This document shows positions 1 through 64,000 of a DNA stretch of 64,000 nt, in pieces (position 1 is the stretch's first letter; the number at the start of each line of letters is the position of its first letter). The position numbers and the translations under genes were made by a program. The notes under the pieces are model-generated. The model did not search any database. It was not told the DNA's origin and was given only the letters and a program-made list of their open reading frames with translations. The DNA is taken from contig NZ_BJFN01000001.1 in NCBI RefSeq assembly GCF_014189855.1, positions 124,001 through 188,000 on the forward strand, written 5' to 3'. The stretch comes from Buttiauxella sp. A111. GTDB taxonomy: Bacteria > Pseudomonadota > Gammaproteobacteria > Enterobacterales > Enterobacteriaceae.

Positions 1-364
1 TGTCGCATCCCAACGCAAGGGTTGCACCGGCACCGGCGGCAACACCGTTAACCGCGGCGATCACCGGTTTTGGCAGTTTTGCCAGGCGCTTAACCAGCGG
101 GTTATAGAAATTTTCCACCGACGCGCCTAAGTTCGGCGCAGCACCCGTCGGGTCGACGTTACGGTCGTTTAAGTCCTGCCCTGCACAAAATGCGCGTCCT
201 GCGCCCGTGATCAGCAGGCAACGGATGGAGTCATCACGCTCGGCCTGGGTCAAAACCTCAGCCAGCTGGCGGTGCATTTCATCGTTAAAACTGTTCAGGC
301 GTTCAGGGCGATTAAGCGTCAGCGTCATCACGCCGTGTTGCACATCGCTAAGAATGAAATTCAT
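1..364 (-). CDS. paaG: PaaG, ring-1,2-epoxyphenylacetyl-CoA isomerase (3' part cut off by window edge)
   Basis: Crotonase-fold enzyme that isomerises ring-1,2-epoxyphenylacetyl-CoA to the oxepin-CoA, the step between PaaABCE epoxidation and PaaZ ring opening. Only the first ~121 codons are in the window: it starts at an ATG at 362-364 and runs off the left edge. The translated N-terminus contains the crotonase signatures TLNRPERLNSFND, FCAGQDLNDR (oxyanion-hole region) and AVNGVAAGAGATLALGCD, matching E. coli PaaG closely. It follows paaF by 2 nt on the same strand, so it belongs to the paaABCDEFG... operon. paaH, I, J, K and the regulators paaX, paaY would be expected to the left of the window. 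Partial only because of the window boundary, not because of damage. Confidence 0.95.
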   Translation of the reverse strand, partial: MNFILSDVQHGVMTLTLNRPERLNSFNDEMHRQLAEVLTQAERDDSIRCLLITGAGRAFCAGQDLNDRNVDPTGAAPNLGASVENFYNPLVKRLAKLPKPVIAAVNGVAAGAGATLALGCD

Positions 365-366
365 GG

Positions 367-1134
367 TTATCGTCCTTTAAACGCAGCGGGTCGTTTTTCC
401 AGGAATGCGGCGATGCCTTCCTGCCGGTCTTCGGTCGCAGCCAATAGCGTGAAAAGCTGACGCTCTTGCTGCAAACCCTGTGTAAGTGAAATCTCGTGCG
501 CCTGGCGCAGCGCCATTTTTGCTGCCTGCAATGCCAACGGCGCATGTTGCGCGATGCGTGCCGCCAGTTTCTGGCTGTATTCCAGCGTTAGCGCAGCCGG
601 AGTGACCTCTGCAACCAGCCCCGCCTGTTGCGCCTGTGTTGCGCTAATCGCTTCACCGGTCAACACCATGCGGTAAGCCAGGGCTTTCCCGACGCTACGA
701 ATCAGACGCTGCGTGCCGCCAGCGCCCGGCATAATGCCCAGCGTGATTTCCGGCAATCCGAAACTGGCGTTATCCCCTGCCAGCACGATGTCGCAAAGCA
801 TGGCCAGCTCGCAGCCAGCTCCTAACGCATAACCGTTGACGGCTGCCAGCAAAGGCTTAGGGAATCGTTCGATGCGCGCCCAAAGTTGTGGGCGCGGGTC
901 GTTTAAGGTAGCGGGCATATCACGGCTGGCCATCTCTTTGAGATCGGCTCCGGCGGCGAAAAACCGTGCATTACCGGTGATAACCACTGCACCAACGCTG
1001 TCGTCGTGTTGCGCTTTCTCAAGTGCCTGTGCAAGTTGCTCCAGCAGCGCGTTGTTCAAGGCATTGCGGGCTTCCGGGCGGTTTAGCGTCAGCGTCAGCA
1101 CTCGCTGTTTTTGGCTGCTTAACAGTTCGTTCAT
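367..1134 (-). CDS. paaF: PaaF, 2,3-dehydroadipyl-CoA hydratase
   Basis: Enoyl-CoA hydratase of the lower phenylacetate pathway, hydrating 2,3-dehydroadipyl-CoA to 3-hydroxyadipyl-CoA in the cytosol. 255 aa, the family length. Crotonase motifs are present: FFAAGADLKEM near residues 58-68, AVNGYALGAGCELAMLCDI near 98-116 and GLPEITLGIMPGAGGTQR near 126-143; Glu109 and Glu129 occupy the positions of the catalytic Glu pair of enoyl-CoA hydratases. The start is placed at the ATG ending at 1134, which overlaps the paaE stop (TGATG); an in-frame GTG one codon earlier is a less likely start. Translationally coupled to paaE and followed 2 nt later by paaG. Confidence 0.95.
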   Translation of the reverse strand: MNELLSSQKQRVLTLTLNRPEARNALNNALLEQLAQALEKAQHDDSVGAVVITGNARFFAAGADLKEMASRDMPATLNDPRPQLWARIERFPKPLLAAVNGYALGAGCELAMLCDIVLAGDNASFGLPEITLGIMPGAGGTQRLIRSVGKALAYRMVLTGEAISATQAQQAGLVAEVTPAALTLEYSQKLAARIAQHAPLALQAAKMALRQAHEISLTQGLQQERQLFTLLAATEDRQEGIAAFLEKRPAAFKGR

Positions 1135-2201
1135 CACAACCCCTGCGCGTCAAAGTCGATCACGACGTTGTCGCCTTTTGGCAGTGCCTGGCAACTCAAG
1201 ATGTAACCCGCCGCCAGTTGATCCGGCTCGAGGCTGTAATTGACGCCCATCTCCACTTCACCGCTCACCACTTTGCAGCGGCAAGTGGCGCACACGCCGC
1301 CTTTACAGGCGTAGGGAAGATCCGCGCCCTGGCGCAAGGCTGCGTCGAGGATGCTTTCGTCGTGGGAGTCGAGCGTAATTTTGCGGTCGCGCCCGTCCTG
1401 GCGCAGCGTTACCACTTTTCCGGCGGCCTGCTCGCGGCTTTTACGGCTCGGTGCGGTGCCTGGCGTGTTGAAGTGTTCGATGAAAATGTTTTGTTGGGCG
1501 ACACCCATTTCCAGCAGCGCGGCTTCGGTTTCCAGCATCATGCTCTGTGGCCCACAGATGAAGGTCCGATCAAAGCCTTTTACATCCAGCAGATGGTCAC
1601 CCAGCGCCTTGATTTTCGCGCCGTCAAGCCGCCCGCTGAGCAGTTCGCTTTCCTGTACTTCCTGGCTAAACAGGTAAATAAGTTGCAGACGCTGCGGGTA
1701 GCGATCTTTCAGATCGGCAAGGGCGGTGCGGAACATCATGCTGCGACTGCTACGGTTGCCGTAAACCAGTGTCACGCGGCTATTGGGTTCGGTAGCCAGT
1801 GTTGCGCTGACGATGGCGAGCATTGGGGTGATGCCAGAGCCGACCGCCAGTGCTAAATAGTTGCCGGTGGTTTCCGGTTGCGGTTGGTAACCAAATGTTC
1901 CCTGCGGGATCATCACGTCCATCGCCACGCCCGCCACCAGGTCGGTGACGGCGTACTGCGAAAAACGCCCACCTTCAATGGCTTTCACCGCCACGCAAAT
2001 TTCACCCGGTTGTTCGGCGCGGCAAATGGAGTAACAACGGCGCAATTCTTCACCGCCCAGACGCGTTTTCAGAGTCAAATGCTGGCCGGGTTTGAACGCA
2101 TAATGTGTCTGCAAATCCGCAGGCACTTCAAACGTGATGGCAACCGCTTCAGGAGTTTCCTGCTCAATGCGCGCCACTTTTAGCGAATGGAACGTCGTCA
2201 T
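1134..2201 (-). CDS. paaE: PaaE, reductase subunit of phenylacetyl-CoA 1,2-epoxidase
   Basis: Class IA-like reductase passing electrons from NAD(P)H through FAD and a 2Fe-2S cluster to the PaaA di-iron centre. 355 aa. The N-terminal half carries the flavin-binding RRCYSIC and the nucleotide-binding GSGITPMLAI segments; the C-terminal ~90 residues form a plant-type ferredoxin domain with cluster ligands Cys299, Cys304, Cys307 and Cys337 (YACKGGVCATC...LSCQA). The open frame extends 13 codons upstream, but the ATG at 2199-2201 (MTTFHSL) matches the E. coli N-terminus and is chosen. Overlaps paaF at TGATG; 7 nt after paaD. Confidence 0.96.
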   Translation of the reverse strand: MTTFHSLKVARIEQETPEAVAITFEVPADLQTHYAFKPGQHLTLKTRLGGEELRRCYSICRAEQPGEICVAVKAIEGGRFSQYAVTDLVAGVAMDVMIPQGTFGYQPQPETTGNYLALAVGSGITPMLAIVSATLATEPNSRVTLVYGNRSSRSMMFRTALADLKDRYPQRLQLIYLFSQEVQESELLSGRLDGAKIKALGDHLLDVKGFDRTFICGPQSMMLETEAALLEMGVAQQNIFIEHFNTPGTAPSRKSREQAAGKVVTLRQDGRDRKITLDSHDESILDAALRQGADLPYACKGGVCATCRCKVVSGEVEMGVNYSLEPDQLAAGYILSCQALPKGDNVVIDFDAQGL

Positions 2202-2208
2202 GGCAACC

Positions 2209-2709
2209 TCAAATACATTTAAAGTAATCAAAGGGTTCACGGCAGCTATCGCAGCGATATAACGCTTTGCAGGCAGTGGAACCGAATTCGCTAATCAGCG
2301 AGGTATGTAAACTGCCGCAGCGCGGGCAACTGACGTCCACGGCGGCTGATGTGGCGTGGCATGCGTGTCCTTGTGGCGGGCTGATGCCGTATTCACGCAA
2401 ACGTGTTTTGGCCGCAGGAGTCATCCAGTCGGTGGTCCACGCGGGGTGCAGCATCTGCTCGATGTGCACCGGATGCAGGTCGGCCTGATCCATCGCTTCG
2501 CGAATCGCCTTAAGCAGAAACTCGGTGGCCGGGCAGCCGGAATAGGTCGGCGTGAAACCAATGTGCCAACCGTCATCACGATGGTGAACACTGCGCACCA
2601 TGCCAAGGTCAGTGATGGTCAGCACCGGGATTTCCGGATCGCTGATTTGCCCGAGAATGCGCCATACCTCGCGGACTTGTGCCGGTTCAACCACATCGAG
2701 AGTTTGCAT
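2209..2709 (-). CDS. paaD: PaaD, maturation factor of the PaaABCE monooxygenase
   Basis: MIP18/DUF59-type protein thought to help assemble iron-sulfur or metal centres of the phenylacetyl-CoA epoxidase. 166 aa from the ATG at 2707-2709 (MQTLDVVEP). The N-terminal half holds the family signature DPEIPVLTITDLGMVR and GCPATE; the C-terminus has a zinc-ribbon-like set of cysteines (CPRCGS, ACKALYRCDSC). A longer frame reaches into paaC, but its extra N-terminus is out-of-frame paaC sequence and is rejected. Lies 10 nt after paaC in the operon. Confidence 0.95.
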   Translation of the reverse strand: MQTLDVVEPAQVREVWRILGQISDPEIPVLTITDLGMVRSVHHRDDGWHIGFTPTYSGCPATEFLLKAIREAMDQADLHPVHIEQMLHPAWTTDWMTPAAKTRLREYGISPPQGHACHATSAAVDVSCPRCGSLHTSLISEFGSTACKALYRCDSCREPFDYFKCI

Positions 2710-2719
2710 CTTTACCTCA

Positions 2720-3475
2720 CTACCACTGCTGATTAGGGTAAGCGCGTTGCAGATACTGCATTTCCGCCAGTAACGGGCCGAGATGCTCGGTGTGCAGCCC
2801 CTGCTTTCCGCCCGTGCGATATTGCGCTTCCTGTGGTTTGACGAGTGTGGCCTCCAGCAGAGCGCCGAAGACTTCCGCCTCCCACGTCGCACGCAGCGTG
2901 CGTGGGTCGACGGCGATACCTTGCTGCGCAAGGTTAATTTCCAGCTCGTCGGCCACAAACATTTCGCCGCTAAAACGCCACAGTTTGTTCAGTGATTGCT
3001 GCATTTTCTGCTGAGAGAATTCCGTACCGTTGCCTAAGCGCACCAACCAGCCACGGCTGAATCGCAGGTGATAACGCACTTCTTTAATCGCTTTCGCGGC
3101 AATGGCGGCAAGTTGGGTATCGCGGCTCTGCGCCAGGCGCTCAAACAGCGCCACATGCCAGGCATCCAGCAGATACTGGCGCATCAACGTGTCGGCAAAG
3201 TCGCCGTTCGGTTGTTCTGCCAGTAAGACATTGCAGTACTGACGTTCGTCGCGACCAAATGCCAGTTTGTCTTCATCAAGCGCTTCGCCCTGAAGTTCAG
3301 CGGCATAGGTCAGGAAATTGCGCGCCTGGCCGAGTAAGTCCAGACCGATGTTGGCTAACGCCAGGTCAATCTCTAACTCCGGCGCGTGTCCGCACCAGCC
3401 CGTTAAGCGTTGGGCCAGCACCAGACAGGTATCGCCGATGCGCAAGGTGTAGGTGGTTAATGGGGAATAAGTCAT
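2720..3475 (-). CDS. paaC: PaaC, structural subunit of phenylacetyl-CoA 1,2-epoxidase
   Basis: Catalytically inactive paralogue of PaaA that forms the structural heterodimer with it and helps bind CoA. 251 aa from the ATG at 3473-3475 (MTYSPLTTYT). Highly conserved family blocks such as GHAPELEIDLALANIGLD, LLGQARNFLTYAAEL and KAIKEVRYHLRFSRGW are visible, and the C-terminus GLHTEHLGPLLAEMQYLQR matches E. coli. Starts 8 nt downstream of the paaB stop codon. Confidence 0.95.
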   Translation of the reverse strand: MTYSPLTTYTLRIGDTCLVLAQRLTGWCGHAPELEIDLALANIGLDLLGQARNFLTYAAELQGEALDEDKLAFGRDERQYCNVLLAEQPNGDFADTLMRQYLLDAWHVALFERLAQSRDTQLAAIAAKAIKEVRYHLRFSRGWLVRLGNGTEFSQQKMQQSLNKLWRFSGEMFVADELEINLAQQGIAVDPRTLRATWEAEVFGALLEATLVKPQEAQYRTGGKQGLHTEHLGPLLAEMQYLQRAYPNQQW

Positions 3476-3483
3476 TTCGCGCC

Positions 3484-3771
3484 TCACATGTGCTCGATGC
3501 CATCAGGGATGGTGTAAAACGTGGGGTGGCGATAAATTTTGCTTTCCGCAGGATCAAAAAACGCACCACGTTCTTCTGGTTGTGACGCGACGATCTCACT
3601 CGCCTTCACCACCCAAATTGAGCAGCCTTCAGATCGGCGGGTGTAGGCATCGCGGGCGTTTTCCAGTGCCATTTGTTCATCAGCGGCGTGCAAGCTGCCA
3701 ACGTGACGATGCGACAAACCCTGTTTGCTTCGGATAAACACTTCATATAACGGCCAGTGAACATTGCTCAT
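3484..3771 (-). CDS. paaB: PaaB, small subunit of phenylacetyl-CoA 1,2-epoxidase
   Basis: Small subunit needed to bridge the PaaAC heterodimer and the PaaE reductase. 95 aa, the same length as E. coli PaaB and nearly identical to it over SHRHVGSLHAADEQMALEN and RRSEGCSIWVVKASEIVAS. The start is the ATG at 3769-3771 (MSNVHWPLYEVF) preceded by a clear AAGGAG; the longer open frame would overlap paaA out of frame. Follows paaA by 11 nt. Confidence 0.96.
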   Translation of the reverse strand: MSNVHWPLYEVFIRSKQGLSHRHVGSLHAADEQMALENARDAYTRRSEGCSIWVVKASEIVASQPEERGAFFDPAESKIYRHPTFYTIPDGIEHM

Positions 3772-3782
3772 AAAATTCTCCT

Positions 3783-4712
3783 TCAGGCGACAGTGCGGGC
3801 GTGTTGTTTTTCGGCGTAAGCAAGGGCGGCTTCTCGTACCCACGTGCCCTCTTCCCAGGCTTTGCGTTTGGCGGCCAGTCGCTCTTCGTTGCACAGCCCG
3901 CGTCCTGCAATCACTTCATTAAATTCGTGCCAGTCAATTTCACTGAACTCGTAATGTCCGGTGGCGTCGTTCCAGTGCAGGCCTTCGTCCGGCACCGTCA
4001 TGCCGAGCATTTCGACTTGCGGTACGGTGTTGTCCACAAAGCGCTGACGCAGTTCGTCATTGCCAAAACGTTTGATTTTCCAGGCAAGGCTCTGGGCGCT
4101 GTTTGGCGAGTTGTCATCGTTCGGGCCAAACATCATCAATGCAGGCCACCAGAAACGGTTGATGGCGTCTTGCAACATCTGACGCTGCTCTTCGCTGCCT
4201 TCAGCCAGTACAGTGCAAGCTTCAAAACCCTGGCGCTGATGGAAACTCTCTTCTTTGCAAATTTTCACCATCGCACGGGCATACGGGCCGTAGGAGGTGC
4301 GGCACAGAGCGACCTGATTAACGATCGCCGCGCCATCAACCAGCCAGCCGATCACGCCAATATCGGCCCAGTTCAGCGTGGGATAATTGAAAATGGAGGA
4401 GTATTTCATCTTGCCGTCGAGCATCTTCTGGTAGATGTCTTCACGTGCGCAGCCCAGCGTCTCCGCCGCGCTATACAGATAAAGCCCATGTCCGGCTTCG
4501 TCTTGCACCTTCGCTAACAAAATAGCTTTGCGCTTCAGGCTTGGGGCGCGGGTCAGCCAGTTGCCTTCCGGCAGCATGCCAACGATCTCGGAATGGGCGT
4601 GTTGCCCAATCTGGCGGATCAGCGTTTTGCGGTATTCATCAGGCATCCAGTCCTGCGGTTCGATAGCAATTTCCTGTGCGATTCGCTCATCAAAGCGGTG
4701 TTGTTCAGTCAC
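3783..4712 (-). CDS. paaA: PaaA, catalytic subunit of phenylacetyl-CoA 1,2-epoxidase
   Basis: Di-iron bacterial multicomponent monooxygenase subunit that epoxidises the aromatic ring of phenylacetyl-CoA. 309 aa, same length as in E. coli. Carboxylate-bridged di-iron signatures are visible: [13 protein letters not shown] (ExxH, about residues 68-80) and [13 protein letters not shown] (second ExxH). The start codon is GTG at 4710-4712, preceded by AAGGTGA; the nearby ATG at 4714-4716 is out of frame. First gene of the paaABCDEFG operon, divergent from paaZ. Regulation by CRP and PaaX is likely from sites listed in the 286-bp divergent region. Confidence 0.96.
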
Positions 4713-4722
4713 GTCATCACCT

Positions 4723-4737
4723 TTTATGATTCAAAAT
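4723..4737 (+). promoter_or_regulatory. PaaX-like operator, paaA-proximal
   Basis: TTTATGATTCAAAAT agrees with the first ten positions of the PaaX motif as I remember it from E. coli (WWTRTGATTCGCGTT). It lies 10 nt upstream of the paaA start. On the other strand, 4759-4766 (GCGAATCA, i.e. TGATTCGC) repeats the motif core. A near copy occurs beside paaZ at 4940-4954. Phenylacetyl-CoA would relieve repression. Inferred by motif only. Confidence 0.55.
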
Positions 4738-4823
4738 AGATTCGATAATTGCGATTATGCGAATCACTTGATGATTAAAAGTTACAGATAAGTTAATCAA
4801 AACACCAAAATTAACACATACAC

Positions 4824-4843
4824 TTTGTGAGCATTATCACGAT
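4824..4843. promoter_or_regulatory. CRP binding site in the paaA-paaZ divergent region
   Basis: TTTGTGAGCATTATCACGAT contains TGTGA-N6-TCACG, one base from the ideal CRP dyad TGTGA-N6-TCACA. It sits near the middle of the divergent promoter region, as expected for catabolite control of both paaZ and paaA promoters. Motif evidence only. Confidence 0.65.
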
Positions 4844-4939
4844 AAATTTTAAATAATTCATATTATTCATATATATAACAAAACATCGAAAATCACGCGT
4901 AATCACATTGTTAATATATTATTAAATTACATCTTGATT

Positions 4940-4954
4940 TTTATGATTCACAAA
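4940..4954 (+). promoter_or_regulatory. PaaX-like operator, paaZ-proximal
   Basis: TTTATGATTCACAAA matches the PaaX motif (remembered as WWTRTGATTCGCGTT) at the ten leading positions and at the C of position 12. It lies 44 nt before the paaZ start and repeats the paaA-proximal copy at 4723-4737 in the same orientation. A weaker reverse-strand relative (ATGTGATTACGCG) lies around 4892-4908. Confidence 0.5.
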
Positions 4955-4998
4955 CCAACCATTGAGGCAATTAAACGTAATGCTTAACGGGGTGTGAG

Positions 4999-7044
4999 AT
5001 GCAACAGTTAACAAGCTATCTGTCTGGTCAGTGGGTGATGGGTCACGGCAAAGAACGCACGATAAATCATGCAATTAGCGGCGAAGCGTTGTACCAGGTG
5101 ACTAGCGAAGGGCTGGATATGGCGCAGGCGCGCCGTTACGCCATCGACAACGGCGGCACCGCATTACGCTCAATGACCTTTGTTCAACGCGCCGCAATGC
5201 TCAAAGCAGTCGCAAAACATCTGTTGGCAAACAAAGAGTCGTTTTACGCGATTTCATATCAGACCGGTGCAACGCGCGCGGATAGCTGGGTGGATATCGA
5301 GGGCGGTATCGGCACCCTGTTCGCCTACGCGGGCATGGGAAACCGCGAACTACCCGATGATGTGTTATGGCCAGAAGACGAAATGATCCCGCTATCTAAA
5401 CAAGGTGGATTTGCCGCCCGCCATGTGCTGACGTCGAAATCCGGCGTGGCGCTGCACATCAACGCGTTTAACTTCCCTTGCTGGGGAATGCTGGAAAAAC
5501 TGGCGCCTACGTGGCTTGCAGGGTTGCCTGCCATCATCAAGCCCGGCACCGCCAGCGCCCAATTGACTCAGGCAATGGTGAAGTCGATTGTTGATTCAGG
5601 GCTGGTGCCAGACGGCGCAATCAGCCTGATTTGCGGCGGCGTTGCTAACCTGTTTGATTTGCTCGACGAGCAGGATGTGGTGACGTTCACCGGTTCTGCA
5701 AACACCGGCCAGAAGTTACGTTGTCACCCCAATATTGTTGCCCGCTCAGTGCCCTTTACCATGGAAGCGGACTCCCTGAACTGTTGTGTGCTGGGGGAAG
5801 ATATCACGCCAGATCAGCCTGAATTTGCGCTGTTTATTCGTGAAGTGGTACGTGAAATGACGGCAAAAGCCGGGCAAAAATGTACCGCTATTCGCCGCAT
5901 CATCGTTCCTCAGGCGCAACTGGAAAACGTAACTCAAGCGTTGCAGGCAAAACTTGCCAAAATCCAGCCCGGCGACCCGGCCCAGGAAGGCGTGAAGATG
6001 GGGGCGCTGGTCAGTCTTGAGCAGCGTGATGATGTCCAGAGCAAAGTCCAGCAGCTGATTAACGCGGGGTGCAAAGTGGTGGTTGGTGGCGAAGCAGACA
6101 CCTCTCGCGCAGGCGCATTCTTCCCACCGACGCTGTTGCTGTGTCTCCAGCCGGATGAAACGCCTGCGGTTCATGAACTGGAAGCTTTCGGCCCGGTTGC
6201 CACCGTGATGCCTTATCTCAATGCGGAACATGCAATGTCACTTGCCCGTGCAGGCCAGGGTAGCCTTGCGGGGACGCTGGTGACGGCGAATGGCGATATT
6301 GCGCGCCAGTTTATTCTGGGTGCTGCCCGGGCGCATGGACGTATTCAGGTACTCAATCAGGAATCTTCCGTGGAATCTACCGGCCACGGCTCGCCACTGC
6401 CGATGTTGGTTCACGGTGGCCCTGGGCGTGCTGGAGGGGGTGAAGAACTGGGTGGCTTGCGTGCGGTGAAACATTACCTGCAACGCACGGCGATTCAGGG
6501 CAGCCCATCCATGCTGGCGGCGGTGAGCAAGCAATGGAGCTATGGTGCGGCGGTTAAAGAAGATGCCGTCCATCCGTTCCGTAAACAATTTGAAGATTTG
6601 CAGGTTGGCGAAAGCTTGCTGACGGCGCGTCGCACCATTACCGAAGCCGATATTGTCAATTTTGCCAACCTCAGTGGTGACCATTTCTATGCCCACGTCG
6701 ACAAAATCGGCGCGGCAGAATCGTTCTTTGGCGAGCGCGTAGCCCACGGCTATTTTGTGGTTTCTGCCGCAGCAGGCCTGTTTGTTGACCCGGGTGTAGG
6801 GCCTGTTATTGCCAACTACGGAATGGAGAACCTGCGCTTTATCGAACCGGTGAAAATTGGCGATACCCTGCAAGTCCGTCTGACCTGCAAGCGCAAAACG
6901 GCCAAATCCCAGAAAACGGCGGAAGATAAACCGGTCGGCGTCGTGGAATGGGCAGTGGACGTGCTGAACCAGGAAAACCAGTCTGTTGCGTTGTATTCCA
7001 TTTTGACGCTGGTTGCGCGTAAGAATGGGGATTTTGACGCTTAA
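4999..7044 (+). CDS. paaZ: PaaZ, bifunctional oxepin-CoA hydrolase / 3-oxo-5,6-dehydrosuberyl-CoA semialdehyde dehydrogenase
   Basis: Fusion enzyme that opens oxepin-CoA with its C-terminal hydratase domain and oxidises the reactive semialdehyde with its N-terminal aldehyde dehydrogenase domain. 681 aa, full length. ALDH features: [37 protein letters not shown] (general base Glu near 256) and [10 protein letters not shown] (nucleophile Cys near 295). The C-terminal ~150 residues are MaoC/R-hydratase-like, with [19 protein letters not shown] and [21 protein letters not shown] at 4999 with GGTGTGAG upstream. Divergent from paaA, followed by a hairpin and then tynA, the same order as in E. coli. 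Confidence 0.96.
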
Positions 7045-7061
7045 TATTCCCCTCACCCCAA

Positions 7062-7087
7062 CCCTCTCCCAAAGGAGAGGGAGTTTT
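7062..7087 (+). terminator. Hairpin terminator after paaZ
   Basis: Perfect 8-bp stem CCCTCTCC / GGAGAGGG with a CAAA loop, followed by AGTTTT, 18 nt after the paaZ stop. The surrounding CCCTCACCCCAACCCTCTCC text is a type of intergenic repeat seen repeatedly in gammaproteobacterial genomes, so it may also be a dispersed repeat element. The T-run is short, so termination may be partial. Confidence 0.6.
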
Positions 7088-7220
7088 AACTAATTTGGCA
7101 AAGCCAACAAAGAAGTTGGCAAGCAGCACAATATATCTGGTCGCAGAAGTTGTTATGTTGAATTCATGCCCTTTTATAAACACACAACAATAAAACACAT
7201 CAGCCAAGAGTGAGAATTTC

Positions 7221-9482
7221 ATGAATTTAACTACCGGAAAGAAAGCCCTGGCTTTAGCAATCGCACTCCTGACCTCTTCAGGCGCCCTTGCCCACGGCGG
7301 CGAGGCACATATGGTGCCGATGGAAAAAACACTGACGGAGTTTGGTGCAGATATTCAGTGGGATGACTATGCACAGATGTTCACCATCGTTAAAGACGGC
7401 GCATTTGTGAAAGTTAAACCCAATGCCAAATCGGCGATGGTGAATGGCAAAACATTGCAGCTGCAAGTGCCGATTATCTTTAAAAATAAGAAAGCGTATA
7501 TTTCAGATACCTTTATTAACGAGGTCTTCCAGTCTGGTCTGGATCAAACTTTCGCCGTCGAGAAAAAACCACATCCGCTTAATTCATTGACCGCCGATGA
7601 AATATCAAAGGCGGTGTCGATTGTACAAGCAGCGCCTGAATTTAAAAGCGGGACCCGCTTTACCGAAATATCGCTGCACGAGCCGCCAAAAGATCAGGTC
7701 TGGCAGTTTGTCATGAGCGGCGCGGCGGTGACGGCTCCTCGTCAGGCGGATGTGATTATGCTCGACGGGATCCATATCGTTGAAGGTGTGGTGGATTTAG
7801 ACGCCGGGAAAGTCGTGTCGTGGACACCGATTGAAGGTGCGCACGGCATGGTTCTGATTGACGATTTCGTCAGCGTGCAGACTATTATCAACGGCAGTAA
7901 AGAGTACGCTGAAGCGCTGAAGAAACATGGCATCGACGACCCAACAAAAGTCATTACTACCCCGCTGACAGTCGGATTCTTTGATGGTAAAGATGGGCTG
8001 GAACAGAACCAGCGCCTGCTTAAAGTCGTGAGTTATCTGGATACGGGTGATGGCAACTACTGGGCGCATCCGATTGAAAACCTTGTCGCCGTGGTCGATC
8101 TTGAGCAGAAGAAAATCATCAAGATTGAAGAAGGCCAGGTGATCCCGGTTCCGATGAATCCGCGTCCGTTTGATGGCCGCGACCGCGCGGCGCCAACCAT
8201 TAAACCGCTAGAAATCATTGAACCTGAAGGCAAAAACTACACCATCACCGGCGATACCATTCACTGGCAAAACTGGGATTTCCACCTGCGTCTGAACTCG
8301 CGTGTTGGGCCGATTCTTTCGACCGTGACCTTCAACGACAACGGCAACAAACGTAAAGTGATGTACGAAGGGTCGCTGGGCGGCATGATCGTCCCTTACG
8401 GTGACCCTGACGTTGGCTGGTATTTCAAAGCGTATCTGGATGCGGGTGATTACGGCATGGGTACGCTGACATCCCCTATTGCACGTGGCAAAGATGCGCC
8501 AGGCAATGCGGTATTGCTGGATGAAACTATCGCTGATTACACCGGCAAACCGACCACTATCCCGCACGCCGTCGCAATTTTTGAACGCTACGCCGGGCCT
8601 GAATACAAACATCAGGAAATGGGCCAACCGAATATCAGTACCGAACGCCGCGAACTGGTCGTGCGTTGGATCAGTACCGTGGGCAACTACGATTACATCT
8701 TTGACTGGGTATTCCACCAGAACGGCACTATCGGCATTGATGCGGGCGCAACCGGTATTGAAGCGGTGAAAGGCGTGAAAGCCAAAACCATGCACGATGA
8801 AACCGCCAAAGACGATACTAAATACGGCACGCTTATCGACCACAATATCGTTGGCACCACACACCAACACATCTACAACTTCCGCCTGGATATGGATGTG
8901 GATGGTGAGAACAACAAACTGGTCGCACTCGACCCGGAAGTGAAACCGAACACCGCTGGCGGCCCGCGCACCAGTACCATGCAAATCAACCAGCATGACA
9001 TTACGACTGAGCAGGATGCCGCGCAGAAGTTTGACCCAGGCACGATTCGTTTACTGAGCAACACCAGTAAAGAGAACAAAATGGGCAACCCGGTTTCGTA
9101 CCAAATCATCCCGTATGCAGGCGGTACGCATCCGGTGGCAACTGGCGCGAAGTTCGCCCCAGACGAGTGGATTTATCACCGCCTGAGCTTTATGGATAAA
9201 CAGTTGTGGGTGACGCGATACAACCCTGATGAACGTTACCCGGAAGGCAAATACCCGAACCGTTCGGCACACGACACCGGGCTTGGTCTGTACAGCAAAG
9301 ATAATCAGTCACTGGATAACCAGGATGACGTGGTTTGGATGACCACCGGCACCACCCACGTTGCCCGCGCTGAAGAGTGGCCAATCATGCCAACGGAATG
9401 GGTCCACACGCTGCTGAAACCGTGGAACTTTTTTGATGAAACTCCCACGCTGAATCTGGCAGGGAAAAAAGAGCAGAAGTAA
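7221..9482 (+). CDS. tynA: TynA, periplasmic copper/topaquinone primary amine oxidase
   Basis: Oxidises phenethylamine, tyramine and related amines to aldehydes with release of ammonia and hydrogen peroxide in the periplasm, feeding phenylacetaldehyde toward the paa pathway. 753 aa with a signal peptide (GKKALALAIALLTSSGALA, cleavage near residue 25). The topaquinone precursor is Tyr490 in TVGNYDYIFDW; copper ligands include the two histidines of THQHIYNF. Small N-terminal copper-amine-oxidase D1 domains precede the catalytic beta-sandwich. Located 176 bp after paaZ in the same orientation, as in E. coli, but feaB and feaR, which follow tynA there, are not present here. Confidence 0.96.
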   Translation: MNLTTGKKALALAIALLTSSGALAHGGEAHMVPMEKTLTEFGADIQWDDYAQMFTIVKDGAFVKVKPNAKSAMVNGKTLQLQVPIIFKNKKAYISDTFINEVFQSGLDQTFAVEKKPHPLNSLTADEISKAVSIVQAAPEFKSGTRFTEISLHEPPKDQVWQFVMSGAAVTAPRQADVIMLDGIHIVEGVVDLDAGKVVSWTPIEGAHGMVLIDDFVSVQTIINGSKEYAEALKKHGIDDPTKVITTPLTVGFFDGKDGLEQNQRLLKVVSYLDTGDGNYWAHPIENLVAVVDLEQKKIIKIEEGQVIPVPMNPRPFDGRDRAAPTIKPLEIIEPEGKNYTITGDTIHWQNWDFHLRLNSRVGPILSTVTFNDNGNKRKVMYEGSLGGMIVPYGDPDVGWYFKAYLDAGDYGMGTLTSPIARGKDAPGNAVLLDETIADYTGKPTTIPHAVAIFERYAGPEYKHQEMGQPNISTERRELVVRWISTVGNYDYIFDWVFHQNGTIGIDAGATGIEAVKGVKAKTMHDETAKDDTKYGTLIDHNIVGTTHQHIYNFRLDMDVDGENNKLVALDPEVKPNTAGGPRTSTMQINQHDITTEQDAAQKFDPGTIRLLSNTSKENKMGNPVSYQIIPYAGGTHPVATGAKFAPDEWIYHRLSFMDKQLWVTRYNPDERYPEGKYPNRSAHDTGLGLYSKDNQSLDNQDDVVWMTTGTTHVARAEEWPIMPTEWVHTLLKPWNFFDETPTLNLAGKKEQK

Positions 9483-9502
9483 GGCGCTGTAGATGACCAG
9501 AG

Positions 9503-9534
9503 GGGGGATTAGCGCAAGCGACATCCCCCTTTTT
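9503..9534 (+). terminator. Rho-independent terminator of tynA
   Basis: GGGGGAT / ATCCCCC stem (9503-9509 with 9523-9529) followed by five T residues, 20 nt after the tynA stop codon. Confidence 0.8.
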
Positions 9535-9545
9535 CCCCTTAAGCT

Positions 9546-9875
9546 CTATAAATAGTGCACCGCAAGCCAAATAGTAGGCCCCTTCGCATCCGTCCACTCG
9601 ACACGGTGACGACTCTTCGCAGGAATATTGACGAAATCCCCTGGGTAAAGTATTCGCGTCTGCGCTTCTTGCTCAAAACGTAAACCAGCAGAACCTTGCA
9701 ACACAATGACCCACTCACACTCATCCTGACAGTACCAGGTGTCAGGGGGTGTGGATTGCCCGGTAGAAATGATTCTTTCAATTTTTATGTTGGGTGCGTT
9801 TAACAGCGCTTCAAATGTTTCCGCCTCCTGATGCGCTACCGCATCGGGAAAATGTGTAAACAAATTCTCAATCAT
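9546..9875 (-). CDS. Small cupin-domain protein
   Basis: Single-domain cupin of 109 aa; molecular function not recognised. The beta-barrel motifs are visible: WVIVLQGSAGLRFE with the preceding DECEW acidic residues (motif 1) and YPGDFVNIPAKSRHRVEW (motif 2, with the His of the metal site). The start is the ATG at 9873-9875 (MIENLFTHFP), with AGAGGG 7 nt upstream; an in-frame GTG 7 codons earlier lacks a ribosome site. Convergent with tynA, from which a terminator separates it, so it is a separate unit. Possibly a small-ligand or metal-binding protein; no more can be supported. Confidence 0.8.
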   Translation of the reverse strand: MIENLFTHFPDAVAHQEAETFEALLNAPNIKIERIISTGQSTPPDTWYCQDECEWVIVLQGSAGLRFEQEAQTRILYPGDFVNIPAKSRHRVEWTDAKGPTIWLAVHYL

Positions 9876-9996
9876 TTCGGCACCCTCTTTGAGCACATCA
9901 CTGCACTAAGCGTAGCGAAGATTCAGTCTTTCCCGGACAAACGCCAGGCACAATCCGCTCGTTTTCTTGTGGTGACTTTAGGCAATCGCCCGTAAT

Positions 9997-10037
9997 CGTA
10001 AAGAAACAATTACACCAGTTGTAACTCACATTTGACG
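9997..10037 (+). promoter_or_regulatory. Paired TyrR boxes and promoter of tyrP
   Basis: Strong-type box CGTAAA-N6-ATTACA at 9997-10014 and a weak-type box TGTAAC-N6-TTGACG at 10020-10037; both keep the invariant G-N14-C of TyrR boxes (consensus TGTAAA-N6-TTTACA). They are offset by 23 bp, and the weak box contains a possible -35 TTGACG (10032-10037) with TAACCT 17 bp downstream. Fits tyrosine repression/phenylalanine activation known for E. coli tyrP. Confidence 0.75.
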
Positions 10038-10105
10038 GACTCTCCGCAATCCCTTAACCTGCGCGGCACAATGTCGTTATAACAAGCGTAAATTCAGAGG
10101 GAAGC

Positions 10106-11317
10106 GTGAAGAATCGCACTCTTGGCAGTATCTTTATCGTCGCAGGAACCACAATTGGCGCAGGAATGCTGGCAATGCCGCTGGCGTCAGCAGGGGTTGG
10201 TTTTGGCGTAACCTTGCTTTTGTTGGTCGGCCTTTGGGGCCTCATGTGTTACACCGCACTGTTATTAGTGGAGGTTTATCAGCACGTTTCCGCCGATACC
10301 GGTCTTGGCACACTCGCCCGGCGTTATCTCGGTAAACCGGGGCAATGGCTCACCGGTTTTAGCATGTTATTCCTGATGTATGCGTTAACCGCAGCATATA
10401 TCAGCGGTGCGGGTGAGTTGTTGTCAGCAAGCCTCAGTCAATGGTTCTCAACGACGATTTCTGTCTCCACTGGGGTGTTACTGTTCACTGTTGTTGCCGG
10501 TGGGGTTGTTTGTATCGGCACACATATGGTGGATATGTTTAACCGCATATTATTCAGCGCCAAGATTGTTATGTTGGTGGTGATGCTGGCGTTGATGATG
10601 CCGCATATCCACCACACTAATCTGCTGACGTTGCCGCTGGAAAAAGGCCTCGCACTTTCTGCCATTCCGGTGATTTTCACCTCGTTTGGTTTCCATGGCA
10701 GCGTGCCAAGCATTGTCAGCTATCTTGACGGAAATCTGCGTAAGTTGCGTTGGGTGTTTATCATCGGCAGCGCAATCCCCTTAGTGGCTTATATTTTCTG
10801 GCAAGTCGCGACGTTGGGTGCGATTGACTCCGGCGTATTCAGTGGGCTGTTAGCCAATCATTCCGGGTTGAATGGTTTATTGCAGGCTGTTCGTGAAGTG
10901 GTGGCCTCACCGCATGTTGAGCTGGCAGTTCACTTATTTGCCGACCTGGCGCTGGCCACCTCATTCCTGGGAGTGTCGTTGGGGTTGTTTGATTACCTGA
11001 GCGATTTGTTCAACCGCAACCGTAAAGCGTCCGGGCGCATGCAAACAGGGCTGATGACCTTTGTACCACCGCTGGTCTTCGCCCTGTTCTATCCACAAGG
11101 TTTTGTGATGGCGCTGGGTTATGCAGGTGTTGCGCTGGCGATTTTAGCGCTGATCATCCCGTCGCTGTTGGTATGGAAAAGTCGCCAGACTCAAACAAAC
11201 GCGGTTTACCGTGTTGCCGGTGGCAAACCGCTGCTCATTTTAGTCTTTGCCTGCGGGGTTGCGGTCATAGTTATCCAGGCGTTGATTGCAACCGGCGCAT
11301 TGCCTGACGTGGGTTAA
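10106..11317 (+). CDS. tyrP: TyrP, tyrosine-specific proton symporter
   Basis: Inner-membrane aromatic amino acid permease (HAAAP family) importing tyrosine. 403 aa, about 11 transmembrane helices; the N-terminus [20 protein letters not shown] and the central [20 protein letters not shown] segment are family signatures and align with E. coli TyrP throughout. The start is GTG at 10106-10108, preceded by AGAGGGAAGC; no in-frame ATG fits the conserved MKNRTLGS start. Its own TyrR-box promoter is upstream. Distinguished from Mtr and TnaB by the overall TyrP-like sequence. Confidence 0.93.
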
Positions 11318-11329
11318 TTCCCTAAGCGA

Positions 11330-12223
11330 TCACACCAGCCCGGTGTTCACCCGCTTGCCTATCTCTTTAAGCTGCGAGTATTTTTCCAGCAGAGATGGAC
11401 CGTCATCAAGGCTCATGGCAAACATCCACATGTAGGTCATGACCGAGTAAATATGCCCGGCGTTCCCGACGCCCTTCACGGTCATTAGCCAAATGGTCGT
11501 GGCGAACAGGAACGCTGCGGCAATACCAATCGACAGATAGCCATACGCTTCCCGGTCAGACAACCGAATACGCACCCGCGCCAAAAAGTTGTAGTGCTTG
11601 TTGAGCGTGTTTTCACTGGCTGTCCCTACGAAACCCACTTCCTTTTCTAGCCGGTCATTGAGCTTCTCGTACAGCATTTCGTTTTTACGCGTGTAACTCG
11701 GTAAAAAGAGTGAGAAGAAGATCAGCACTCCAAGGCACGCAACACCCGCCCAGAACTCAATAGTCAGTAGCATAATCACCGCACCGATGATGGAAGCCAG
11801 CGACGTAATCAACAAAGGCAGGTGTGTTTCAAAGAAATTCACAAATTCACGTGACAACGTCACGCGGGCTGCAATGGTAGAATGACTATGATCGTCTTTA
11901 CGCTGCGCCAGGATAACCGGCACCGCCAGACCTGCGTAGATTCTGGCAAAAGTGCGCGTATCCATGCTGCGGCGTGCAGCACCTATCGCCCACATAATAA
12001 AAACCACCAGCGCATACAGCAACGCATGCAGCGATTGCCCCTTGATGATTGCGTTGATGGCAAAGCCCGCCATTAAGGGATACAGCAAGTAAACGACATT
12101 CTCAGCGACCACCAGCATCAGCGTAATAATCAGCTTTTTACTGTGGAGTTTTGCGAGTTTTTTTATGGTGTTCAATGCACCGAGCGAGGGTTTAATCTGC
12201 GCGGTTTGATGACAAGTAGACAT
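11330..12223 (-). CDS. ABC transporter six-transmembrane domain protein lacking an ATPase domain
   Basis: 297 aa, consisting only of an exporter-type transmembrane domain (ABC_membrane_3-like): about six hydrophobic helices between residues ~30 and ~270 with long cytosolic loops (TRKNEMLYEKLNDRLEKEV). No Walker A, signature or Walker B motif is present in this gene or in its neighbours, so the protein is a solo membrane domain; whether it works with an unlinked ATPase or has another role is unknown. Divergent from the tetR-type gene at 12318, sharing a 94-bp control region with two operators. ATG at 12221-12223. Confidence 0.8.
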   Translation of the reverse strand: MSTCHQTAQIKPSLGALNTIKKLAKLHSKKLIITLMLVVAENVVYLLYPLMAGFAINAIIKGQSLHALLYALVVFIMWAIGAARRSMDTRTFARIYAGLAVPVILAQRKDDHSHSTIAARVTLSREFVNFFETHLPLLITSLASIIGAVIMLLTIEFWAGVACLGVLIFFSLFLPSYTRKNEMLYEKLNDRLEKEVGFVGTASENTLNKHYNFLARVRIRLSDREAYGYLSIGIAAAFLFATTIWLMTVKGVGNAGHIYSVMTYMWMFAMSLDDGPSLLEKYSQLKEIGKRVNTGLV

Positions 12224-12248
12224 GACTTTAACTTCTTAGATTGTTATC

Positions 12249-12266
12249 CTTGAGCGGTTGCTCAAG
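12249..12266. promoter_or_regulatory. TetR operator O1 (perfect inverted repeat)
   Basis: CTTGAGC-GGTT-GCTCAAG, a perfect 7-bp inverted repeat with a 4-bp spacer. It is the first of two near-identical palindromes between the divergent ABC-membrane and TetR genes; closer to the membrane gene start (12223). Confidence 0.75.
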
Positions 12267-12281
12267 AATGAAAAGATTCTA

Positions 12282-12299
12282 TTTGAGCACTTGCTCAAA
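12282..12299. promoter_or_regulatory. TetR operator O2 (perfect inverted repeat)
   Basis: TTTGAGC-ACTT-GCTCAAA, a perfect 7-bp inverted repeat sharing the TTGAGC-N4-GCTCAA core with O1. The two centres are 33 bp apart, about three helical turns, so two regulator dimers could bind on one face of the DNA. It lies 18 nt upstream of the regulator start. Confidence 0.75.
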
Positions 12300-12317
12300 G
12301 TCAACGAAGGTACTGTG

Positions 12318-12896
12318 ATGAAAGAAAAAGCATCTGTTCTAAAAGAGAATATTCTTGATGCGGCGATCGTATTGTTCACCGAAAAAGGGGTGGAAAAGGT
12401 CACCACGCGCGAGTTAACAGAAAGTGTCGGCATTGCCCGTAGCCATATTTATCACTACTTTCCCGACTGGCAGACACTGTGTATTGAGGCCTTTTCACGC
12501 TTTATGTATGCGGAACTGGAATCTTTTACGCAAAAGACCCGCACCGTAGCCCCAGAACGCGGGCTGAACATTTTCATCGATGATTATTTGCCTGACCGCG
12601 CAGACGCGGCGTGGGAGTTGTACGGTTCATTGTGGCGTCTTGCGGTACATAACACGGTGTATGCCGATTTTGCGCTGCGGCTTACGGAAAAATGGGACGC
12701 TTTGCTGGCGAGCATTATCGAGGCGGGTATTCAAAGCGGAGTGTTTCGCCAGACCGATGTCGGGCGCGTTACCCGTCAGCTAGGATCGTTGCTGAACGGG
12801 TATTCGGATCAACTGATTATCGACAGTGCGCCGCTCGCACGCGAACAGGCATTGGAAGATATTCATGGCTTTGTAAGCCTGGCGCTATTGGCTTAA
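12318..12896 (+). CDS. TetR/AcrR family transcriptional regulator
   Basis: 192-aa regulator. An N-terminal helix-turn-helix is visible in residues ~10-55: ILDAAIVLFTEKGVEKVTTR, ELTESVGIARSHIYHYFPDW, the typical TetR pattern ending in YxYF; the C-terminal ligand domain is unassigned. Start chosen at the ATG at 12318 with GAAGG 7 nt upstream; a longer frame from 12258 would run through the second operator and is rejected. Probably represses itself and the divergent ABC-membrane gene through the palindromes at 12249-12266 and 12282-12299. Ligand unknown. Confidence 0.88.
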   Translation: MKEKASVLKENILDAAIVLFTEKGVEKVTTRELTESVGIARSHIYHYFPDWQTLCIEAFSRFMYAELESFTQKTRTVAPERGLNIFIDDYLPDRADAAWELYGSLWRLAVHNTVYADFALRLTEKWDALLASIIEAGIQSGVFRQTDVGRVTRQLGSLLNGYSDQLIIDSAPLAREQALEDIHGFVSLALLA

Positions 12897-12907
12897 TCGG
12901 CAAAGTG

Positions 12908-13804
12908 CTACGGATAGGTAATCCCAGGCGGATTCACCTCAGACGTAGCCACTTCTTCGCCCTTTTCTCCCCAGCGATCCAGCACTTGTTGGTATTCACC
13001 GCGTTTCACCGTGCCATCCAGTGCAGCTTGCAGCGCGTATACCAACCCATTCCCTTTTTTGGTGGTAGTGGCAACATACGCCTTTTTCGGACCCAGCCCG
13101 ACAACCCGTGTGGTTCCGGTCAGTGCCGCTTTATAAGCTGCCACACTTTGCGGACCAAAAGTGGCATCCGCGCGACCCGCCTGAATATACAAATTGCCGG
13201 AAGCGTCATCCGTCAGATAAATCGGTTGTGCCTGTTTGCGCCCTTCGCGTTCATTAATTTCATTCCAACCCAACAGGATTTTTTCCTGATTGGTGCCAGA
13301 ACCTAAAATGATGCGTAAACCCGCAACGTCTGTTGGCCCGCTGATTTTCTGAATCGGACTGTCTGATTTTACCGAGAACGCCAGCGAATCGACGCGATAG
13401 GTCGCGAAATCGAATTTCGTTTTACGCTGCTCGGTTACCGCTATGTTCACCAGCGCCACATCGTAGCGCCCGGAAGTAATCCCAAGCGGCCAGTCTTCCC
13501 ATGCTGTCGGGACCAGTTTGAGTTTCAGCCCTAAACTATCGGCCAGCAGCCGCGCGATATCCGGATCGCTGCCGATCCTTGTGCGATTATCACTGGCCAG
13601 CATTGCCAGCGGCGGTGAGTTGAGCGCGGAAATCGCCACCGTTAGCGTACCCGGTTCAACAAACTGATAGCCCTGCGGAATTTTGCTGATAGCAATCGGG
13701 TCTTTAGCGGCATGAATCGGTTGTTCATTCGCCTTGAGATCAAGACTTCCTTGTGCGTAAAGCGTTGTGCTCATCATCAACAGCGCCAGTGGGACAAATT
13801 TCAT
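12908..13804 (-). CDS. Amino-acid ABC transporter substrate-binding protein (second of two in the operon)
   Basis: 298-aa periplasmic binding protein with a signal peptide (KFVPLALLMMSTTLYAQG). Family 3 solute-binding features: GSDPDIARLLADSLGLKLKL, WEDWPLGITSGRYDVALVNI and LRIILGSGTNQEKILLGW. It is clearly paralogous to the product at 16054-16989, so the importer has two binding proteins, as in the B. subtilis ytmJ/ytmK arrangement. Last gene of the eight-gene operon, 9 nt after the ATPase. Convergent with the TetR gene. Ligand probably an S-substituted cysteine or N-acetyl derivative (inference from context). Confidence 0.88.
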   Translation of the reverse strand: MKFVPLALLMMSTTLYAQGSLDLKANEQPIHAAKDPIAISKIPQGYQFVEPGTLTVAISALNSPPLAMLASDNRTRIGSDPDIARLLADSLGLKLKLVPTAWEDWPLGITSGRYDVALVNIAVTEQRKTKFDFATYRVDSLAFSVKSDSPIQKISGPTDVAGLRIILGSGTNQEKILLGWNEINEREGRKQAQPIYLTDDASGNLYIQAGRADATFGPQSVAAYKAALTGTTRVVGLGPKKAYVATTTKKGNGLVYALQAALDGTVKRGEYQQVLDRWGEKGEEVATSEVNPPGITYP

Positions 13805-13813
13805 GCCTGCTCC

Positions 13814-14608
13814 TTATAGAACCTTAGATAAAAACTGACGCGTTCGTGAGTGTTGCGGATGGTTAAGCACCTCGTCACTGCTACCTTGCTCCACAATTTT
13901 GCCGTCCACCATAAACACCACGTTATCCGCCACTTCCCGGGCAAAACCGATTTCATGCGTCACGACCACCAGCGTAGTACCTGAACGTGCCAGTTTTTTA
14001 ATCACATCGAGCACTTCCCCCACCAGCTCCGGGTCGAGTGCAGAAGTCGGCTCATCAAACAGCATCACGCGAGGACGCAGTGCCAGTGCACGAGCAATAG
14101 CAATACGCTGCTGTTGCCCGCCGGAAAGATGACGCGACCAGGCATCCGCTTTATTGCGTAACCCAACGACATCCAGCAACTCATAAGCCTGTTCAATCGC
14201 TTGCTTACGATTGAGCTGTTTATGGGCAATCGGTGCTTCAATCAGGTTTTCCAGTACCGTGAGATGCGGGAATAAATTGAAGTTCTGGAACACATAACCC
14301 ACGTTCACGCGCTGGCGCAGGATCTCCTTTTCTTTCAGTTCGTACAGCTTATCGCCCGCCTGACGATAGCCAATGTAATCGCCATCAATCTGAATAAAGC
14401 CTTCATCAACGCGCTCAAGGTGGTTAATGGCGCGCAGCAGCGTGGATTTACCCGAGCCAGACGGCCCCAGAATCACCGTCACGGAGCCGGGTTCCAGCTC
14501 CAGAGAAATGTTATCCAGTGCTTTATGGCGGCCAAAAAATTTACTGACGCCGGTAATCGAAATGTGGCCGGTTTGATTATGGCTTGTTTGGCTATGGAAG
14601 TGGGACAT
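13814..14608 (-). CDS. Amino-acid ABC transporter ATPase
   Basis: 264-aa polar amino-acid importer ATPase. Walker A GPSGSGKST, Q-loop YVFQNFNLFPHLTVLEN, signature LSGGQQQRIAIARAL, Walker B RVMLFDEPTSALD and the switch VVVTHEIGFA are all intact. The start is the ATG at 14606-14608 (MSHFHSQTS) with AGGAGG upstream; the open frame extends far into the permease gene but without support. Overlaps the permease gene by 17 nt, so translation is probably coupled. Confidence 0.93.
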   Translation of the reverse strand: MSHFHSQTSHNQTGHISITGVSKFFGRHKALDNISLELEPGSVTVILGPSGSGKSTLLRAINHLERVDEGFIQIDGDYIGYRQAGDKLYELKEKEILRQRVNVGYVFQNFNLFPHLTVLENLIEAPIAHKQLNRKQAIEQAYELLDVVGLRNKADAWSRHLSGGQQQRIAIARALALRPRVMLFDEPTSALDPELVGEVLDVIKKLARSGTTLVVVTHEIGFAREVADNVVFMVDGKIVEQGSSDEVLNHPQHSRTRQFLSKVL

Positions 14609-15530
14609 GAGCGGCCTCCTGAGTGTGCAGCACAGGCTGACGAGATGAGTGGCGAACTGGATTTTGCTGATTGATCGCCGAGCGGCGTTCACTGCGTGCC
14701 AGCCAACGTTCAACCAGATGCTGAATGAGGGACAACACGCTGGTGATAACCAGATACCACGCCGCACCGACCATCAGCAGTGGAATAACTTCCTGGGTGC
14801 GGTTGTAGATCATCTGAATGGTGTAGAACAGCTCCGGCATTGCCAGCACGTAAACCATCGCCGTGCCTTTCGCGAGACTGATAATCTCGTTGAAACCGGA
14901 CGGTAAAATAGTGCGTAGCGCCTGTGGCAAAATAATGCGCAGCGTGCGTCGCCATGCGGGTAATCCTAATGCCGCTGCCGCTTCATACTGGCCGTGATCG
15001 ACACCCAAAAAGCCGCCGCGAATAATCTCAGCGGTATAAGCGCTTTGCACAAGCGTCAGCCCCACCACAGCGGTAGAAAACTGCCCGAGCACGTTAATCG
15101 TCTGGTAACTTCCCCAGCTTATCTGAGTAAACGGGATACCAATTGAGAGCGTGTCGTAGAGATACGAGAAGTTATAGAGAATGATCAGCACCACGATCAG
15201 CGGCAGCGATCGAAACAGCCAGATATAACCCCACGCCAGGCTATTGAGCAGCCATGACGATGAAAGCCTGGCGAGCGCCAGCAAACCACCCAATATCACG
15301 CTGAGCACGGTGCCAATCAGCGTCAACAGTAAGGTTTGCGCCAGCCCCTCAAGGATGACTGGGTCGAAGAACCAGCGCGCAAACACGCTCCACTCCCAGC
15401 GTGGGTTAAACGCCACCGACTGAATAACAATCGCCAGCACAAACAGTGCGACAACCGCGCCCAGTGTTCGTAGCGGATAACGCGCCGGAACGACTTTAAT
15501 GGTTGATGGTGGGGTTGATAGTCTAGTCAT
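14592..15530 (-). CDS. Amino-acid ABC transporter permease
   Basis: 312-aa HisM/GlnP-family inner-membrane permease. Hydrophobic helices from ~25 to ~270; the conserved permease loop is visible as GQYEAAAALGLPAWRRTLRI followed by ILPQALRTILPSGFNEIISL (EAA motif), and the family start segment LEGLAQTLLLTLIGTVLSVI is present. Start placed at the ATG 15528-15530 (GAGG 8 nt upstream); another ATG two codons earlier touches the Shine-Dalgarno. Single permease gene, so it likely works as a homodimer with the ATPase at 13814-14608. Confidence 0.92.
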   Translation of the reverse strand: MTRLSTPPSTIKVVPARYPLRTLGAVVALFVLAIVIQSVAFNPRWEWSVFARWFFDPVILEGLAQTLLLTLIGTVLSVILGGLLALARLSSSWLLNSLAWGYIWLFRSLPLIVVLIILYNFSYLYDTLSIGIPFTQISWGSYQTINVLGQFSTAVVGLTLVQSAYTAEIIRGGFLGVDHGQYEAAAALGLPAWRRTLRIILPQALRTILPSGFNEIISLAKGTAMVYVLAMPELFYTIQMIYNRTQEVIPLLMVGAAWYLVITSVLSLIQHLVERWLARSERRSAINQQNPVRHSSRQPVLHTQEAAHVPLP

Positions 15531-15539
15531 GATCATTCC

Positions 15540-16043
15540 TCAGGCCGTTTTGCTCAGACGAGCCAGCGTTTTGGTAAAACGCAGGCGCCCGTCGAACGGT
15601 GCCACGCTGTACTCTTCGGGGTTGCGTTGAATATCGAACTGCGGTTGATAGCCGAGGCTCAGATAAAGCTTCACCGCTTCCGGCTGACGAAAACCGGTGG
15701 TCAGATAAACGTGGCTGTAACCGGCAATCTGCGCCCTGCTTTCCAGTTCACGCATCATGCGCTGCGCAATCCCTTGTTTGCGCAATGAGGAATGAGTCCA
15801 GATACGTTTGATTTCAGCGGTATGTTCATCGAATGGCTTATACGCACCGGTGGCAATAATCTCGCCATCTCGTTCCAGAACAATGAATAACCCTTGCGGT
15901 GCCAGATACCACTCGGTGAGTTCCACTTCGGCGTCACGGGAAAAATAGTCCCCATAACGCGCCTCATACTCGCCAAATAAACCGGTAATAATCGGCTGGA
16001 GCTCCGGTGCTTCCGGGGAAACATCACGAAATTGTTCGCGCAT
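15540..16043 (-). CDS. GNAT family N-acetyltransferase (YxeL/SnaA-like role predicted)
   Basis: 167-aa acetyl-CoA-dependent acetyltransferase. GNAT core visible: AEIKRIWTHSSLRKQGIAQR (acetyl-CoA loop R-K-Q-G-I-A) and HVYLTTGFRQPEAVKLYLSL followed by GYQP. Start ATG 16041-16043 (MREQFRDVSPE) with AAGGAG. Lying between a binding-protein gene and a permease gene in the operon, it is predicted to N-acetylate an S-substituted cysteine before monooxygenase attack, the role of SnaA/YxeL in B. subtilis. Substrate is inferred from context, not seen. Confidence 0.82.
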   Translation of the reverse strand: MREQFRDVSPEAPELQPIITGLFGEYEARYGDYFSRDAEVELTEWYLAPQGLFIVLERDGEIIATGAYKPFDEHTAEIKRIWTHSSLRKQGIAQRMMRELESRAQIAGYSHVYLTTGFRQPEAVKLYLSLGYQPQFDIQRNPEEYSVAPFDGRLRFTKTLARLSKTA

Positions 16044-16053
16044 AGACCGCTCC

Positions 16054-16989
16054 TTAATCGCCCAGACCATCAGGGTTAATTTCGGATGCAGGGATTTTCT
16101 CAACGCTTTCCCCCCAGCGGCTCAGTACTTTGTTGTAATCGCCGTTTTTAATAACGCCATTGAGCGCGGTTTGTACCGGTTCAACCAGGCCGCTCTCTTT
16201 TTTCAGCGTAACAGCGATATGCGCTGCTTTCGGCCAACCGCCATCAACTACGCCAACTAACTTTGTTTTCTGATTGAGCGCTGCTTTCCATGCGCCGATG
16301 ACGTTCGGGCCAAAGTACGCGTCAGCTCGGCCAGACTGTAAAGCCAGGGTTTGTGCGGCATCGTCTTTGGTGTAAACCGGCGTGAAAGGTTTAAGCCCTT
16401 TCTTCAGGTTTGCTTCGTTCCACGCCAACAAAATAGATTCCTGATTAGTTCCGGAGCCAACGATAATGCGCAATCCGGCGATATCTTCTGCTTTCTCAAT
16501 CGTTTTAAATGGGCTGTCTGCTTTCACGTAGAAACCGAGCGAGTCTTTACGGTAGGTCGCAAAGTCGAATTTCTGTTTGCGATCTTTAGTCACAGTAATA
16601 TTGCTGATGGCCGCGTCGTATTTGCCCGACGCCACACCTAGCGGCCAGTCCTCCCATGACGTCGGCACCACGTTGAGCTCAAGCCCTAAGCTGTCTGCCA
16701 CCAGACGGGCAATATCCACTTCGCTACCGAGCAGCGTTTTGTTGTCGTCAGAAAATACCGTCAGCGGCGGTTGATTGAGCCCGGCGACCGCCACAGTGAA
16801 TTTACCCGGTACGGCAAAGCGATAATCTTTTGGCAGCTGTGCGACAGCCTGTGGGTTCACCACGGTATTGATGGGCGTTTTATTGGCTTCAATACTGACG
16901 CCGGTGCCGTTAATCGTGACGTCCTGTGCCAGTGTTTGTGCAGAGGAAAGTGCCAGAGCGATTGCAAGGATGAGCGATGATTTTTGCAT
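16054..16989 (-). CDS. Amino-acid ABC transporter substrate-binding protein (first of two)
   Basis: 311-aa periplasmic binding protein, signal peptide QKSSLILAIALALSSAQTLA. Contains GSEVDIARLVADSLGLELNV, WEDWPLGVASGKYDAAIS and LRIIVGSGTNQESILLAW, in register with the paralogue at 12908-13804 (including the WEDWPLG and GSGTNQE blocks). Follows the NtaA/SnaA-type monooxygenase by 43 nt and precedes the acetyltransferase by 10 nt. Duplicate binding proteins suggest two related ligands for one permease-ATPase pair. Confidence 0.88.
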   Translation of the reverse strand: MQKSSLILAIALALSSAQTLAQDVTINGTGVSIEANKTPINTVVNPQAVAQLPKDYRFAVPGKFTVAVAGLNQPPLTVFSDDNKTLLGSEVDIARLVADSLGLELNVVPTSWEDWPLGVASGKYDAAISNITVTKDRKQKFDFATYRKDSLGFYVKADSPFKTIEKAEDIAGLRIIVGSGTNQESILLAWNEANLKKGLKPFTPVYTKDDAAQTLALQSGRADAYFGPNVIGAWKAALNQKTKLVGVVDGGWPKAAHIAVTLKKESGLVEPVQTALNGVIKNGDYNKVLSRWGESVEKIPASEINPDGLGD

Positions 16990-17032
16990 AGCAGGTTCTC
17001 TTTTATTGTTGTGTGTTTTAAATGGTTGGTTT

Positions 17033-18355
17033 TTAAAGTGATGACTTTTTAAATTGATAGCTCGGTTCAGCTAACCCCAACGTTTCACGCAGCGTCGTGC
17101 CCGGATATTCCTTGCGGAATAAACCACGCGCTTGCAGCACCGGCACCACTTCATCCACAAAGCGTGGGAAGGTATCGGGTGTACCGCCCTGAATGATAAA
17201 ACCGTCGGCGGCATGGCTTTCGAACCACTGCTGTAATCCGTCAGCGACTTGTTGGGCGGTGCCCGCAAAACGCGGTCGTGGGGATGCCGCTTCCAGTGCG
17301 ACCTGGCGCAAGGTCAGATTGCGTTCACGGGCGTTACGTTTAATTTCATCAGTGGTACTGCGGAAGCTGTTCTGCCCCAGGTCGCCGATATCAGGGAACG
17401 GCTCATCAAGCGGGTATTGGCTGAAATCGTGATGCTCGAAATAGCGGCCAAGATAATTCAGTGCGTCTTCTATCGACACCAGTGCCGCAGTGGTTTGATA
17501 TTGGTGTTCTACGTCTTCAGCATCGCTGCCGACTATCACACTCACGCCCTGGAATATTTTCAAATCATCGTTATGGCGACCATGACTCTCCAGTTGCCCT
17601 TTTACATCACGATAAAAATGCTGCGCTTCTTCAAGCGTGTCGTGATGAGTAAAAATAGCGTCAGCGTGATGTGCAGCTAATTTCTTACCGTCATCTGATG
17701 CGCCAGCCTGGAATACAATTGGCCGACCTTGCGGTGTGCGGGAAATATTCAGCGGCCCTGCAACTTTAAAGAAATCGCCATGATGATTCAGCGTGTGCAA
17801 TTTTTTAGGGTCAAAGAAATGTCCGCTGGCTTTATCACGAATAAACGCGTCTTCTTCCCAGGAGTCCCATAGCCCTTTCACGACATCCAGATATTCATCG
17901 GCAATGCGATAACGCAGTGCATGTTCTGGATGTTTGTCACGAGAGAAGTTCTTTGCCGAGCCTTCCAGCGGTGAAGTCACCACGTTCCAGCCCGCGCGCC
18001 CTTTGCTTAAATGGTCAAGGCTGGCAAACTGGCGCGCCACGGTGAAGGGTTCGCTATAGGATGTCGACAGCGTCCCGACCAACCCTAAATGCGTGGTGAC
18101 GCTGGCTAATGCCGACAGCACCGTTAATGGCTCGAATCTATTCAAAAAATGAGGAATAGATTTTTCATTGATATATAAGCCGTCAGCGACAAATAAAAAA
18201 TCGAGTTTGCCCTGCTCGGCTTTTAAAGCTGTCTCTTTTACAAAATCAAAATTAATACTGGCATCGGGAATAGCCGCCGGATGGCGCCATGCCGACATAT
18301 TTCCGGAAGCGCCATGCAGGATGGTTCCCAGACGCAATTGTCTGTTGTTTGACAT
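17033..18355 (-). CDS. FMN-dependent monooxygenase, NtaA/SnaA/DszA/SoxA family (CmoJ/YxeK-like)
   Basis: 440-aa class C flavin monooxygenase of the bacterial luciferase superfamily. Family blocks: [19 protein letters not shown] at the start, [40 protein letters not shown] and [19 protein letters not shown]. Length and motifs match the long subgroup (~440 aa) that oxidises nitrilotriacetate, dibenzothiophene sulfone or N-acetyl-S-alkylcysteines. It needs reduced FMN from a separate reductase, which is not encoded nearby. Third gene of the operon, 17 nt after the M20 deacylase; the context supports an S-C bond-cleaving role. Confidence 0.87.
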
Positions 18356-18372
18356 ATTTATGCTCCGAATAT

Positions 18373-19509
18373 TTAGTTTGCGAGTAGCGCCTGTTCAGCA
18401 AGCGTGGCGAAATATCTTGCTGCATCTTCAATTAATGCTTCATCCGGATTAAAAGCCGAATGATGTAACCCGTAAGTGCTGTTGCTGCCAATGCTGACAA
18501 ACGCACCAGGGATCGTTTGCAAATAAACGGCAAAATCTTCGCCGCCCATATGCAGTTCAGAGGTTTGTGTCTGGTAACCCGCATCTTTTGCGGCCTGCAT
18601 CGCAAATGCCGCCCATTTATCATCGTTATTCAATGTGATTGGCCCGTTGAACCATTCCACTTCAATTTGTGCGCCAAACGCACTGGCTAAACCGGCTGCA
18701 ATCTCACTGATGCGCTTCTCTACCTGTTGCTGAATATCGGCGCGATGCGTGCGCACTGTTCCTTCCAGTTCGACACTTTCCGGCAACACATTCCAGGTAT
18801 TTCCCCCTTGTATTCGCGTCACACTGACCACGACAGAATCCAGCGTATCGATATTGCGACTGGCAATAGTTTGCAATGCCAACACCAGCTGGCTGGCAAT
18901 TACAATGGCGTCATTACCTTCTTGTGGTCGTGCGGCATGAGCGCCTTTGCCCCGCACCCGTAACACGAAACGATCGACGTTGGCATAGAATGCGCCGCCT
19001 CTTGTGGCAAAAGTGCCTACCGGTAAGCCAGGCTCGTTATGCATGCCAAAAATAGCGGACACGTTTTCCAGCGCACCAGCCTTAATCAGCGCCTTCGCCC
19101 CCGTGAAGTTTTCTTCCGCCGGTTGAAACAACAGACGGACGCGCCCGGATAATTTCGCCTCCCGTTCTTTTAACAGCAGTGCGGCCCCGAGCATGACGCT
19201 GCTGTGAACATCATGCCCGCAGGCATGCATCACGCCATCGCGTCGTGAACTAAACGGCACGCCACTGGTTTCCTGAATGGGCAGCGCGTCAATATCGGCA
19301 CGCAGCGCAATCACCTTTTCCCCTTGCCCGACTTCTGCCACCACTCCGGTTGCAAGTTGATAAGGCAACAGTCGCAATCCAGCTGTCTCCAGCCAGTGAC
19401 GTATGCGCGAGGTGGTCGCAACTTCCTGCCCGGATAACTCCGGGTTTTGGTGCAACTCGCGTCGCCAGTCGATGAGCTGTTCTTTGAATGTCTGCGGGGC
19501 GAATGTCAT
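18373..19509 (-). CDS. M20 family amidohydrolase (N-acyl-amino-acid deacylase)
   Basis: 378-aa metallopeptidase-family amidohydrolase. Metal-site motifs: [12 protein letters not shown] (Cys/His ligands), [15 protein letters not shown] (Glu), [12 protein letters not shown] (His) and [11 protein letters not shown]. The start is the ATG 19507-19509 ([11 protein letters not shown]) with AAGGGGAAG upstream; the longer frame overlaps the preceding gene out of frame. Related to hippurate hydrolase/IAA-amino-acid hydrolases and to SndA/YxeP, which remove the acetyl group to free cysteine. In this operon deacetylation of an N-acetylcysteine derivative is the expected job. Confidence 0.88.
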
Positions 19510-19519
19510 TGGCTTCCCC

Positions 19520-20542
19520 TTACCAGGCTTCATGTTCGGCAGCAAAATCAGACACTGGCTTCGTCTGCTCAACGCCTGCCAACAAACGCAACGACTGTAA
19601 ACGTGCGATGGGATCGGTAATGGGGGTATCAATAATGAATTCGTCGATACCAAATTCCTGGCTCAGTGCCGCAAGACCCGCATGAACCGTCTGTGCGGTA
19701 CCTTTCAGCAACGAAGGTTCGCGGCGTTCAATACGTTTGATAGCACTGCCCGCCTGGCGAGAAAATGCGTGCGCCTGGGCAACGCTTGCAACGCTGACAC
19801 GCTGGCTGTTTTCCAGCTCAACGCTCCAGATTTCCACCTGGCTTGCCAGTTCAGCTGCTTTTTCTTCGTCCGCGGCGACAATCACCTGCACGGCCACCAC
19901 CGTGTCGCGCTGGCATTTACTGCTCCAGGCAGTAAGCACCTGGCGCATTAAGTTTTTATCGCCATTCAGGTGAGCGGCATAAACGAAGTTCCAGTCAAGG
20001 CTTGCAGCAAGGGCTGCACTTTCAAGGCTTGCCCCCAGCAAAAAGCGATCGGCGCCGCGCGCAGGAACCGGTGTGGCTCGTAAGGTTTCTTCTTCGTCTG
20101 GTGCGGCAGGCAACGTAAGCCAGTTATCAAGCTCGGTGAGTTTGTCGGCAAACGACGCTTTATCCTGCCCACCGCGCTGCAACGCCTGGGTAGACAGGGG
20201 TAAACCGCCTGGCGCTTTTCCCACACCGAGATCAACACGCCCTGGCGCAAGGCTTGCCAACAGATTGAAGTTTTCCGCCACTTTGTAAGGGCTGTAATGT
20301 TGCAACATCACCCCACCTGAACCGACACGAATATGCTGGGTTTGCCCGACTATCCATGCAATAAGCAGTTCCGGCGACGGGCTTGCCAGCCTTGAGGTGT
20401 TATGGTGCTCGGCAATCCAGAAGCGGTGATAACCCCAGGCCTCTGCAAGTTGAGCCAGATGCAGCGTGTGTTTCAGGGCGTCGCCAGGAGTCTCGTCCTT
20501 CGCGACCGGGCTTTTATCCAGCAGGCTGATTCGATATGACAT
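19520..20542 (-). CDS. Luciferase-like flavin oxidoreductase, MsnO8 family (CmoO/YtmO-like)
   Basis: 340-aa LLM-class protein of the short subgroup. Visible blocks: YHRFWIAEHHNTSRLASPSP near residues 37-56, VGSGGVMLQHYSPYKVAENF, LAPGRVDLGVGKAPGG and IDEFIIDTPITDPIARLQSL. First gene of the operon on the minus strand; the second, longer monooxygenase is two genes downstream. A pairing of a ~335-aa and a ~440-aa flavin monooxygenase also occurs in the B. subtilis ytm S-alkylcysteine operon (YtmO, YtnJ). ATG at 20540-20542. Confidence 0.86.
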   Translation of the reverse strand: MSYRISLLDKSPVAKDETPGDALKHTLHLAQLAEAWGYHRFWIAEHHNTSRLASPSPELLIAWIVGQTQHIRVGSGGVMLQHYSPYKVAENFNLLASLAPGRVDLGVGKAPGGLPLSTQALQRGGQDKASFADKLTELDNWLTLPAAPDEEETLRATPVPARGADRFLLGASLESAALAASLDWNFVYAAHLNGDKNLMRQVLTAWSSKCQRDTVVAVQVIVAADEEKAAELASQVEIWSVELENSQRVSVASVAQAHAFSRQAGSAIKRIERREPSLLKGTAQTVHAGLAALSQEFGIDEFIIDTPITDPIARLQSLRLLAGVEQTKPVSDFAAEHEAW

Positions 20543-20855
20543 GCAACAAACTCGTGTTGATTAACATGCCTTCATTAATAAGGTTTCCGTTCATATGAGT
20601 GAAACAATTAATTTACATTTCGTTAGCCAAAAACTGGATAAGCCAGCTTTCGCCGTCACCAGATAGCTCATAAAGGGTCTAAAATTATTAATCCAGGAAC
20701 AAAAAAGACTCTTTTTGACCCATGGCATTGTAAAAAGTCCGTATATGAACCATTTTTTAAATAAAATAGAATCTAAGGGTTATTTTTGATTTATACTGAC
20801 ATCAATGGACCATATATAGAATATTTACGGATTTAAAATTAAATTTGGGTCACAT
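20543..20855. promoter_or_regulatory. Divergent intergenic region between the sulfur-salvage operon and hipB
   Basis: 313 bp, AT-rich, no gene. The hipB side contains four copies of a TGRNYCA heptamer: 20716-20722 (TGACCCA), 20746-20752 (TGAACCA), 20806-20812 (TGGACCA) and 20846-20852 (TGGGTCA), offset by 30, 60 and 40 bp, i.e. multiples of about one helical turn. They are candidate HipB half-sites or operators. A possible hipB promoter is CTGACA (20796-20801) and TAGAAT (20817-20822) with a short 15-bp spacer that contains the third copy; the fourth sits at the ribosome-binding position of hipB. No clear promoter was found for the minus-strand operon. Confidence 0.45.
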
Positions 20856-21179
20856 ATGAACTACGACAATGACACGCTCGCAGACAAACTGCATGCCATG
20901 AGCGAATTATTGAATGACGTAAAAAAAGCAGTGACGTTACGTGCGCAAGAATCAGATAGCCTGATCGAAGATCAGGTTATCGCGACCTCAGCACAACTGG
21001 GGCAAAAACTGAACCTGCGCCGCAAAGCGCTGGATATCGATCTTGCGACTCTTGAGCTACAAACCGGGGTGTCAGCTTCAACGCTCAAACGTCTGTTTAA
21101 AGATCCCGAGCAGGTCAAATTTGGCACCGTGTTACGCGTAGCTGAAGCATTAGGTGTGAAGCTATGCGCCGCCGTGTAG
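20856..21179 (+). CDS. hipB: HipB-like antitoxin, helix-turn-helix protein
   Basis: 107-aa DNA-binding antitoxin of a three-component HipBST system. A Cro/C1-type helix-turn-helix lies in residues ~45-100: LGQKLNLRRKALDIDLATLE, LQTGVSASTLKRLFKDPEQ and VLRVAEALGVKL. In HipBST systems HipB binds the operon promoter and HipT but is not the main kinase inhibitor. ATG at 20856; there is no good Shine-Dalgarno, only GGGTC. The last 16 nt overlap hipS, so the genes are coupled. Likely autoregulated through the TGRNYCA repeats just upstream. Confidence 0.85.
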   Translation: MNYDNDTLADKLHAMSELLNDVKKAVTLRAQESDSLIEDQVIATSAQLGQKLNLRRKALDIDLATLELQTGVSASTLKRLFKDPEQVKFGTVLRVAEALGVKLCAAV

Positions 21180-21478
21180 AGGTGTGGTTATACGGCGAGC
21201 CGGTGGGCGAATTGCGCCAGGATGACGACGGTTATGAATTTAGTTATCGCGCTGACTATATCGGCCCGCCGCTGTCGCTGAGCTTGCCGGTGCGTGTCGG
21301 CCGTTTTCGCAGCCAAACCTTACCCCCTTTCTTCTCCTCTCTGGCGCCCGAGGGGTGGTTGAAAAAGCGTTACAGCCAACTGCAACAGCGCGACGAACAT
21401 GACCTTCTCGGGATGCTTATCGATAACGGTAAAAACCTGATAGGTGCAGTGCAACTGGTCAACATTCAGGAGGATTAA
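21164..21478 (+). CDS. hipS: HipS-like antitoxin (HipA N-subdomain-1 protein)
   Basis: 104-aa protein corresponding to the N-terminal subdomain of classical HipA encoded as its own gene. Contains LYGEPVGELRQDDDGYEFSY, PLSLSLPVRVGRF and PFFSSLAPEGWLKKRYSQL. In E. coli O127 HipBST, HipS is the antitoxin that blocks the HipT kinase; a conserved tryptophan (Trp65 as I recall) enters the kinase active site, and a tryptophan is at position 65 here (PEGW). Overlaps hipB by 16 nt and hipT by one base (TAATG). Confidence 0.85.
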   Translation: MRRRVEVWLYGEPVGELRQDDDGYEFSYRADYIGPPLSLSLPVRVGRFRSQTLPPFFSSLAPEGWLKKRYSQLQQRDEHDLLGMLIDNGKNLIGAVQLVNIQED

Positions 21479-22527
21479 TGATGGGATTACCCCCGCGTTG
21501 CCACATTCTTTTAACTCCGCTGGTGCTGGCCAAAGAGCAAGAGTCCGGTTATTCGACCAAAGGTCTGAGACATCTGACTGGCTCCGGCAAAGTGAACCCT
21601 AAACTGAGTTTTACGCGCAGTGAATTTATTCATGAATTGCCGAAAGCCCAGCGCGGCATGAGTATCTCAGGGTATCAACCTAAGCTTCAGATGGTTGTGC
21701 AGGATGGGGAATTTGCCGTGGTTGAACACCAGGGTGAGTACATTCTCAAACCCTCTCCCGCGGAATTCCCCCATCTGGCCGAGAATGAACACGCCACCAT
21801 GACGCTGATGGCTCGGCTGGGGTTTGACGTGCCGCCACACGGCCTGGTGAGTTTTGCGCCCGAGCAGGATGGCCCCCGCGAATTAGCCTTTGTTATCCGC
21901 CGTTTTGACCGGGACAGACAAACCGGTGCGGCCATTCATCAGGAACAGCTTGATGCGGCGATGAATGTGGGCGAAAAGTACGGGAAAACGGGCAGTGACG
22001 GAAAGCAGTATGTGAGTTATCAGCAGTTGGCTGAGTTTCTGACTCAACATGTGAATAGCAACATCGCGTTTAAAATCGATCTGTTCCGACGCATTGCGTA
22101 TGCCTATTTGTTGGGTAACAACGATATGCACCTGCGTAATTTCGGCTTGATTCACCCGCGAATCGGCGAGCCGTCGCTCTCACCGGTTTATGATTTTGTT
22201 TCTGTTGCACCCTATCCCGCTATTTTTAGCTCGGGGTTTATGGCACTGCCGCTATTATCATGTGAAGAAGGCGACCGCGAACTGGCACCGGGTTTTAAAA
22301 CGGCTTATGGCGAATATCTCGGTATGGATTTTCATGCGCTCGGTTTGAGTATGGGCATGACGGATAAACTCATCGTTAAATTGCTTCACGATTTGCAAAA
22401 AGAGAGTCGCATTGTGGATGCGGTATACCGTGATTCGTTTATGCCCGTAAAAGATGTGGAAGCAACGCTGCGTTGTTACCACCAGCGGCTGGATCGGTTG
22501 ATGCGTCTGGATGAAGCGCAGATTTAA
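21478..22527 (+). CDS. hipT: HipT-like serine/threonine kinase toxin
   Basis: 349-aa HipA-family kinase lacking the N-terminal subdomain, which is split off as hipS. The Gly-rich-loop autophosphorylation motif is Ser62-Ile-Ser64 in GMSISGYQPKLQMV, the two-serine SIS form of HipT rather than the single serine of HipA. Other kinase features: Lys91 in YILKPS, the catalytic loop GNNDMHLRNFGLI (Asp216) and the metal-binding Asp239 in VYDFVS. In the known system HipT phosphorylates tryptophanyl-tRNA synthetase; the target here is inferred. Two adjacent ATGs (21478, 21481) share AGGAGG. Ends just before the tsr terminator hairpin. Confidence 0.9.
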   Translation: MMGLPPRCHILLTPLVLAKEQESGYSTKGLRHLTGSGKVNPKLSFTRSEFIHELPKAQRGMSISGYQPKLQMVVQDGEFAVVEHQGEYILKPSPAEFPHLAENEHATMTLMARLGFDVPPHGLVSFAPEQDGPRELAFVIRRFDRDRQTGAAIHQEQLDAAMNVGEKYGKTGSDGKQYVSYQQLAEFLTQHVNSNIAFKIDLFRRIAYAYLLGNNDMHLRNFGLIHPRIGEPSLSPVYDFVSVAPYPAIFSSGFMALPLLSCEEGDRELAPGFKTAYGEYLGMDFHALGLSMGMTDKLIVKLLHDLQKESRIVDAVYRDSFMPVKDVEATLRCYHQRLDRLMRLDEAQI

Positions 22528-22530
22528 TGT

Positions 22531-22563
22531 CAAAAATGGCGGGTAATACGATGCTTACCCGCC
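22531..22563 (-). terminator. Rho-independent terminator of tsr
   Basis: Perfect 9-bp stem GGCGGGTAA / TTACCCGCC (22538-22546, 22555-22563), followed on the minus strand by ATTTTTG. It lies between the convergent hipT and tsr genes, 7 nt beyond the tsr stop. Confidence 0.85.
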
Positions 22564-22570
22564 TGAAGAC

Positions 22571-24235
22571 TTAAAACGTTTCCCAATTCTCGTTTGACTC
22601 GCTGACGGCGGTCTTACGAATCATCGTCGGTGCAAGTGTGAGTTTTGGCTCGACGCTGCGGGATTCAGTTCTTACTTCCTGGTTAATACGAAATACAGCA
22701 ACGGCCTGAGTCAGACGGCTGGCCTGTTCTTCAAGTGCTGAAGCGGCTGCGGCAGACTCTTCAACCAATGCGGCGTTCTGCTGCGTAACACGGTCCATTT
22801 CAGAAACCGCCAGCCCAACCTGGTCGATCCCACGGCTTTGCTCATCGGATGCCGACGCGATCTCGCCCATGATATCGGTCACGCGGGTCACCGCATTAAC
22901 AATTTCACCCATGGTTTCGCCCGCACTTTCAACCAGCGTTGAACCGGTATCCACTTTGCTGACGGAATCTTCGATCAGGCCTTTGATCTCTTTGGCAGCC
23001 TGCGCACTGCGCTGCGCCAGATTACGCACTTCACCGGCAACCACCGCAAAACCACGCCCTTGCTCACCCGCACGTGCGGCTTCAACAGCAGCATTCAGTG
23101 CCAGGATGTTGGTCTGGAAGGCAATACCATCAATGACGCTAGTAATGTCAGCAATTTTCTTCGAGCTGCTGGCGATGTCGTTCATGGTGCGCACCACGTT
23201 ATCCACCACTTTGCCGCCCTTCTGCGCGGTTTCGGAAGCACTCAACGCCAGTTGGCTGGCCTGGCGTGCATTTTCCGCATTCTGTTTCACCGTCGCGGTT
23301 AACTCTTCCATGCTGGCGGCCGTTTCTTCAAGCGAAGCGGCTTGCTGCTCAGTACGGGAAGAAAGATCATTGTTACCGATAGAAATTTCACTGGCACCGC
23401 TATAAATCGCGTTCGCGCCATGACGCACATCACTTACCGTGCTCATCAGTTCAGACTGCATGTGGCGTAGGGTGGCGGCCAGTTGCCCCATCTCATTGGT
23501 GCCTTCCACATCAATCGTCCGCACCAGGTCACCGCTGGCAATATGACGAATGCTTTCAATCAGGCGATGCAGCGGTTCAATCAGGGTTTTCTTGATGCCC
23601 AGCCAGACGGTGACAATCGCCGCCGCAACCAGGGCCAGAATCACAATAAGGATCCAAATAGCCTGCGAGTAAGACTGATTATTGTCGTCTACCGCTTGTT
23701 GATACAGCTGGTCATTTTGTTGCAGATAACTGACGTACTCTTTCTCAAAGCCATCCTGGTATTTCTGCGTAGGTTGATCGAAGAATTCGTTAATTTTCCC
23801 CGCACCCAACAATTGAATCAGCTCAGCAAGTGCGCCGTGGTAAATATCGTAATTACGCTTGATTTCATTAATGGATTGTTCGCTTTGACGTGGGTCGTGA
23901 GGCAATGCTTCATACTCAGCCCACTCTTTTTCAGCCTGTTTTAACGATTGGCTGGCGATGAGCATCAGCTCATTTACCGTCGCGCCGCTACCAATATTGT
24001 TGGTATCCATCATATGACGGATGCCCGCACGGTTTAGCGTGTTACGGGTTTGCAATAACGCCACCCAGCTACCGTTGAGCGTGGACTGCTGCTGGCGAAT
24101 GGTTTGCAGCACCGTGAAGTTTTCTTTGTCGTTTTTTAGCGCGTTGAAGAACAACCCACCGGACGTCATCTGTAAGACACCAAATAAACCCAGCACAAAG
24201 AGAAGACTGGTTACAACTTTTATGCGATTTAACAT
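22571..24235 (-). CDS. tsr: Tsr, methyl-accepting serine chemoreceptor
   Basis: 554-aa chemoreceptor with TM1 near residues 8-30, a four-helix periplasmic domain, TM2 near 190-212, a HAMP domain and a cytoplasmic signalling hairpin ([40 protein letters not shown]). Serine-site residues Arg64 and Asn68 ([12 protein letters not shown]) match E. coli Tsr, and the C-terminus is NWETF, the tether for CheR and CheB. Senses serine and drives CheA/CheW signalling at the inner membrane. Preceded by a good sigma-28 promoter. A Tsr duplicate elsewhere in the genome is possible. Confidence 0.94.
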
Positions 24236-24268
24236 GCTCTTTCGTTCTCATGACAACAGAAGCATAGA

Positions 24269-24295
24269 GTTTCGGCAAATACACTCAAAACTTTA
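24269..24295 (-). promoter_or_regulatory. Sigma-28 (FliA) promoter of tsr
   Basis: On the minus strand TAAAGTTT (24295-24288), an 11-nt spacer and GCCGAAAC (24276-24269); the consensus is TAAAGTTT-N11-GCCGATAA, so the -35 is perfect and the -10 is 6 of 8. The tsr ATG follows 34 nt downstream. This places tsr in the flagellar class 3 regulon. Confidence 0.85.
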
Positions 24296-24321
24296 TGCTT
24301 CATTGCAGAGAAAAAGAGAAA

Positions 24322-24918
24322 TTAACTCCGTTCGATGTCTTTAGCCGCCTGATCTAACGTATCGATGATGCTGTACAACGTCTCTTTAGGTAGATCGGTT
24401 TGGCCGAGTTTAGTGTTAAGCGCAACTTTGAAATTATGAATCGCCCGCTGTATTTCCGGGATACGGCGGTTATCCCCCAGTACACCTAACGACTCCAGAC
24501 GTGCAATCACATGGCTGAGTTCATCTTGCTGTTCTGCCAGTGACGTGTGCCCTTCTTCAGTCAGCATCCACGCTTTCTTACTGCTGTCGCTTTGCACGGC
24601 CGTAATCAACCCCATCTCCTCAAGCAAAGAGAGGTTCGGATAGATAATCCCGGGACTTGGGACATATTCGCCTTTTGCAATCGCCTCAATAGATTTGATC
24701 AACTCGTAACCGTGCGCGGTGTGGCTTGAGAGGAAATGGAGGATCAGCAGACGGATGTCGTTGGCATCAAACAGGCGTTCGCGGCGCATGCGACCTTTAC
24801 CGCCGCCCATACAACCCTTTTCGTTATGGTCATGGCCGTGATGACCACCATGCAAACCGTGTCTTTCGTGGCGTTCATGTTTCGCACAAAATTGTTGATG
24901 TAGTTGATGGATTCTCAT
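24322..24918 (-). CDS. yqjI: YqjI, PadR-family metal-responsive repressor
   Basis: 198-aa PadR regulator that in E. coli responds to nickel and iron and represses yqjH. The N-terminal ~48 residues are rich in His, Cys and Gly (HERHERHGLHGGHHGHDHNE), a metal-binding extension; the winged helix follows (ILHFLSSHTAHGYELIKSIE, VPSPGIIYPNLSLLEEMGLI). ATG at 24916-24918 with AAGGAAA; the longer frame is rejected. Lies 10 nt downstream of yqjH on the same strand, so it appears to be the second gene of a yqjH-yqjI operon, whereas in E. coli the two are divergent. Confidence 0.9.
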   Translation of the reverse strand: MRIHQLHQQFCAKHERHERHGLHGGHHGHDHNEKGCMGGGKGRMRRERLFDANDIRLLILHFLSSHTAHGYELIKSIEAIAKGEYVPSPGIIYPNLSLLEEMGLITAVQSDSSKKAWMLTEEGHTSLAEQQDELSHVIARLESLGVLGDNRRIPEIQRAIHNFKVALNTKLGQTDLPKETLYSIIDTLDQAAKDIERS

Positions 24919-24928
24919 ATCAGTTTCC

Positions 24929-25690
24929 TTATTTATGATGCCAGTAAGCCACAGCACGCACGTAATCCGCGTCCAGACCGTGAGTTTCCAGCAATGCATC
25001 GCTCAGTTGTTTCACATCGTGACCTTCTCCGGTGACCCAGACAAAATAGTCGCTCTCTGGGAAGTCAATCGTGCTGATGTGTTTAGCGATAGATTCGGTA
25101 TCAAACCTGTGAATATGCGCGTGCTGAAACTCACACAGATACTCGAGGCTTTGCGCGTGATGGCTGTTAACCAGCACAGTGGGAACAATATGTTCTGGTA
25201 ATGACAGCAGACGACGGCGAACGGCAGGCAAACCGCTTTCATCACAGATGTAGAGCTGGAATGAGTAATCGGTCGGAACCACCAGTGAACCGCGTGGCCC
25301 GCCAATTAAGAGCGTGTCGCCAACAGTTGCGTTTCCAGCCCACTGGCTTGCGACGCCACCGTCGTGAATGTAGAAATCCAGCGTCAATTCGTTACGCGTG
25401 GCATCAAATGCCAGCGGTGTGTAATCGCGAGAGAGTGGACGCTGGTCTTCTCCCCATACAATTCCGTCGTCAGTCACTGACGGACGAATAAAATCACCGT
25501 CTTCCGGCGGGAAAAACACTTTCACATGGTCATCAAATCCCCGAGAGGTGAACCCCGCTAATTCTGGACTGCTAAAAACAATGCGATAAAAACACCCCGC
25601 AACGGTCTCTTTGCTTTTGACGGTTAACTGACGGAATTTGAGGTCGTTTTTTACGCGTTGAGGAAGATTAGGTTTAGTTTGTAAGGTCAT
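24929..25690 (-). CDS. yqjH: YqjH, NADPH-dependent ferric-siderophore reductase
   Basis: 253-aa siderophore-interacting flavoprotein that reduces ferric chelates in the cytoplasm to release iron. FAD-binding motif RDYTPLAFD and FTSRGFDDHVKVFF near the N-terminus, the DFYIHDGGVASQWA block and the C-terminal VWVTGEGHDVKQL and AVAYWHHK typical of the family. Start taken at the ATG 25688-25690 (MTLQTKPNLPQRV), which fits the E. coli N-terminus; another ATG lies 6 codons upstream. Expected to be controlled by YqjI encoded immediately downstream; GATATATC at 25715-25722 is a possible operator core. Confidence 0.9.
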   Translation of the reverse strand: MTLQTKPNLPQRVKNDLKFRQLTVKSKETVAGCFYRIVFSSPELAGFTSRGFDDHVKVFFPPEDGDFIRPSVTDDGIVWGEDQRPLSRDYTPLAFDATRNELTLDFYIHDGGVASQWAGNATVGDTLLIGGPRGSLVVPTDYSFQLYICDESGLPAVRRRLLSLPEHIVPTVLVNSHHAQSLEYLCEFQHAHIHRFDTESIAKHISTIDFPESDYFVWVTGEGHDVKQLSDALLETHGLDADYVRAVAYWHHK

Positions 25691-25964
25691 TCGGTTCTCA
25701 CTTTGCATTTCTAAGATATATCATAACTATGTTTTAGCACATGCAATTGAGATTGTCGTTATCAATTTTTGCCGTTACGCAAGGTGTGAAGTGGCGAAAT
25801 TCTATTCGAAATTGTTAACGCGCCTCGTGGATCGCAAATTGACAAACCCTTACCAAGCGATGCTTCCAATTCGCAGCCAGCGGTGCCTACACTGCAAGTG
25901 GCAGCAACTGCCAGGTCATATACCATTCATCACCTACCCCAAATAACAGTCCAGGAGGTTTGCA

Positions 25965-26180
25965 ATGTTTCCTGAGTACCGTGAATTGATTAACGAATTA
26001 AAATCCGCTAACCCGCGTTTCCTCAGCTTGTTTGACAAGCACAATCAGCTCGACGATGAAATTTTACGCAAGGGAGGGCCGCAAGGGACGGGATACAACG
26101 AAAGAGTCGTACAGATGAAAAAAGAGAAGTTGCGGCTAAAAGATGAGTTGTATCAGATGTTGAAGAAAGCGAGTCAATAA
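25965..26180 (+). CDS. ydcH: YdcH, small DUF465 protein
   Basis: 71-aa DUF465 (SlyX-like coiled-coil) protein of unknown function, closely matching E. coli YdcH: FPEYRELINELKSANPRFLS, LFDKHNQLDDEI, then a charged helical C-terminus (VVQMKKEKLRLKDELYQMLK) with coiled-coil character. ATG 25965 with CAGGAGG 8 nt upstream. Monocistronic, ending at a strong terminator. Confidence 0.93.
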   Translation: MFPEYRELINELKSANPRFLSLFDKHNQLDDEILRKGGPQGTGYNERVVQMKKEKLRLKDELYQMLKKASQ

Positions 26181-26195
26181 CCAGGGGCGTATTCA

Positions 26196-26226
26196 GGAAG
26201 GGGAAACTCCCCTTCCTTTGTTTTTT
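26196..26226 (+). terminator. Rho-independent terminator of ydcH
   Basis: GGAAGGGG-AAACT-CCCCTTCC (26196-26216), perfect 8-bp stem followed by TTTGTTTTTT. Confidence 0.92.
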
Positions 26227-26539
26227 AAGCTGCTGTAACCAACCTAAAAACAATCGCATAAAGCGCCGTCAAACCCGGATAAATATCAGCAATCACCTCT
26301 TTAAGCTGAGGCAGCGTCATATTTTCCTGGCGAGCATGCTCTTCCGTCAGTTCGTCGAGCATCACCGGCGTCACGCTGATAACTTCAATAGTGCAAAAAT
26401 AGACGTCATCTTCGTAACGCCCGACGCGCAAGTGCTGGCCCGTCGTAAAGTGTGATTCAGAGGCGTCACGTAGCGTAATGGTTTTGTGACCGGCTACGAT
26501 ATCACTCTCAAAACGCTGAAAAAAAGTAATGTCATTCAT
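26225..26539 (-). CDS. yqfB: YqfB, N4-acetylcytidine amidohydrolase (ASCH domain)
   Basis: 104-aa ASCH-domain protein that hydrolyses N4-acetylcytidine to cytidine and acetate in E. coli. Family blocks [22 protein letters not shown] at the N-terminus, with the conserved Lys/Thr positions, and [19 protein letters not shown] near the C-terminus. ATG 26537-26539. Convergent with ydcH and close to the ydcH terminator. ortT follows upstream on the same strand with a 30-nt gap. Confidence 0.92.
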
Positions 26540-26569
26540 TGCGCATCCAGGTAAAAAACGTAAAGAAAA

Positions 26570-26743
26570 TTAGAACAGCGAGAACATTAAAGCGACCGGA
26601 AAACTCATCGGCCAGGTGGCTCCCACCAGCACAGAACTCAACAGTTTAATTCGTTTCGTATCTTTAGCCAAAAACCAGGTGATAAAACCAGTTATTAACG
26701 ACATCACGGCATAAAAAACTAACATACTCTGATAAAGGGTCAT
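26570..26743 (-). CDS. ortT: OrtT, orphan membrane toxin (GhoT-like), 57 aa
   Basis: A 57-codon gene, short enough to be missed by common length cut-offs. The product starts MTLYQSMLVFYAVMSLITGF and ends TWPMSFPVALMFSLF, with two hydrophobic stretches separated by a basic loop (AKDTKRIKLL), matching OrtT (YdcX) and more distantly GhoT. OrtT is a single-gene toxin that damages the inner membrane under nutrient stress and has no cognate antitoxin; no ghoS-like gene is seen here either. No convincing Shine-Dalgarno precedes the ATG at 26741-26743. It lies upstream of yqfB on the same strand. Confidence 0.88.
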   Translation of the reverse strand: MTLYQSMLVFYAVMSLITGFITWFLAKDTKRIKLLSSVLVGATWPMSFPVALMFSLF

Positions 26744-26909
26744 TTTTATAAATTTGAAATCTGAAAAACCTGCCGCAAAATATGCTCTTATTTATGACGC
26801 AGATCAAGCTTTTGCCACCACTTTCTCCCACGTTCCGCCTCGCCTGGTGAATGCACTATATTTACCCTATTCCACAGACAAAGGGTCTGGGGTAAAGCGG
26901 AGATTTTTT

Positions 26910-27098
26910 ATGGGACACTACGTTTTAAAGAAATCAACGAAAGCGACTGCTGAGCCATTTTATTTCGTGTTAAAGGCATCAAACGGACAGATTATTGCCC
27001 AAAGCGAGATGTATTCGTCGAAAGCTGCCGCGCAAAAAGGAATTGAGTCGGTGCAGAAGAATGGAGCCACTACCGATATTCGCGACGAAACGGAGTAA
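26910..27098 (+). CDS. Single-domain DUF1508 (YegP-like) protein
   Basis: 62-aa protein with one DUF1508 repeat: FYFVLKASNGQIIAQSEMYS followed by SKAAAQKGIESVQKNG. E. coli YegP has two such repeats in tandem; here only one is present. Function unknown. The start is the ATG 26910 (MGHYVLKKSTK) with GGAG 7 nt upstream; an open frame extends back to 26754 but its extra residues do not look like the family. Transcribed away from ortT. Confidence 0.8.
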   Translation: MGHYVLKKSTKATAEPFYFVLKASNGQIIAQSEMYSSKAAAQKGIESVQKNGATTDIRDETE

Positions 27099-27115
27099 AC
27101 AGCGAGAGAAAATCC

Positions 27116-27177
27116 TGGATGGCGCAGCGTTTATACACATAAATGATTAGTGCAGAGATATACACCGGCGCCATCCA
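27116..27177. repeat. 10-bp perfect inverted repeat
   Basis: TGGATGGCGC (27116-27125) and GCGCCATCCA (27168-27177), separated by 42 bp. The AT-rich middle shows no gene. The right arm abuts the tandem 20-bp repeats. Could be a small dispersed repeat end pair or an RNA hairpin; nothing in it identifies a mobile element. Confidence 0.6.
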
Positions 27178-27216
27178 CCTCATAAGATGTGGAATTACCT
27201 CATAACATGTGGAATT
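27177..27216. repeat. Tandem duplication of a 20-bp unit (19/20 identical)
   Basis: ACCTCATAAGATGTGGAATT (27177-27196) and ACCTCATAACATGTGGAATT (27197-27216). Each unit contains an imperfect dyad CCTCAT-N3-ATGTGG. The pair lies ~95 bp upstream of yiaW and could be a two-site operator. Confidence 0.75.
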
Positions 27217-27259
27217 TAAAGCAAAAGAGTAAATTTACATAATTCATTACCCGTAGTAT

Positions 27260-27274
27260 AGATAGCGACTATCT
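27260..27274. promoter_or_regulatory. Palindrome upstream of yiaW
   Basis: AGATAGCGACTATCT, a perfect 6-bp inverted repeat with a 3-bp centre, 37 nt upstream of the yiaW ATG. A possible operator or initial-transcript hairpin; the binding factor is unknown. Confidence 0.45.
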
Positions 27275-27310
27275 TTAGTAAAGAACTGTAGTTATTTGTA
27301 TGAGGTCATT

Positions 27311-27637
27311 ATGTTCCTTAATTACTTCGCGCTCGGCGTGCTTATTTTTGTCTTCCTCGTTATTTTTTACGGGATCATTATTCTTCACGACATTCCTTAT
27401 CTTATTGCTAAAGCTCGTAATCACCCCCACGCCGATGCTATCCACGTCGCCGGTTGGGTGAGCTTGTTTACCTTGCATGTTATATGGCCATTCTTATGGA
27501 TTTGGGCCACGCTCTATCGTCCTGAACGTGGCTGGGGAATGCAGCAAAACTCAGAGATTTCATTGGCTTCGTTACAGCAAAGGGTTTCTGAGCTGGAGCA
27601 AAAGTTAGGCGACAATAAAATAACTCCATCGGAGTAA
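27311..27637 (+). CDS. yiaW: YiaW, small inner-membrane protein (DUF3302)
   Basis: 108-aa membrane protein almost identical to E. coli YiaW in its membrane part: [20 protein letters not shown] (TM1), [20 protein letters not shown] and [20 protein letters not shown] (TM2), followed by a C-terminal coiled coil ([12 protein letters not shown]). It is the small partner of the HlyD-like YiaV, forming with it a putative extrusion module without its own energy-coupling subunit. ATG 27311 with GAGG; the frame 5 codons longer is less likely. Gap to yiaV 4 nt, so co-translated. Confidence 0.92.
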
Positions 27638-27641
27638 TATC

Positions 27642-28778
27642 ATGGATTTACTCATTATCCTGACATATGTAGCTATTGCATGGTCAATATTCAAAATATT
27701 TAAAATACCTGTAAATAAATGGACAGTACCAACCGCTGCATTGGGAGGGGTATTTTTAATTGGCGCACTGATTTTATTAATGAACTACAACCACCCTTAT
27801 ACTTTTTTGGCGCAAAAAGCAGTTATTTCAATTCCAATCACACCACAAGTGACAGGGATTGTGAGTGAAGTGACCGATAAACAAAATACGATGATTAAAA
27901 AAGGAGACGTGCTATTTAAATTAGAGCCCACTCGCTATCAGGCTCGAGTCGACAGACTTAAGGCTGATTTGACCACTGCCATTCATGGCACTGAGTCACT
28001 CAGGTCGGAACTTGATGCTGCCATTGCCAACACAACCCGTGTTAGTGCAGAACGCGACAGATTGTTTAAAGATTACCAACGTTACCTTCAGGGCAGTAAA
28101 GCGCGGGTCAACCCTTTTTCTGAGAGCGATATTGATAACGCCCGTCAGAACTACCTTGCTCAGGATGCACTGGTAAAAGGTTCGGTTGCCGAGCAGTCGC
28201 AAATCAAAAGTCAGTTAGACAGCATGGTCAATGGTGAGCAATCGCAAATTGTCAGCTTACGCGCCCAACTGAATGAAGCAGAATACAATCTCAATCAGAC
28301 CATTGTTCGAGCACCGAGTGATGGCTACGTGACACAAGTGCTGATCCGCCCGGGGACATATGCGGCAGCCCTGCCGTTACGGCCGGTGATGGTGTTTATT
28401 CCGAAACAAAAACGCCAAATCATCGCGCAATTCCGGCAGAACTCGTTGTTACGTTTAGAAGCGGGTGATGAAGCCGAAGTGGTCTTTAATGCGTTGCCAG
28501 GGCAGGTTTTCCCAGGAAAACTCACGACTATTTTGCCTGTCGTCCCGGGTGGTTCTTATCAGGCCCAGGGTACGCTGCAATCACTGACGCTAACCCCTGG
28601 AAGTGACGGCGTGCTGGCGATCATTGAGCTTGCGCCAAATGCACAAGTCGATGAGTTGCCGGATGGTATTTTTGCCCAGGTTGCGGTCTATTCCGACCAC
28701 TTTACCCATGTTTCTGTGATGCGTAAGGTGCTACTGCGAATGACGAGCTGGATGCACTATCTGTATCTTGATCACTAA
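27642..28778 (+). CDS. yiaV: YiaV, HlyD-family membrane fusion protein
   Basis: 378-aa periplasmic adaptor anchored by N-terminal helices (residues ~5-60 contain two hydrophobic stretches). Lipoyl-like halves are visible at [20 protein letters not shown] and [20 protein letters not shown], flanking a long coiled-coil hairpin (~100-200), then a beta-barrel domain. Same length as E. coli YiaV. Works with YiaW; the transport partner and substrate are unknown. ATG 27642 with CGGAG upstream. Followed by a 15-bp perfect hairpin. Confidence 0.92.
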
Positions 28779-28803
28779 GTACGATAGCAAAAACGCTAAA
28801 CCC

Positions 28804-28841
28804 CGGTTGCTGCAATGTCACCTGCTACATTGCAGCAACCG
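28804..28841. terminator. Perfect 15-bp stem-loop after yiaV
   Basis: CGGTTGCTGCAATGT (28804-28818), loop CACCTGCT, ACATTGCAGCAACCG (28827-28841), 26 nt after the yiaV stop. The stem is unusually long and perfect, but no T-run follows on either strand, so it may protect the mRNA 3' end or bind a protein rather than terminate by itself. Confidence 0.6.
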
Positions 28842-28923
28842 TACCTATAAACAGCACTGAACATTTACGGCGACCGGCGATTAAGCTTTCGATTGACACT
28901 CCTCCCCTGAAACCGATATATCC

Positions 28924-28995
28924 AGCAAATATTGTTTAACAAGACGGCTGATTTCTTTCGTATTATCACATAAAATATGCCGTACAATATTTGCT
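28924..28995. repeat. 12-bp perfect inverted repeat upstream of the BON lipoprotein gene
   Basis: AGCAAATATTGT (28924-28935) and ACAATATTTGCT (28984-28995), 48 bp apart, the right copy ending 18 nt before the ATG. A possible -10 (TAAAAT, 28971-28976) lies between them. Either paired operator half-sites or arms of a 5' leader structure. Confidence 0.6.
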
Positions 28996-29013
28996 CATTT
29001 AAGGATATAAACA

Positions 29014-29328
29014 ATGACAATTAAAAAGCGTGTTTCTATTTTTTGCTCAGCTGTCCTGGCCGCCGTTGTATTAACAGGCTGTGCCGGTTCAGCTAAAAAA
29101 GAGAGCACGGGTGGTTATATTGATGACACGGTTGTCACTACCAAAGTCAAATCTGCTTTACTGAGTGAAAAATCAATCAAATCTACAGATATTAGTGTTG
29201 AAACATTTAAAGGCCGCGTGCAGCTGAGTGGTTTTGTCTCTTCAGCTGCAGAAGCAAATAAAGCCGTTGCGGTAACAAAAACGGTTAAAGGTGTGCAGGT
29301 TGTTCAGAATGCTCTGATAGTGAAGTAA
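29014..29328 (+). CDS. BON-domain lipoprotein (OsmY/DolP-like, short)
   Basis: 104-aa lipoprotein: signal peptide with lipobox LTGC (Cys23), then a short linker and one BON domain (VVTTKVKSALLSEKSIKSTD, VQLSGFVSSAAEANKAVAV, VVQNALIVK). Ser and residues after the lipidated Cys (CAGSAKK) do not give an inner-membrane Asp signal, so outer-membrane anchoring is expected. BON domains bind membranes or hydrophobic ligands; the precise role is unknown. ATG 29014 with AAGGA upstream. Stand-alone gene. Confidence 0.86.
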   Translation: MTIKKRVSIFCSAVLAAVVLTGCAGSAKKESTGGYIDDTVVTTKVKSALLSEKSIKSTDISVETFKGRVQLSGFVSSAAEANKAVAVTKTVKGVQVVQNALIVK

Positions 29329-29399
29329 GTACCGCGCAGTCTATTCAGATTATGATGAAGTCAGTAAAAATTGTATTCATCCATCGTTGAATTAATAAC

Positions 29400-29429
29400 C
29401 CACCCCGCCAAAAGCAATTGACGGGGTGG
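29400..29429 (-). terminator. Hairpin terminator downstream of patD
   Basis: CCACCCCG (29400-29407) with CGGGGTGG (29422-29429), 14-nt loop; on the minus strand it is followed by GTTATTAATT. It begins 7 nt after the patD stop. The T tract is imperfect. Confidence 0.55.
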
Positions 29430-29436
29430 ATTGCCG

Positions 29437-30861
29437 CTAATGCTTAATCATCACATGCCGAATCACGGTGTAATCTTCCAGGCCGAACAGCGACATATCT
29501 TTGCCATAACCCGACAGTTTTTGCCCGCCGTGTGGCATTTCACTCACCAGCATGAAATGGGTATTCACCCACGTACAGCCATACTGTAAACGTGCGCTAA
29601 GGCGGTGGGCGCGGCCAACATCTTTTGTCCAGACAGAAGACGCCAGACCGTAGCTGGAATCGTTAGCCCAGCCCAGCACCTGCTCTTCGTCATCAAACAC
29701 CGTGACGCTGACGACCGGGCCAAACACCTCTTTCTGCACAATGTCATCCTCCTGCTTCGCACCCGCAAGCAGCGTTGGCTGGAAGTAATATCCTGGCCCT
29801 TCTACTTTGGCTCCACCGGTCACCACTTTGACATGTGGCAGCGCTTTGGCGGCATTCACCGCGTTACTGACTCGCTCAAGGTGTGCGGCAGAACTCAACG
29901 GCCCGAGTTCGGTGGATTCCTCTTCAGGTGCACCGTATTTCAGGCTGCTGACCGCTTCACCCAGTTTTTCAACCAGCCTGTCGTAAACTCCTTTTTGCGC
30001 GTATATCCGACATGCCGCAGTACAGTCCTGACCTGCGTTGTAATAACCAAAAGTACGCACACCTTCTACCACCGCATCAAGGTCTGCATCATCAAAGACA
30101 ATGACCGGTGCTTTGCCGCCCAACTCCATATGGGTGCGTTTAATCGACGGTGCAGTATGGCTGATAATATGTTCGCCAGTCGCAATCGAGCCGGTTAACG
30201 ACACCATGCGCACTTTTGTGTGACCGGTCAGCACATCGCCGACCGTCTGCCCGCGCCCAAACAGCACGTTCACCACACCCGCAGGGAAAATATCCTTCGC
30301 CAGTTCCGCGAGTTTGAAGGCCGTGAGAGGCGTGATTTCGGACGGTTTGATAACCACGCAGTTCCCGGCGGCAAGTGCCGGGCCGAGTTTCCAGGCCGCC
30401 ATCATCAACGGGTAGTTCCACGGAGCGATAGACGCCACTACACCTACGGGATCACGACGGACCATCGACGTATGGCCACTGAGATATTCACCCGCAGCCA
30501 GCCCATTCAGGCAACGGCTTGCACCCGCAAAAAAGCGGAACACATCCACTACCGCTGGAATTTCATCATTTAACACGCAATGGAAAGGCTTACCGCAGTT
30601 AAGGGATTCAAGACGAGCAAACACGTCACTATGTTGTTCGATAACGTCAGCCAGTTTTAGCAGATGTTCCGCACGCTCTTTCGGTGTGGTTTGTCCCCAG
30701 GTGGCGAATGCGTTATCCGCAGCCAGTACCGCTTCATTAACCTGGCTCGGCGTGGCTTCGGCAATCTCGAGCAGCACTTCTCCCGTTGCCGGATTGTAGA
30801 CAGGTAATTTCTCGCCCTGGCCGTCCACTAATTGGCCGTTAATTAATAATTTGCTTTGCAT
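29437..30861 (-). CDS. patD: PatD, gamma-aminobutyraldehyde dehydrogenase
   Basis: 474-aa NAD-dependent aldehyde dehydrogenase oxidising 4-aminobutanal to GABA in the putrescine transaminase pathway. Same length as E. coli PatD (YdcW). ALDH motifs: [48 protein letters not shown] (Glu base) and [13 protein letters not shown] (nucleophile Cys). C-terminus [20 protein letters not shown] is typical. Last gene of ydcSTUV-patD; 18 nt after ydcV. In E. coli it is followed by ortT; here the downstream neighbour is the BON lipoprotein gene, convergent. Confidence 0.95.
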
Positions 30862-30879
30862 AGTGATACCTTCTCAACG

Positions 30880-31686
30880 TTATTTACCGCTGCCCGCAAC
30901 TTCATCTCCGCCACGGCTCAGCCAGTACGCCCCTAGAATCGGAATGGTGGTCATCAGCATCACCATTAATGCCACCACATTGGTGACCGGAACTTCACGC
31001 GGCCGCCCAAGTTGATTGAGTAACCACAACGGCAGCGTGCGCTCATGCCCGGCCGTAAAGGTGGTGACAATAATTTCATCAAATGACAGCGCGAACGCCA
31101 GCATGCCCCCGGCTAATAACGCCGACCCCAGATTGGGTAAAATGACGTAGCGGAAGGTCTGCCAGCCGTCGGCCCCCAAATCCATCGACGCTTCAATCAA
31201 GCTGTATGAGGTACGACGGAAACGGGCGATGACGTTGTTAAACACAATCACGACGCAAAATGTGGCATGGCCGACCACAATGGTCAGAAAACCTGGCTCA
31301 AAGTTCATCATCTTGAACGCCGTTAATAACGCGATACCCGTAATGATTCCCGGTAACGCGATGGGTAACAGCAGCAGCAATGAGATGGCATTTTTGCCAA
31401 AGAATTCGCGTCGCCATAATGCTGCGGCGGCAAGTGTGCCAAGTATCAACGCAAGTATAGTTGCCAGCGCGGCGATTTTAAGTGACAACGTCACAGCATC
31501 GAGAATATCCCCTCGCGACGCCGCCACGCTGAACCAGTGCAGCGTCAGCCCTTTGGGAGGAAAACTAAAAGCCGCTTCTTCTGTGTTAAACGCGTAAAGC
31601 GCAATAATCAGCAGCGGGAAATGCAGGAAGATGACCCCGCCCCAGGCCGCAACTTTGAGTAATAACGGTGCGCGTTCAGAGTGCAT
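30880..31686 (-). CDS. ydcV: YdcV, ABC transporter permease (putrescine/spermidine-type)
   Basis: 268-aa PotC-like inner-membrane permease. Hydrophobic segments throughout, EAA loop [20 protein letters not shown] followed by [20 protein letters not shown]. Overlaps the ydcU stop by 11 nt. ATG 31684-31686. Forms the membrane channel with YdcU for the YdcS-delivered solute; the substrate is probably a polyamine or related compound judging from PatD in the same operon. Confidence 0.93.
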
Positions 31687-32620
31687 CGAAAGCCCCCAGT
31701 CGTTTCACCAGTGAAAGATAAATGGCAATCAGAACAATCGGCACCAGCGTAAAGGCGGCAGCCATCGGCATATTGCCAATCGCCCCCTGTTGGGAATACA
31801 CCATGTTGCCAATGAAATATCCCGGTGGGCCCACCAGTTGCGGCACTATAAAATCACCGAGCGTCAGCGAAAACGTAAACACCGATCCCGCAGCCACACC
31901 CGGGATCGCCAGAGGCAAAATCACATGTCGGAAGGTTTGAGCCGGACGCGCGCCCAAATCTGCCGAGGCCTGTAACAATGACGGTGGCAAACGTTCAAGT
32001 GCAGCCTGAATCGGCAAAATCATGAAGGGAAGCCAGATATAGAGAAACACCAGAAAGCGCCCAAACCCGGAAGTAGAAAGCGTATTGCCGCCGACGGCCG
32101 GAATGGTCAGCATCAGATTTAGCAGCGGCTCCAGCCCCATATTTTGCAGGAACCATTGCGCCACACCGTCGCGTGAGAGCAACAATGTCCAGGCATAAGC
32201 CTTAACAATGTAGCTGGCCCACATCGGCAGCATCACGGCAATATAGAAAAACGCTTTAAGCTTGCCGGACGTGTAGCGCGCCATAAAGTACGCCATCGGA
32301 AACGCCAACACCGCACTGGCGAGCGTTACCGCAATCGCCATGGTCAGGGTGCGCAGGATGATGTCGTAATTCGCCGGGTTAAACAGAGCTGCAATGTTTG
32401 CGAACGTCAGATCCGGCGTGACCGACATCGTGAAATCATCGAAGGTGTAAAACCCTTGCCACAGCAGCGTCAGTAATGAGCCAAGATAAATGACGCCAAA
32501 CCACAGCAGTGGCGGCAACAATAATAAGGCCAGCCAGAATCCCGGGCGTTGCCACAAGAACGTGGCAACGCGCCGCATCAGGCGGTTGTCAGTATGGGAG
32601 GCAGGAAGACTCATATCCAT
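31676..32620 (-). CDS. ydcU: YdcU, ABC transporter permease
   Basis: 314-aa PotB-like permease, matching E. coli YdcU in blocks [40 protein letters not shown] and the EAA loop [20 protein letters not shown]. Start chosen at the ATG 32618-32620 (MDMSLPAS) with AAGGA upstream; an ATG two codons further in is also possible. The longer open frame overlaps ydcT out of frame. One base separates it from the ydcT stop. Confidence 0.93.
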
Positions 32621-32621
32621 T

Positions 32622-33647
32622 TCATCCTTCCCCCTGCAGTGCAACCATCGCCGCACGGGGCCAAACTGCGGTGACCTGTTGGCCGATTTGATAGCGTTCT
32701 TCGCTGATAACACGTTGCGGATTCGCCTCACTGACCAACAGCTTTTCACCACCGGCAAGGCGCAGTTCAAATCGCGTCGCCGCACCTTGATAGTGGATTT
32801 CCTGGATCATGCCGTTAACACGGATTTCGTTACTGTGGCTCGGTTCATCACTCAGAACGATATGCTCAGGGCGCAGGGAAAATAACGTTTCCTCCCCGCA
32901 CACTTTGCCGGAAAGCGCAGGTTGCAGCACGTTTGAAGTGCCAACGAAGCTCGCAACAAACGCAGTGCGCGGCTTCATATACAGCTGACGAGGTGTATCA
33001 ACCTGCTCAATACGTCCGTTATTGAACACCGCCACACGATCGGACATCGATAACGCTTCACTTTGGTCATGCGTGACGAAAATAAAGGTGATGCCCAGCT
33101 CGCGCTGGAGGTTTTTCAGCTCGCCCTGCATCTGCTCGCGGAGTTTGAGATCCAACGCGCCAAGGGGTTCATCGAGTAACAACACGCGTGGGCGATTCAC
33201 CAGTGCACGGGCTAACGCCACTCGCTGACGCTGCCCCCCTGAAAGCTGTGATGGTTTGCGGGCATGAACAAAACCCAGTGCCACGCGCTCAAGCGCTTCC
33301 TGCGCTTTGGCGAGCCGCGTTTTTTTATCCACACCTTTCACCATCAGCCCGTATGCAACGTTTTCCAGCACCGTCATATGCGGGAACAGTGCGTAATCCT
33401 GGAAAACGGTGTTGACGTCGCGTTGATAAGGCGGCACGTCTTGTGCCGGCTTGCCAAAAATCGCGATTTCGCCGGAAGAGACCTGTTCGAAACCGGCGAT
33501 CAAGCGTAAGCAGGTGGTTTTGCCCGAGCCAGATGGCCCGAGCATGGAGAAAAACTCACCGTCTTCAATATCAATCGAGACGTTATCGACGGCGCGTACT
33601 TCACCGTAAAGGCGCGAGACATTATGAAACTGCACAGCGTACGACAT
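32622..33647 (-). CDS. ydcT: YdcT, ABC transporter ATPase (PotA-like)
   Basis: 341-aa importer ATPase with Walker A GPSGSGKTT, Q-loop VFQDYALFPHMTVLENVAYG, signature LSGGQRQRVALARAL, Walker B RVLLLDEPLGALD and H-loop FVTHDQSEAL; the C-terminal ~100 residues form a TOBE domain. Start at the ATG 33645-33647 (MSYAVQFHNV) preceded by GGAGGAG. Follows ydcS by 13 nt. Confidence 0.94.
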   Translation of the reverse strand: MSYAVQFHNVSRLYGEVRAVDNVSIDIEDGEFFSMLGPSGSGKTTCLRLIAGFEQVSSGEIAIFGKPAQDVPPYQRDVNTVFQDYALFPHMTVLENVAYGLMVKGVDKKTRLAKAQEALERVALGFVHARKPSQLSGGQRQRVALARALVNRPRVLLLDEPLGALDLKLREQMQGELKNLQRELGITFIFVTHDQSEALSMSDRVAVFNNGRIEQVDTPRQLYMKPRTAFVASFVGTSNVLQPALSGKVCGEETLFSLRPEHIVLSDEPSHSNEIRVNGMIQEIHYQGAATRFELRLAGGEKLLVSEANPQRVISEERYQIGQQVTAVWPRAAMVALQGEG

Positions 33648-33660
33648 AACTCCTCCAGGC

Positions 33661-34806
33661 TTAACGGCCACCCATAATGGCGATGTAATCCTGGGTCCAG
33701 CGACTGTACGGCACAAATTTCCCGCCTTCTGCTACCGGAGTTTTCCAGAACACGATCTTATCGAAGTAATTAAAGCCGTTGGTTTCGCAGCCTTTGTCGC
33801 CCAGTAACGTACTGGCTTTACACCCTTCAACCACCGCCGGCAGAGAGCCAAACCACGCCGCCACATCGCCCTGAACTTTCGGGGTCAGCGAGTGGTTCAT
33901 CCACTTGTAGGCACAGTTCATGTGTTTGGCCTCAGCGTGGAGCATGGTGGTATCCGCCCAGCCTGTGACCCCCTCTTTTGGGAATACCGTACCAATCGGC
34001 TGGCCTTCACCTTTCAGGGCGTTGGCCTGATACGGCCAGGCGCTGGACGCCACTACACCTTCGTTTTTGAAGTCGCTCATTTGAACGGTGGTGTCATGCC
34101 AGTAGCGGTGAATCAGGCCGTGTTGATCGCGCAACACTTTCAGCACCGCCTGATACTGTTCTTCCGTCAATTGATAGGGGTCGTCAATGCCCAGTTGCGG
34201 CTGTGTGGCTTTCACGAACAGCGCGGCATCGGCGATATAGATTGGCCCGTCATAGGCCTGCACGCGGCCCTGGTTGGTTTTACCGTCAGGTAAATTTTGT
34301 TTGACGAACACCACACTCCAGCTGTCTGGTGGAGTTGGGAAGGTTTTGGTGTTGTACATCAGCAGGTTTGGCCCCCACTGATACGGCGTGCCGTACACTT
34401 TGCCGTCGACGTTAAACCACGAGCCTTTCACAAGCCGAGGATCGACGTTTTTCCAGTTTGGGATCAGTGCTGTGTTAATCGGCTGCACGCGTTTGCCCAT
34501 AATCAGGCGTAACGAAGCATCACCCGAAGCGGTAACCAGGTCATAACCGCCCTTCGCCATCAAGCTGACCATTTCGTCGGACGTGGCGGCAGTTTTAACG
34601 TTGACCTTACAGCCGGTTTCTTTTTCGAAATCCGTTACCCAGTTATACGCTTTGTCGGTATCGCCGCGCTCGATGTAACCCGGCCAGGCAATAATATCGA
34701 GTTGCCCTTCACCGGCACCGAGTTTGTCCGGAAGCCCTGCCGCCTGTGCTGAAAGCACGGTCAAACAGAGTGTGGAAAGAGACCATATAGCCTGTTTTGT
34801 ACGCAT
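33661..34806 (-). CDS. ydcS: YdcS, periplasmic substrate-binding protein (PotD/PotF-like)
   Basis: 381-aa type-1 family binding protein with a signal peptide (residues ~1-22, LCLTVLSAQAAG). Binding-protein blocks include LDIIAWPGYIERGDTDKAYN, MVSLMAKGGYDLVTASGDAS and TPYQWGPNLLMYNTKTFPTP. In E. coli YdcS has also been reported with poly-3-hydroxybutyrate synthase activity and natural transformation roles; neither can be judged here. First gene of the ydcSTUV-patD operon; SD AGGAG. Its usual upstream neighbour ydcR is ~9 kb away. Confidence 0.93.
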   Translation of the reverse strand: MRTKQAIWSLSTLCLTVLSAQAAGLPDKLGAGEGQLDIIAWPGYIERGDTDKAYNWVTDFEKETGCKVNVKTAATSDEMVSLMAKGGYDLVTASGDASLRLIMGKRVQPINTALIPNWKNVDPRLVKGSWFNVDGKVYGTPYQWGPNLLMYNTKTFPTPPDSWSVVFVKQNLPDGKTNQGRVQAYDGPIYIADAALFVKATQPQLGIDDPYQLTEEQYQAVLKVLRDQHGLIHRYWHDTTVQMSDFKNEGVVASSAWPYQANALKGEGQPIGTVFPKEGVTGWADTTMLHAEAKHMNCAYKWMNHSLTPKVQGDVAAWFGSLPAVVEGCKASTLLGDKGCETNGFNYFDKIVFWKTPVAEGGKFVPYSRWTQDYIAIMGGR

Positions 34807-35109
34807 TGCTGCTACTCCTGTCTGAGAGGTAAAGGCGGCACGCTATGAAGAATCAGTGCCGAAAGTGCAAAAAAAATCCCCGTAGAAAAACAATAGTCTG
34901 CGCAAATATGGCAAGCATGCTGGCAACAGGAAATTTCACCAGGTTGTGATAGACAGCGCAGTAAAGCACGACTTCAAGGCACCAGAGAGCACGCACCTGC
35001 GATACCATAACCGGACATTTTTTTAGTGTAGACAGCGTGTAAATGCACTGGTGGTGTCGCCAGACAGATTTACGCAATTATCGAAATTTCATATGGATGG
35101 AGGTAAGAA
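34807..35109. other. Intergenic region between ydcS and the VOC gene
   Basis: 303 bp between divergent genes. Contains the ydcS ribosome site (AGGAG, minus strand) and a strong GGAGGTAA for the VOC gene. No operator or promoter stands out and no gene is visible. It is the left junction of the segment that separates ydcS from ydcR. Confidence 0.5.
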
Positions 35110-35496
35110 ATGCAGGTTGCTCATATTGCCCTGTGGACCAATAACCTCGAGGATGCTTGTGCTTTTTGGCGCGAACATTTCAACGCGCATATTGGTGAGG
35201 CCTACCACTCAAAGCGTCGCGAAGGTTTTATCTCCCATTTTGTGACGCTCGCGAGTGGCCCGGCGCTGGAATTAATGACGTTGCCAGGCCTTGTCGACAA
35301 ACCCGCTCGTGAAGATAACCGCACCGGCTGGGCGCATATTGCGATTAGTCTCGGTTCTGTCGAAGCAGTAGATAAATTGGTAGCAAGCCTTAAGCCGCTG
35401 GGCGCGCTGGTCCACGAAGCGCGTTGGACGGGGGACGGTTTTTACGAGGCGGTGATTGCCGACCCAGACGGTAACCTGATTGAGATTACTTCGTGA
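35110..35496 (+). CDS. VOC-family (glyoxalase/bleomycin-resistance/dioxygenase) protein
   Basis: 128-aa vicinal-oxygen-chelate protein with two beta-alpha-beta modules. Candidate metal ligands are His5 (VAHIALWTNNLEDA), the mid-protein His in GWAHIAISLGS and the terminal Glu in DPDGNLIEIT, the usual H/E pattern of glyoxalase I-like folds. Substrate not recognisable. ATG 35110 with GGAGG 6 nt upstream, so probably well translated. Stand-alone on the plus strand; ends at a shared hairpin with the toxin gene. Confidence 0.85.
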   Translation: MQVAHIALWTNNLEDACAFWREHFNAHIGEAYHSKRREGFISHFVTLASGPALELMTLPGLVDKPAREDNRTGWAHIAISLGSVEAVDKLVASLKPLGALVHEARWTGDGFYEAVIADPDGNLIEITS

Positions 35497-35522
35497 TGCT
35501 GGCCGTGAAAAAGTAAAAACAT

Positions 35523-35543
35523 CAGGGCCGATTAGCGGCCCTG
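35523..35543. terminator. Bidirectional hairpin between VOC gene and toxin gene
   Basis: Perfect 8-bp stem CAGGGCCG-ATTAG-CGGCCCTG. On the minus strand it is followed by ATGTTTTTAC. The toxin stop codon (35532-35534) lies in the loop. Confidence 0.75.
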
Positions 35544-35873
35544 TGTTTCGATTAATCGTAAGTCTGATTTACGTTGTCGCTTGAGCATTTCATAGAAATT
35601 TTCATGCGAACCAAGGCTGAGTAGATAGAGCTCAAGGCGCGTATCCTGCCAACAGTAACCCAGTAGTGCCAAATGGTTATTAAGATGGAACTTATGGACC
35701 CGTAAATAAGCGAGGTCGCCCTTCTTTCGCTCCCCCATTTCCGGATCCGCGATCAATTTGTCAATTTCATCTTCCACTTGCATCTGGAAAAGCTCTGGCA
35801 GTTTCTCCAGCGCCTTTCCAAAACGAGCGGTTTCATAGACTGTCAGGGGTTTGCCGTTTTGTTCTGCGGACAT
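35532..35873 (-). CDS. RelE/ParE-family toxin
   Basis: 113-aa predicted type II toxin. After a short N-terminal extension (MSAEQNGKPL), the RelE/ParE core appears: VYETARFGKALEKLPELFQM, VEDEIDKLIADPEMGERKKG and LAYLRVHKFHLNNHLALLGY, then ELYLLSLGSHENFYEML. The His-Glu-Asn-Phe-Tyr ending resembles mRNA-interferase members. Start at the ATG 35871-35873; a longer frame runs into the antitoxin gene. Overlaps the antitoxin by 41 nt, the usual coupled arrangement. Confidence 0.82.
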   Translation of the reverse strand: MSAEQNGKPLTVYETARFGKALEKLPELFQMQVEDEIDKLIADPEMGERKKGDLAYLRVHKFHLNNHLALLGYCWQDTRLELYLLSLGSHENFYEMLKRQRKSDLRLIETQGR

Positions 35874-36084
35874 ATTTTCGCACTCTGCCATTTTCCATTT
35901 CGCTTTGTGCCAACATCGTTTCTTTAATAAAGCTGTACGGCAGATCAGGGTTATCTTCAACGATTTGCCCAATCTTCGCCCAGTACTCTATTTGTTTTGG
36001 CACACTCCGGCTGCAGGCGTCGGCGTGAATTTTCACATCCGCTACAAACTGGTCATCTAACCGTATGCTAATAGCCATGTTCAT
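35833..36084 (-). CDS. ParD-like antitoxin
   Basis: 83-aa antitoxin of the ParD-like family: ISIRLDDQFVADVKIHADAC (ribbon-helix-helix), SRSVPKQIEYWAKIGQIV and DLPYSFIKETMLAQ. The N-terminal ribbon should bind the operon promoter; the basic C-terminus (VRKYVRRTKRQ) would clamp the toxin. Two possible starts, ATG 36082-36084 (GGAGG 9 nt upstream) and ATG 36076-36078 (GGAG 7 nt upstream). Upstream of the toxin gene; the pair sits at the ydcS side of the ben-cat segment. Confidence 0.82.
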   Translation of the reverse strand: MNMAISIRLDDQFVADVKIHADACSRSVPKQIEYWAKIGQIVEDNPDLPYSFIKETMLAQSEMENGRVRKYVRRTKRQTPDSL

Positions 36085-36221
36085 ACTCCATCACCTCCAT
36101 GTGACCTTCAGTTGTGAATAAGTCTACGCGCATAACATCGCGCAATGCGACAAAATGTCGCAAATTTGCGAGGCGTGTTCAAGAACTATTTTTTAGGTGC
36201 GTTTATACCCAAAATAATTCG

Positions 36222-36995
36222 TTATCCTAAATCACCTCCGCCAACCGGAAGAACAGTCCCCGTGATGTAACTGGCGTCATCACTTGCCAGAAACAAAATG
36301 GCGTTGGCTTGCTCGGCAAGAGTGCCGTATCGATGCATCAGGCTGCTGTCTTTGGTTTGATCAACCACTTGTTGATACCACGCCTGTTCTTGTTCATCGG
36401 GTTGCTCCTGATTGCGCGGTGTCAGGCGCGCTGGCGCATCCGTTCCTCCTGGTGCGGTGGCGTTGATTCGAATACCACTGCCGGTGTACTCCATCGCCAG
36501 AGACTGCGTAATGGCATTCACCCCGCCTTTCGCCGCGGAATACGGCACACGGTTCACCCCGCGCGTCGCCACCGAGGAAACATTCACAATGGCGCCGCGC
36601 TGCTGTTTGAGCATATACGGCAGTACCGCGCGGCATCCCCAAAGAGTCGGGAAGAGCGAGCGGCGGATCTCCGCTTCAATTTGTTCCGGCTGATACTCCG
36701 CATACGGGCGCGCCCAGATGGTGCCACCGACGTTATTCACCAGAATATCCAGTTGACCAAAATGTTGATGTGCCTGGGCAATGGCGTGATTTGTGCTCTC
36801 CCATTGTTCCAGATCGGCTTCCAGCGCCAGCACATTGCTACCTTGTTGGCGCAGGTTTTCTGCCAGTTCAAAAACATATCGTGCCCTGTCGATTAACACC
36901 AAACGCGCGCCTTCGCGTGCCATTTGCTCTGCGACCTGGCGGCCAATACCTTGCGCCGCGCCAGTGATGACTGCCACTTTATTCTGGAATCGCAT
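36222..36995 (-). CDS. benD: BenD, 1,6-dihydroxycyclohexa-2,4-diene-1-carboxylate dehydrogenase
   Basis: 257-aa short-chain dehydrogenase converting benzoate cis-diol to catechol with loss of CO2 and reduction of NAD. SDR motifs: VITGAAQGIGRQVAEQMARE (cofactor site), ILVNNVGGT, the catalytic VNVSSVATRG...PYSAAKGGVNAI (Ser, Tyr-x3-Lys) and SYITGTVLPVGGGDLG. Last gene of the catBCA-benABCD cluster, 9 nt after benC. ATG 36993-36995. Confidence 0.92.
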   Translation of the reverse strand: MRFQNKVAVITGAAQGIGRQVAEQMAREGARLVLIDRARYVFELAENLRQQGSNVLALEADLEQWESTNHAIAQAHQHFGQLDILVNNVGGTIWARPYAEYQPEQIEAEIRRSLFPTLWGCRAVLPYMLKQQRGAIVNVSSVATRGVNRVPYSAAKGGVNAITQSLAMEYTGSGIRINATAPGGTDAPARLTPRNQEQPDEQEQAWYQQVVDQTKDSSLMHRYGTLAEQANAILFLASDDASYITGTVLPVGGGDLG

Positions 36996-37004
36996 CTTTT
37001 CTCC

Positions 37005-38033
37005 TTATGCAGCCGCAGGCTGCTCGGCTTTCTGGCCTGGGGCAAATTTTTCATAATGGAAACTTGCTGGTGTTATCTGACGTTCCTGTAACGTCCGTAA
37101 TACCGCATCAACCATCGGCGGCGGGCCACAGAGATAGACATCCACATCACCCTCATTGAGCAAAGCATCGTTAAAATGATCGGTAACAAACCCTTTTTGT
37201 GCGCAGGCAGATTCCGCATCAGTGACCACAGGAAGCCAACTGAAATTCGTCAACTGACGCGCCAGTTCATCCAGCGTTTCCGTCATCACAAGATCGCACT
37301 CTTTTGTGACGCCATATAACAGCGTAATCGGTTGATTAACGGGATGTTGTGCAAGTTTTTTCAGCATTGCCAGGAATGGCGCAAGGCCCGTGCCACCCGC
37401 CAGCATGACTATCGGTCGTTGCACTGGACGTAAATAGAAACTGCCCATCGGGCCGGTCAATGTCAGCGGTTCTCCCGCTTTAGCGTGCTGCGATAACCAG
37501 GTGCTCATCAGGCCGTCCGGCACATTGCGAATCAGGAAACTGGCTTGTGTATCGCCGGGTAACGAGCTGAAAGAGTACGCACGTACTTGTGCGGTGCCTG
37601 GCACCTGGATATTCACATATTGCCCGGGTAAAAAGTCGATACCCTTTTCTGGCTCAACCACCATCTCAATGGCACTGGGTGACAATGCATTACAGCGGAT
37701 GACGGAGCCCTGAAAACTGCCGATCCCGGTTTTGCACGCCGATGCGGATACCGGCACGTCTATCACGCAGTCAGAATGAGGAACCATCTGGCAGGTCAAT
37801 ACCTGGCGTTGTTCGGTTTCTTCCTCGGACAGCGCTTCTTCGAGGTAATCCTCACCTAACGCGTACTCTCCGCTGGCGCAGTGGCACTTGCATGTCCCGC
37901 AGACTCCATCGGAGCAATCCATCGGCAGATTCACCTTCTGACGATACGCGGCATCCAGGATCTTCTCGCCGGCGTTGCAGCTAATAAAACGCGTGACCCC
38001 ATCTTCAAAGTTGAGGGCGATGTTAAAACTCAT
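37005..38033 (-). CDS. benC: BenC, benzoate 1,2-dioxygenase reductase
   Basis: 342-aa electron-transfer component. N-terminal plant-type 2Fe-2S domain with ligands in DCSDGVCGTCKCHC and VLTCQM, central FAD domain (RAYSFSSLPGD) and C-terminal NAD domain (MLAGGTGLAPFLAML, VDVYLCGPPPMVDAVL). The ferredoxin domain is N-terminal, the reverse of PaaE. 14 nt after benB. Confidence 0.94.
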   Translation of the reverse strand: MSFNIALNFEDGVTRFISCNAGEKILDAAYRQKVNLPMDCSDGVCGTCKCHCASGEYALGEDYLEEALSEEETEQRQVLTCQMVPHSDCVIDVPVSASACKTGIGSFQGSVIRCNALSPSAIEMVVEPEKGIDFLPGQYVNIQVPGTAQVRAYSFSSLPGDTQASFLIRNVPDGLMSTWLSQHAKAGEPLTLTGPMGSFYLRPVQRPIVMLAGGTGLAPFLAMLKKLAQHPVNQPITLLYGVTKECDLVMTETLDELARQLTNFSWLPVVTDAESACAQKGFVTDHFNDALLNEGDVDVYLCGPPPMVDAVLRTLQERQITPASFHYEKFAPGQKAEQPAAA

Positions 38034-38047
38034 GGCAATTCCTCTTC

Positions 38048-38536
38048 TCAGACGTGATAGATGTCGATAACCTGGCGGATGTAGTCATTGTTTAGCTGAA
38101 TGGTTTTGCGGGTGATCTGCGGCAGGCCGTCGGTTTGTTGCAGCGTGCAGAAAGTGGTGCCAAAGAAATAACCACTTTGCTGGTAACGATGGCTATGCGT
38201 CACCCAGTTGTAGCGCACATCGACACTGTCGCCGTGGCTGCCGACAATGGCGATATTGCTCAGCATATGCGTGGTGCGGGGTTCTGGTGTACTGGCACCC
38301 GAGCGCTCAGTCTTGATGCGATACACGCGATCTTCGAGCCCATCCCGGCTTGGGTAGTAAATCAGGGAAATCTGGCTCTGCGGGTCGGTGGTGAGCTTGT
38401 CATCGTCACCCCAGGCTGGCATCCAGTACACCACTTTTGGGCTGTAACAGCTTAACCATTCGTCCCACTGGCGGTCGTCAAGCAGACGGGCTTCGTAATA
38501 GAGAAATTGGCTGATAGCGTGAATATCCAGGTTCAT
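38048..38536 (-). CDS. benB: BenB, benzoate 1,2-dioxygenase small subunit
   Basis: 162-aa beta subunit of an aromatic-ring-hydroxylating dioxygenase. Family blocks: [39 protein letters not shown], and [13 protein letters not shown]. Structural partner of BenA in the alpha3beta3 oxygenase. Start ATG 38534-38536 overlaps the benA stop by 4 nt. Confidence 0.94.
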
Positions 38537-39918
38537 GATGCTACCTCAACGCGCTGAGTTATTGAGGCATCGTACTGGCTTTGCTCTTTTTCGATAGCCG
38601 CAAGCATGGTTTGTTGCCAGTGGTGGTGATGGGCGATGTAAAGCGCTTCGTCTTCTGAGCGAATCCCGCTGATTTGTGGCGTGAATCCCGACTGCTGCGC
38701 GTGCTCATCCGGCCCATAAACCCAGTGCGTTGCGCCGCGGCTTAAATCGCTCCACTCCAGATTCTGCGCCATGTAGCCTTGTTGACAGGAGCGGAACTCC
38801 TCCAGATCGTCAGGTGTCCCCATACCGCTCACGTTAAAGAAATCTTCGTATTGCCTGATGCGCGTGGCGCGTGTCGGGGCGCTTTCCCCCTTCGGTGCAA
38901 AGCAGTAAATCGTCACCTCAGTTTTATCAACGGCAAGTGGGCGGATCACACGGATTTGCGTAGAGAATTGGTCCATCAGGTAGACGTTAGGATACAGGCA
39001 CAAATTGCGGGTTTCGTTTACCATCAGGTCAGCCCGCTTTTCGCCAAACTGGGCTTTCAGCCGCTCGGTTTCAGCAAATACAGGGCGCACTTCAGGGTTC
39101 AGTGCTCGCGTCCACAACAGCATGTGGCCATGTTCAAAACCATAACCGCCGCCGACGCTTTTCGACCAACCGTTAGCATCCACGGCCTGAGTTCCTTCGG
39201 CTTCGTAATTTCGTCGCGACATCGTCGACGCATAGTTCCAGTGCACGACGCTGACGTGATAACCGTCCGCACCGTTTTCAGCACCGAGTTTCCAGTTGCC
39301 TTCATAGATGTAGCTGGATGAGCCCTGCAACACTTCCAGCCCGTTCGGTGCCTGATCAACAATCAAATCAATAATTTTGCGCGTTTCGCCGAGGTATTCC
39401 TCAAGCGGCAGCACATCGTCAGACAAACTGCCAAACAGGAAGCCGCGATATGACTCAAAACGAGGCAGTTTTTTTAGGTCATGGGAACCATTTTGTTTAA
39501 AGGACTCGGGATAGCCACCGACACTTTCATCCTTGGCTTTTAACAGCTTACCGTTGTTACTGAACGTCCAGCCGTGGAATGGGCAGGTAAACGAATTTTT
39601 ATTGCCCGCTTTTCGGCGGCATAACATTGCCCCCCGATGGGCGCAGCTATTCATTAAACCATGCAGTTCGTTCTTTTTATCACGCGTAATAACAACCGGT
39701 TGTCTGCCGAGTGTGAGAGTAAAATAATCTCCAGCCTCAGGAATTTGGCTTTCATGTGCCAGATAAACCCAATTGCCCTCGAAGATATGTTTCATTTCCA
39801 GTTCAAATAATTGCTCATCAATAAATACATTTCGATTGCAGCGATAAATGTCATTCTCACGATCAACAATCAAGGCATTGCTGATTTTGTTTTTAATCGT
39901 ATCCAGTGTTTTTTGCAT
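38533..39918 (-). CDS. benA: BenA, benzoate 1,2-dioxygenase large subunit
   Basis: 461-aa catalytic subunit that cis-dihydroxylates benzoate. The Rieske cluster ligands are in CAHRGAMLC and CPFHGW (residues ~90-115); the mononuclear iron site is in [17 protein letters not shown] (His pair) with a distal Asp. Full family length. Preceded by an 81-bp gap containing a 7-bp hairpin that separates it from catA; ATG 39916-39918 with GGGAGG upstream on the minus strand. Confidence 0.95.
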
Positions 39919-39975
39919 GGCATAACCTCCCGTTGAGGATAACTTTATTTGCAGGCATGGATTACCGTAGAATAA

Positions 39976-39993
39976 TGCCAGCTTGCGCTGGCA
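39976..39993. terminator. Hairpin between catA and benA
   Basis: Perfect TGCCAGC-TTGC-GCTGGCA, followed on the minus strand by ATTATTCT, just 7 nt after the catA stop. Possibly a partial terminator or processing site setting the cat:ben ratio. Confidence 0.5.
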
Positions 39994-39999
39994 CAGTTG

Positions 40000-40926
40000 T
40001 TATTCTTTGGCGCGGAGTCTGGTAATACGAGTTTCTTCTTCAGCGGAATGGGCCGGACAAATTGTAAAATCAAACTCAACTTCAGTATGTTCACCGCTTA
40101 AATTACGCGCTTTAATGGTTTGCGGATCGTTAATTGTCACCGGTTCGGCAATTAATCCATCACGGGTGGCGAAAGCAAAGTCATCCCACAGATATTTATC
40201 CCCATTAAGGTTAATTTGACTGGTGAGATGTTTGTGGCCAGGTGCGGAAACGAAGAAGTGAATATGTGCCGGGCGATTTCCGTGGCGCCCCAGGCGGTTA
40301 AGCAGCTTCTGCGTTGGGCCATCCGGCGGGCAACCATAGCCTGACGGAACGATGCTTTGCACGCTGTAACGCCCGTCACTGCCGGTTTTAATGCGGCGGC
40401 GCAGGTTATATTCACTTTGGCTTGGATCGAAGAATGAGTAATTCCCCAGGGTGTTGGCATGCCAGATATCCACAATCGCATTGGCGACCGGATTGCCTTT
40501 GGTGTCACGCACGGTGCCATGCAACCACATCGTTTTGCCGTTATCTTTCCCGTCATCCATACGGGTGTGGCCTTCAGCCAGCGGCGCGTTAGCAACATAC
40601 AACGGCCCTTCGATAGTGCGAGGCGTGCCAGATTCAAGCTGCGCGTGCGCGTCCTGCGCATCCTGGCGTAAATCCAGATAGTGCTCAAGCCCCAGACCCG
40701 CAGCTAATAACGCGGCTTCCTGGCGGCCCCCCAATTCATGCAGGTAATTTGCCGCATGCCAGAACTCTTCTTCGGTGATATTAAAATCGTCAATCAGCGT
40801 GCAGATATTTTCCAACAGACGATGAACGATATTTTTGAAACGCTCATCACCTTCCACACCGTTTAAACCAGCACTTTCTCTTAATAAAGCTTGTACTTCG
40901 GGCAGGCGAACAAAGTGAGTTGTCAT
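40000..40926 (-). CDS. catA: CatA, catechol 1,2-dioxygenase
   Basis: 308-aa intradiol dioxygenase that cleaves catechol to cis,cis-muconate. Intradiol signatures: GPLYVANAPLAEG, LHGTVRDTKGNPVANAIVDI, WHANTLGNYSFFDPSQSEYN (first Tyr ligand region), SIVPSGYGCP and NRPAHIHFFVSAPGHKHLTS (Tyr/His iron ligands). N-terminal dimerisation helices precede. Part of the catBCA order, 67 bp after catC with a hairpin between. Confidence 0.95.
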   Translation of the reverse strand: MTTHFVRLPEVQALLRESAGLNGVEGDERFKNIVHRLLENICTLIDDFNITEEEFWHAANYLHELGGRQEAALLAAGLGLEHYLDLRQDAQDAHAQLESGTPRTIEGPLYVANAPLAEGHTRMDDGKDNGKTMWLHGTVRDTKGNPVANAIVDIWHANTLGNYSFFDPSQSEYNLRRRIKTGSDGRYSVQSIVPSGYGCPPDGPTQKLLNRLGRHGNRPAHIHFFVSAPGHKHLTSQINLNGDKYLWDDFAFATRDGLIAEPVTINDPQTIKARNLSGEHTEVEFDFTICPAHSAEEETRITRLRAKE

Positions 40927-40954
40927 AATTATTGTCTCATTGCTTACTTGTAGG

Positions 40955-40980
40955 GAGCCATGCCCAAAAAGGCATGGCTC
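40955..40980. terminator. Hairpin between catC and catA
   Basis: Perfect 10-bp stem GAGCCATGCC-CAAAAA-GGCATGGCTC. No T-run follows on the minus strand, so it looks more like an intercistronic mRNA structure than a terminator. It ends 28 nt before the catA start in the direction of transcription. Confidence 0.55.
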
Positions 40981-40993
40981 AGGTTAGTTTTTA

Positions 40994-41284
40994 TTATTTA
41001 TCGTCATTGCGAATGGATGACGGATGACGACATAATGCGTCGACTTTAATGTCCATATACGGATAAAGCGGTAATGCCATAAGTAAATTGTGTAACTCTT
41101 CGGCATCTTTAACATCAAAAATACTGACGTTGGAATATAATCCAGCCACGCGCCAAATATGACGCCACTTGCCTTCATTTTGTAACTGCTGTGAATAAGC
41201 CTTTTCTTTTGCTTTAATTGCAGCGGCAGTCTCCACTGGCATATCAAGTGGAATATTTACCGTCATCTCAACTTTAAATAACAT
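40994..41284 (-). CDS. catC: CatC, muconolactone delta-isomerase
   Basis: 96-aa isomerase converting muconolactone to beta-ketoadipate enol-lactone. Family blocks: MLFKVEMTVNIPLDM at the N-terminus, AIKAKEKAYSQQLQNEGKWR and LHNLLMALPLYPYMDIKV, the normal length of the decameric enzyme. 10 nt after catB. ATG 41282-41284. Confidence 0.95.
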   Translation of the reverse strand: MLFKVEMTVNIPLDMPVETAAAIKAKEKAYSQQLQNEGKWRHIWRVAGLYSNVSIFDVKDAEELHNLLMALPLYPYMDIKVDALCRHPSSIRNDDK

Positions 41285-41294
41285 TCAATTCTCC

Positions 41295-42413
41295 TTATGC
41301 CTTACGGCGATAATACGCTAACTTATCTTCATCAAGCGTCACACCAAGCCCTGGGGTTTGTGGCAAGGTCACCCCACAGTTGGCGAAATGCAGCGGCTTT
41401 TCCACAATATCGTCTTTGAGCAACAGCGGGCCGAACATCTCGGTTCCCCACGCCAGTGGCAACGTAGACCAGGCATGCAACGAGGCCACGGTGCCAATGG
41501 TGCCTTCCAGCATCGTGCCGCCGTATAACCCAATACCTGCGGCCTGAGCCACGTTTGCCAGACGCAACACGCTCGCCGGGCCACCGGATTTAGCAATTTT
41601 CAACGCATACGCGCCCGTAAATCCACGGCGCGCAATATCAAACCCATCCTCGCTGCTCGCCACGGCTTCATCGGCCAGAATGGCTGCATTTCCACGGTGA
41701 CTCAAACGGACCAGACTTTCGCGATCGCTCGCGGCAACGGGCTGTTCAATTAAGTCAATTCCCATCGCGTCGAGTTCAGCACAACCGCGCACCGCCTGGC
41801 TGGCATCCCACGCCTGGTTAACATCGACGCGGATACTGGCCTGCGATCCGAGAGCTTCAACGATCGCGCGGGTATGTTGCAGATCGGTGCGTAAGTCTCG
41901 TGCGCCTATTTTCAGCTTAAAGGCGTTGTGTCGCCCTTCTGCCAGCAATTTTTTACCTTCAGCAATGTCTTTTGCGGTATCACCGCTTGCCAGCGTCCAT
42001 AGCACGGGCAGTTGCGAAGTGAGCGCACCGCCCAACAATGCACTCACTGGTAATCCCAGGGCTTTTCCCTGGGCATCCAACAGTGCTGTTTCGATGGCAG
42101 ATTTCGCGAATGTATTGCCGCGCACGCATTTGTTCATCAGTGCGACCAGGTTATTGACGTTATCCGCAGGCTGGCCTTTCAGTAACGGGGCAAGATAAGT
42201 ATCAATAGCGGATTTGATCCCTTCCGGGCTTTCGACGCCATAACTCAGCCCGCCAATGGTGGTCGCTTCACCCAAGCCGATAATTCCGTCGGAGCGCGTC
42301 AGGCGCAAGATAACCAGCGTCTGGCAGCCCATGGTGGTCATCGAGAGTTTGTGTGGCCGAATCGTTGGCAGGTCAACAATCAGGCTTTCGAGATGTTCGA
42401 TCGTGGCGCTCAT
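41295..42413 (-). CDS. catB: CatB, muconate cycloisomerase
   Basis: 372-aa enolase-superfamily enzyme (MR/MLE) cyclising cis,cis-muconate to muconolactone. Visible: the catalytic KLKIGA (Lys pair region, ~165-170), RVDVNQAW (Asp metal ligand), DLIEQPV (Glu ligand) and ILADEAVAS (third ligand Asp-Glu). First gene of the catBCA-benABCD operon, divergent from the iclR-type gene across 278 bp. ATG 42411-42413. Confidence 0.95.
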   Translation of the reverse strand: MSATIEHLESLIVDLPTIRPHKLSMTTMGCQTLVILRLTRSDGIIGLGEATTIGGLSYGVESPEGIKSAIDTYLAPLLKGQPADNVNNLVALMNKCVRGNTFAKSAIETALLDAQGKALGLPVSALLGGALTSQLPVLWTLASGDTAKDIAEGKKLLAEGRHNAFKLKIGARDLRTDLQHTRAIVEALGSQASIRVDVNQAWDASQAVRGCAELDAMGIDLIEQPVAASDRESLVRLSHRGNAAILADEAVASSEDGFDIARRGFTGAYALKIAKSGGPASVLRLANVAQAAGIGLYGGTMLEGTIGTVASLHAWSTLPLAWGTEMFGPLLLKDDIVEKPLHFANCGVTLPQTPGLGVTLDEDKLAYYRRKA

Positions 42414-42548
42414 ATTCTTCCCGTCGGCGCAGTGGTTACGCCTTTATTTTTAAAGATGTTTGCCGGTTCAATCCCCTGCAAACAAAACGGTGTTTTCTGA
42501 CAATAGGAGTTACCTCACCGTAGCGTCAACGGCGTTAATCGAATTGTT

Positions 42549-42563
42549 GTGCGATTATCGACG
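42549..42563. promoter_or_regulatory. PcaR/PcaU-type operator box
   Basis: The minus strand reads CGTCGATAATCGCAC, 13 of 15 matches to GTTCGATAATCGCAC, the Pseudomonas PcaR box as I remember it. It lies midway between catB and the iclR-type gene, whose product belongs to the PcaR/PcaU/PobR group. Confidence 0.6.
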
Positions 42564-42597
42564 TGTTTCAGTTATATGGCAGAGTTTTGTGATCGTG

Positions 42598-42611
42598 GTG
42601 GAATATTCCAC
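42598..42611. promoter_or_regulatory. IclR-type palindrome
   Basis: GTGGAATATTCCAC, a perfect 14-bp palindrome; TGGAA-N2-TTCCA is a pattern common to IclR-family operators. Immediately downstream 42615-42640 holds nested inverted repeats (TTGTCC...GGACAA around GGCAA-CA-TTGCC), leaving about 50 nt to the regulator ATG. Confidence 0.55.
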
Positions 42612-42691
42612 ACATTGTCCGGGGCAACATTGCCGGACAACCGGGCTTAGCGCATTCTGATGACAATTCAGAGCGGCTGGAGGGGAAACAT

Positions 42692-43516
42692 ATGAAGCAA
42701 AATAACCATAATATTCAAGATGATATTCCTGGTGATAATGAAGAAATTCAATGTGTTGCTAAAAAAGACCCCAACTTTATGCTGTCACTGGCTCGCGGGC
42801 TGGAAGTGCTCAATGCCTTTACACCTCAGCGCCAGAGGCTAACTATCTCGCAGCTCAGCCAAAAAACGCAGATTTCCCGTGCAGCCGTGCGCCGCTGTCT
42901 TTACACCCTTGCCACGTTGGGGATGGTCCACAGCCCGGATGGTCGTAGCTATGAATTGCTGCCGCGTGTATTGACAGTAGGCTTTGCTTATCTTGCCGGA
43001 ACGCCGCTGGCGAAAGTGGCGCAGACCGCGCTGGATAATCTCAGCAAAACGCTTAACCACTCATGTTCTGTCGCCACCCTGGATGGTGACAACGTGTTGT
43101 ATATCGCCCGCACCGCTGTCGATAATTTAATGAGTATTGATATTGGCCGAGGCAGCCGCCTGCCTGCGTGGGCAACGTCAATGGGCCGGGTTTTGTTGAG
43201 TGCCTTACCGGAAGAAGAATTGGAAATTTATCTGGGGCGGGCAAAGTTGATGCGCTACACCCAACATACGGTTTCAAGCGTTGCGCAGTTACGCGAAGAA
43301 ATTGCGCGGGCTCGTCGCCAGGGTTATGCGATTAACGATCAACAACTGGAGATTGGTTTGCGGTCAGTTGCCGTACCCATGTTAGCTCGTGGCGGAAAAG
43401 TGGTTGCCGCGATGAATGTCGGCGTACCGGCGGCCGAAGTCAGCGTTGCGGAGATTCGCGCCAGTATTCTGCCGCCGTTACGACGCGCGGCGGCAGATTT
43501 GTCGATGTCACTTTAA
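42692..43516 (+). CDS. IclR-family regulator of the cat-ben genes (PcaR/PcaU/PobR group)
   Basis: 274-aa regulator. After a polar N-terminus (~28 aa), the winged helix reads LARGLEVLNAFTPQRQRLTI, SQLSQKTQISRAAVRRCLYT and LATLGMVHS; the effector domain contains LPAWATSMGRVLLSALPEEE and YAINDQQLEIGLRSVAVPM. These are the marks of the beta-ketoadipate-pathway IclR subgroup. Divergent from catB, it is predicted to control catBCA-benABCD through the boxes at 42549-42611, perhaps with muconate or a related intermediate as effector. LysR-type BenM/CatM usual in Acinetobacter is not present. SD GGAGGGG. Confidence 0.9.
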   Translation: MKQNNHNIQDDIPGDNEEIQCVAKKDPNFMLSLARGLEVLNAFTPQRQRLTISQLSQKTQISRAAVRRCLYTLATLGMVHSPDGRSYELLPRVLTVGFAYLAGTPLAKVAQTALDNLSKTLNHSCSVATLDGDNVLYIARTAVDNLMSIDIGRGSRLPAWATSMGRVLLSALPEEELEIYLGRAKLMRYTQHTVSSVAQLREEIARARRQGYAINDQQLEIGLRSVAVPMLARGGKVVAAMNVGVPAAEVSVAEIRASILPPLRRAAADLSMSL

Positions 43517-44049
43517 CGCATCTGATTTTTTGTCACGCGATAGAGCACATGCCGGCACAACGGCTGGCCTTTCTTGATGGCGGGATGGTCGAATTCTTCG
43601 CAACGACGCATGCCAATTTTTTCCATGACGCGTTGTGATTGCAGGTTTTCCAGCGCGGTAAAGGCGACGATTTCGTCCATTGCGTGTTGGTTGAAACCGA
43701 TCTCCAGCGCTTTTCGTGCTGCTTCAGGGGCATAACCTTTGCCCCAAAACGGTTTATCCAGACGCCAGCCAATTTCAATCACCGGAGAAAACGGCAATTC
43801 ATATCCCGGAATATTCAGGCCAACAAATCCCATAAACGCCCCGCTGCTTTTTTCTTCGACTGCCCATAAGCCCCAGCCTTTCTGGGCGAGGATGTGGTCA
43901 GCCGCCGTCACCATATTGTCGCTTTCCTCGCGTGTGCGCGTCGATGGGAAGTAACGCATGACGTCTGGATCGGCGTTCATTGCGGCAAACGGCTCGCGGT
44001 CACTGTGTTTCCACGGGCGTAAAATCAGGCGTTCGGTCTGGTATTCCAT
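43513..44049 (-). CDS. GNAT family N-acetyltransferase (RimJ/RimL-like)
   Basis: 178-aa acetyltransferase of the Acetyltransf_3 type. Visible: TERLILRPWKHSDREPFAAM, YFPSTRTREESDNM, VIEIGWRLDKPFWGKGYAPE (acetyl-CoA loop) and ALENLQSQRVMEKIGMRR. Substrate unknown; related proteins acetylate N-termini or small molecules. Start at the ATG 44047-44049 with AAGGAG 5 nt upstream; an in-frame GTG two codons earlier overlaps the Shine-Dalgarno. Lies 2 nt after ydcR on the same strand, so co-transcribed. Convergent with the iclR-type gene with a 4-nt overlap. Confidence 0.88.
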   Translation of the reverse strand: MEYQTERLILRPWKHSDREPFAAMNADPDVMRYFPSTRTREESDNMVTAADHILAQKGWGLWAVEEKSSGAFMGFVGLNIPGYELPFSPVIEIGWRLDKPFWGKGYAPEAARKALEIGFNQHAMDEIVAFTALENLQSQRVMEKIGMRRCEEFDHPAIKKGQPLCRHVLYRVTKNQMR

Positions 44050-44051
44050 GT

Positions 44052-45464
44052 TCACTCCTTTATTTGTTCTCGAATTAACCTGGCAAGCGTAATAACCGCA
44101 TGTTGTTCCCGTTCGTCTAAAGACCAGGAGGCATTCAGACGAAAATAGTTATGCCATGCGCCGCCAGTGGTAAACATTTTGCCTGGTGCAATGCTGATTT
44201 TGTGGGCAATGGCTTGCTCACTCAGCATGCTGGCGTCCATATATTCCGGTAATTCGACCCAGAGAAAATAGCCGCTTTCACTGTGGTGAATCTTTACCTC
44301 GCTGGGGAAATGCTGATGCAACGCCTGCCAGGTTTGCTGTTTGCGTTCAGCCAGAACACGCCGAAGTTTACGTAAGTGGGTGTCGTAACGCTTGGTCGCC
44401 AGATAATCAACCAGAGCCAGTTGCATGGGTGAGCTGGTGGAAAGTGTGCTCATTAATTGCAACTGCTGAATGCGGCGCGCATGTTTACCGGCTGCCACCC
44501 AACCGATGCGAAACCCCGCCACCAGGCATTTTGAAAAGGATGAACAATGCAATGTCATGCCTTGCTCGTCATACGCGCGAGCCGGTAATGGGCGTTCGCG
44601 CCCGAAGTACAATTCACTGTAAACATCATCTTCAATCAGTGTGACATTGTGCTGCTGTAATAGCGCAACGAGTTGTTGTTTCTTTGCAGGTGACAGTGTC
44701 ACGCCGAGAGGGTTTTGGCTGTTGGTCATCAACCAGCACGCTTTCACAGGATTGTCGTTGAGCGCCTGCTCCAGAGCGACCAGGTCAATACCATTTTCCG
44801 GATCGGTTGCCACCGACAGCGCCTTTAAGCGTAAGCGTTCCAGTGCCTGTAATGCGCCGTAGAAACAGGGGTTTTCAACAATAACCCAATCCCCTGGTTC
44901 GGTGACCGCTTGCAGGCTCAGATTAAGCGCCTCCAGTGCACCCGCAGTGATCACTATCTCCTCTGGTGACACCTGCATTCCCTGCTGCGCATAACGCCTG
45001 GAGATAGCATGTCGCAAGGCTTCGTTACCCGGCGGTAAGTTTTCAATCACGCTCATGGCGGTCGCAGTTTTGCTGACCGTCGCCAGCGAGCGGTTCAGTT
45101 GCGAAAGCGGAAATAAACGGGGGTCAGGGAATGCCGAGCCGAATGGCACGACCGTTGCGTCGCAACTGGCCTGCAACACATCAAAAATGTAGGTATTGAT
45201 ATCGACGGATTCGTCACGCGTCACTTTGGCAGGGACTGGAGCGCTACGCACGGCGGGTCGGGGAGCGACGTAATAGCCAGATTGTGGCCTCGCAACAATC
45301 ACGCCCTGACTTTCCAGCGTTTGATAAGCATGGCTGACGGTCATAAAACTCATGCCACTCATGGTTACCTGCTCGCGCAATGAGGGCAATTTATCCCCCG
45401 GCAGCCACGCGCCAAGAGCAATTTGGTCAATGATTTGCTGCGCAAGTTGTTGGTATTTTTTCAT
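44052..45464 (-). CDS. ydcR: YdcR, MocR-type PLP-dependent regulator
   Basis: 470-aa GntR-aminotransferase fusion. The N-terminal winged helix is visible (QQIIDQIALGAWLPGDKLPS, LREQVTMSGMSFMTVSHAYQ), followed by a class I aminotransferase-like domain with WLMTNSQNPLGVTLS, LIEDDVYSELYFG and the PLP lysine region HCSSFSKCLVAGFRIGW. Almost full-length match to E. coli YdcR. In E. coli it is adjacent to ydcS; here the same order and strand are kept, but ~9 kb of other genes lie between. ATG 45462-45464. Confidence 0.93.
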   Translation of the reverse strand: MKKYQQLAQQIIDQIALGAWLPGDKLPSLREQVTMSGMSFMTVSHAYQTLESQGVIVARPQSGYYVAPRPAVRSAPVPAKVTRDESVDINTYIFDVLQASCDATVVPFGSAFPDPRLFPLSQLNRSLATVSKTATAMSVIENLPPGNEALRHAISRRYAQQGMQVSPEEIVITAGALEALNLSLQAVTEPGDWVIVENPCFYGALQALERLRLKALSVATDPENGIDLVALEQALNDNPVKACWLMTNSQNPLGVTLSPAKKQQLVALLQQHNVTLIEDDVYSELYFGRERPLPARAYDEQGMTLHCSSFSKCLVAGFRIGWVAAGKHARRIQQLQLMSTLSTSSPMQLALVDYLATKRYDTHLRKLRRVLAERKQQTWQALHQHFPSEVKIHHSESGYFLWVELPEYMDASMLSEQAIAHKISIAPGKMFTTGGAWHNYFRLNASWSLDEREQHAVITLARLIREQIKE

Positions 45465-45712
45465 GGTTAACCGGTGTTTTTAGTCTAAGTATGACGGGGT
45501 ATATCAGCTACCTAAAAATACGCGATATTCATCAACTGTTATAGTTAAAAAACGCCTTTCTGTTTCAGCTCAAGGTGACACACCGGATTACCCTCCTCGT
45601 TAAATTGATTATCCTATAAACAGGATTAACTGTCTTATTTTTAGCCATTGTCGTGAATTTACGATGTGATTATGCTTCGACACTGTAGTTATCGCTTGGC
45701 CATTCACACAAA

Positions 45713-47266
45713 ATGACGACCCAATCCTGGTACATGACTTCTCCCGGTAAACAAAAACTTCTCCTGCTGACGATCTTTCTTCTGACGTTTATTGAGCTGC
45801 TTCAGGCGGGTATGGTGGCCTTCGCATCCGGCCCCATTCTGGGCGAAACCGGCACATCGCCTCAGGAATACAGCTTCACTATCGCCAGTTATGCTTGCGT
45901 TGCTATTGTCATGATCTCGAAGCAGCGCTGGATTGTTGAACGAACCGGATGGCGGTTCTACATTGCTGTTTCGCTCTTTATATTTTGCATCGGCTCGGGG
46001 GTTTGTTCACAAAGTCAGACCTACTCCAGCTTTCTTGTTGGACGCATTTTGATGGCTATCGGCGGTGCTTCGTTTCTTACTGGTGCCAGAGTCATGGTCA
46101 ATCTTTTACCCCCAAGCCCCCTGCGGTTTTCGGGTGTCAGAGCCTTTGCCACCGGGCTGGGAGCTGGCACCGCACTTGCTCCCTTCCTCGCCTCACTTGC
46201 GGTCAGTGACGATACCTGGTCGGGGATTTTTATCATTTTGATTGGCGTTGCAGCGGTGACATTTATCAGCGCCAGCCTATGCTTACCGGACGAAGTCCCC
46301 GACAGCGAGCTAAAAAGCCAGTCTCACCCATTTCTTTTAATATCGCTCTCGGCGGGGGCATTTACCGTGCTGTGGGTTTTACAGCAGTCTAACTATAATT
46401 TTTACAGCAACCTGCTGATTCTGTGCATTATTGCCATCACCGGATTGAGTGCGTTGTATTACTTTTTCTCCAGTATGGTGCGTTTTAACGGTGTTCCGTT
46501 GTTGATGGTGAAAGAGCTGTTTTCAAACCGCCATTATATGGTGGGGATTATTCTTTTCTCGTTTTGCTATCTGATGATTGGCCTTAATAACTATCTTATT
46601 CCGCAACTTTTACAAGGTGGAATGGGCTATAGCTGGAATTCAATTGGTACCTGGTATTCGGTTGGGCTGTCATCAGCACTGGTGGTATGGTTGGGCATGA
46701 GCCTGGTTTTGCCCAAGCGACCAGGGGCGAAGAAATTTTTTGTAGCGGGATTTTTGTCGTTGGCGGTTTATGCAGGATTAATGAGTGAGCTGGCACCGAA
46801 TGCCAGTTTAATCGGTAATATTCTCCCTGCATTGCTGTTTAACGGCGTCTTTATCATGATGGTGATGGCGACAACTGCCATGCAAACCTTTCGGGAAGTT
46901 CAGCACAACGAAACCGTGTTTTCCCACGCCAACCAGATTAAAAACATGGCAGCCCAGTTTTCCACAGCATTAGGGATCAGTATTGCGACGGTCGGCATGC
47001 AATGGCGGGAGACGCTGCACTTCAGCATACTCAATACGTTTATCACGCCTTACAATCCAGCTTATCGGGAAACGCTCGCTAAAGTTAGCCAGATCTATGC
47101 CAACAGTGTTGGCACTTCGCAGGCGAACGATATGGCGTTAGCCTGGATTGCCCTACAGGTTAAACAGCAGGCCATCATCCTTGCCAGTCTCGATTTTTAT
47201 CACATCATTTTTTGCTGCGGACTGGTCATAGCCCTGATAATGGGCATCCAGAAAATGATGCGCTAG
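45713..47266 (+). CDS. MFS transporter, DHA2/EmrB-like
   Basis: 517-aa major facilitator with about 14 hydrophobic segments. Features: FIELLQAGMVAFASGPILGE in TM1, GRILMAIGGASFLTGARVMV (motif in TM4-5) and a long C-terminal tail containing an amphipathic helix. Distant from characterised EmrB/QacA members; substrate not assignable. Upstream stops exclude a longer frame; no good Shine-Dalgarno is seen before ATG 45713, and ATG 45737 is an alternative. Next gene is a LysR regulator in the same direction 36 nt away, a likely control partner. Confidence 0.85.
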   Translation: MTTQSWYMTSPGKQKLLLLTIFLLTFIELLQAGMVAFASGPILGETGTSPQEYSFTIASYACVAIVMISKQRWIVERTGWRFYIAVSLFIFCIGSGVCSQSQTYSSFLVGRILMAIGGASFLTGARVMVNLLPPSPLRFSGVRAFATGLGAGTALAPFLASLAVSDDTWSGIFIILIGVAAVTFISASLCLPDEVPDSELKSQSHPFLLISLSAGAFTVLWVLQQSNYNFYSNLLILCIIAITGLSALYYFFSSMVRFNGVPLLMVKELFSNRHYMVGIILFSFCYLMIGLNNYLIPQLLQGGMGYSWNSIGTWYSVGLSSALVVWLGMSLVLPKRPGAKKFFVAGFLSLAVYAGLMSELAPNASLIGNILPALLFNGVFIMMVMATTAMQTFREVQHNETVFSHANQIKNMAAQFSTALGISIATVGMQWRETLHFSILNTFITPYNPAYRETLAKVSQIYANSVGTSQANDMALAWIALQVKQQAIILASLDFYHIIFCCGLVIALIMGIQKMMR

Positions 47267-47302
47267 TTATACTAACCGGGCTTTTTTATCAGGTGGCTGC
47301 GA

Positions 47303-48223
47303 ATGGACTTTAACGATCTTTACTATTTTTATCTTATTGCAGAACACTGCGGTTTTACCCGCGCGGAAAAAGTTTCCGGAATAACCAAATCATTGCTGAG
47401 TCGCCGTGTGGCCCATCTGGAAGATCGCCTTAAAGTCAGGCTTATCCAGCGCAGTACTCGTAGTTTCGCACTGACCGAGGCGGGTAGATTATTGTATGGG
47501 CATGCTGCGGAGATGGTCAAAGAAGGAAATGCGGCGTATGACTCGCTGTCCAATCACGTGACTCAGCCCTCTGGCGTCATCCGCATTAGCAGCCCATCAG
47601 TGCTGGCGCAGTATCATCTCGCACCGATTCTTCCTGGATTTATGTCCGCATTTCCTCTGATTCAGGTTTATCTTGATGCGACGGACCGCCCTGTGCAGGT
47701 GATAGAAGAACGAATCGATCTTGCGCTTCGTGCGCACCGTTTAATTGATAGCGAGCCAGGTTTGATTGTTCGAACACTGGCAACTAGCCATTTAAAATTA
47801 GTTGCCAGCCCGGCGTTTCTCGCCAGAGAAGGCCTTCCTGAAACGCTCAAACAACTGGCAAATATGAGCACTATCAGCTCAGTAATGGACAGAGAAGAAG
47901 GCGAGCTTAAATGGGAACTGGAAAACGCACAGCGGCAAGTCGTTACGATTAAACATCGGCCGGTACTGTTTTGCCTCAACCCAAGAGTGCAACTTGAAGC
48001 CGCCATTCAGGGGATTGGTATTGGATTAATTCCAAAATCCATCTCCAGCCAGGCTGTTTCAGAAGGGAAACTGGTGCATGTTTTGCCAGAGTGGTCCACG
48101 CACAATCACATTATTCATGCCGTCTTCCCAAGTAGAAAGCATATGAACCGAGCCGTACGCGCCTTCCTGGACTATTTAGTGGAACACCTTCCTGGAACCC
48201 TGGAGAACAACCTTAAAAGTTGA
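47303..48223 (+). CDS. LysR-family transcriptional regulator
   Basis: 306-aa LTTR. N-terminal helix-turn-helix FNDLYYFYLIAEHCGFTRAE, KVSGITKSLLSRRVAHLEDR, LKVRLIQRSTRSFALTEAG; effector domain from ~90 (IRISSPSVLAQYHLAPILPG, GIGIGLIPKSISSQAV). Resembles the CrgA/DsdC-type group that often controls adjacent oxidoreductases or transporters. It follows the MFS gene by 36 nt in the same orientation and precedes the oxidase operon by 149 bp; either could be its target. Confidence 0.88.
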   Translation: MDFNDLYYFYLIAEHCGFTRAEKVSGITKSLLSRRVAHLEDRLKVRLIQRSTRSFALTEAGRLLYGHAAEMVKEGNAAYDSLSNHVTQPSGVIRISSPSVLAQYHLAPILPGFMSAFPLIQVYLDATDRPVQVIEERIDLALRAHRLIDSEPGLIVRTLATSHLKLVASPAFLAREGLPETLKQLANMSTISSVMDREEGELKWELENAQRQVVTIKHRPVLFCLNPRVQLEAAIQGIGIGLIPKSISSQAVSEGKLVHVLPEWSTHNHIIHAVFPSRKHMNRAVRAFLDYLVEHLPGTLENNLKS

Positions 48224-48372
48224 TGTGAAATCCAAAATTCATTCATACCTTTTTGGGGAAGAACTCCAGGAAGACTAAAACTGTTATAGCTTTATGGTGG
48301 CAGTCTGTTCCTACAACCCAGATGTGGCGCGGCTTACAATCGAATCGAATAAATATTTATGCGGAGTACTGC

Positions 48373-49773
48373 ATGTTCGATTTAGACGCTTTTCATCTGG
48401 CAAGGATCCAATTCGCTTTTACGGTCTCCTTCCATATTATTTTCCCGGCCATCACCATTGGGCTTGCCAGTTATCTGGCGGTGCTTGAAGGGTTGTGGCT
48501 GAAATCAAAAAATCCCGTTTATCGCTCGCTTTACGATTTTTGGTCGAAGATATTCGCCGTTAACTTTGGCATGGGCGTGGTGTCCGGCCTGGTGATGGCG
48601 TATCAGTTTGGCACCAACTGGAGCGGTTTTTCGCAGTTTGCGGGCAGCATTACCGGGCCGCTACTGACTTATGAAGTCCTGACGGCCTTTTTCCTGGAAG
48701 CTGGTTTCCTTGGCGTCATGCTATTTGGCTGGAAGCGCGTGGGGCCTGGGCTGCATTTCTTTGCTACTTGTATGGTCGCGCTGGGCACGTTGATGTCCAC
48801 TTTCTGGATCCTGGCGTCCAATAGCTGGATGCAGACACCGCAAGGGTTTGAAATCCTCAATGGGCAGGTGGTACCGGTCGACTGGTTCGCGGTGATATTT
48901 AACCCGTCATTCCCTTATCGCCTGTTGCATATGACGGTGGCGGCATTTCTGAGTAGTGCGTTTTTTGTTGGGGCCTCTGCGGCCTGGCATTTGTTGCGCG
49001 GTAATAAAACTCCGGCGATTAAAACGATGTTTTCGATGGCCTTATGGATGGCGTTAATCGTCGCCCCGTTACAGGCGATGATTGGTGACATGCATGGCCT
49101 GAATACCCTGAAGCATCAACCTGCGAAAATTGCCGCTATTGAAGGGCACTGGGAAAATATACCAGGCGAACCCACGCCACTTTTGCTGTTTGGCTGGCCA
49201 GATATGGAGCAAGAACGCACGCGTTACGGGCTGGAAATCCCGGCGCTCGGCAGCCTGATCCTCACCCATAGTCTGGATAAACAAGTCCCGGCGCTTAAAG
49301 AGTTCCCGAAAGAAGACCGGCCAAATTCCACCATGGTGTTCTGGTCATTCCGCATTATGGCGGGGCTTGGCATGCTGATGATTCTGGCTGGCGTGTTCAG
49401 CTTGTGGTTGCGTTATCGCGACCGTTTGTATGACAGCCGCCCGTTCCTGAAATTTATGTTGTGGATGGGTCCGTCCGGGCTGATTGCCATTCTTGCCGGT
49501 TGGGTGACCACGGAAGTTGGCCGCCAACCGTGGGTGGTGTATGGCTTGCTGCGCACCAAAGATGCGGTTTCAGCGCATGGAAATTTGCAGATGAGCATCA
49601 GTCTGTTGACCTTCTTTGTGGTGTACATGTCGGTGTTTGGCGTGGGCTACAGCTATATGATTCGCCAAATCAAAAAAGGCCCGCAGCCGTTTAATGACGA
49701 CACGCCGCCAGCACACGGTACCCCTTCTCGCCCGCTTTCAGCGGTATCAGAAACCACCGAGGAGTTACGCTAA
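48373..49773 (+). CDS. cioA: CioA, cytochrome bd-type (cyanide-insensitive) quinol oxidase subunit I
   Basis: 466-aa subunit I with nine hydrophobic helices, binding hemes b558, b595 and d and carrying the quinol site. It is the short-Q-loop CIO type: the loop after GDMHGLNTLKHQPAKIAAIE, with HWENIPGEPTPLLLFGWPDM, lacks the ~60-residue insertion of E. coli CydA. Conserved WVTTEVGRQPWVVYGLLRT near the C-terminal helix. Start ATG 48373 (MFDLDAFHLAR) with GGAG 7 nt upstream; the frame open from 48253 adds 40 residues without support. Overlaps cioB by one base (TAATG). Confidence 0.93.
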   Translation: MFDLDAFHLARIQFAFTVSFHIIFPAITIGLASYLAVLEGLWLKSKNPVYRSLYDFWSKIFAVNFGMGVVSGLVMAYQFGTNWSGFSQFAGSITGPLLTYEVLTAFFLEAGFLGVMLFGWKRVGPGLHFFATCMVALGTLMSTFWILASNSWMQTPQGFEILNGQVVPVDWFAVIFNPSFPYRLLHMTVAAFLSSAFFVGASAAWHLLRGNKTPAIKTMFSMALWMALIVAPLQAMIGDMHGLNTLKHQPAKIAAIEGHWENIPGEPTPLLLFGWPDMEQERTRYGLEIPALGSLILTHSLDKQVPALKEFPKEDRPNSTMVFWSFRIMAGLGMLMILAGVFSLWLRYRDRLYDSRPFLKFMLWMGPSGLIAILAGWVTTEVGRQPWVVYGLLRTKDAVSAHGNLQMSISLLTFFVVYMSVFGVGYSYMIRQIKKGPQPFNDDTPPAHGTPSRPLSAVSETTEELR

Positions 49774-50786
49774 TGGGCGTTGATCTGTCAGTCATTTGGT
49801 TTGTGATTATTGTATTTTCCACCCTGATGTACATCGTGATGGACGGTTTTGATCTCGGTATCGGTATCCTGTTCCCGTTTGTCCGTGATGCAGAAGATCG
49901 CGATGTCATGGTCAACAGTGTCGCGCCTGTGTGGGACGGCAATGAAACCTGGTTGGTGTTAGGCGGTGCGGCCTTGTTCGGCGCCTTCCCGCTGGCTTAC
50001 GCGGTGATTGTCGATGCGTTAACGATTCCACTGACGCTAATGCTGCTTGGGCTAATCTTCCGAGGTGTGGCCTTTGAGTTCCGCTTTAAAGCCACGCCTG
50101 GGCATCGCCCCTTCTGGGATAAGGCGTTTATCGGTGGCTCAATCGTCGCGACATTTTGCCAGGGCATTGTGGTTGGCGCGGTTATCTCTGGTTTTCCGGT
50201 CACCGGGCGTGCTTTTAGCGGCTCGCAGCTCGACTGGATAACGCCGTTTAATCTGTTCTGCGGCATCGGTCTGGTGGTGGCCTATGCGCTGCTGGGCGCC
50301 AGTTGGCTGGTGATGAAAAGTGAAGATCCTCTGCTCAAAACCATGCGTAAACTGATGAAGCCACTGCTGATTGTGATGCTTGTGATCATCGCGGTTATCA
50401 GTATCTGGACGCCACTTGCACATCCGCAAATTGCAACACGCTGGTTTAGCCTGCCGAATCTTTACTTCCTGTTGCCGGTGCCGTTACTGGTGCTGGTGTG
50501 CAGCGCCTTGATATGGTCGTCAGTGGGTCGCGAAAACAGCTGGCACAGCACACCTTTTTTGCTGACATTGGGGTTGATTTTCCTCGGCTTTAGCGGGTTG
50601 GGTATCAGCATTTGGCCGTATCTGATCCCGCCGTCAATTACACTTTGGCAGGCTGCTGCACCGCCGCAAAGCCAGGGATTTATGCTGGTGGGTGCGCTGT
50701 TTATCATCCCGATTATTTTGGTTTACACCTTCTGGAGTTATTACGTTTTCCGCGGAAAAGTACAGCATGGTGAGGGGTATCACTGA
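49773..50786 (+). CDS. cioB: CioB, cytochrome bd-type quinol oxidase subunit II
   Basis: 337-aa membrane subunit with about eight or nine helices. Family blocks: FSTLMYIVMDGFDLGIGILF, VWDGNETWLVLGGAALFGAF, PLTLMLLGLIFRGVAFEFR and SLPNLYFLLPVPLL. Forms the heterodimer with CioA. Coupled on both sides: TAATG with cioA, TGATG with the small DUF2474 gene. Confidence 0.94.
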   Translation: MGVDLSVIWFVIIVFSTLMYIVMDGFDLGIGILFPFVRDAEDRDVMVNSVAPVWDGNETWLVLGGAALFGAFPLAYAVIVDALTIPLTLMLLGLIFRGVAFEFRFKATPGHRPFWDKAFIGGSIVATFCQGIVVGAVISGFPVTGRAFSGSQLDWITPFNLFCGIGLVVAYALLGASWLVMKSEDPLLKTMRKLMKPLLIVMLVIIAVISIWTPLAHPQIATRWFSLPNLYFLLPVPLLVLVCSALIWSSVGRENSWHSTPFLLTLGLIFLGFSGLGISIWPYLIPPSITLWQAAAPPQSQGFMLVGALFIIPIILVYTFWSYYVFRGKVQHGEGYH

Positions 50787-50908
50787 TGAAACAGACGGGT
50801 ATGCGTTTGATGTGGATGGTAGTGTTGTGGGGCGGCAGTGTTTTAGCACTGACCGCCGTTGGGATGGGTTTTCGGCTGCTGATGAATGCAGCCGGTTTCC
50901 GCTCTTAA
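50786..50908 (+). CDS. Small DUF2474 membrane peptide of the cio operon (40 aa)
   Basis: 40-codon gene too short for many gene callers. Product MKQTGMRLMWMVVLWGGSVL with ALTAVGMGFRLLMNAAGFRS as the second half: one transmembrane helix with a basic N-terminus. It fits the DUF2474 peptides found directly after cioAB, plausibly analogous to CydX/CydH stabilising subunits of bd oxidases. Starts inside the cioB stop (TGATG) and has GTGAGGGG upstream. Confidence 0.85.
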   Translation: MKQTGMRLMWMVVLWGGSVLALTAVGMGFRLLMNAAGFRS

Positions 50909-50909
50909 C

Positions 50910-51776
50910 TTAGTGGGCCAACACGCCGTTGGCCGCACTCATATAACGCAGTGAGAAATAGACTCTGTCCTGCCCTTGCGGGACAGGTGTTTCCAGCCAT
51001 TTTTGTTGATATGCCGCGGGTGCTGGAGTCGCTTTAAACGTCCTGGACTGTTTGTCCTGACGGAACAGTTCGATAACCTTCCCGGCGCTGGGCGCTTGCA
51101 GATACAACGCCCGCTCAGCCTCCGTCAGCATCTGCGTTCCCGCACCATCTTGCACCCAGACTTTTACGCCGCTATGGCTCAAGGTCGTGACCCATTTGCG
51201 GTATGAATCAGGCGTCATGTTTCCGGCAAAGAAGCTACTGACCGCAACGGGTTTATCCGCAACGGCGGCCAGCGACAAACGCGTTTTCTTCATCCAGTCT
51301 TCTGCTAACCGTTGCATTTGTGGGTCGCGCCAGCGCCGATCATCGAGTTCACTGCTGATATACCAGCCAGATATCGACTGCGCACCCAACACGTCTACCC
51401 AGCGCTTTGCCACCGCTACATCATTAGCGCGCAAGTGGTTGAGGTAGTTTTCAAGTGCCGGACCAGGCTGTTTTTGCCGCTCAAAAAACTGGCTATCTGC
51501 CGCCAGACCGATAACCAGCTTCAGGCCGCCAGAAAGAGCAAGTTGCGCTTTATGCTCAAGCCAGGCGCGACATTCCCCGCCAGTGAAAGCCTCGTCGTAA
51601 CGGCTCCACTGCAATACCAGCGTATCAATTCCCTGCCCTTTGAGTTGACTCAACACATGTTGCCACTGCGCGTCGGAGACGGTGGTATCGCGCAGTTGCG
51701 GTTGATACATCACTGCATTCATGGCATTGGCAGTCGGGGCTGCCAGAAGCAACGTGGTTAAAAGGATTTTCATCAT
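50910..51776 (-). CDS. ybcH: YbcH-like periplasmic protein of the nfr system (DUF4434)
   Basis: 288-aa secreted protein with signal peptide (KILLTTLLLAAPTANA). The mature part resembles a TIM-barrel glycosidase-like fold (DUF4434): VLSQLKGQGIDTLVLQWSRY, GLKLVIGLAADSQFF, ISGWYISSELDD and WVQDGAGTQML. It may trim or process the NfrB-made glycan, but no activity is known to me. Start overlaps the nfrA stop by one base (TAATG). Last gene of nfrB-nfrA-ybcH; convergent with the cio operon with a 1-nt gap. Confidence 0.85.
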   Translation of the reverse strand: MMKILLTTLLLAAPTANAMNAVMYQPQLRDTTVSDAQWQHVLSQLKGQGIDTLVLQWSRYDEAFTGGECRAWLEHKAQLALSGGLKLVIGLAADSQFFERQKQPGPALENYLNHLRANDVAVAKRWVDVLGAQSISGWYISSELDDRRWRDPQMQRLAEDWMKKTRLSLAAVADKPVAVSSFFAGNMTPDSYRKWVTTLSHSGVKVWVQDGAGTQMLTEAERALYLQAPSAGKVIELFRQDKQSRTFKATPAPAAYQQKWLETPVPQGQDRVYFSLRYMSAANGVLAH

Positions 51777-54556
51777 TACCAGCGAGCTCCTAAGGTCAGG
51801 AAGAGGTTGTTTTTGGAATCAGTGTCGCGGTTATGGCCGGAAAATGCGCGTTGATATTCCAGACCCACGCTGACCTTGTGCGGGAAAGCCGTGTAGTGCG
51901 TTTCACCAAACCAGGTATTCAGCCGCACCCCGACGCCACCCAGCGTATTATCGCGATAAGGTGTGTCGGTGCTGGCGTTATACTGTGCATGCCAGTATGG
52001 CTCGACCGTTTGGTGGCCATTCACTTTCTGGTGCCAGCTCATGCGGTAATCTGCGGTATATAGCTGATAGTCCGCTTTCACGAAATGCGCCGCATCCAGA
52101 TACAAATTCTGCGACATCCAGCCATTTCCGGTGGGATGCCAGTCATCGCTGTATTTGCCGCCATTGAAGAACGACGCGCTGGCCCGCAGCATGACATCCG
52201 TTTTGCCGTCGTGATTACCGAGGGGAATTTGCTGTTCAGCCGCCAGATAAATAACCTGGTCACGCAGCGGTTTCCAGCGCACGCCCAGGCCGAGCATCGG
52301 CTCATAGACCGGCATAAAGTTATTCTCGCCGTCATTTTCGCTACCGGCAAAAATTCGGCTGTAAACGGAAAGCTGATCGCCGTCGATAAGTTGGTTTTTA
52401 CCGATACGGTACTCCGCTTCAAATTGTTCATAACTACGATAACTTTTTCCCTGCTGGGCGCTGCTACTGCTGCCACCGCTATTCATGGAGTTCGGCGTCA
52501 AACCGAAAGAACCATCGTAAGTAAAGGTCCAACGACGATCGCTGTCCTCATGGATGCGGCGGAACTCAAAGCGGTCTTCTTTCTGTTTATCGCTCAACTG
52601 TTGTTGCGGCGTGAGGGAATTATCAATGTCATCCACCACCCGTTCGCTGTACTCGCGCGTTTTAGGTTTATCATCCAGTCGCTCGTTGAGATAGACCAGC
52701 TGACGCAGGATTTCCGGCGAGTCGGGATATGAAACACGGGCTTTTTCCAGTGCGTCACGGGCTTCAGAATGTTTACCTTGCGCTAACAACACAAAACCAC
52801 GTGCGGCATCATCTTGTGTCGGTGCTGAGTCGAATTTAAGCTCCGCCATCCCACGATGCCAGGCCACATCCTGCCAATAATCAAACGCCTTATCGTTACC
52901 TGAGAGTTTGGCGGCGCGTGCTGCGGCCAACACATCGTTATCCAACAGGGCGCTGGTGGGTATGCGTGACCAACTGGTCTGTGCTAACTGATAATCTTCC
53001 GCGGCATACGCCAGGTAAGCCACTTGTCGTTGATAAACCGGTGATGGGTCACGCGCCAGCGCTTGTTGCGCGGCATACAGGGCAAGACCTGGCCGGTCAG
53101 GATAGCATTGCGCCAGATGTGACCAGCTTTGCGCGTCATACTCGGCCGACATGTCGCCCAACAAATTTCGGACGATGGCGCAGTTTTCTTGCCCCTGGAA
53201 CAGACGCGCCTGAGCCATACGCTGTGTGGCCGTAGGTAACGGTTTTTCCAGTCGCATTCGGCTCTCGGCAGACAACCCGTCAGGATGAAGCGCAAGTTGG
53301 GTGTACAAACGCGTCGATAGCGAATTCTGCAACCTGCCCGCCCGCGCAAATGGCCAGTAGCGCAGTAGCAATTCAACTGCCATTTTTCCCTGATCCATGA
53401 CGACCAACTGGTAGCTGATATTTTCCAGCTCCTGCGAAGATAAATCGCGCGTCTGGCTGATATAGCGGATCACCTGCAGGCTGGTTTGCGTGTCGTTGCG
53501 TGCCAGACTCAACGCCAGGCGCTGATCAAGCCCCTGATCGTCCGGGATTTTACTTAGCAGTGCGTTTGCCCCCTGCCAGTCGCCTTTTTGGATACGGATG
53601 GGGACTAACGTTGATAACACATACTGTTGGTTTTCTGGATATTTGACCGTCCAGTTGGCCACCGTTTTACCGGGTTCCTTGCAGTAAGTTGCCAGTAAAC
53701 GCAGCCAGTTCCGCTCCTCAGCTGGATGGTTAAACGCCGGTTTACGGCTGGTGAGATAATGACGCAGTGGCATGAGCGCGTGACGTTCAGCCAGCGACTG
53801 AGCATAGGCAAGTTGCATACCCGGGCTATTCATCACGCCCTGACTTTGTAAATCCAAAATTCGCTGGTCACGCCGCATATGTAACAAGATGGCAAACCAT
53901 TGCTGGTATTGAGCCTCACTCAATGTGGCATCACTGTCTAACAGTGCGTAACCCTGGTCTGCCGCTGTCCACTGCTGCCTGAAAATCGCACGCTGTATGT
54001 AGTTATTGGTGAGTTGTTGAGCGGCATGGGTATGACGAAATGTCGGGTCTGAGAGTTGAGCACGGGCGATGCTTAACTGATTGAACTTGATAGCATAGTT
54101 ACCCACTTTACTGCGGCAATCTACGGTTGGCTCAGCGTCGCACTGCTTCTGCAACGCCAGCAGATCTCCGAGGGTGTTAATCTGCGGTTCGGGAACGGGG
54201 ATCGCCGCCAGAGCCCGCTGTAAATCGGGGTTGTGTGGTTTCTTCCTGAGTTCATCTTTCAGAAATGCCTGCGCTTTCTTATCGTGCCCAAAATAGCGAT
54301 AAGCTTCTGCCAGCCACAATGTCAGGCGCACACTTTCAGGCGCCATTTCATGCGCATGTTCAAAGCTGCTCAGGGCCCGCGTTTCATCATTGGCTTTCAT
54401 GGCCTGATGCGCCCGCTCGATATGCGGATACACCTTGAAGTAGCGGTAATCGTTTAAGCCCAGATCCTGTTGTGATCCTTCTTCTGTGGCGAATGCGGGT
54501 GTCATAATCAGTGCACCGCAGATCAGTACGGCCAGGGGGTTCAGGCGAATGTTCAT
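51776..54556 (-). CDS. nfrA: NfrA, outer-membrane glycan exporter / phage N4 receptor
   Basis: 926-aa outer-membrane protein. Signal peptide NPLAVLICGALIMTPAFA; TPR-like helical repeats across ~35-640 (ALSSFEHAHEMAPESVRLTL, ALEKARVSYPDSPEILRQLV) and a C-terminal ~220-residue beta-barrel ending in NLFLTLGARW, with terminal aromatic W as usual for BAM substrates. Known as the adsorption receptor of phage N4 and proposed to export the NfrB-made polysaccharide. Slightly shorter than E. coli NfrA (~990 aa). Overlaps nfrB by 4 nt. Confidence 0.9.
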   Translation of the reverse strand: MNIRLNPLAVLICGALIMTPAFATEEGSQQDLGLNDYRYFKVYPHIERAHQAMKANDETRALSSFEHAHEMAPESVRLTLWLAEAYRYFGHDKKAQAFLKDELRKKPHNPDLQRALAAIPVPEPQINTLGDLLALQKQCDAEPTVDCRSKVGNYAIKFNQLSIARAQLSDPTFRHTHAAQQLTNNYIQRAIFRQQWTAADQGYALLDSDATLSEAQYQQWFAILLHMRRDQRILDLQSQGVMNSPGMQLAYAQSLAERHALMPLRHYLTSRKPAFNHPAEERNWLRLLATYCKEPGKTVANWTVKYPENQQYVLSTLVPIRIQKGDWQGANALLSKIPDDQGLDQRLALSLARNDTQTSLQVIRYISQTRDLSSQELENISYQLVVMDQGKMAVELLLRYWPFARAGRLQNSLSTRLYTQLALHPDGLSAESRMRLEKPLPTATQRMAQARLFQGQENCAIVRNLLGDMSAEYDAQSWSHLAQCYPDRPGLALYAAQQALARDPSPVYQRQVAYLAYAAEDYQLAQTSWSRIPTSALLDNDVLAAARAAKLSGNDKAFDYWQDVAWHRGMAELKFDSAPTQDDAARGFVLLAQGKHSEARDALEKARVSYPDSPEILRQLVYLNERLDDKPKTREYSERVVDDIDNSLTPQQQLSDKQKEDRFEFRRIHEDSDRRWTFTYDGSFGLTPNSMNSGGSSSSAQQGKSYRSYEQFEAEYRIGKNQLIDGDQLSVYSRIFAGSENDGENNFMPVYEPMLGLGVRWKPLRDQVIYLAAEQQIPLGNHDGKTDVMLRASASFFNGGKYSDDWHPTGNGWMSQNLYLDAAHFVKADYQLYTADYRMSWHQKVNGHQTVEPYWHAQYNASTDTPYRDNTLGGVGVRLNTWFGETHYTAFPHKVSVGLEYQRAFSGHNRDTDSKNNLFLTLGARW

Positions 54557-56778
54557 ATTGCTTCCCCTGCCAGGCGTGCCTGTTGCAATTGATTGATACC
54601 TGCTTTCAGCAGCAACTTGCTGAGTGAGGGTTGCAGTTTCTTCTGCTGTTCCAGCGCGTGATCCACCACGTTCTGGCTGACCACACCTTCTTGCACCAGG
54701 TATTCGCCAAACATCAAATCGCTGCGCTCATAGCGCAATAGCACCGCGCGCAAAACGGCCTCATTGAGGTGGGATTCTGTGGTCAGCACTTCCGCAAACA
54801 GCAGTTGCCCGGAGACATACTTATCCCAGATTTCAGCCGCTTGTGACTCGGTGAGAAGATCTTCACTTACCGCACTATCCAGTAATTGTTTTTCTTTCAG
54901 TAACGCTTCCTGGCCGTACCAATAGCGCAGCCCAATCACAACCTGACCGCGTGGCACCACAACGTATTTGACCGGACGGCCAACTTTGCGACTCAGCGCC
55001 GAGAGAGAAACCGGATCGAGGGTGTTTTCACAGGCCAGAATCAGGTTCTCACCTTCGATACGCAATGGCAGTACTGCATGGTGTTGTGCCACTTTTGCCG
55101 GGATGCTGTTGATCAGTTGCGGATCGAGAGTGAGGGAGTCAATAGATTCCATCGGTACTTCAGCCTGTTTTGCCAGCGCGACCGCAAGCTGAACCGCCGT
55201 GATATAGCCCAGTTGTACCAGGTTGCCGCCCAATTTCAGGCCGGGAATGCGGTTTTGCAGAGCTTCTTCAAGTTGCTGACGGGTAATCACACCGGAATCC
55301 ACAAGGATGTAACCCAATGGTTGGGTGGAGCGTTGCTCGCTGACGGTTGGGAAATCGTGCGTGGTTTTATCCCATGCAACGCGACGCGGATCGCCGTGCT
55401 GAATAACCTGCTTAATGGCGCGCCAGTTAGCCACAAAGTTAATCAGATTCCCCCAGAACAGGCGTGGGATCACCAGCAAACCTTGCCTCATTCCGTAATA
55501 GCCGGTGACGAAAATCATGCGTTGAATAATGCGATTGGTCATCAGACCGAAGTTAATCCACAGCAGCGTGGTGAGCCAGGTTCCTCCCACGAAGATAGAC
55601 AAGAATTGCCATGCCCCATCAACGCAGCGCTGATAAATCATGATGGCGACCAGTTGCAGCATCACCAGCATTGCGGCAAAACTTAAAAAGTTGGCGATTG
55701 CCCCTTTACGGTCCCGCCATAAGAAATAGTTCAATACCGGATTTGAGCTCCAGCGGTGTGTTTTAAATCCCTGGAAGACAATGCCGATTATCCAGCGCGA
55801 CTTTTGTCGCACTGCCGTCGCAAAGGTATCAGGGAAATATTCACGCACGCAGATAACGTTGGCGGTACGGGCACGCTGACCAAACGGCTTTCGGGTAGTG
55901 TCGTTTTTGTCCATCACCGGGAAGCGGCAGAAAATTTCTTCCATGCCCTTTTGGCGTAAACGGAAACCGATGTCGTAGTCTTCCGTCAAACTCTGCACAT
56001 CAAACGCAATGCCGTCACCGTCGGCCAACAGCGCTAACACCGCGCGACGGCTAAAACAGGTGCCCACACCTGCACTCGGAACCTGCCCCGCTAACGCTTC
56101 GCGTACCGGAACATCCTTACCGTGCAGTTCGGAAAACTCATCCAGGTAGCTGAGGCTGGTGAAGTGAGTCCATTTACGTTCAAACGGATATACCGGGATC
56201 TGAATGAGATCCTTTCGGTCGACCAGATAATTAAACAGGCGTAATTCGAGTGGAGAAATCACATCTTCCGCGTCGTGCAGAATAAAGCCGGAGAAATTAA
56301 AACGGGCGCTGCGTTCAAACTGCAAAATAGCGTCGAGAATGTTATTCAGGCAATCCGCTTTGCTGGTGGGGCCAGGTCGGGCGCACACGACTTTATGGAC
56401 ATTCGGAAAGCGTGCGCAAACGTCGTCGACATCGCGTTGTGTATCCGGATCGTTCGGATAGGTGCCGACGAAAATATGATAATTCTCGTAATCAAGAGAA
56501 CTGGCGGCAAGTCGCGCCATGTTACCGATAACGCCCGTTTCATTCCATGCGGGTACCATAATAGCCAGCGCTTTTTCTTGCGGCTCATACAGGGCTTTGT
56601 AGTCCAGATAATCGTTGTTACGGTAGACCGTTACTGAGCGCCATGCACGGCGAAGCCAGTAGACGATATCAATAAATAAGTCATCAATTCCGCTTATTAG
56701 CATCAGTATCGCCAGAGTAATAGCGATGACTTTCAATCCGTACAGATACGTTGAAAAGTAATCAACAAACCAGTCCAT
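54553..56778 (-). CDS. nfrB: NfrB, inner-membrane glycosyltransferase with c-di-GMP-binding MshEN domain
   Basis: 741-aa protein. N-terminal helices (~8-35), a GT2 glycosyltransferase domain (AIMVPAWNETGVIGNM, HDAEDVISPLELRLFNYL with the DxD-like Asp, SLTEDYDIGFRLRQKGMEE, and QKSRWIIGIVFQGFKTHRW = QxxRW motif), further helices, and a C-terminal MshEN/T2SSE-N domain (PLGYILVDSGVITRQQLEEA, LGGNLVQLGYITAVQLAVAL) of the type that binds c-di-GMP. Start ATG 56776-56778 (MDWFVDYFST) matches E. coli; the longer frame is rejected. First gene of nfrB-nfrA-ybcH. Confidence 0.93.
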   Translation of the reverse strand: MDWFVDYFSTYLYGLKVIAITLAILMLISGIDDLFIDIVYWLRRAWRSVTVYRNNDYLDYKALYEPQEKALAIMVPAWNETGVIGNMARLAASSLDYENYHIFVGTYPNDPDTQRDVDDVCARFPNVHKVVCARPGPTSKADCLNNILDAILQFERSARFNFSGFILHDAEDVISPLELRLFNYLVDRKDLIQIPVYPFERKWTHFTSLSYLDEFSELHGKDVPVREALAGQVPSAGVGTCFSRRAVLALLADGDGIAFDVQSLTEDYDIGFRLRQKGMEEIFCRFPVMDKNDTTRKPFGQRARTANVICVREYFPDTFATAVRQKSRWIIGIVFQGFKTHRWSSNPVLNYFLWRDRKGAIANFLSFAAMLVMLQLVAIMIYQRCVDGAWQFLSIFVGGTWLTTLLWINFGLMTNRIIQRMIFVTGYYGMRQGLLVIPRLFWGNLINFVANWRAIKQVIQHGDPRRVAWDKTTHDFPTVSEQRSTQPLGYILVDSGVITRQQLEEALQNRIPGLKLGGNLVQLGYITAVQLAVALAKQAEVPMESIDSLTLDPQLINSIPAKVAQHHAVLPLRIEGENLILACENTLDPVSLSALSRKVGRPVKYVVVPRGQVVIGLRYWYGQEALLKEKQLLDSAVSEDLLTESQAAEIWDKYVSGQLLFAEVLTTESHLNEAVLRAVLLRYERSDLMFGEYLVQEGVVSQNVVDHALEQQKKLQPSLSKLLLKAGINQLQQARLAGEAI

Positions 56779-57106
56779 TCTAAATCCCCAAAGGCCATGT
56801 AAAACCCACTGAACTCTTCCATACGAGGCCTGACGGGTAAGCAATAAGGTTCCGCATGTTACCGGTATCATAAAACAATCAGGTAAACACGGAAAGTGCA
56901 TTAATCTATTAAAGGCAACTCTTTAAATCATTAAAATTATATCATGAGGGAGTTGACTAGAATTTTTCACTGACTTTTCTAATTGTTACAGCAGATTAAA
57001 CAAGTTAATGAAAATGAGAATTTTTAATATTGAGGATGCCAATTTCTTGCCTGAAATGGCTTTGAACTTTACATTGTCGAGCTGAATATCTGTGGGAGAA
57101 ACGGAC
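56779..57106. other. Intergenic region between nfrB and the SMR gene
   Basis: 328 bp between divergent genes, AT-rich in the right half. It must hold the nfrB promoter and that of the SMR gene, but no -35/-10 pair or operator stands out. A GAAAATGAGAATTTTTAAT stretch (57010-57028) is only a weak Fur-box likeness. Confidence 0.4.
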
Positions 57107-57436
57107 ATGACTTATCTCTGGCTGATTGTGGCCATTATTGCCGAGGTGATTGCAACCACCTCACTTAAACTATCGGAAGGTTTTAGCCGTTTATGGCCGA
57201 GTGTTATCACCATTCTGTTTTATGGGGTGGCGTTTTATTGTTTATCCATCACCATGCGCACTATCCCTACCGGGATTATTTATGCGATTTGGTCAGGTGC
57301 CGGGATCGTGTTGATTGGTGCAGTGGGCTGGATATTCCTGGGGCAAAAACTCGACTGGCCTGCGATTGCGGGTATGGCACTGATCATCTTGGGCGTGTTA
57401 GTCATTAACCTGTTTTCAAAATCAGTCGCCCACTAA
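57107..57436 (+). CDS. SMR-family multidrug exporter (EmrE/QacE-like)
   Basis: 109-aa four-helix proton-coupled exporter of quaternary ammonium and other cationic compounds. The membrane-embedded carboxylate is Glu13 (AIIAEVIATTSLKLSEGF), corresponding to Glu14 of EmrE; the GIIYAIWSGAGIVLIGAVGW helix-3 motif and Trp are intact. ATG 57107 with GGGAG upstream; five extra in-frame codons upstream are not needed. It functions as an antiparallel dimer in the family. No adjacent partner gene, so not a paired (MdtIJ-type) SMR. Confidence 0.92.
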   Translation: MTYLWLIVAIIAEVIATTSLKLSEGFSRLWPSVITILFYGVAFYCLSITMRTIPTGIIYAIWSGAGIVLIGAVGWIFLGQKLDWPAIAGMALIILGVLVINLFSKSVAH

Positions 57437-57645
57437 TCCTCTCTTTTAATGCCCATGCTGCGCCCTTTTCACTGGCAAAAGGCTTGCAGCATGGCATGCC
57501 TTTAATCAACAAATCGTAAACCAAAAGTTAACAAACAACTCTTTTACATTGCTGACAATAATTTTGCTTTTTTTCTAAAAGTTGAATAGTAACTGATCGA
57601 AATTATCTATACAGTGTGCCCGTCACGTTAACGAGGTTGATGATT

Positions 57646-57891
57646 ATGGTTAAACAATTACGGTCAAAACTGGGGATGATTTTGTTACTGGTCGGTGCGG
57701 CGCTGTTCTCTGGCCAAACGACCGCCCAAACTCACGGTCACCTGTATTTGGTCGTCAAAAGTGCTGACATGTTGCTACGCCATCAGGCCGATAGCGATGA
57801 AATACGTCAGGCCGCCGAAGATTCTGCCGCCGATTTTCGTGAGCAACATTTCCACGTCAATGAACGCCGTCCGGGCACTTATCAACTGTAG
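57646..57891 (+). CDS. yncJ: YncJ-like small periplasmic protein (DUF2554)
   Basis: 81-aa protein with a signal peptide (GMILLLVGAALFSGQTTA) and a short mature region: VVKSADMLLRHQADSDEIRQ, AAEDSAADFREQHFHVN. The LRHxADSDExR...AEDSA pattern matches E. coli YncJ; function unknown, though yncJ is stress-associated there. Start at ATG 57646 with GAGG 9 nt upstream; ATG 57640 is in frame but only 3 nt from the GAGG. Confidence 0.82.
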   Translation: MVKQLRSKLGMILLLVGAALFSGQTTAQTHGHLYLVVKSADMLLRHQADSDEIRQAAEDSAADFREQHFHVNERRPGTYQL

Positions 57892-57952
57892 CGATTCTTA
57901 ACTCAGTCCGATTTACGCGATGATGTCATCCCTTAAATCGAACTGAGTTCGG

Positions 57953-58696
57953 TTAAATATTTTTCACACCTCCATCCATTAGCAGCTCACTGCCCACCAT
58001 AAAAGCAGACTCATCAGACGCGAGAAACACGGCAGCTTTGGCCAGCTCAAGCGTACTGCCCAGGCGACCTACTGGCACCAGGGCACGGATTTCGTCGCGC
58101 AATGGTTGGTCAGACGCCCCATTGCCCAATTTGCTGAGTGCTGGGGTTTCAGTGGGGCCAGGACTTAATCCATTAACCCGAATACCTTTTGCCTTTAACT
58201 CACCTGAAAGTGTGCGAGCCAGAGACAAGATTGCTGCTTTACTGGCGGCATACACACTACTTTGTGGTAAGCCGATATGCGCACTGACCGAACCACAGAC
58301 AATCACCGAAGACGGGTTAGACAGCATCGGAAGTAAAGCCTGGATCAAGAAGAAAGGGCCTTTGAGATTAGTATTCATCAGCCTGTCGTAACTGCTTTCA
58401 TCCCATTCTTCCAGCGAATGATGCGTGACATCACCAGCGTTCACATTCAACACATCCAGCCGTGGCCATAACTGCGCCAGTTGCTCGCTCAGTGCTCGCT
58501 GTTGGTGGATATCACCTGCATCGCTATTAATAATTTGCACATTGCCCAGTACTTCTTTCGCGGCAAGTAATGCAGCCTGATTACGCCCGGTTATCGCGAC
58601 GATTGCCCCCTCGGCGATGAACTGCCGTGCCGTTTCAAAACCGATTCCGCTGGTACCACCTGTAATTAATGCGTATTTGCCTTCAAGTCTGCCCAT
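57953..58696 (-). CDS. Short-chain dehydrogenase/reductase
   Basis: 247-aa classical SDR. Cofactor motif ALITGGTSGIGFETARQFIA (TGxxxGIG), LNVNAGDVTHH, catalytic Ser in VIVCGSVSAHIG and YAASKAAILSLARTLSGEL (Tyr-x3-Lys), C-terminal FLASDESAFMVGSELLMDGG. NADP preference is suggested by basic Arg38 after the second strand (TGRNQAA). Substrate unknown. Divergent from the HxlR-type gene, which very likely controls it. Confidence 0.9.
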   Translation of the reverse strand: MGRLEGKYALITGGTSGIGFETARQFIAEGAIVAITGRNQAALLAAKEVLGNVQIINSDAGDIHQQRALSEQLAQLWPRLDVLNVNAGDVTHHSLEEWDESSYDRLMNTNLKGPFFLIQALLPMLSNPSSVIVCGSVSAHIGLPQSSVYAASKAAILSLARTLSGELKAKGIRVNGLSPGPTETPALSKLGNGASDQPLRDEIRALVPVGRLGSTLELAKAAVFLASDESAFMVGSELLMDGGVKNI

Positions 58697-58740
58697 TGTC
58701 TTTGCCTTTTAAATGACGGGTACGGGCATTATTTCCGCTA

Positions 58741-58777
58741 TAGTATCCTTTGGATAGTAGGCACCAATTGGATACTA
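58741..58777. promoter_or_regulatory. HxlR operator cluster between SDR and HxlR genes
   Basis: TAGTATCC (58741-58748) and GGATACTA (58770-58777) form a perfect 8-bp inverted repeat; a third half-site GGATAGTA (58752-58759) pairs with the first around a TTT centre (7 of 8 match). Three related half-sites in 37 bp between the divergent genes suggest a HxlR-type redox or aldehyde-responsive operator. Confidence 0.6.
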
Positions 58778-58819
58778 AGGAACGTAATGGGAAGCATTGA
58801 CCATCCACAAGGGGGAAGC

Positions 58820-59170
58820 ATGAGAAAAAATTTTTCGACAATACCCGTCGCCAGCGAAAGCTGCCCGATGGTCAGTTTTGTGAATCTCATTTCCGGGAAA
58901 TGGGCCATCCCCATTCTTTATCGACTCATCATTATCAACCAGCCGGTGCGCTTTAGTGACTTGCAGCGCGCGGTGCATCCCATCACTCAAAAAGAGCTAA
59001 CACGGCAATTAAGGCAATTTGAATCGAGGATGTTGGTGACAAGAGAAGTGTTTGCGGAGGTCCCGCCGAGAGTTGAATATCAGATAACCGAGTTAGGAAA
59101 GTCACTGCGCCCGACACTGGACTCACTTGCGCAATGGATGCGGGAAAATGGCGAGCATCTTGAAGCGTGA
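58820..59170 (+). CDS. HxlR-family transcriptional regulator
   Basis: 116-aa MarR/HxlR winged-helix protein. Visible: CPMVSFVNLISGKWAIPILY (family start with one Cys), RFSDLQRAVHPITQKELTRQ, LRQFESRMLVTREVFAEVPP and RVEYQITELGKSLRPTLDSL. The N-terminal Cys is a candidate redox sensor as in YodB/HypR. Start at ATG 58820 with GGGGGAAG; the in-frame ATG at 58787 lies only 10 nt from the operator and is an alternative. Divergent from the SDR gene. Confidence 0.87.
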   Translation: MRKNFSTIPVASESCPMVSFVNLISGKWAIPILYRLIIINQPVRFSDLQRAVHPITQKELTRQLRQFESRMLVTREVFAEVPPRVEYQITELGKSLRPTLDSLAQWMRENGEHLEA

Positions 59171-59235
59171 TTTTGGGGACATAAAAACCTCGCCAATTCA
59201 CTCAGCAAAGCAATCAGCGAGGGTCAGTTTAGCGG

Positions 59236-60369
<1,134 letters not shown>

Positions 60370-60402
60370 TCAGGTGAGTGTGAATTTTATTTTAGATGTA
60401 GG

Positions 60403-60678
60403 TTATTTTAGATAAGAGCGGAGTAATTGGCTGACTTCTGCCATGCGCACAGTACGCTGCTCCTCGGATGTCTCCCCCGTGACCAGTTCGTCTTTCAGAT
60501 GGATTTCCAACATTTCGCCCATCAGGCCATTGGCCGCGCCACGCACGGCTGCGATTTGCTGCAAAATAGCGATACAAGGATCCCCATTTTCCAGCGCGCG
60601 CTCTATCGCTTCCGTTTGCCCGCGTATTCGCCGCACGCGAGTCAGAATCCGTTTTTTGTCTTCAGGTGAATGTGGCAT
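60403..60678 (-). CDS. frmR: FrmR, formaldehyde-sensing CsoR/RcnR-family repressor
   Basis: 91-aa repressor. The formaldehyde-sensing Cys35 (NGDPCIAIL) and His60 (MLEIH) of the family are present, in the context RVRRIRGQTEAIERALENGD and QQIAAVRGAANGLMGEM. Formaldehyde cross-links the N-terminal Pro2 amine to the Cys, releasing DNA; Pro2 is present. First gene of frmRA, with a matching G-tract operator just upstream. ATG 60676-60678. Confidence 0.93.
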   Translation of the reverse strand: MPHSPEDKKRILTRVRRIRGQTEAIERALENGDPCIAILQQIAAVRGAANGLMGEMLEIHLKDELVTGETSEEQRTVRMAEVSQLLRSYLK

Positions 60679-60690
60679 AGCGGGCCTCTT

Positions 60691-60712
60691 TATACTATAG
60701 GGGGGTATTGTA
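60691..60712. promoter_or_regulatory. FrmR operator
   Basis: TATACTATAGGGGGGTATTG (and the next two bases) has the AT-G6-AT form typical of CsoR/FrmR operators (E. coli: AT-rich flanks around CCCCCC). It lies 13 nt upstream of the frmR start. Confidence 0.75.
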
Positions 60713-60811
60713 TTTTAATTTTCAGATTATTAATAACATTATATTTTTGATTATTAATCCCGATGCTTTTCAGTGTCTGTATCTTGATAGTTCGTAATGA
60801 ACTCAGATACT

Positions 60812-60848
60812 AAAAACCCCCGGATACTGAAGGTATCGGGGGGTTTTA
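60812..60848 (-). terminator. Terminator of the DUF1254 operon
   Basis: AAAACCCCCGGATAC (60813-60827) pairs with GTATCGGGGGGTTTT (60833-60847) at 14 of 15 positions, loop TGAAG; minus-strand transcripts end in TTTTT. 32 nt after the stop of the gene at 60879. The symmetric A/T flanks allow it to work in both directions. Confidence 0.9.
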
Positions 60849-60878
60849 CTAAATAGTAAGATGAAACTGGTTATCCTC

Positions 60879-62171
60879 TTATTTCACCACTTCCAGCGTG
60901 GGTGTCGGATATTTACCGTCTATCGCAGCCTGATCTGGGCCATACAGACGCATAATGATATATGCGTCTTTTTCAGGAATTGGCAGCCAGTTAGGATTAT
61001 TAGCATCACCTTTGGCACTGAGGTCAATGGTGTATAAACCATCAGCATCTGGCTTAAGTGAACGGTCACCACGGCTGTGACGATTAATGTCATTGTGCGC
61101 CATCAACATGTTGTCGGTTCCATAGACGGTAAAGGACCAGAACTGACTCACATTTGGCGCTTTGAAGTGCAGGCGGTATTTTTTACCCTCCGAACCATTG
61201 ATCGGCTGGCCGTCAGAGCCTTTATTGATCTGCAGGTAAACAGACTCTTCAGGTGGCAGCCCCCATTGTCCAATCAGGGTGCCTTCAGCAAACAGATCTC
61301 GTTTCTGGTTTTGCAGTTCTTCACGCGTCCCCAGCAGGCCCTTGGAAGATGTCATTGTCGGCAGTAACTGTTTCAGATGAGCCATACCCAGTTCTTCACC
61401 TTTCTTCGCAGCAGTGACCTGCTCTGGGGTGAAATCCGTTTTACAGGGCTCAATACCTGCAGCCTTGTACTGATCTATCCATTTTTTGTCCGCAGTCCTC
61501 ATATCTCCTTCGCACAGAACAAAGTTCACACGCTGCAACCAGGTGGTTTTTGCAGGATCCGGCCAGTTGTGCACTGTCGCTTTTGGACCGGACTCGCCAA
61601 GGTACGCGGACAACGTACGGATATTCCAGTCGTCCATGTAGCTCAACGCGTCTTTAGTGTCCTCCAGGTCGGTGGCCATGATGCGCCCCATCAGCTTCAG
61701 AATATCTGAATCCACTCGGATAACCTCGGTCACGCTGGGCGGCACTTCCCCTTTCCAGGTTCGGGAAGCAAACATAAAGTGCCCACCTTTGGTGCCACGC
61801 GTACGGGAGCCGATCATCGACGTCGTGTAATGTCCCATATCCATCGTATGGAGGATCCAATAACGACCTTTGTCCATATCCGGTACGCTGACAATGACCG
61901 GCTCAGCGCTTACGTCCAGCCAACCCTGAAGGTGTAAGGTGTCATTATTAATGGTCGGATGGTCGGTGTAAGTGTCATCCGCGAGGTGACGAATATTCTG
62001 GAAACGGTTCAGCGGTGTGTCAGTTTTCACCGCGGTGTTATAAAAGAATTTGTAGGCCTCATCCATAGAAAAACCATAGATATAAGCATCTTCAGCCATT
62101 TTATCGCTGATCTGCGCCAGAGCAGGCAGCGTAACGCCGAACAAAGCGGCGGCAAGGATTAACTTCTTCAT
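60879..62171 (-). CDS. DUF1254/DUF1214 exported protein
   Basis: 430-aa protein with a Sec signal peptide (KKLILAAALFGVTLPALA). It has an N-terminal DUF1254 part (YKFFYNTAVKTDTPLNRFQ, DDTYTDHPTINNDTLHLQGW) and a C-terminal DUF1214 part (LPPEESVYLQINKGSDGQPI, SQFWSFTVYGTDNML). The family has no firmly assigned function. Paralogous in fold to the upstream gene product. 26 nt after it, so likely co-transcribed; followed by a strong terminator. Confidence 0.87.
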   Translation of the reverse strand: MKKLILAAALFGVTLPALAQISDKMAEDAYIYGFSMDEAYKFFYNTAVKTDTPLNRFQNIRHLADDTYTDHPTINNDTLHLQGWLDVSAEPVIVSVPDMDKGRYWILHTMDMGHYTTSMIGSRTRGTKGGHFMFASRTWKGEVPPSVTEVIRVDSDILKLMGRIMATDLEDTKDALSYMDDWNIRTLSAYLGESGPKATVHNWPDPAKTTWLQRVNFVLCEGDMRTADKKWIDQYKAAGIEPCKTDFTPEQVTAAKKGEELGMAHLKQLLPTMTSSKGLLGTREELQNQKRDLFAEGTLIGQWGLPPEESVYLQINKGSDGQPINGSEGKKYRLHFKAPNVSQFWSFTVYGTDNMLMAHNDINRHSRGDRSLKPDADGLYTIDLSAKGDANNPNWLPIPEKDAYIIMRLYGPDQAAIDGKYPTPTLEVVK

Positions 62172-62197
62172 AACATGCTCCGGTAATGATGATTTGT

Positions 62198-63715
62198 TTA
62201 TACGCGTTCGAAATCAGCTAGTTTGAATGTTTTTAGATTCAGTTCATCGGTCGGACCATAGAAACGCATTGCTGGTAATGGACGTTTACCACTGGTTGGT
62301 ATCCAGTTATTTTCCAGACCTTCAGGTGCCTTCGGCCCTACATATAGCGTGACGCTACCATCGGTGTTTTCCTTCATCTTCCCGAGATCGTAAGAAGAGA
62401 GTGTCGTGCGCTCACTTTCACTGTAGATAAAGGACATGGTATCGCGGTTGTAAACGGTCAATGCCCAGAACTGTTTTACCGGCATTTTGGCGGGTACGGT
62501 GAGTTTGTAGGTCTGACCCGCTTCCAGCAGGTTGCCGTCTTTATCGGCCATACACATCAGATACTGAGTTGCCGGGCTATCACTCAGTATTTTCGGCATA
62601 TAGGTACACCAGAAATACTCGGCTGCACGATTGATCAGGTCGATACGATCTTCATAAATAAAGGTGAATGTCTTGTTGTCATCCGCCTGTAGCAGAGAGG
62701 CGTAGTGACGGTCTGGCCAGTAGAGTTTCTCTTTCGGGAAATTATCGTACCAATACTGCATATAGAACCAGGCATCGATAGCCGCCTGGCGCATTGCTTT
62801 TTTGGTTTTCTCATCAGGAGAAAAGTTAAGACCGTGGCCTATACCCAGCGATGAAAGCATCCCAAGCATGACTTTGTCCTGCTCGCGCACGGGTTCAACA
62901 CTGGCAACCGCATGAAGATCATCAAAATGGCGCTCGTCATAGTACGGCAGTGTTGGATAGCGTTTGTTACCAGGGTCGACAAATTTTTGTTGTGGTGGAT
63001 TTGCGGCTTCGGCGAGGTAATACATCCGCATACGCTTAGAGTAATGATATGCGTCTTCAGTCGTTTTCCCGGGAGCCTGGACCGAACGGAAAGCAAACGC
63101 TACGCGGAAGTTTGGTGATGGAACATGTAAATAACCTTCCGGAATCGCATCGTTGTAACCCGGTGGGGTCAGCAGGAATTTCCCCCCTTTGCCGCCATCA
63201 AGTCCTGCGGGCCCCACATCAGCAATGGTAAACTGCCATGCATCAACAATCTGGCCATACAAACTGCCATCTGCGCCTGCTGGCGGGAGCTCCAGCACGA
63301 CAGGGCCTTGTTGCAGGTCAGTAAATGCAGTGATGTAAGGTGTGGTACTGTTTGCCGTAATGGCTTCCAGATGTGGCGTTGCCGGTTTTGAGTAGGCAAT
63401 AATATCGTTATCTTTCAGCCCTAAGTTTTCAAACGCTGCGCGGCGAAAGCTGTAGATAGCCACTGCTGGCATGTTCCAGAGTACGGCTTCAAAAGCACGC
63501 TGATATTTTATCTGGTATTCAAAATCCTCTACCGAACTGACGGCTCCCTGCGGGGGCAGGCCTCCGACAGTTTCGCCTGGCTGTCCAGCGCCATAAGGAA
63601 GCGGTTTTTTCAGGGAAATGCCTTGTGCAAGGGCTGTTGAACTGTTCTTCAGTACGGCAAGACCGACAGCTGAACCTAGTGCCAGTTTATAAAAGTCTCG
63701 GCGCGAAATTGGCAT
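62198..63715 (-). CDS. DUF1254/DUF1214 protein with Tat signal
   Basis: 505-aa protein exported through the Tat system: SRRDFYKLALGSAVGLAVLK fits S/T-R-R-x-F-x-K, so the mature protein probably folds (perhaps with a cofactor) before export. Mature blocks include VLWNMPAVAIYSFRRAAFEN, the DUF1254-type central region, and the DUF1214-type AKMPVKQFWALTVYNRDTMS near the C-terminus. Start at ATG 63713-63715 with CGGAGA 8 nt upstream; ATG 63728-63730 is the alternative. Possible role in cell-envelope metabolism; not established. Confidence 0.85.
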   Translation of the reverse strand: MPISRRDFYKLALGSAVGLAVLKNSSTALAQGISLKKPLPYGAGQPGETVGGLPPQGAVSSVEDFEYQIKYQRAFEAVLWNMPAVAIYSFRRAAFENLGLKDNDIIAYSKPATPHLEAITANSTTPYITAFTDLQQGPVVLELPPAGADGSLYGQIVDAWQFTIADVGPAGLDGGKGGKFLLTPPGYNDAIPEGYLHVPSPNFRVAFAFRSVQAPGKTTEDAYHYSKRMRMYYLAEAANPPQQKFVDPGNKRYPTLPYYDERHFDDLHAVASVEPVREQDKVMLGMLSSLGIGHGLNFSPDEKTKKAMRQAAIDAWFYMQYWYDNFPKEKLYWPDRHYASLLQADDNKTFTFIYEDRIDLINRAAEYFWCTYMPKILSDSPATQYLMCMADKDGNLLEAGQTYKLTVPAKMPVKQFWALTVYNRDTMSFIYSESERTTLSSYDLGKMKENTDGSVTLYVGPKAPEGLENNWIPTSGKRPLPAMRFYGPTDELNLKTFKLADFERV

Positions 63716-64000
63716 AGCAAATCTCCGCATAATTGATTGTTTCAGAACATATCTTTATGACTATAGGACAACCTGAAATTATGTGGCGAAAACGTCTCCC
63801 TGGACGGCTACCTGTTATGATCTATTCCATAAGAGTAACCAGGCAGAAGATATCAAGCTTGTAGGAAAGAATGACCTGAGGGTCTGCATCGCAAAGTAGA
63901 TGCAGGGGGGGCGGCATATTGTGTTACCTGGTCCGCTTTTGGCACGCAGCGTACAAGCTAACCGGGCTGGAGGTCCGCTTAGAGCGAGGAGCGGAACTTT
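63716..64000. other. Right-edge stretch without a visible gene
   Basis: 285 bp upstream of the Tat-DUF1254 gene. It must include that operon's promoter, but no clear hexamers were identified. A 7-bp hairpin CTGCATC/GATGCAG (63884-63890 with 63899-63905) followed by a G7 tract is visible. No long open frame reaches the window edge. Confidence 0.4.

What the first reader, a model, noticed from the sequence alone, without database searches (positions are those of the whole stretch)
12908..20542. Eight-gene sulfur-salvage operon resembling the S-alkyl/S-succinyl-cysteine routes of Bacillus
Seen: one strand, tightly packed genes for a short LLM oxidase, M20 deacylase, long NtaA-type FMN monooxygenase, binding protein, GNAT acetyltransferase, permease, ATPase and a second binding protein. 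Known: B. subtilis uses N-acetylation, flavin monooxygenase attack and deacetylation for S-methyl/alkylcysteine (ytm operon, with two binding proteins and two monooxygenases) and for S-(2-succino)cysteine (yxe operon). Inferred: this operon is a gammaproteobacterial version of that logic. The dual binding proteins and dual oxygenases suggest two related substrates. No dedicated regulator or FMN reductase is linked.
Basis: partly seen in the sequence, partly recalled or inferred. Interest (0 to 1): 0.75.

Follow-up and report, generated by a model that had tools for sequence, protein, structure and literature searches.

The report
S-alkylcysteine salvage operon in enterobacteria
This eight-gene operon very probably lets Buttiauxella and many related gut and plant bacteria import cysteine whose sulfur carries an unwanted chemical group, strip that group off with two flavin enzymes and reuse the cysteine, as is known in Bacillus.

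Summary
In detail: eight co-directional, tightly packed genes at 12908-20542 (minus strand). The long monooxygenase is 56.4% identical, without a gap over 429 residues, to B. subtilis YtnJ (CmoJ). In a 75-row tree it shares a 37-row clade with it (SH-aLRT 93); 33 of these 37 have a CmoO-type gene within 9 kb, against 1 of 38 outside. The M20 protein is 49.5% identical to YxeP, a tested N-acetylcysteine deacetylase. Seven core genes keep one order in 77 of 80 enterobacterial loci; none matched in the E. coli collection. Two Rhizobium clusters add an FMN reductase. Best reading: uptake, N-acetylation, S-oxidation (CmoO), C-S cleavage (CmoJ), deacetylation to cysteine. The S-succinocysteine route is less likely, though YxeK could not be compared. 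'Two binding proteins, two substrates' is weak: 17 of 80 loci lack only the second. New here: a conserved upstream block (core in 72 of 79 upstream regions) resembles the region before ssuE, which suggests sulfur-starvation control by CysB or Cbl (inferred; other sulfur genes tested do not show it). A new member of a known kind; no function was tested.

The parts
19520..20542 (-). cmoO-like: short LLM flavin monooxygenase (MsnO8 family, 340 aa); proposed S-oxygenase of N-acetyl-S-alkylcysteine
   Evidence: TIGR03558 337 bits, cut-off 167; CmoO-type gene beside CmoJ in 33 of 37 clade rows
18373..19509 (-). M20 amidohydrolase (378 aa from ATG 19509; ATG 19533 also possible); proposed N-acetylcysteine deacetylase
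   Evidence: TIGR01891 380 bits; 183 of 370 residues identical to B. subtilis YxeP 1ysj, HACGHD and FQPAEE kept; start
17033..18355 (-). cmoJ-like: long NtaA-type FMN monooxygenase (440 aa); proposed sulfoxide C-S cleaving enzyme
   Evidence: TIGR03860 556 bits; 242 of 429 residues identical, no gap, to B. subtilis YtnJ; same clade
16054..16989 (-). SBP1: periplasmic family-3 solute-binding protein (311 aa)
   Evidence: PF00497 86 bits; carboxylate Arg137 kept, ammonium Asp position is Pro228
15540..16043 (-). GNAT acetyltransferase (167 aa); proposed S-alkylcysteine N-acetyltransferase
   Evidence: PF00583 67 bits; AlphaFold model pLDDT 86, GNAT fold neighbours
14592..15536 (-). amino-acid type ABC permease (314 aa)
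   Evidence: PF00528 73 bits; best NCBIfam match is a cystine permease, PRK15100, 134 bits, below its cut-off of 300
13814..14608 (-). ABC ATPase (ATG 14608 behind AGGAGG)
   Evidence: best NCBIfam match is cystine TcyN, PRK11264, 303 bits, below its cut-off of 406; start
12908..13804 (-). SBP2: second family-3 binding protein, 53% identical to SBP1; the only gene missing in 17 of 80 loci
20601..20644 (-). conserved upstream block (core AAATGTAAATTAATTGTTTC at 20601-20620), possible activator site
   Evidence: core with 0-3 mismatches in 72 of 79 upstream regions, 58 bases before the start in 69; similar block before ssuE

Best explanation
This is a CmoO/CmoJ-type S-alkylcysteine salvage operon. 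Binding proteins SBP1 and SBP2 feed one cystine-type ABC importer with S-substituted cysteines or their sulfoxides (inferred). The GNAT protein N-acetylates them (inferred from the conserved company it keeps). The short LLM enzyme (CmoO-like) oxidises the thioether to a sulfoxide. The long LLM enzyme (CmoJ-like) cleaves the sulfoxide C-S bond oxidatively to an aldehyde and N-acetylcysteine sulfenic acid. Cellular thiols or a redoxin reduce the sulfenic acid (not encoded here). The M20 enzyme then deacetylates N-acetylcysteine to cysteine. Reduced FMN would come from an FMN reductase in trans, for example SsuE. A conserved operator similar to one before ssuE would switch the operon on in sulfur starvation through CysB or Cbl (inferred). 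Homology and linkage are shown; every catalytic step in this organism is inferred.
For: CmoJ-like: 565 bits and 242/429 gapless identity to YtnJ, in one 37-row clade with it (SH-aLRT 93, quick tree). CmoO-type neighbour within 9 kb in 33 of 37 rows of that clade (32 of 36 without the YtnJ row, whose label I set by hand) against 1 of 38 outside, that one being a second paralogue in a counted locus. M20: 183/370 identity to YxeP, whose N-acetylcysteine deacetylase activity is published (PMC12757645). Seven core genes in one order in 77 of 80 loci. Two Rhizobium clusters carry the same genes plus msuE FMN reductase and a DsbA-like gene; Haematobacter adds a cysteine synthase family gene; a Niallia locus has FMN reductase (PF03358, 87 bits), CmoO-like and CmoJ-like genes in a row. 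Importer subunits are nearest to cystine families, below cut-off; SBP1 fold neighbours include YtmK and cystine receptors. A block before ssuE matches the upstream element: score 10.5, 0 of 300 shuffles as high.
Against: No substrate or enzyme was tested. B. subtilis CmoO, its GNAT, YtnL and YxeK could not be fetched, so CmoO and GNAT are placed by family and linkage only. Inside the clade two rows (L051, L164) have none of CmoO, GNAT and M20, two (L049, L052) have no CmoO, and several lack M20. Just outside it, four loci of one genus and Paracoccus L141 carry 56-57% identical proteins without CmoO, GNAT or M20. No CmoI-type redoxin is linked. The upstream core is missing in 7 of 79 upstream regions, one of them by a single mismatch. 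tauA and the two sulfate-binding-protein genes show no such block, and cysD and cysJ score no better than control loci. Three 3-mismatch copies of the core in the genome lie near genes not obviously of sulfur metabolism.
Confidence: 0.8

Rival explanations
1. An S-(2-succino)cysteine (yxe/scm-type) operon: GNAT acetylates S-succinocysteine, the long monooxygenase acts as YxeK, the M20 enzyme deacetylates, and the short LLM enzyme is accessory.
For: GNAT, FMN monooxygenase, ABC importer and M20 are also the yxe parts (PMC9706529, part 1 of 6 and passages read); the M20 protein's best solved relative is YxeP itself.
Against: The long enzyme is in the YtnJ clade; a second, CmoO-type oxygenase is conserved with it, which the yxe route does not use; none of the eight genes is a lyase. 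YxeK itself could not be compared.
Confidence: 0.1
2. A salvage operon mainly for natural plant S-alkylcysteine sulfoxides (methiin, alliin): the sulfoxide enters ready-made, CmoJ is the key enzyme and CmoO only widens the range to thioethers.
For: Plant-associated genera dominate the plasmid records with a CmoO-like gene (Rhizobium 126, Pantoea 74 of 254 records; a collection with its own bias); CmoJ's substrate is the N-acetylated sulfoxide (PMC10863075, parts 1 and 2 of 3 read).
Against: CmoO is kept in 33 of 37 clade rows and 79 of 80 enterobacterial loci; Klebsiella, Enterobacter and Citrobacter are among the hosts. No ligand data. This is a substrate variant of the best explanation, not a different mechanism, so the two confidences overlap.
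Confidence: 0.25
3. The operon serves another organosulfur or xenobiotic amide, and the resemblance to CmoO/CmoJ is one of family only.
For: NtaA-type enzymes act on many compounds; four loci of one genus and L141 keep a 56-57% relative in other contexts.
Against: Two oxygenases, GNAT, M20 and an amino-acid importer are kept together in rhizobial, other proteobacterial and enterobacterial loci, and CmoO-CmoJ also in a Bacillaceae locus.
Confidence: 0.08

Closest known systems
B. subtilis ytm/ytn operon, CmoO-CmoJ S-alkylcysteine salvage (chemistry from PMC10863075; operon make-up and gene names recalled)
   Same: CmoJ 56% identical without gaps and in one clade; MsnO8-type second oxygenase; GNAT; M20 enzyme; family-3 ABC importer with two binding proteins
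   Different: One permease gene instead of two; no linked redoxin and no linked LysR regulator; different gene order (Bacillus side recalled); possible control from an operator similar to that before ssuE
B. subtilis yxe/scm operon for S-(2-succino)cysteine (PMC9706529, PMC12757645)
   Same: GNAT, FMN monooxygenase, ABC importer, M20 protein 49.5% identical to YxeP
   Different: Two oxygenases instead of one; no further gene in the place of YxeQ; oxygenase in the YtnJ clade
Rhizobial clusters on plasmids (L140, L142), not named in the records
   Same: CmoO-like, CmoJ (57%), M20, GNAT, permease/ATPase, two binding proteins
   Different: Permease and ATPase annotated as one protein; added third LLM enzyme, DsbA-like protein and msuE FMN reductase

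Membership tests
CmoO-CmoJ S-alkylcysteine salvage (ytm type) | CmoJ orthologue | tested here: met
   242/429 identity to YtnJ, no gap; same clade, SH-aLRT 93
CmoO-CmoJ S-alkylcysteine salvage (ytm type) | CmoO orthologue beside it | tested here: inconclusive
   MsnO8 family at twice the cut-off and the right linkage; B. subtilis CmoO not available for direct comparison; 40.5% to a Niallia protein beside a CmoJ
CmoO-CmoJ S-alkylcysteine salvage (ytm type) | S-alkylcysteine N-acetyltransferase | tested here: inconclusive
   GNAT superfamily and fold only; specificity unknown
CmoO-CmoJ S-alkylcysteine salvage (ytm type) | N-acetylcysteine deacetylase of the M20 family | tested here: met
   183/370 identity to YxeP with metal-site motifs kept; activity not tested
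CmoO-CmoJ S-alkylcysteine salvage (ytm type) | Linked redoxin for the sulfenic acid step (recalled for Bacillus) | tested here: not met
An accessory, not taken as defining
CmoO-CmoJ S-alkylcysteine salvage (ytm type) | Growth on S-alkylcysteine as sulfur source | not testable with these tools
   needs culture
yxe/scm S-(2-succino)cysteine operon | YxeK orthologue (over 50% identity in PMC9706529) | not tested
   YxeK sequence not available in the tools; the enzyme here groups with YtnJ
yxe/scm S-(2-succino)cysteine operon | S-(2-succino) lyase replacing YxeK | tested here: not met
   no lyase-class gene among the eight; the rest of the genome was not searched for one

The most novel reading that the evidence does not exclude
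The importer takes up ready N-acetylated S-alkylcysteines (mercapturates, which animals excrete), so that gut and soil enterobacteria recycle the sulfur of host detoxification products; the GNAT would serve only conjugates made inside the cell. Basis: in both binding proteins the acidic residue that holds the alpha-ammonium in canonical family-3 proteins (role recalled) is a Pro (47 of 47 aligned sequences), while the carboxylate-binding Arg is kept. Against: YtmK, recalled as part of a cystine importer, also lacks the acid (Thr), as do 3 of 13 other family-3 proteins of the genome, so a free amino acid can still be the ligand.
Probability: 0.12. Interest if true: 0.7.

Novelty: new member of a known kind. 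Interest (0 to 1): 0.45.

Why it matters
The CmoO/CmoJ route is described as widespread in soil bacteria (PMC10863075) but was worked out in Bacillus. Finding the full operon, possibly wired to sulfur starvation, in some eighteen named genera of Enterobacterales (Klebsiella, Enterobacter, Citrobacter, Pantoea and others) makes a likely but unstudied cysteine source of gut and plant bacteria directly testable, and proposes functions for four enzymes now annotated by superfamily.

Tried and rejected
Rejected: the adjacent TetR gene as the operon's regulator. It stands divergent to an ABC membrane gene in 9 of 9 Buttiauxella loci (L036-L044), and in 4 other loci the pair lies near the operon in another orientation.

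Weakened: 'missing ammonium Asp means N-acetyl ligand', because YtmK lacks it too. It is kept only as the novel case.

Led nowhere: GNAT fold search (generic acetyltransferases in the 50 rows shown of 1,307). A general sulfur regulon from the upstream block: of five further sulfur genes (tauA, cysJ, two sulfate-binding-protein genes, cysD) none scores above the control loci. Literature searches listed no paper on this operon in enterobacteria; the library holds open-licence papers only, listings were capped, and the three primary papers asked for are not held. Passages of PMC5270733, PMC6302742 and PMC12581299 added nothing on it.

Not possible: comparison with B. subtilis CmoO, YtmI, YtnL and YxeK; the control genomes are only reported as ringing.
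Full report
WHAT IS THERE. Eight genes lie on the minus strand at 12908-20542. In order of transcription they are: short LLM monooxygenase (MsnO8 family), M20 amidohydrolase, long NtaA-type FMN monooxygenase, family-3 binding protein SBP1, GNAT acetyltransferase, ABC permease, ABC ATPase, and second binding protein SBP2. Two starts can be refined: M20 from ATG 19509 and ATPase from ATG 14608, each behind a good ribosome-binding site. Gaps are then -17 to +43 bases (coordinates). The window is from a Buttiauxella-like genome: the closest named loci, 91-94% identical in the long monooxygenase, are Buttiauxella.

CONSERVATION. A scan of one genome per species with the long monooxygenase found 402 encoding stretches and kept the best 80. 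In 77 of these 80 the seven core genes (CmoO, M20, CmoJ, SBP1, GNAT, permease, ATPase) lie in this order on one strand within 6.6-6.8 kb; in one of the 77, L106, the CmoJ and GNAT frames are each in two pieces. By presence (hits over 45% identity), 60 of the 80 have all eight genes, 17 lack only SBP2, 2 (Tatumella) lack only M20, and 1 is a 3.9 kb contig fragment. The record titles name 18 genera of Enterobacterales for the full seven-gene set, Tatumella for the set without M20, and three doubtful labels that I leave aside (counted by eye). In 60 relatives searched, 9 of 10 of the same genus carry a copy of at least 91% identity, 7 of 25 of the rest of the family one of at least 70%, and 0 of 24 of the rest of the order do, the best there being 40%. 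In the E. coli collection of 20,395 records there was no match, either to the operon DNA in the near mode or to the long monooxygenase gene in the distant mode, which reaches about 65-70% DNA identity.

THE LONG MONOOXYGENASE IS A CmoJ. Its best solved relative is B. subtilis YtnJ (565 bits): 242 of 429 aligned residues are identical, without a gap. That YtnJ is the CmoJ of PMC10863075 is recalled. A tree of 75 sequences was made from 18 of the 100 fetched enterobacterial loci L036-L135, from L136-L184 and L187, from the window and from YtnJ, with up to two CmoJ-like proteins per locus (quick method, LG+G4). A 37-row clade (SH-aLRT 93, just under the starred level) holds the window protein, YtnJ, a Niallia protein, and proteins of rhizobia, other proteobacteria and enterobacteria. 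33 of these 37 have a CmoO-type gene within 9 kb (32 of 36 if the YtnJ row, whose label I set by hand, is left out). The four without are L049 and L052 (GNAT and M20 present) and L051 and L164 (none of the three). Outside the clade it is 1 of 38, a second paralogue in a locus already counted. Among the 20 fetched loci L165-L184, 38-50% identical, none has a CmoO-type gene or GNAT and one has an M20 gene. Against a simple identity rule, four loci of one genus (L152, L154, L155, L158) and Paracoccus L141 carry 56-57% identical proteins without the other genes and fall just outside the clade. L154 has a sulfonate-type binding protein and other ORFs instead (identified by eye).

THE OTHER ENZYMES. 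M20 is 183 of 370 residues identical to YxeP. YxeP (ScmP), YhaA and YtnL are tested N-acetylcysteine deacetylases (PMC12757645: abstract, first part of Results, and Discussion read). The short LLM enzyme matches TIGR03558 at 337 bits against a cut-off of 167. The GNAT model (pLDDT 86) has the fold, but its neighbours are generic. The permease and ATPase match cystine families best, below their cut-offs.

MECHANISM. PMC10863075 (parts 1 and 2 of 3 read) describes the Bacillus route: N-acetylation, sulfoxidation by CmoO, sulfoxide C-S cleavage by CmoJ to an aldehyde and N-acetylcysteine sulfenic acid, reduction, and deacetylation. Each enzyme step has a candidate here except the reduction. Reduced FMN needs a partner: none is linked here, but the genome has ssuE (239.6 bits), and the equivalent clusters of two Rhizobium plasmids carry msuE and a DsbA-like gene next to the same set. 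A Haematobacter cluster adds a cysteine synthase family gene. A Niallia plasmid has an FMN reductase (PF03358, 87 bits), a CmoO-like (40.5%) and a CmoJ-like gene (56% to the window, 63% to YtnJ) in a row, without M20 and with another kind of importer nearby. These linkages point to cysteine as the product.

BINDING PROTEINS. SBP1 and SBP2 are 53% identical. I aligned 34 SBP1 and 13 SBP2 sequences, chosen from the 81 and 64 available. In all 47 the position of the acidic residue that canonical family-3 proteins use for the alpha-ammonium group is Pro; the role of that residue is recalled from glutamine-binding protein. Of the 19 other family-3 matches in the genome, 13 shorter than 420 residues were aligned and 10 of these have Asp there; YtmK has Thr. 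The carboxylate Arg is present in every row printed. The 34 SBP1 rows have Thr and the 13 SBP2 rows Ala at a second contact position. This makes different ligand preferences possible, but it does not establish two substrates. The AlphaFold model of SBP1 (pLDDT 83) is nearest to amino-acid and cystine binding proteins, YtmK included (rank 21 of the 50 shown; TM-score by target length 0.79).

CONTROL. The 260 bases before the first gene are unlike between genera except for the last 100 or so (16 of 79 sequences). A 20-base core, AAATGTAAATTAATTGTTTC, occurs with at most 3 mismatches in 72 of 79 upstream regions, 58 bases before the start in 69 of them. It is missing in L123 (4 mismatches) and in L128, L129, L132, L133, L134 and L135. 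1 of 3,950 single-base-shuffled regions reaches the limit. Relatedness inflates the count, but the surroundings have diverged. The core occurs once in the window (0.01 expected) and once exactly in the genome; three 3-mismatch copies lie near a Crp-like gene, between sucD-like and cydA-like genes, and near a porin-like gene (identified by eye), with 1 match for the reversed control pattern. A 44-base weight matrix from 28 distinct sites scores 10.5 in the 320 bases before ssuE, against a mean of -30 in 300 shuffles, none as high; the best other score in the 64 kb window is -9.9. In 95 kb of own-genome control loci the best are 2.6 and -4.3, both in loci chosen for the core. With a softer matrix ssuE scores 22.4, those two loci 15.4 and 15.1 and the next 9.2. 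The regions before tauA and two sulfate-binding-protein genes score below zero, cysD 3.5 and cysJ 9.4, so these are no better than controls. CysB sites lie 50-60 bases before the transcription start as paired 19-base half-sites with a very weak consensus, and Cbl is a CysB-like protein needed for alkanesulfonate use (PMC11329422, passages). CysB or Cbl is therefore the likeliest hand on this operon, but this is an inference from one matching promoter.

YXE ALTERNATIVE. PMC9706529 (part 1 of 6 and passages read) defines yxe loci by YxeK, YxeL, YxeMNO, YxeP and YxeQ, with a lyase in place of YxeK in some. Here there is a second oxygenase, no lyase among the eight genes, and no ninth gene. YxeK could not be fetched, so this alternative is unlikely rather than excluded.

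NOVELTY. No paper on this operon in enterobacteria appeared in the listings, within an open-licence library. The chemistry is known and the pathway is said to be widespread in soil bacteria, so this is a new member of a known kind, with a possible new control and a wider host range.

Noticed in passing
L139 2162-8104 (Candidatus Stammera capleta plasmid pStNi2, CP144792.1): The unannotated 9.4 kb plasmid of this beetle symbiont carries a PEP mutase (PF13714), an NtaA-type monooxygenase, a homocitrate/isopropylmalate-synthase-like enzyme, aconitase-like large and small subunits and a methyltransferase-like ORF, in an order like the phosphonate cluster of a Pantoea plasmid (L143). Described only.
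   Followed up: partly
window 20856-22527: HTH gene (107 aa), a separate HipA N-terminal domain protein (PF13657, 104 aa) and a HipA C-terminal kinase-like protein (PF07804, 349 aa) in a row: looks like a three-part HipBST toxin-antitoxin system (name recalled). HTH gene in 9 of 9 and kinase-like gene in 8 of 9 Buttiauxella loci beside the operon.
   Followed up: partly
window 11330-12896: TetR regulator divergent from an ABC_membrane_3 gene; the pair is conserved beside the operon in 9 of 9 Buttiauxella loci but is not part of it.
   Followed up: partly
L131 1-6820 (Tatumella ptyseos): Next to an operon copy without M20 lies an oligopeptide-type ABC importer (by eye) with another LLM monooxygenase (PF00296), possibly a second organosulfur cluster.
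   Followed up: partly
L154, L155, L152, L158: One genus keeps a 56-57% CmoJ relative without the cmo genes; in L154 a sulfonate-type binding protein gene precedes it (by eye), a possible different desulfurisation unit.
   Followed up: partly
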